Of a DNA stretch of 15,955 bases, positions 1 to 15,955 are shown piece after piece. Positions within the stretch are counted from its first letter, which is position 1. Each line of letters begins with the position of its first letter. Source of the DNA: Gammaproteobacteria bacterium (GTDB lineage Bacteria > Pseudomonadota > Gammaproteobacteria > Enterobacterales > Kangiellaceae); the NCBI GenBank assembly GCA_013372875.1, contig JABXIW010000439.1, positions 1 to 15,955 on the forward strand. Direction: 5' to 3'. The position numbers were made by a program, and so were the translations under genes. A model generated the notes under the pieces. That model saw only the letters and a list, made by a program, of their open reading frames with translations, was not told where the DNA came from and did no database searches.

Positions 1-464
1 CGCTGAATGCGGCGATTGAAGCGGCGCGTGCAGGTGAACAAGGTCGCGGCTTTGCCGTTGTTGCAGACGAGGTTCGCGTGCTATCACAACGCACACACAC
101 CTCAACCGAAGAGATTCGCTCGACGATCGAGACTTTGCAGCAAACCACACAACGCGCTGTAACCATCATGGATAAAAGCTCTCAGCTCGCGCAAGGTTCA
201 GTGGAAGATGCAGATCGCGCAGCACTGGCTCTGGATGAAATCAACGCGGCCGTTGCACTGATCAGCGATATGGCAACGCAAATCGCGACCGCAGCCGAAG
301 AGCAAACGCACGTAACCAATGAAATCACGCAAAACGTCACGTCCATTAAAGATGTGACCGATCATTTGGTGGTTGGTGCCGAAGAATCGATGAATCAATC
401 TGCTGAGCTGAAATCGCAAGCCGAGGATCTCAACTCGAAAGTGGCAACGTTTAAACTGGCTTAA
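1..464 (+). CDS. Methyl-accepting chemotaxis protein, C-terminal part (5' truncated by window)
   Basis: The reading frame is open from base 3 (bases 1-2 are the end of a split codon) to TAA at 462-464, giving about 153 residues. It begins with the highly conserved signalling hairpin tip of chemoreceptors ([20 protein letters not shown], then ADEVR), which contacts CheA and CheW. It continues as an Ala/Glu/Gln-rich heptad pattern typical of the returning antiparallel coiled coil (methylation helix 2). The ligand-binding, transmembrane and HAMP regions lie outside the window, so the sensed signal is unknown. The protein ends in ATFKLA with no CheR/CheB-binding pentapeptide tether. It converges on pvuE and shares a terminator with it. 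The GTG at 78 is internal, not a start. Family assignment is very secure; any functional link to iron uptake would be speculation. Confidence 0.96.
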
Positions 465-492
465 ACGCCACGTTAGGAACGCTCTTAAAAAC

Positions 493-536
493 AACAAACC
501 CCGCTAGCAACTTTGTTACTAGCGGGGTTTGTTTTT
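493..536. terminator. Bidirectional intrinsic terminator between mcp and pvuE
   Basis: A perfect 15-bp inverted repeat pairs 493-507 with 519-533. The 11-nt loop can itself zip three further pairs (509-511 with 515-517) past one C/A mismatch. On the plus strand the stem runs into GTTTTT (531-536). On the minus strand it is followed by a T-rich run read from about 492 down to 487. It sits between the two convergent stop codons (464 and 583) and so can end both the chemoreceptor transcript and the psuA-pvuABCDE transcript. Confidence 0.93.
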
Positions 537-582
537 ATGGCTCAGCGTTTTAACTGCAGATAGCTTTCGAAAGACGTAAGAC

Positions 583-1347
583 CTACACCGCCACACACAT
601 CGGCGTACCTGAGATTGGGTCGTTAAATACTCTCGCTTGTAAATCAAACACCGATGCCAACATGCCCTCTGTTAGTACCTCTTGCGGCGTTCCCTGAGTG
701 ACTAACTGACCTTTTTCCAACACCACCAAATGATCACAGTAACGGCAAGCTTGGTTTAGATCGTGCAGCACTACCACTACAGTTTTGCCTTTGTCGTTCA
801 TCTGCCTCATAAGTTTCATCAGCTCAACTTGGTGAGAGAGATCCAAGTAAGTGGTTGGTTCATCAAGCATCACTACGTCAGTATCTTGCGCCATTACCAT
901 CGCAATCCACGCCCTTTGTCTTTGACCACCAGACAACGATTCAACTGGCTTGTCAGCAAACTCTATCACGCCAGTATCTTGCATTGCTTGCTCGACTAAG
1001 GCTTTGTCTTGTTGACTTAACCTGCCCCAATGAGAGAGGTAAGGCGAGCGGCCATATTCGACCAGTTTTCTGACGGTAATACCTTCAGGGCTGACAAGAA
1101 TTTGCGGCAGCAAAGACAACGAACGCGCCAAGCGTTTATCGCCGTAGTTGCTTAGTGGTTTTTCGTCATACAACACTTGGCCGGAAGCTGGCTTGTTAAT
1201 GCGTACCAAGGTTTTTAATAATGTCGATTTACCGCAACCATTTGGGCCAACTAGTGCGGTAATTTTACCTTGAGGAATCGACAAAGAGAGATCTGGAATG
1301 ATGGTCTGTTTGCCGTACGCGACGGATAAGTTCTGCGTTCGTAACAT
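583..1347 (-). CDS. pvuE: Ferric-vibrioferrin ABC transporter, ATP-binding subunit PvuE
   Basis: This is the cytoplasmic ATPase that powers PvuCD-mediated import of ferric vibrioferrin; 254 residues, normal for FecE/FhuC-type ATPases. Visible motifs: Walker A GPNGCGKST (34-42), Q-loop Gln82, signature LSGGQRQRA (138-146), Walker B VVMLDEP (158-164) and H-loop His195. I chose ATG at 1347 because an AGAGG Shine-Dalgarno lies about 8 nt upstream. A TTG at 1356 in the same frame would add three residues but directly abuts that Shine-Dalgarno. The start lies 2 nt after the pvuD stop, so translation is probably coupled. It is the last gene of the uptake operon and runs into the shared terminator. 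The family is certain; the substrate is inferred from the cluster. Confidence 0.95.
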   Translation of the reverse strand: MLRTQNLSVAYGKQTIIPDLSLSIPQGKITALVGPNGCGKSTLLKTLVRINKPASGQVLYDEKPLSNYGDKRLARSLSLLPQILVSPEGITVRKLVEYGRSPYLSHWGRLSQQDKALVEQAMQDTGVIEFADKPVESLSGGQRQRAWIAMVMAQDTDVVMLDEPTTYLDLSHQVELMKLMRQMNDKGKTVVVVLHDLNQACRYCDHLVVLEKGQLVTQGTPQEVLTEGMLASVFDLQARVFNDPISGTPMCVAV

Positions 1348-1349
1348 GC

Positions 1350-2317
1350 TTACCAACCTCTATAACGATACAAAAGAAAAATGAAATATGGTGCGCCAAT
1401 AACAGATGTCAGCACTCCCGCTGGTAGCTCAATTGGTGGCTGTAAACCTCTCGCTAAACCATCGGCGCAAATCACCAACAAAGCGCCAAGGGTTGCAGCG
1501 GCTGGAATCAACAACTTGTGGTTGTGGCCAAACAGCAAACGCGCAAGATGCGGCGCAAGCAGGCCAACAAAGCTGATCGTGCCTGCCACAGACACGCTGA
1601 TGCTCGCCAATAGCACGGCAGCAATCAACGCAAGAATTTGGATCTGTCTTGGTTTCGTGCCAAGTGTAGTAGCGCTTTCTTCTCCCAGTCCCATCACATC
1701 TAGCCGCCAAGCCAGCCAAAACGCCAATGGTAGTAGCAGCAATAAAGCACTCCAAATAAACGGCACTTGTTGCCAGTTTCGTCCCCACAAACTGCCGGTT
1801 AGCCAGACCATCGCTGTGTTGATTTCAATAGGGTGCACAATCAGAAGAAAGTCGATACCGCTGGCTAAAAATGCGCTGACAGCAACGCCAATCAGCGCCA
1901 AACGCGCAGGTGTTGGCTTCGACCAATAAGCCAGCACAGCAATAAAGCCTGCAGCAAGCAAACCTCCCGCCATGGCGACCATCGGCAACATTGCCACCGA
2001 CGCATTCGGATACAACACCAAGCAAACGGTAGCCGCCAGCCCTGCCCCTGCGCTTATCCCCATTAAATCTGGGGAGGCAAGTGGATTACGGATGACACCT
2101 TGCACTAAAACGCCTGACAGCCCTAACCCAGCGCCCACGCCAATGGCGAGCAACATTCTCGGCAGTCGATATTGGTGAATCACAAAGTCCGAATCAGAGA
2201 AAGAAAACAACAATGCAAAAACCTGTTGAGCCGACAGATTCGCCGCGCCAACAAACAGCGTGAGAGACGACGCAATCAGCAAAAGCCCAAGCAGTGCCAT
2301 CAGTTTGGTTTGATTCA

Positions 2318-2321
<4 letters not shown>
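1350..2321 (-). CDS. pvuD: Ferric-vibrioferrin ABC transporter permease PvuD (FecCD family)
   Basis: Inner-membrane permease of the FecCD/BtuC family, 323 residues, almost entirely hydrophobic helices. Family motifs are present: RLPR (52-55), QGVIRNPLASP (74-84), the ATPase-contacting loop around GTISFVGLLAPHLAR (247-261) and a C-terminal IGAPYFIFLL (308-317). It should pair with PvuC to form the channel served by PvuE. The frame is open upstream to 2456, but the start at 2321 is preferred: its ATG overlaps the pvuC stop as ATGA, and GAGGA lies about 7 nt upstream. A second ATG follows at 2318. The upstream extension is highly charged and overlaps pvuC, so it is unlikely to be translated. Confidence 0.94.
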
Positions 2322-6515
<4,194 letters not shown>

Positions 6516-6637
6516 TAAGGTCTCCTTTGCGAGAAATTGAGCCTCGGGCAAAACATTTCCCGTAGGCTCTCGGGGCTAAAACATCCTCAATAAGAGGCAA
6601 AAAATCGGCTAACGTGCGCCAACTACGCACAACAAGC
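6516..6637 (-). promoter_or_regulatory. psuA-pvuA spacer with small hairpins; possible weak attenuator
   Basis: This 122-bp gap between the two receptor genes holds several short inverted repeats. On the operon strand, TTGGC (6622-6618) pairs with GCCGA (6609-6605, one G-U) around an 8-nt loop and runs straight into TTTTTT (6604-6599), a weak terminator-like element. A competing perfect 5-bp stem, GTGCG/CGCAC, uses 6614-6618 and 6626-6630. A third, CCTC/GAGG, uses 6585-6588 and 6594-6597. The spacer ends with the strong pvuA Shine-Dalgarno AAGGAG. I see no clear second promoter. Partial termination is a suggestion only. Confidence 0.35.
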
Positions 6638-8674
6638 CTAGAACTGGTATCCGTAGCTAAGCATGAACTCGGCTGGTGCGCCGTAGCCAATCTGGTTTAG
6701 GCCAGACGTGCCGTTTGTTGCGCCAAGAATGTATTTCTCATCCAAAATGTTGTAAGCGTTCGCTTGGATCTTGTGACGACCAGTGGTGTACGCCGCCATC
6801 AAATCCACCGTGGTGTAATCGCCAAGTGCGACGGCTTCGTCGTTACCTGCATAACGGTCGCCCACGTATTTCACGCCGCCACCCAAACGCCAGTTGTCAT
6901 CCAATTGGTAAGTGCTCCAAAGGGAGAACAAGTGGTCTGACACATCATTCGGCTTTTTACCTGTGGCTTTGTCTTCTGCGTCCAAGTAGCTGTAACCAAC
7001 AGAGATATCCCACTGTTTGGTGATTTGGCCGCGAGCTTCTAGCTCAATGCCTTGGTGACGTACTTCAATTTTGTCGATGACATCGCCGTCTACGTTGGTT
7101 TGTGGCTGCTCTTGGTCGATCTGGAACAGTGCCGCATTCAACATTAATGCGTTATCCAGCAGGTACGCTTTCGCCCCCACTTCTTTTAGGTCTGTATGGA
7201 AGAATTCCGCCAACTTTGGATTGATGTAGATGCCTGCGTACGGCAACTGCCAAGAGCGCGCTAAACTGGCGTAAACGGAGGTGTCGTAATTGATGCGGTA
7301 TACCAAACCAGCGCGATAGCTGACTTTGTCATCGTCCAATTTTTCCTTACCTGAACCCGCTTTTTGTTGTTCGAGTTCCATCGAGTCGTAGCGCACATTA
7401 CCGATCACAGAAAGGTCGCCCCACGTGTACACATCTTGCACGTACACACCCGTGGTTGTGGTGGTATTGTCACGGAATGGTTTGAAGCCCGGATCGGGTG
7501 TTGGGCCCACAACTGGGTTGTAGATATTTTGCGGGGGAAGCGTTTTATCACTTGCCAACGTCAGGTCGATATCAATTTGGTTGAAATCCGCACCCAACAT
7601 CAATTGATTGTCGTTGGTTTCCCAAATCAGCTCAGATTGCAAAGTGGTTGTAGTACGAGGATCGTAACCAAAATTGTTCACGGTTTGAGACACTTCATTG
7701 CCCGTCACTTTGCCCTGACGCGTGCCTTTTTGCTCAAGTTCGATATGGTTGAACGCCGCTCGGTTGTTCCATACCCATTGATCGTTCAAACGCCATTCGT
7801 AGTCCACTGCAACGCGAAGACTGTCCGACTCCTGATAATCGTTCGTGCCACCAAAGTAAGTACTCACTGGCAAATCAACTGGCTTGCCATTTTTTGATGG
7901 CACACCACGATATGGCACTAATTCTTGATGGGCGTATTCCACGTCAATATCAATGGTGTGACCGTCCGCTGGCAACACGCGAATGGTCGGCGCGATGAAG
8001 AAATCGTTCGAATCAACATGATCGACGTAAGAATCGGCCTGACGGTATTCCAAGTTAATACGTCCGTTGACCTTGTCAGAAAATGCCATTGAGCTGTCGA
8101 CTTGACCAACATACTGGCTGTTGCTGCCCACACTACCTTTTACGTGGGTGAAGTTATCGCCGTTAGCGCGCTTCGTCACCAAGTTGATGATGCCACCTGC
8201 CGAGCCACGGCCATACAGCGCGCCTGCCGGGCCTTTCACAATTTCAACGCGCTCAACGTTCGCCAAACTGCGGTAAGACTGCAACGTACCGTCGTCTCGC
8301 ATGCCGTCACGGTACATATCATTGAGTGAATCAAAACCACGGATCATGAACTGATCGCGGCTGCCTTCACCCAAGGTGTTATTGACCCCAGCCACCCCAT
8401 CTAACGCATCCACTAAGCGCACCGCGCCGCGATCTTGCATTTCTGTTTTGGTCACCACCGAGACCGCTTGCGGCACATCAAGCCACTCGACGTCCGTTTT
8501 GGTGCCCGATTGAGGCATATGTTCAGCGTAACCTTCGTACTGGTGTCCGTAGACTTGAATGGTTTCGGTTGCCGATGGGGTTGAGTTTGTCTCTTCTGAA
8601 GCCACTGCGCTTGGTACCACTAGTGAAGAACCAATCGCGACCGCCAAAGGGGTCAGGGTCAATAATTTATTCAT
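6638..8674 (-). CDS. psuA: TonB-dependent siderophore receptor PsuA (PvuA1)
   Basis: Outer-membrane TonB-dependent receptor of 678 residues, first gene of the uptake operon. In V. parahaemolyticus the psuA product has been recognised as a second ferric-vibrioferrin receptor (PvuA1). Signal peptide about 1-26 (ending AVAS), TonB-box-like TETIQVYGHQ (36-45), plug with VPQAVSVVTKTEM (68-80) and VKGPAGALYGRGSAGGIINL (146-165), and a barrel ending SYGYQF. The plug resembles the ferrichrome/hydroxamate-type receptor branch rather than FecA, so the two receptors here are not simple tandem duplicates. ATG at 8674 is chosen because it gives a clean signal peptide, with GGA about 8 nt upstream. The frame extends to a TTG at 8725, but that lies inside the Fur site and is rejected. 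Confidence 0.94.
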   Translation of the reverse strand: MNKLLTLTPLAVAIGSSLVVPSAVASEETNSTPSATETIQVYGHQYEGYAEHMPQSGTKTDVEWLDVPQAVSVVTKTEMQDRGAVRLVDALDGVAGVNNTLGEGSRDQFMIRGFDSLNDMYRDGMRDDGTLQSYRSLANVERVEIVKGPAGALYGRGSAGGIINLVTKRANGDNFTHVKGSVGSNSQYVGQVDSSMAFSDKVNGRINLEYRQADSYVDHVDSNDFFIAPTIRVLPADGHTIDIDVEYAHQELVPYRGVPSKNGKPVDLPVSTYFGGTNDYQESDSLRVAVDYEWRLNDQWVWNNRAAFNHIELEQKGTRQGKVTGNEVSQTVNNFGYDPRTTTTLQSELIWETNDNQLMLGADFNQIDIDLTLASDKTLPPQNIYNPVVGPTPDPGFKPFRDNTTTTTGVYVQDVYTWGDLSVIGNVRYDSMELEQQKAGSGKEKLDDDKVSYRAGLVYRINYDTSVYASLARSWQLPYAGIYINPKLAEFFHTDLKEVGAKAYLLDNALMLNAALFQIDQEQPQTNVDGDVIDKIEVRHQGIELEARGQITKQWDISVGYSYLDAEDKATGKKPNDVSDHLFSLWSTYQLDDNWRLGGGVKYVGDRYAGNDEAVALGDYTTVDLMAAYTTGRHKIQANAYNILDEKYILGATNGTSGLNQIGYGAPAEFMLSYGYQF

Positions 8675-8682
8675 TCCATAAT

Positions 8683-8710
8683 TCCGTTTAGTTGTTATAA
8701 AGCCAACGGA
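8683..8710 (-). promoter_or_regulatory. Inverted repeat overlapping the psuA ribosome-binding site
   Basis: TCCGTT (read 8710-8705 on the minus strand) is a perfect complement of AACGGA (8688-8683), with a 16-nt loop. The 3' arm contains the GGA that serves as the psuA Shine-Dalgarno. If the transcript starts at or upstream of 8710, the hairpin could partly mask the ribosome-binding site. The stem is only 6 bp with a large loop, so stability is modest. Confidence 0.35.
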
Positions 8711-8715
8711 TAGAA

Positions 8716-8744
8716 ATAAGAACAAATATTATTTACATTTGCAA
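8716..8744 (-). promoter_or_regulatory. Candidate psuA promoter (minus strand)
   Basis: On the minus strand, TTGCAA (8744-8739, 4 of 6 to TTGACA) is followed by a 17-bp spacer and TCTTAT (8721-8716, only 3 of 6 to TATAAT). Transcription would begin near 8709, about 35 nt before the psuA ATG. The Fur-box-like palindrome fills the spacer. The -10 match is poor, so the exact promoter is uncertain, although a promoter in this region is required by the gene layout. Confidence 0.4.
8721..8739. promoter_or_regulatory. Fur box between the divergent psuA and pvsA operons
   Basis: The 19-mer aacaaatattatttacatt, read on the minus strand as AATGTAAATAATATTTGTT, matches the Vibrio-type Fur consensus AATGATAATNATTATCATT at 12 of 18 informative positions. 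It has the expected dyad layout and lies in the AT-rich divergent promoter region of iron-uptake genes. It occupies the spacer of the candidate psuA promoter and abuts the -35 of the candidate pvsA promoter, so one Fur-bound site could repress both operons when iron is plentiful. Vibrioferrin genes are known to be Fur-regulated. A weaker second site nearby cannot be excluded. Confidence 0.7.
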
Positions 8745-8766
8745 TATTAATTTTATGCTCTATATT
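8739..8766 (+). promoter_or_regulatory. Candidate pvsA promoter (plus strand)
   Basis: TTGCAA (8739-8744, 4 of 6 to the -35 consensus) is followed by a 16-bp spacer and TATATT (8761-8766, 5 of 6 to the -10 consensus). Transcription would start near 8773, giving a leader of roughly 149 nt before pvsA. TTGCAA is its own reverse complement, so the same six bases can serve as the -35 of the divergent psuA promoter. Confidence 0.5.
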
Positions 8767-8773
8767 TATTTAC

Positions 8774-8921
8774 CCTAAAAACACAAGCAACAACAAAAAA
8801 TCAAACACAATAACAATAAAGACCAAACCTTCTGCCCCGTAGCCTCGCGAGAGGCACACTGGAAGCCGACTGTGAGCAGACAGTATCAACGTTAGGAAAT
8901 GTTAGAAAATTAGGAAAGCTC
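8774..8921 (+). promoter_or_regulatory. Long 5' leader of the pvsABCDE mRNA
   Basis: The leader has distinct zones. Bases 8774-8830 are an A/C-rich, probably unstructured tract with only two G residues, a plausible Hfq-binding or ribosome-standby region. Bases 8842-8855 form a perfect GCCTC/GAGGC hairpin with a GCGA (GNRA-type) tetraloop. Bases 8858-8878 are complementary to the RyhB core. Bases 8869-8884 can form a local ACTGT/ACAGT stem whose 6-nt loop shows GAGCAG. Bases 8892-8917 carry three near-copies of TTAGGAAA, the last one holding the AGGA Shine-Dalgarno 6 nt before the pvsA ATG. The length and layering suggest post-transcriptional control. The 5' end rests on the candidate promoter only. 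Confidence 0.6.
8858..8878 (+). promoter_or_regulatory. Predicted RyhB small-RNA pairing site in the pvsA leader
   Basis: ACTGGAAGC (8858-8866) is a perfect 9-nt complement of GCUUCCAGU, and TGTGAGCA (8871-8878) is a perfect 8-nt complement of UGCUCACA. In the RyhB core these two segments are adjacent, separated by UU, and here they are separated by CGAC. The pairing is thus 17 bp around a small internal loop. The RyhB sequence is recalled from E. coli; its core is conserved in vibrios. RyhB is made when Fur is inactive, the same condition in which pvsABCDE is needed, so a positive effect is expected. Confidence 0.65.
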
Positions 8922-8924
8922 ATG
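8871..8924 (+). promoter_or_regulatory. Possible start-codon-masking helix of pvsA
   Basis: TGTGAGC (8871-8877) can pair with GCTCATG (8918-8924) as five Watson-Crick pairs plus two G-U wobbles, enclosing a 40-nt loop and covering the pvsA ATG. The left arm is also half of the predicted RyhB site, so RyhB binding would be incompatible with this helix. The helix is short and competes with a local 8869-8884 stem, so it needs structural testing. Confidence 0.4.
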
Positions 8925-10133
8925 AAATCTACGATGATTATCGTAAGTCATGTCGTTAATGATGCAGTCACTCACGGCTTCGTGCCTGCAGCTAAAGCGA
9001 TGGACCTCCACGTCGTTCTTATCACCGATCACAAGCTCAGCCATTTAGAACTGGCAAGTCGTGATAGTCACTTTAATCCGGATACCATTCTAGAGTGCGA
9101 TGTCTTCAATCCCTTGGAGATCATCGAAACCATCACTGAGAATGAGTTAAAACCCGACGCTATTTTCAGCAATAGTGATCACTTACAAACTTCCACCGCC
9201 ATCTGCGCACAATTTTTTGGTCTACCGGCCAAAGATTGGTCTGTCACGTTAAAGGCCAAAAACAAACACTTAACTCGACAAGTGTTGAATGAAAAAGCCC
9301 TACCCAACACACAAAGCTGTTTGCTGCACCGCCATTCGAATGTGGCATTAGGCATGGCCTTCCCTGTCGTAGCAAAACCCAAAGAAGGCGTGGCGAGTTT
9401 GGATGTGCAGCGCTGTGACTCCCAAAGCGAGCTCGACGCATACTGCGATGCGTTTTGGCAAAAACACCCAAACGCCGCCATTCTGGTGGAGCAATTCCTT
9501 CAAGGGCCTTTGGTTACGCTCGAAACTCTGGGAGATGGTGAGCGCCTTATCGCCGTGGGCGGTTTTGATGTGTCGCTCTCTGAACCGCCTTACTTTATCG
9601 AAACAGCCGCAGACTGGAACGGACCAAACGGCATTGCTCACCGAGAAGCTTGTTTGGCTCAACTGAAAGCGTTCGGCGTTGGTTTTGGAGTTTGCCACAG
9701 CGAATTTATCATCACGGAAAACGGCCCAGTTCTGGTGGAAATTAACTACCGCAGCATTGGGGACGGTCGCGAATTCTTGCTCAACAATCTCGCTCACTTC
9801 GGTTGGTTTAGCACAATTTTAGGTCTGCATTTGGGCCGAAGATTGGATGGCGATTACCAAATTCATGGCTCAGCACACGTGCACTATGTGGTTGCGGAGC
9901 ACAGTGGTGTGATTGATGGAGATTCGACCTCCTTCATCCAACACGATGGCGATGTCATCACCCAGCAACAGGTACTAAAAACCGCGGGAGAACTCTTCCA
10001 ACAGAGTTATTCAAACAAGGATTATCTCGCCCGAATTTCGATTGTCTCGCCATCGGGGCGATACCTCGACCAAGCACTGCAGAACGCGCTTAACAATTTC
10101 AATCTAGCTCCGACTCGCGAGGTGGCAGCATGA
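8922..10133 (+). CDS. pvsA: Vibrioferrin biosynthesis ATP-grasp ligase PvsA
   Basis: Cytoplasmic ATP-grasp carboxylate-amine ligase of 403 residues, first gene of the vibrioferrin biosynthesis operon. An N-terminal Rossmann-like preATP-grasp part (1-120) precedes the ATP-grasp core: VVAKPKEG (149-156, nucleotide-binding Lys152), ILVEQFLQG (187-195) and EFIITENGPVLVEINYR (261-277), with metal-binding residues Glu273, Asn275 and the conserved Arg277. Such enzymes activate a carboxylate as acylphosphate and join it to an amine. The likely job is forming an amide involving L-alanine in the alanine/2-oxoglutarate half of vibrioferrin, but I am not certain which step it performs. ATG at 8922 has AGGA 6 nt upstream. 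Its TGA overlaps the pvsB ATG as ATGA. Confidence 0.93.
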   Translation: MKSTMIIVSHVVNDAVTHGFVPAAKAMDLHVVLITDHKLSHLELASRDSHFNPDTILECDVFNPLEIIETITENELKPDAIFSNSDHLQTSTAICAQFFGLPAKDWSVTLKAKNKHLTRQVLNEKALPNTQSCLLHRHSNVALGMAFPVVAKPKEGVASLDVQRCDSQSELDAYCDAFWQKHPNAAILVEQFLQGPLVTLETLGDGERLIAVGGFDVSLSEPPYFIETAADWNGPNGIAHREACLAQLKAFGVGFGVCHSEFIITENGPVLVEINYRSIGDGREFLLNNLAHFGWFSTILGLHLGRRLDGDYQIHGSAHVHYVVAEHSGVIDGDSTSFIQHDGDVITQQQVLKTAGELFQQSYSNKDYLARISIVSPSGRYLDQALQNALNNFNLAPTREVAA

Positions 10134-11962
10134 ATCACAACGCTTTATACCTAACCCAACGATTGATCGATACTTGCCTGCGCGAAGACATGTTTGGCAT
10201 TTTATCGAATGCCAAGTTCAGTAGCGCCGCACCCAAAGGGGTTATTGTTCCTCAACTCGAGCAAGTCTGGCTAACCTTTGATAATCCGGATTTCACGCTC
10301 TATTTACCTGTTGTGCCAACGTATTACATGCAGCATTGGTGTTACGGCCAAACCAATGGCGAAGCGCCGCTAGGTTGGTGGGTGGAGAAAAATGGCCAGG
10401 TCGAGCATCAGCAGCATTATCAAGAGTGGATTGCGCTACTAACGACACTGGCGCATGAGAGCTCTCACGAATTATTAGCGGGATATCTTCAAGAACTGGA
10501 ATGCGCAGAGAAACACAAAGCACTGTGTGACCAAGCGTTTCGTCACCACGCCGACCACATTTCTCAACCAATATCCGAGCTTGGTTCTTGGCATAAAAAG
10601 CTACTGCTTGCCGACCAGATCGCTTCTTACCTTGACCACCCTTACTATCCAACTGCGCGGGCGAAGTTTGGTCTGAGCGATGAAGACCTTGCTAAGTACG
10701 CGCCCGAGTTCGCACAAAGCTTTGCTCTGCATTGGATTGCGATTGAAAAATCACTGGTGACATTAACCAGCGAACAACCTGATTGCTGGCCGACGATGGA
10801 GCAAGTGGGGCTTCCTGCTGATTTTGCACTGAGCCACGTACTGTTCCCTGCGCATCCGCTCACCCTTCGCTCTTTAGAAGCCTTACCCGAAGGCATGATA
10901 GAAGCGCCGTTTACGTACCTAGACGTGACGCCAACGCTTTCCGTTCGTACTGTGGTAGTCAACGACGCGCCGCATATTCACATCAAAGTTCCGCTGATCA
11001 TGCGCTCGCTAGGCACGAAAAATATTCGCTTAATCAAGCCTTCAACACTGTATGACGGCCACTGGTTTGAACGCCTACTCAGCCACCTTGAACAAACGGA
11101 CGCCGACTTAAACAGTCGCTTGTTCCATTGCAACGAAAAACACGGTGGACACGTCGGCGAGGATAAAACCTTCGCGTACATCGTACGTGAGTACCCACTT
11201 ACTCATTGCGAAGACAAAGCGTTAGTTCCGGTTGCAGCACTGGCAAGCCCAATGCCTGACGACCGCTTGTTCTTAGAACATTTGGCGGAGCAGTACTATC
11301 AACAAGATACGCTGGCGTGGTTCCAAGATTACGTCGACCTTCTTTGCCAAGTGCACCTCACCTTGTGGCTGCGTTATGGCATCGCATTGGAGTCCAACCA
11401 GCAAAACGCCATCGTTGCATTTGATCAACAGGGCAAAATGACGCTCGCGATGAAAGACAACGACGCAGCGCGAATTTGGCCAGAGCGCTTCCACTTTGCA
11501 ACAGAGCATGCTGCCCAAAAACACGGCGCAGGAACAACTCCCGTGGATTGTGATGAACTGCTCGACCAACGCATCAAAGTCGACAATGAATTGGCGCTCG
11601 GTCAAATGTTTACCACCATCACATTACAACTGGATATTGCAGCGATTGTAGAAGCCATGGCAGCGAAGGGCATTGCCTCTTCAGCATCGCTTTACGCCAT
11701 CGTGGCCAAAAGCATTGCAGAGCAACTCAACCGATTGGAAGGCGAAGGGTTAGAAACAAAACTGGCACGCGAGTTACTGCAAGAGGCGCCTGATTTGTAT
11801 GCCAAGTACTTGTTGAGCTCTGGCAGTTTGCTCTCGAAAGAAGCCTCCGGCGCGAGTGACATCAATAAGTTCTATGGTTTGTCGGCTCCGAACTTCTTGC
11901 TGCTTTCTAGCGAAGAAGCGCAGCGCGCCTACTTAACAGCCATCAAAAAAAGCGTACGTTAA
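10130..11962 (+). CDS. pvsB: NIS siderophore synthetase PvsB (IucA/IucC family)
   Basis: NRPS-independent siderophore synthetase of 610 residues, normal length for the family. These cytoplasmic enzymes adenylate a carboxylate, typically of citrate, and condense it with an amine or alcohol. Motifs seen: HP (242-243), TLSVRT (269-274, ATP-binding S-x-R-T), IKVPLIMRSLG (285-295) and a C-terminal FhuF-like part with YGIALESNQQN (416-426). Two usual histidines are missing: the G-H-P-x-H-P-x-x-K-x-R motif reads DHPYYPTARAK (169-179), with Tyr for His and Lys/Arg swapped, and E-x-H-x-Q-N reads ESNQQN with Asn423. It probably catalyses the late coupling of the citryl-ethanolamine and alanine/2-oxoglutarate parts. 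The ATG overlaps the pvsA stop (ATGA), indicating coupling. Confidence 0.93.
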   Translation: MNHNALYLTQRLIDTCLREDMFGILSNAKFSSAAPKGVIVPQLEQVWLTFDNPDFTLYLPVVPTYYMQHWCYGQTNGEAPLGWWVEKNGQVEHQQHYQEWIALLTTLAHESSHELLAGYLQELECAEKHKALCDQAFRHHADHISQPISELGSWHKKLLLADQIASYLDHPYYPTARAKFGLSDEDLAKYAPEFAQSFALHWIAIEKSLVTLTSEQPDCWPTMEQVGLPADFALSHVLFPAHPLTLRSLEALPEGMIEAPFTYLDVTPTLSVRTVVVNDAPHIHIKVPLIMRSLGTKNIRLIKPSTLYDGHWFERLLSHLEQTDADLNSRLFHCNEKHGGHVGEDKTFAYIVREYPLTHCEDKALVPVAALASPMPDDRLFLEHLAEQYYQQDTLAWFQDYVDLLCQVHLTLWLRYGIALESNQQNAIVAFDQQGKMTLAMKDNDAARIWPERFHFATEHAAQKHGAGTTPVDCDELLDQRIKVDNELALGQMFTTITLQLDIAAIVEAMAAKGIASSASLYAIVAKSIAEQLNRLEGEGLETKLARELLQEAPDLYAKYLLSSGSLLSKEASGASDINKFYGLSAPNFLLLSSEEAQRAYLTAIKKSVR

Positions 11963-11965
11963 ACG

Positions 11966-13174
11966 ATGATGACCAAACTCATCTACAGTGTGTTGTTGTG
12001 CCACTTTATCGCTGCGTTTGCCGCGTTAGGTATGCCGCTATTTCTACCCGTCGTGTTGCCAACGTTAGGAACAAGCATTGATGCGGACTGGGCAGGTGTG
12101 TTGTTTATCCTACCCACGTTTTGTACTGCGTTGGCGGCGCGATTTTGGGGCAACTTTGCCGATCGCTACGGTCGCCGCCGCTCACTCTTGCGTGCGCAAC
12201 TTGGCCTTGCAGCAGGGTTTGCGCTGTGCGGCTTGGCAGACAACCTCGCCATGTTTGTGTTTGGTCTTATTGTTCAAGGAACCTTTGGCGGCACTATGGC
12301 CGCCTCGAACAGCTACTTATCTAGTCAAATTAAAGAAGCCAAAACACTCGGCAAGTCACTCAATAAAACCCAACTATCTGCTCGCTTGGCGCTGATCGTT
12401 GCGCCCATTGGGCTAGGCTGGAGCTTGTCAGAGACCAACCCACTCAACGCGTACCTTTGGTTATGCGTTTTGCCTTTAATTGCGATGGGCATCACGCTAA
12501 CACTGCCAGCGGATAAACCCGCCGAACAAAACCTCGAAAAGCCAAACTTAGAATCTCAGCAAGAACAACCCATTGCACAGAAAAACGCAATGCATGCCAT
12601 TCGCTGGATCTTCTTTGCTCAGTTCGGGTTTGCGTTTTCTATGGTGGTGACCTTTCCTTATTTCTCGCCGTTTGTGCAGCAATATGGCATCAATAACCAC
12701 GCATGGATCGGTTTTATGTACGCACTGCCGCATGGCGTCTATCTGTTGCTGGCAGGCAAAATCCACGTGTTGTCAGATGGGCTGAATCGCCATCAACCGC
12801 TGCGCACGTTGTGGCTTGGGTTTGCATTGCTTGCCGTGAGCTCTGCCTTGCATTTAATTGCGTCCGAAACCGCACTCATTGCTGCGAGAATTATCTTCGG
12901 CATCGCGATGGTGTGTTGTTATCACGGATTGCATCAGCATCTTGCGAGCAATCTGGATCGCAAACTCAGTGGCAAAGTATTTTCTCGCTTTGATGCCATG
13001 TCCAAATGGGGTGGCGTGGCGGCGGGATTTTGCGCTTCTTTCATTTCTAGTTTGGGGCTACTTGAGGTTCCTTTCCTACTTTCTGCGATAGTCAGCGTAA
13101 TCACCTTGATCGCGCTGGTTCTCCATTCAAAATTTGGAAATCAACATGTTACAAACTCAATCCTCTCAGACTAG
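11966..13174 (+). CDS. pvsC: MFS exporter of vibrioferrin PvsC
   Basis: Major facilitator superfamily transporter of 402 residues with about 12 membrane helices. The loop between helices 2 and 3 has the classic motif A, GNFADRYGRRRS (62-73), of drug/H+ antiporter-type exporters. A polar, Glu/Gln-rich central loop (about 175-205) separates two six-helix halves. Its place between the two synthetase genes, and its known role in V. parahaemolyticus, point to secretion of vibrioferrin across the inner membrane. ATG at 11966 lies 3 nt after the pvsB stop, with another ATG directly following at 11969. The Shine-Dalgarno is weak, so expression probably depends on translational coupling. The C-terminal end overlaps the start of pvsD by 29 nt. 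Confidence 0.92.
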   Translation: MMTKLIYSVLLCHFIAAFAALGMPLFLPVVLPTLGTSIDADWAGVLFILPTFCTALAARFWGNFADRYGRRRSLLRAQLGLAAGFALCGLADNLAMFVFGLIVQGTFGGTMAASNSYLSSQIKEAKTLGKSLNKTQLSARLALIVAPIGLGWSLSETNPLNAYLWLCVLPLIAMGITLTLPADKPAEQNLEKPNLESQQEQPIAQKNAMHAIRWIFFAQFGFAFSMVVTFPYFSPFVQQYGINNHAWIGFMYALPHGVYLLLAGKIHVLSDGLNRHQPLRTLWLGFALLAVSSALHLIASETALIAARIIFGIAMVCCYHGLHQHLASNLDRKLSGKVFSRFDAMSKWGGVAAGFCASFISSLGLLEVPFLLSAIVSVITLIALVLHSKFGNQHVTNSILSD

Positions 13175-14975
13175 CGAGTTGCACGCGCATGATGTGCAGC
13201 TCAATCGTGAGAAAGCCCAACTCAACACGATAATGGGTGTTCTTAATTGTTACTTACGTGAATTTGCGCTACCGAATCAACAAGTGGAATGGCACTACCA
13301 ATCGACATCGCTACCCCAAACGTTAAAACGCAACTATTCCGCCAAGCAACGGGTAGCCGTTCATCTTTCTCAACAAAATGGCGTGCTGGTTTTGCCGATT
13401 CACTATGCGAGTAAACTGGGCAAAATCAAATTGGCAGAACTGCCTTGGGCGAAAATGCCGGGTTCTGGTTGGGCGAAATTGGATGCCACGCAAACTCTTA
13501 CGCTTTTGCTTAACTATCTCAAGCAGGTATTGGCGATCCCGTTTAACCATGAGCTGATCGAACAACTGGAAAATAGCGTGCTGGTTACCGAGCAGTTTCT
13601 CAACGTCGCGCCCAAATCGCATCACAACGAATTTATCGCTTCGGAACAGTCTCTGATTTGGGGTCATACTTTCCATCCGACCCCAAAAAGTCGTTCGGGC
13701 GTCACCATGGATGATCTCTTGGCGTTTTCTCCAGAAGTCGGCGCGCAAGTCCCGTTGTACTGGTTTGAAGTGGATACGTCCTTACTTGATGTGCTGAGTT
13801 CCGACGGAGAAGCTAACCCTGCGCAGCGCATGCTACAACAGCTCGCGCCACAACACACCACCAGCAATGGGAAGACCCTCTACCCTTGCCATCCTTGGGA
13901 AAGCTACACCATTTTGAGCAACCCAAGCGTTAAGTGTGCCATTGAACAAGGCAAGATCACGCCACTGGGTTTAGGTGGTGAAAAGATGCAGCCGACCTCT
14001 TCAGTTCGTACCCTCTACCACCCAGACATGGACTGGTTTGCGAAATTCTCCATCAACGTACGATTAACCAATTGCGTGCGCAAAAACGCGTGGTACGAAC
14101 TCGACAGCGCCGTGCAGCTCACGTCGATTCTCAAACCGATTCGAGAAAACGAACAGCTGCACAACCCTGTATTTAAAGTGATGACAGAGCCTTACGCCAC
14201 CACGTTAAATCTTGAAAGTGTCGCTGAGCGTAATTGGGACGACAACACCAAAGCGCGCGAATCGTTTGGGATTTTATACCGCGAAAATTTCTCGCTGAGC
14301 GAAGTCGACATCTTAAAACCAACCCTCGCTGGCGCTCTGTTTGCTTACGACAAAAACGGCAACAGTTGCATTGCTCAACGCCTTAAAAACAAAGCGCGTA
14401 CTACGCAAAATCGCTATTCCGACATCGCGACACTGTGGTTTGAACGCTATTTGCATTGCCTAATTCCGGGTGTGTTTAACTACTACTTCAAACACGGGGT
14501 GGCGTTTGAGCCGCATTTGCAAAACACCTTGATTGGCTTTGAGCAAGAGATGCCGTGTTGTGTTTGGATTCGTGATTTGGAAGGCACTAAATTACTGCCG
14601 GAGTTCTGGCCAGCAGAAACATTAACTGACTTGTCTGAACGCGCGCGACAATCGGTTTACTACAGTCGCGAACAAGGCTGGAATCGGATCGGATACTGCA
14701 CCTTTACCAACAACATTAGCGAAGCGATTTTCTTCATCGCAGAAGGTGACGAGCCACTAGAGCAAACGCTGTGGAATGCCGTGCACAGTGCCATTGTGCG
14801 TTGGCAGTCAGTGAATGGAAAACAGCCGGAACTAGAGGCATTGCTGAATGGCGGCCATTTCCCGAGCAAAAACAATTTCACCACGCGTTTGATGCAAAAA
14901 GCCGATAAGGAGTCGGGCTATACCCAAGTCGCCGCGCCTTGGCAGCAACACGAAAAAGGAGCGCAACATGTCTAA
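13146..14975 (+). CDS. pvsD: NIS siderophore synthetase PvsD (IucA/IucC family)
   Basis: Second NIS synthetase of the operon, 609 residues. All family hallmarks are intact: GHTFHPTPKSRSG (173-185), HPWE (249-252), PTSSVRT (283-289), KFSINVRLTN (300-309) and C-terminal FEPHLQN (454-460) with RDLEGTKL (476-483). It most likely performs the first committed step, condensing citrate with L-serine (or the derived amino alcohol) to a citryl ester; this follows published models of vibrioferrin assembly. I chose ATG at 13146, with GGA 7 nt upstream. A TTG at 13134 in frame would add four residues. The start lies 29 nt inside the end of pvsC, and the end overlaps pvsE by 8 nt, so the genes are tightly coupled. 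Confidence 0.94.
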   Translation: MLQTQSSQTSELHAHDVQLNREKAQLNTIMGVLNCYLREFALPNQQVEWHYQSTSLPQTLKRNYSAKQRVAVHLSQQNGVLVLPIHYASKLGKIKLAELPWAKMPGSGWAKLDATQTLTLLLNYLKQVLAIPFNHELIEQLENSVLVTEQFLNVAPKSHHNEFIASEQSLIWGHTFHPTPKSRSGVTMDDLLAFSPEVGAQVPLYWFEVDTSLLDVLSSDGEANPAQRMLQQLAPQHTTSNGKTLYPCHPWESYTILSNPSVKCAIEQGKITPLGLGGEKMQPTSSVRTLYHPDMDWFAKFSINVRLTNCVRKNAWYELDSAVQLTSILKPIRENEQLHNPVFKVMTEPYATTLNLESVAERNWDDNTKARESFGILYRENFSLSEVDILKPTLAGALFAYDKNGNSCIAQRLKNKARTTQNRYSDIATLWFERYLHCLIPGVFNYYFKHGVAFEPHLQNTLIGFEQEMPCCVWIRDLEGTKLLPEFWPAETLTDLSERARQSVYYSREQGWNRIGYCTFTNNISEAIFFIAEGDEPLEQTLWNAVHSAIVRWQSVNGKQPELEALLNGGHFPSKNNFTTRLMQKADKESGYTQVAAPWQQHEKGAQHV

Positions 14976-15955
14976 TTCACTCTCTCTACCGACACGCGTT
15001 AGCCAGCAAATTCACGCGCTCGCACAGCAGCAAGCTCACCCCTTGTGCGCGTACTTGTATGACCTCAACGCCTTAGAAGAACACATCAAACAACTGCGTC
15101 ACGTTTTGCCGAAAAATGTCGAGCTATTTTACGCAGCCAAAGCCAATCCATCGGGTCCGATTCTCAAAACGCTCGCGCCGTATGTCGATGGTTTTGAAGC
15201 GGCATCTGGCGGGGAGTTGGCACACCTCCACCAGCAACAACTCGATAAGCCATTGATCTTCGGCGGCCCAGGGAAAATGCCAAGTGAATTGCAACAAGCG
15301 ATTGAGCTTGATGTTGATGCAATTCATGTCGAAAGCCTCACCGAGCTGCAACGCATTGGAGCACTAACCGAGCGCCTCAACCGCCCTGCTTCGATCTTTT
15401 TGCGTATGAACATTGATATTGGCGACATCACGCTCAGCAAGTTGGCGATGGGCGGCAAGCCGACTCCTTTTGGTTTGGACGAGTCCGAACTGAGTAATGC
15501 TTTGATGTTGCTGCGCGATTTCCCGCAAGTGTCACTCAAAGGCTTCCATTTTCACTTGATGTCGCATCAGCTCGATGTTGAACGTCACTTAGCGTTAATG
15601 CAGCGCTATTTCCAAGTCGTGAAGGCGTGGCAACAAGAGTTTGAACTCGGTGAGCTGATGATCAACTTGGGCGGCGGCATGGGCATCAACTACCAAAACC
15701 CTGAGCAACACTTTCCGTGGATGGAGTTTTGCGACAAGTTGGAATTCCTCATCGCCAAAGAGCAAGTGCAAGACTGGACACTGCGTTTTGAATGCGGACG
15801 TTTCATCACGGCAGCATGTGGTTATTACGTGATGGAAGTGCTGGATATTAAGCAAAATCTTGGCGAAAACTTTGTCATCGCACGCGGGGGGACTCACCAT
15901 TTCCGCACGCCAGCAGCGCAGAGCCATGATCATCCATTCGTCATCCTGAAAAGCG
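14968..15955 (+). CDS. pvsE: PLP-dependent group IV decarboxylase PvsE (3' truncated by window)
   Basis: The first 329 codons are present and open at the window end. The protein is a fold type III, alanine-racemase-like barrel decarboxylase of the diaminopimelate/ornithine decarboxylase group. Seen: YAAKAN with PLP-lysine Lys58 (55-60), GFHFHLMSH (192-200), the PLP-phosphate glycine loop NLGGGMGIN (233-241) and ECGRF (275-279). The C-terminal catalytic cysteine and aspartate region is outside. Its expected role is to decarboxylate the seryl part, free or citryl-linked, to the ethanolamine unit of vibrioferrin. ATG at 14968 is firm: AAGGAG lies 6 nt upstream, inside pvsD, and the genes overlap by 8 nt. 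A similar decarboxylase occurs in other NIS siderophore clusters. Confidence 0.93.
   Translation, partial: MSNSLSLPTRVSQQIHALAQQQAHPLCAYLYDLNALEEHIKQLRHVLPKNVELFYAAKANPSGPILKTLAPYVDGFEAASGGELAHLHQQQLDKPLIFGGPGKMPSELQQAIELDVDAIHVESLTELQRIGALTERLNRPASIFLRMNIDIGDITLSKLAMGGKPTPFGLDESELSNALMLLRDFPQVSLKGFHFHLMSHQLDVERHLALMQRYFQVVKAWQQEFELGELMINLGGGMGINYQNPEQHFPWMEFCDKLEFLIAKEQVQDWTLRFECGRFITAACGYYVMEVLDIKQNLGENFVIARGGTHHFRTPAAQSHDHPFVILKS

Follow-up and report, generated by a model that had tools for sequence, protein, structure and literature searches.

A predicted RyhB pairing site in a Vibrio vibrioferrin operon leader and its conservation within the genus

Introduction

Under low iron, Fur releases both ryhB and the vibrioferrin operon; at shiA, RyhB is said to activate its target by opening the ribosome-binding site. 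Tanabe et al. (2013, J Bacteriol 195:3692) reportedly described an interaction between RyhB and the 5' leader of this operon (RyhB - pvsOp) in V. parahaemolyticus. According to passages of PMC5225090, deletion of ryhB lowers vibrioferrin in V. parahaemolyticus; the same source and parts of PMC11790442, both citing Tanabe et al., have RyhB promote vibrioferrin, probably by stabilising the operon mRNA with the help of Hfq. An excerpt of PMC12645228 describes a joint increase of RyhB and vibrioferrin synthesis in strain 5HP, which strain 2HP does not show. In other systems, VaRyhB activates the anguibactin genes of V. anguillarum (PMC11790442, in part), and an excerpt of PMC4211561 describes RyhB as exerting mostly negative regulation on iron-containing proteins, while citing activation of shiA translation in E. 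coli.

The locus analysed here is closest to RyhB - pvsOp, with which it shares the RNA, the operon and, by sequence tests, the species; the strain differs from the nearest available genome, G001, by a C at position 8859 where G001 carries a T. RyhB - shiA (Prevost 2007) likewise combines leader pairing with an activated iron-acquisition function, but translation is what is activated in E. coli, whereas no opening of the ribosome-binding site is predicted here. VaRyhB - anguibactin is also a case of a Vibrio RyhB promoting siderophore genes, the siderophore being different.

Results

The DNA analysed, a stretch of 15,955 nt (hereafter the window), holds a vibrioferrin locus: minus-strand receptor and ABC-transporter genes (two siderophore receptors and FecB/C/D-like proteins) and a plus-strand operon that starts at the ATG at 8922 and encodes an ATP-grasp-like protein, a siderophore synthetase, an MFS exporter, a second synthetase and, truncated by the window end, a decarboxylase. 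All family matches of the plus-strand genes fall below the curated cut-offs, including the ATP-grasp-type match of the first gene, the open reading frame pvsA (8922-10133, plus strand), whose product is 97% identical to the V. diabolicus homologue. The names pvs and pvu are those that we take to apply to this locus, on the strength of the first-pass annotation and the cited papers. Within the window, no Rfam family scores as high as its gathering threshold. Ahead of pvsA, the ribosome-binding site AGGA (8912-8915, plus strand) is invariant in 25 aligned leaders, and a likely promoter (TTGCAA, 16 nt, TATATT; 8739-8766, plus strand) matches the consensus at 9 of 12 positions. Promoter-like sites at 8732-8766 number three, overlapping, against 1.0 +/- 0.9 in shuffles; the consensus scan of 8600-9000 returned no other, and the promoter stretch is also visible in the leader alignment. 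Transcription of pvsA would, from these motifs, start near 8773, and the only promoter-like sites found by the scan lie upstream of the RyhB site described below.

By its sequence, the window almost certainly comes from V. parahaemolyticus. Its identity to G001 is 98.7% across 4209 bp of gap-free alignment; G087, which has the same leader as V. diabolicus, reaches 93.4%, and G194 91.9%. Both V. parahaemolyticus gyrB primers match G001 exactly and give a 285-bp product; the toxR reverse primer is exact and lies 367 nt from the forward primer, which has one mismatch. Three of these four diagnostic primer sequences (all but toxR forward) are assumed here to be correct. The gyrB forward primer has three mismatches in each of three other near genomes, and among five other genomes the toxR forward primer finds no match within two mismatches in four and a two-mismatch match in one. 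Given the gyrB and toxR products in G001 and its 98.7% identity to the window, we therefore take the window as V. parahaemolyticus. Between its assumed ends, RyhB of G001 measures about 232 nt; the length given for V. parahaemolyticus in a passage of PMC11790442 is 233 nt.

The ryhB used for pairing with the window was that of G001, which scores 67.3 bits against a gathering score of 55. The first-pass annotation had matched two leader blocks, ACTGGAAGC at 8858-8866 and TGTGAGCA at 8871-8878 with CGAC between them, to consecutive RyhB core blocks at a 4 by 2 spacing; the G001 gene agrees, its core reading TGCTCACA-TT-GCTTCCAGTGT, so that both blocks are present and in the right order. RyhB of G001 contains TGCTCACATTGCTTCCAGTGT, to which the leader is complementary over 11 + 8 nt. 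Block 1 is in fact ACACTGGAAGC (8856-8866, plus strand), the 11-bp complement of GCTTCCAGTGT in ryhB L001, and block 2 is the 8-nt complement of TGCTCACA (8871-8878, plus strand): the 17 bp originally put forward were thus right as to the blocks and too short as to their extent, block 1 reaching two bases further 5'. The internal loop drawn between the blocks fared similarly, its spacing being correct while the predicted optimum closes it by pairing CGA with UUG, leaving two single-base bulges. The predicted hybrid has an energy of -30.3 kcal/mol, with opening costs of 11.97 for the leader and 4.28 for RyhB, a net of about -14 kcal/mol. The site sits 44-66 nt ahead of the pvsA start codon, at a clear distance upstream of the ribosome-binding site. 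C8859 gives a G-C pair with RyhB; among the 19 other distinct Vibrio sequences, G001 included, 18 have T (a G-U pair) and one has G, making C8859 either a private change of this strain or a sequencing difference. A perfect ACTGG is accordingly seen in the window only.

Chance had been judged a very unlikely source of this match, and shuffling bears that out: of 2000 dinucleotide-shuffled leaders, not one reached the observed hybrid energy, and neither did any of 2000 shuffles of the 44-nt RyhB core region. The tests used the core only because the hybrid of full-length RyhB, which joined nearly the whole length of both RNAs at -74.6 kcal/mol, is uninformative without accessibility. When the window was scanned as 526 overlapping 178-nt segments on both strands, the best 8 of the 526 were headed by the two segments that contain the site (-37.4), followed by a plus-strand segment running from 8701 to the site (-34.5) and one on the minus strand (-33.6).

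Among 227 genomes of the genus, 24 gave a PvsA match at E <= 1e-100. RyhB scored above the gathering score in all 22 PvsA genomes searched, with an identical core in all 22; of the remaining two, G219 has RyhB, while the fragmented assembly G220 (leader L061; about 340 contigs) yielded none at E <= 0.001, though its leader keeps the pairing site. One genome, G007, carries a second RyhB-like sequence besides its main ryhB (L059, contig C2 284237-284304; 52 bits, where the gathering score is 55), in which a complete RyhB core sits between different flanks. The pvsA match of G179 (L029) comes in two parts that overlap (residues 1-116 and 89-403), pointing to a disrupted gene or a faulty assembly, and this leader was left out. 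With identical leaders counted once, 26 distinct leaders were compared, 25 from Vibrio and one from Aliivibrio (L004); that of V. rotiferianus (L006) has an approximate offset in the hybrid test, was aligned by its locus coordinates and was excluded from the opening-cost and site-CDS pairing sets.

In all 25 distinct Vibrio leaders, the strongest hybrid with the RyhB core overlaps the orthologous position; for 24 of them no more than 14 of 400 shuffles match its strength, the exception being G033 (37 of 400). Conservation across Vibrio pvsA leaders, on which the first-pass annotation had made its reading depend, is therefore seen throughout, although the leaders are related and the 25 cases non-independent, so that all such counts are descriptive and carry no probability measure. 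Pairing in register, scored at 19 positions of the 19 other distinct Vibrio sequences, holds in 297 of the 361 cells (270 Watson-Crick and 27 G-U, with 61 mismatched and 3 gapped), against at most 178 when the alignment is slid by 1 to 6 columns. Substitutions within the site do not by themselves favour pairing (27 G-U against 61 mismatches), and the mismatches are clustered, 50 of the 61 falling at 8856-8858 and 8862. Block 2, where GTGAG is invariant in the 25 aligned leaders, has a mean column identity of 94%, and block 1 one of 76%, near the level of the flanks (71% and 73%); for this reason selection is plain on block 2 and weak on block 1.

Outside Vibrio, the Aliivibrio leader L004 gives no significant hybrid (130 of 400 shuffles as strong), its weak hit overlapping the same place, and the two leaders of genus g2 lack the site (L069, 221 of 400; L070, 120 of 400), with the RyhB core intact in both genomes. 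As L070 has the same sequence as L004, these are two Aliivibrio-type leaders, not three. G301, from another genus (L071), encodes a PvsA that is 64% identical and has GTGAGCA at -40, with a predicted hybrid of -18.5 kcal/mol. The contig of G301 ends upstream of pvsA in what we take to resemble a sequencing-library transposon adapter, and its first bases are therefore probably not genomic.

Two further elements lie near the site. Directly 5' of it, sequence and folds indicate a hairpin, GCCTC-GCGA-GAGGC (8842-8855, plus strand), whose stems vary by clade: GCCTC/GAGGC in the window, CTCTTTC/GAAAGAG in many others and GCCTT/AAGGC in G075, G180 and G107. Folding of this region is unusually stable, with no more than 15 of 300 shuffles matching it, in 11 of the 21 distinct sequences; the mean z is -2.03. 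The other 10 do not stand out in this way, among them V. harveyi-type G031, V. rotiferianus, G220 and Aliivibrio. Downstream, TCAACGT (8887-8893, plus strand) has a mean column identity of 95%, comparable to that of block 2, and is largely kept where the RyhB site is missing (L004 of Aliivibrio has AACAACGTT). Judged by eye, a third pairing block could form in the window and G001 between this element and ACGTTGA in the 5' part of RyhB; this was dropped because the element does not change along with RyhB, which has ATGTTAA in other species, and because the element persists in Aliivibrio without the site. A 7-codon GTG frame (8872-8895), preceded by GGAAG, overlaps the RyhB site; it was set aside as a mini-ORF, its end, by eye, varying among several relatives.

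Discussion

We consider it highly probable (about 0.9) that 8856-8878 is a RyhB pairing site in the vibrioferrin operon leader of V. parahaemolyticus and that the resulting duplex protects the operon mRNA, giving more siderophore. Upon iron limitation, Fur would let go of ryhB and of the vibrioferrin operon; RyhB, together with Hfq, would form some 19-21 bp with the leader at a clear distance upstream of the ribosome-binding site; and this duplex would shield the long operon mRNA from decay, so that more siderophore is made. The segment is presumably the published pairing region of RyhB - pvsOp, and what the duplex blocks would be a nuclease step. The first-pass expectation that RyhB activates here, against its usual role, and its statement that stimulation of vibrioferrin had already been reported in V. 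parahaemolyticus are both borne out by the passages of PMC5225090 and PMC11790442.

Activation could also work as reported for shiA translation in E. coli (cited in a passage of PMC4211561), with RyhB opening a leader fold in which the ribosome-binding site or start codon is buried; the sequence allows a helix of 7 bp, two of them wobbles, across the start codon, UGUGAGC at 8871-8877 facing GCUCAUG at 8918-8924. This candidate helix was rejected for the window, where the ribosome-binding site gains nothing from blocking of the RyhB site: its opening costs 4.52 kcal/mol with the RyhB site free and 4.49 with it blocked. Of 25 leaders, three (L009, L022, L028) show a drop of more than 0.5 kcal/mol on blocking and several others a rise, and GCTCATG is replaced by GCCCCATG or similar in many relatives. 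With the site upstream of the ribosome-binding site and blocking without effect, opening of the shiA type is disfavoured, and we regard it as improbable; stabilisation is the better fit. A possible competitor of RyhB for the site lies within pvsA itself: CTCACGGCTTC (8971-8981, plus strand) emerged from the site-CDS pairing test as complementary to the site, and the RyhB-core-like codons 17-20 could hold it in a long-range helix that RyhB must displace. The window has 11.6 expected site-CDS pairs against a mean of 5.4 for synonymously shuffled versions, 2 of 40 of which reach that number, and G001, G087, G194, G081, G047, G131 and G031 also have at least 7 (1 to 5 of 40 shuffles as high). Expected pairs are thus at least 7 in 8 of 25 leaders but below 2 in the other 17, of which 16 are Vibrio leaders with the RyhB site, so that the coding-region competitor is only a weak lead; moreover, the CTCACGGCTTC segment is also held by the protein sequence, and translating ribosomes would break such a helix. 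It is improbable that RyhB acts through this competitor, and equally so that, within the V. parahaemolyticus-diabolicus group, it displaces the leader-coding-region helix in such a way that activation amounts to competition with the message's own coding sequence.

Two further accounts seem very remote. Repression of the vibrioferrin operon would be in keeping with RyhB as a largely negative regulator of iron-containing proteins (PMC4211561, in part), yet the site, 44-66 nt upstream of the ATG, lies outside the initiation region, and the lower vibrioferrin of the ryhB deletion (PMC5225090, in part) contradicts it. A chance match, or maintenance of TGTGAGCA for some other reason such as a DNA-binding site or a leader peptide from the GTG at 8872, would account for block 2 being much better conserved than block 1, and the 7-codon frame is indeed readable by eye; it sits poorly with the in-register pairing and with the absence of any equally strong hybrid among 2000 shuffles, and the short frame ends variably. 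Counting against RyhB pairing and mRNA protection themselves are (i), the cost of opening the leader site, about 12 kcal/mol; (ii), the conservation of block 1, no better than that of the flanks; (iii), strain 2HP, in which, according to part of PMC12645228, vibrioferrin expression did not follow RyhB; (iv), G220, which keeps the site in its leader although its fragmented assembly yielded no RyhB; and (v), the relatedness of the leaders, the excess of mismatches over G-U pairs within the site, the 37 of 400 shuffles in G033 and the overlap of the non-significant Aliivibrio hit with the same place.

Activation of vibrioferrin by RyhB in V. parahaemolyticus is already known, and the find is real and ordinary. 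What we add is small: the conservation of the site across the genus, its absence in Aliivibrio, the hairpin adjoining it and the private C8859. Cross-species conservation of the site goes without mention in the literature passages on RyhB and vibrioferrin drawn upon here, Tanabe et al. (2013) aside, and we do not claim it to be unpublished. Sequence alone recovers a case, reported by others, in which RyhB activates a siderophore operon. The RyhB site has been maintained in the Vibrio vibrioferrin leaders examined, and the Aliivibrio-type leaders lack it, which leads to a comparative prediction: RyhB would not act on the vibrioferrin leader of Aliivibrio.
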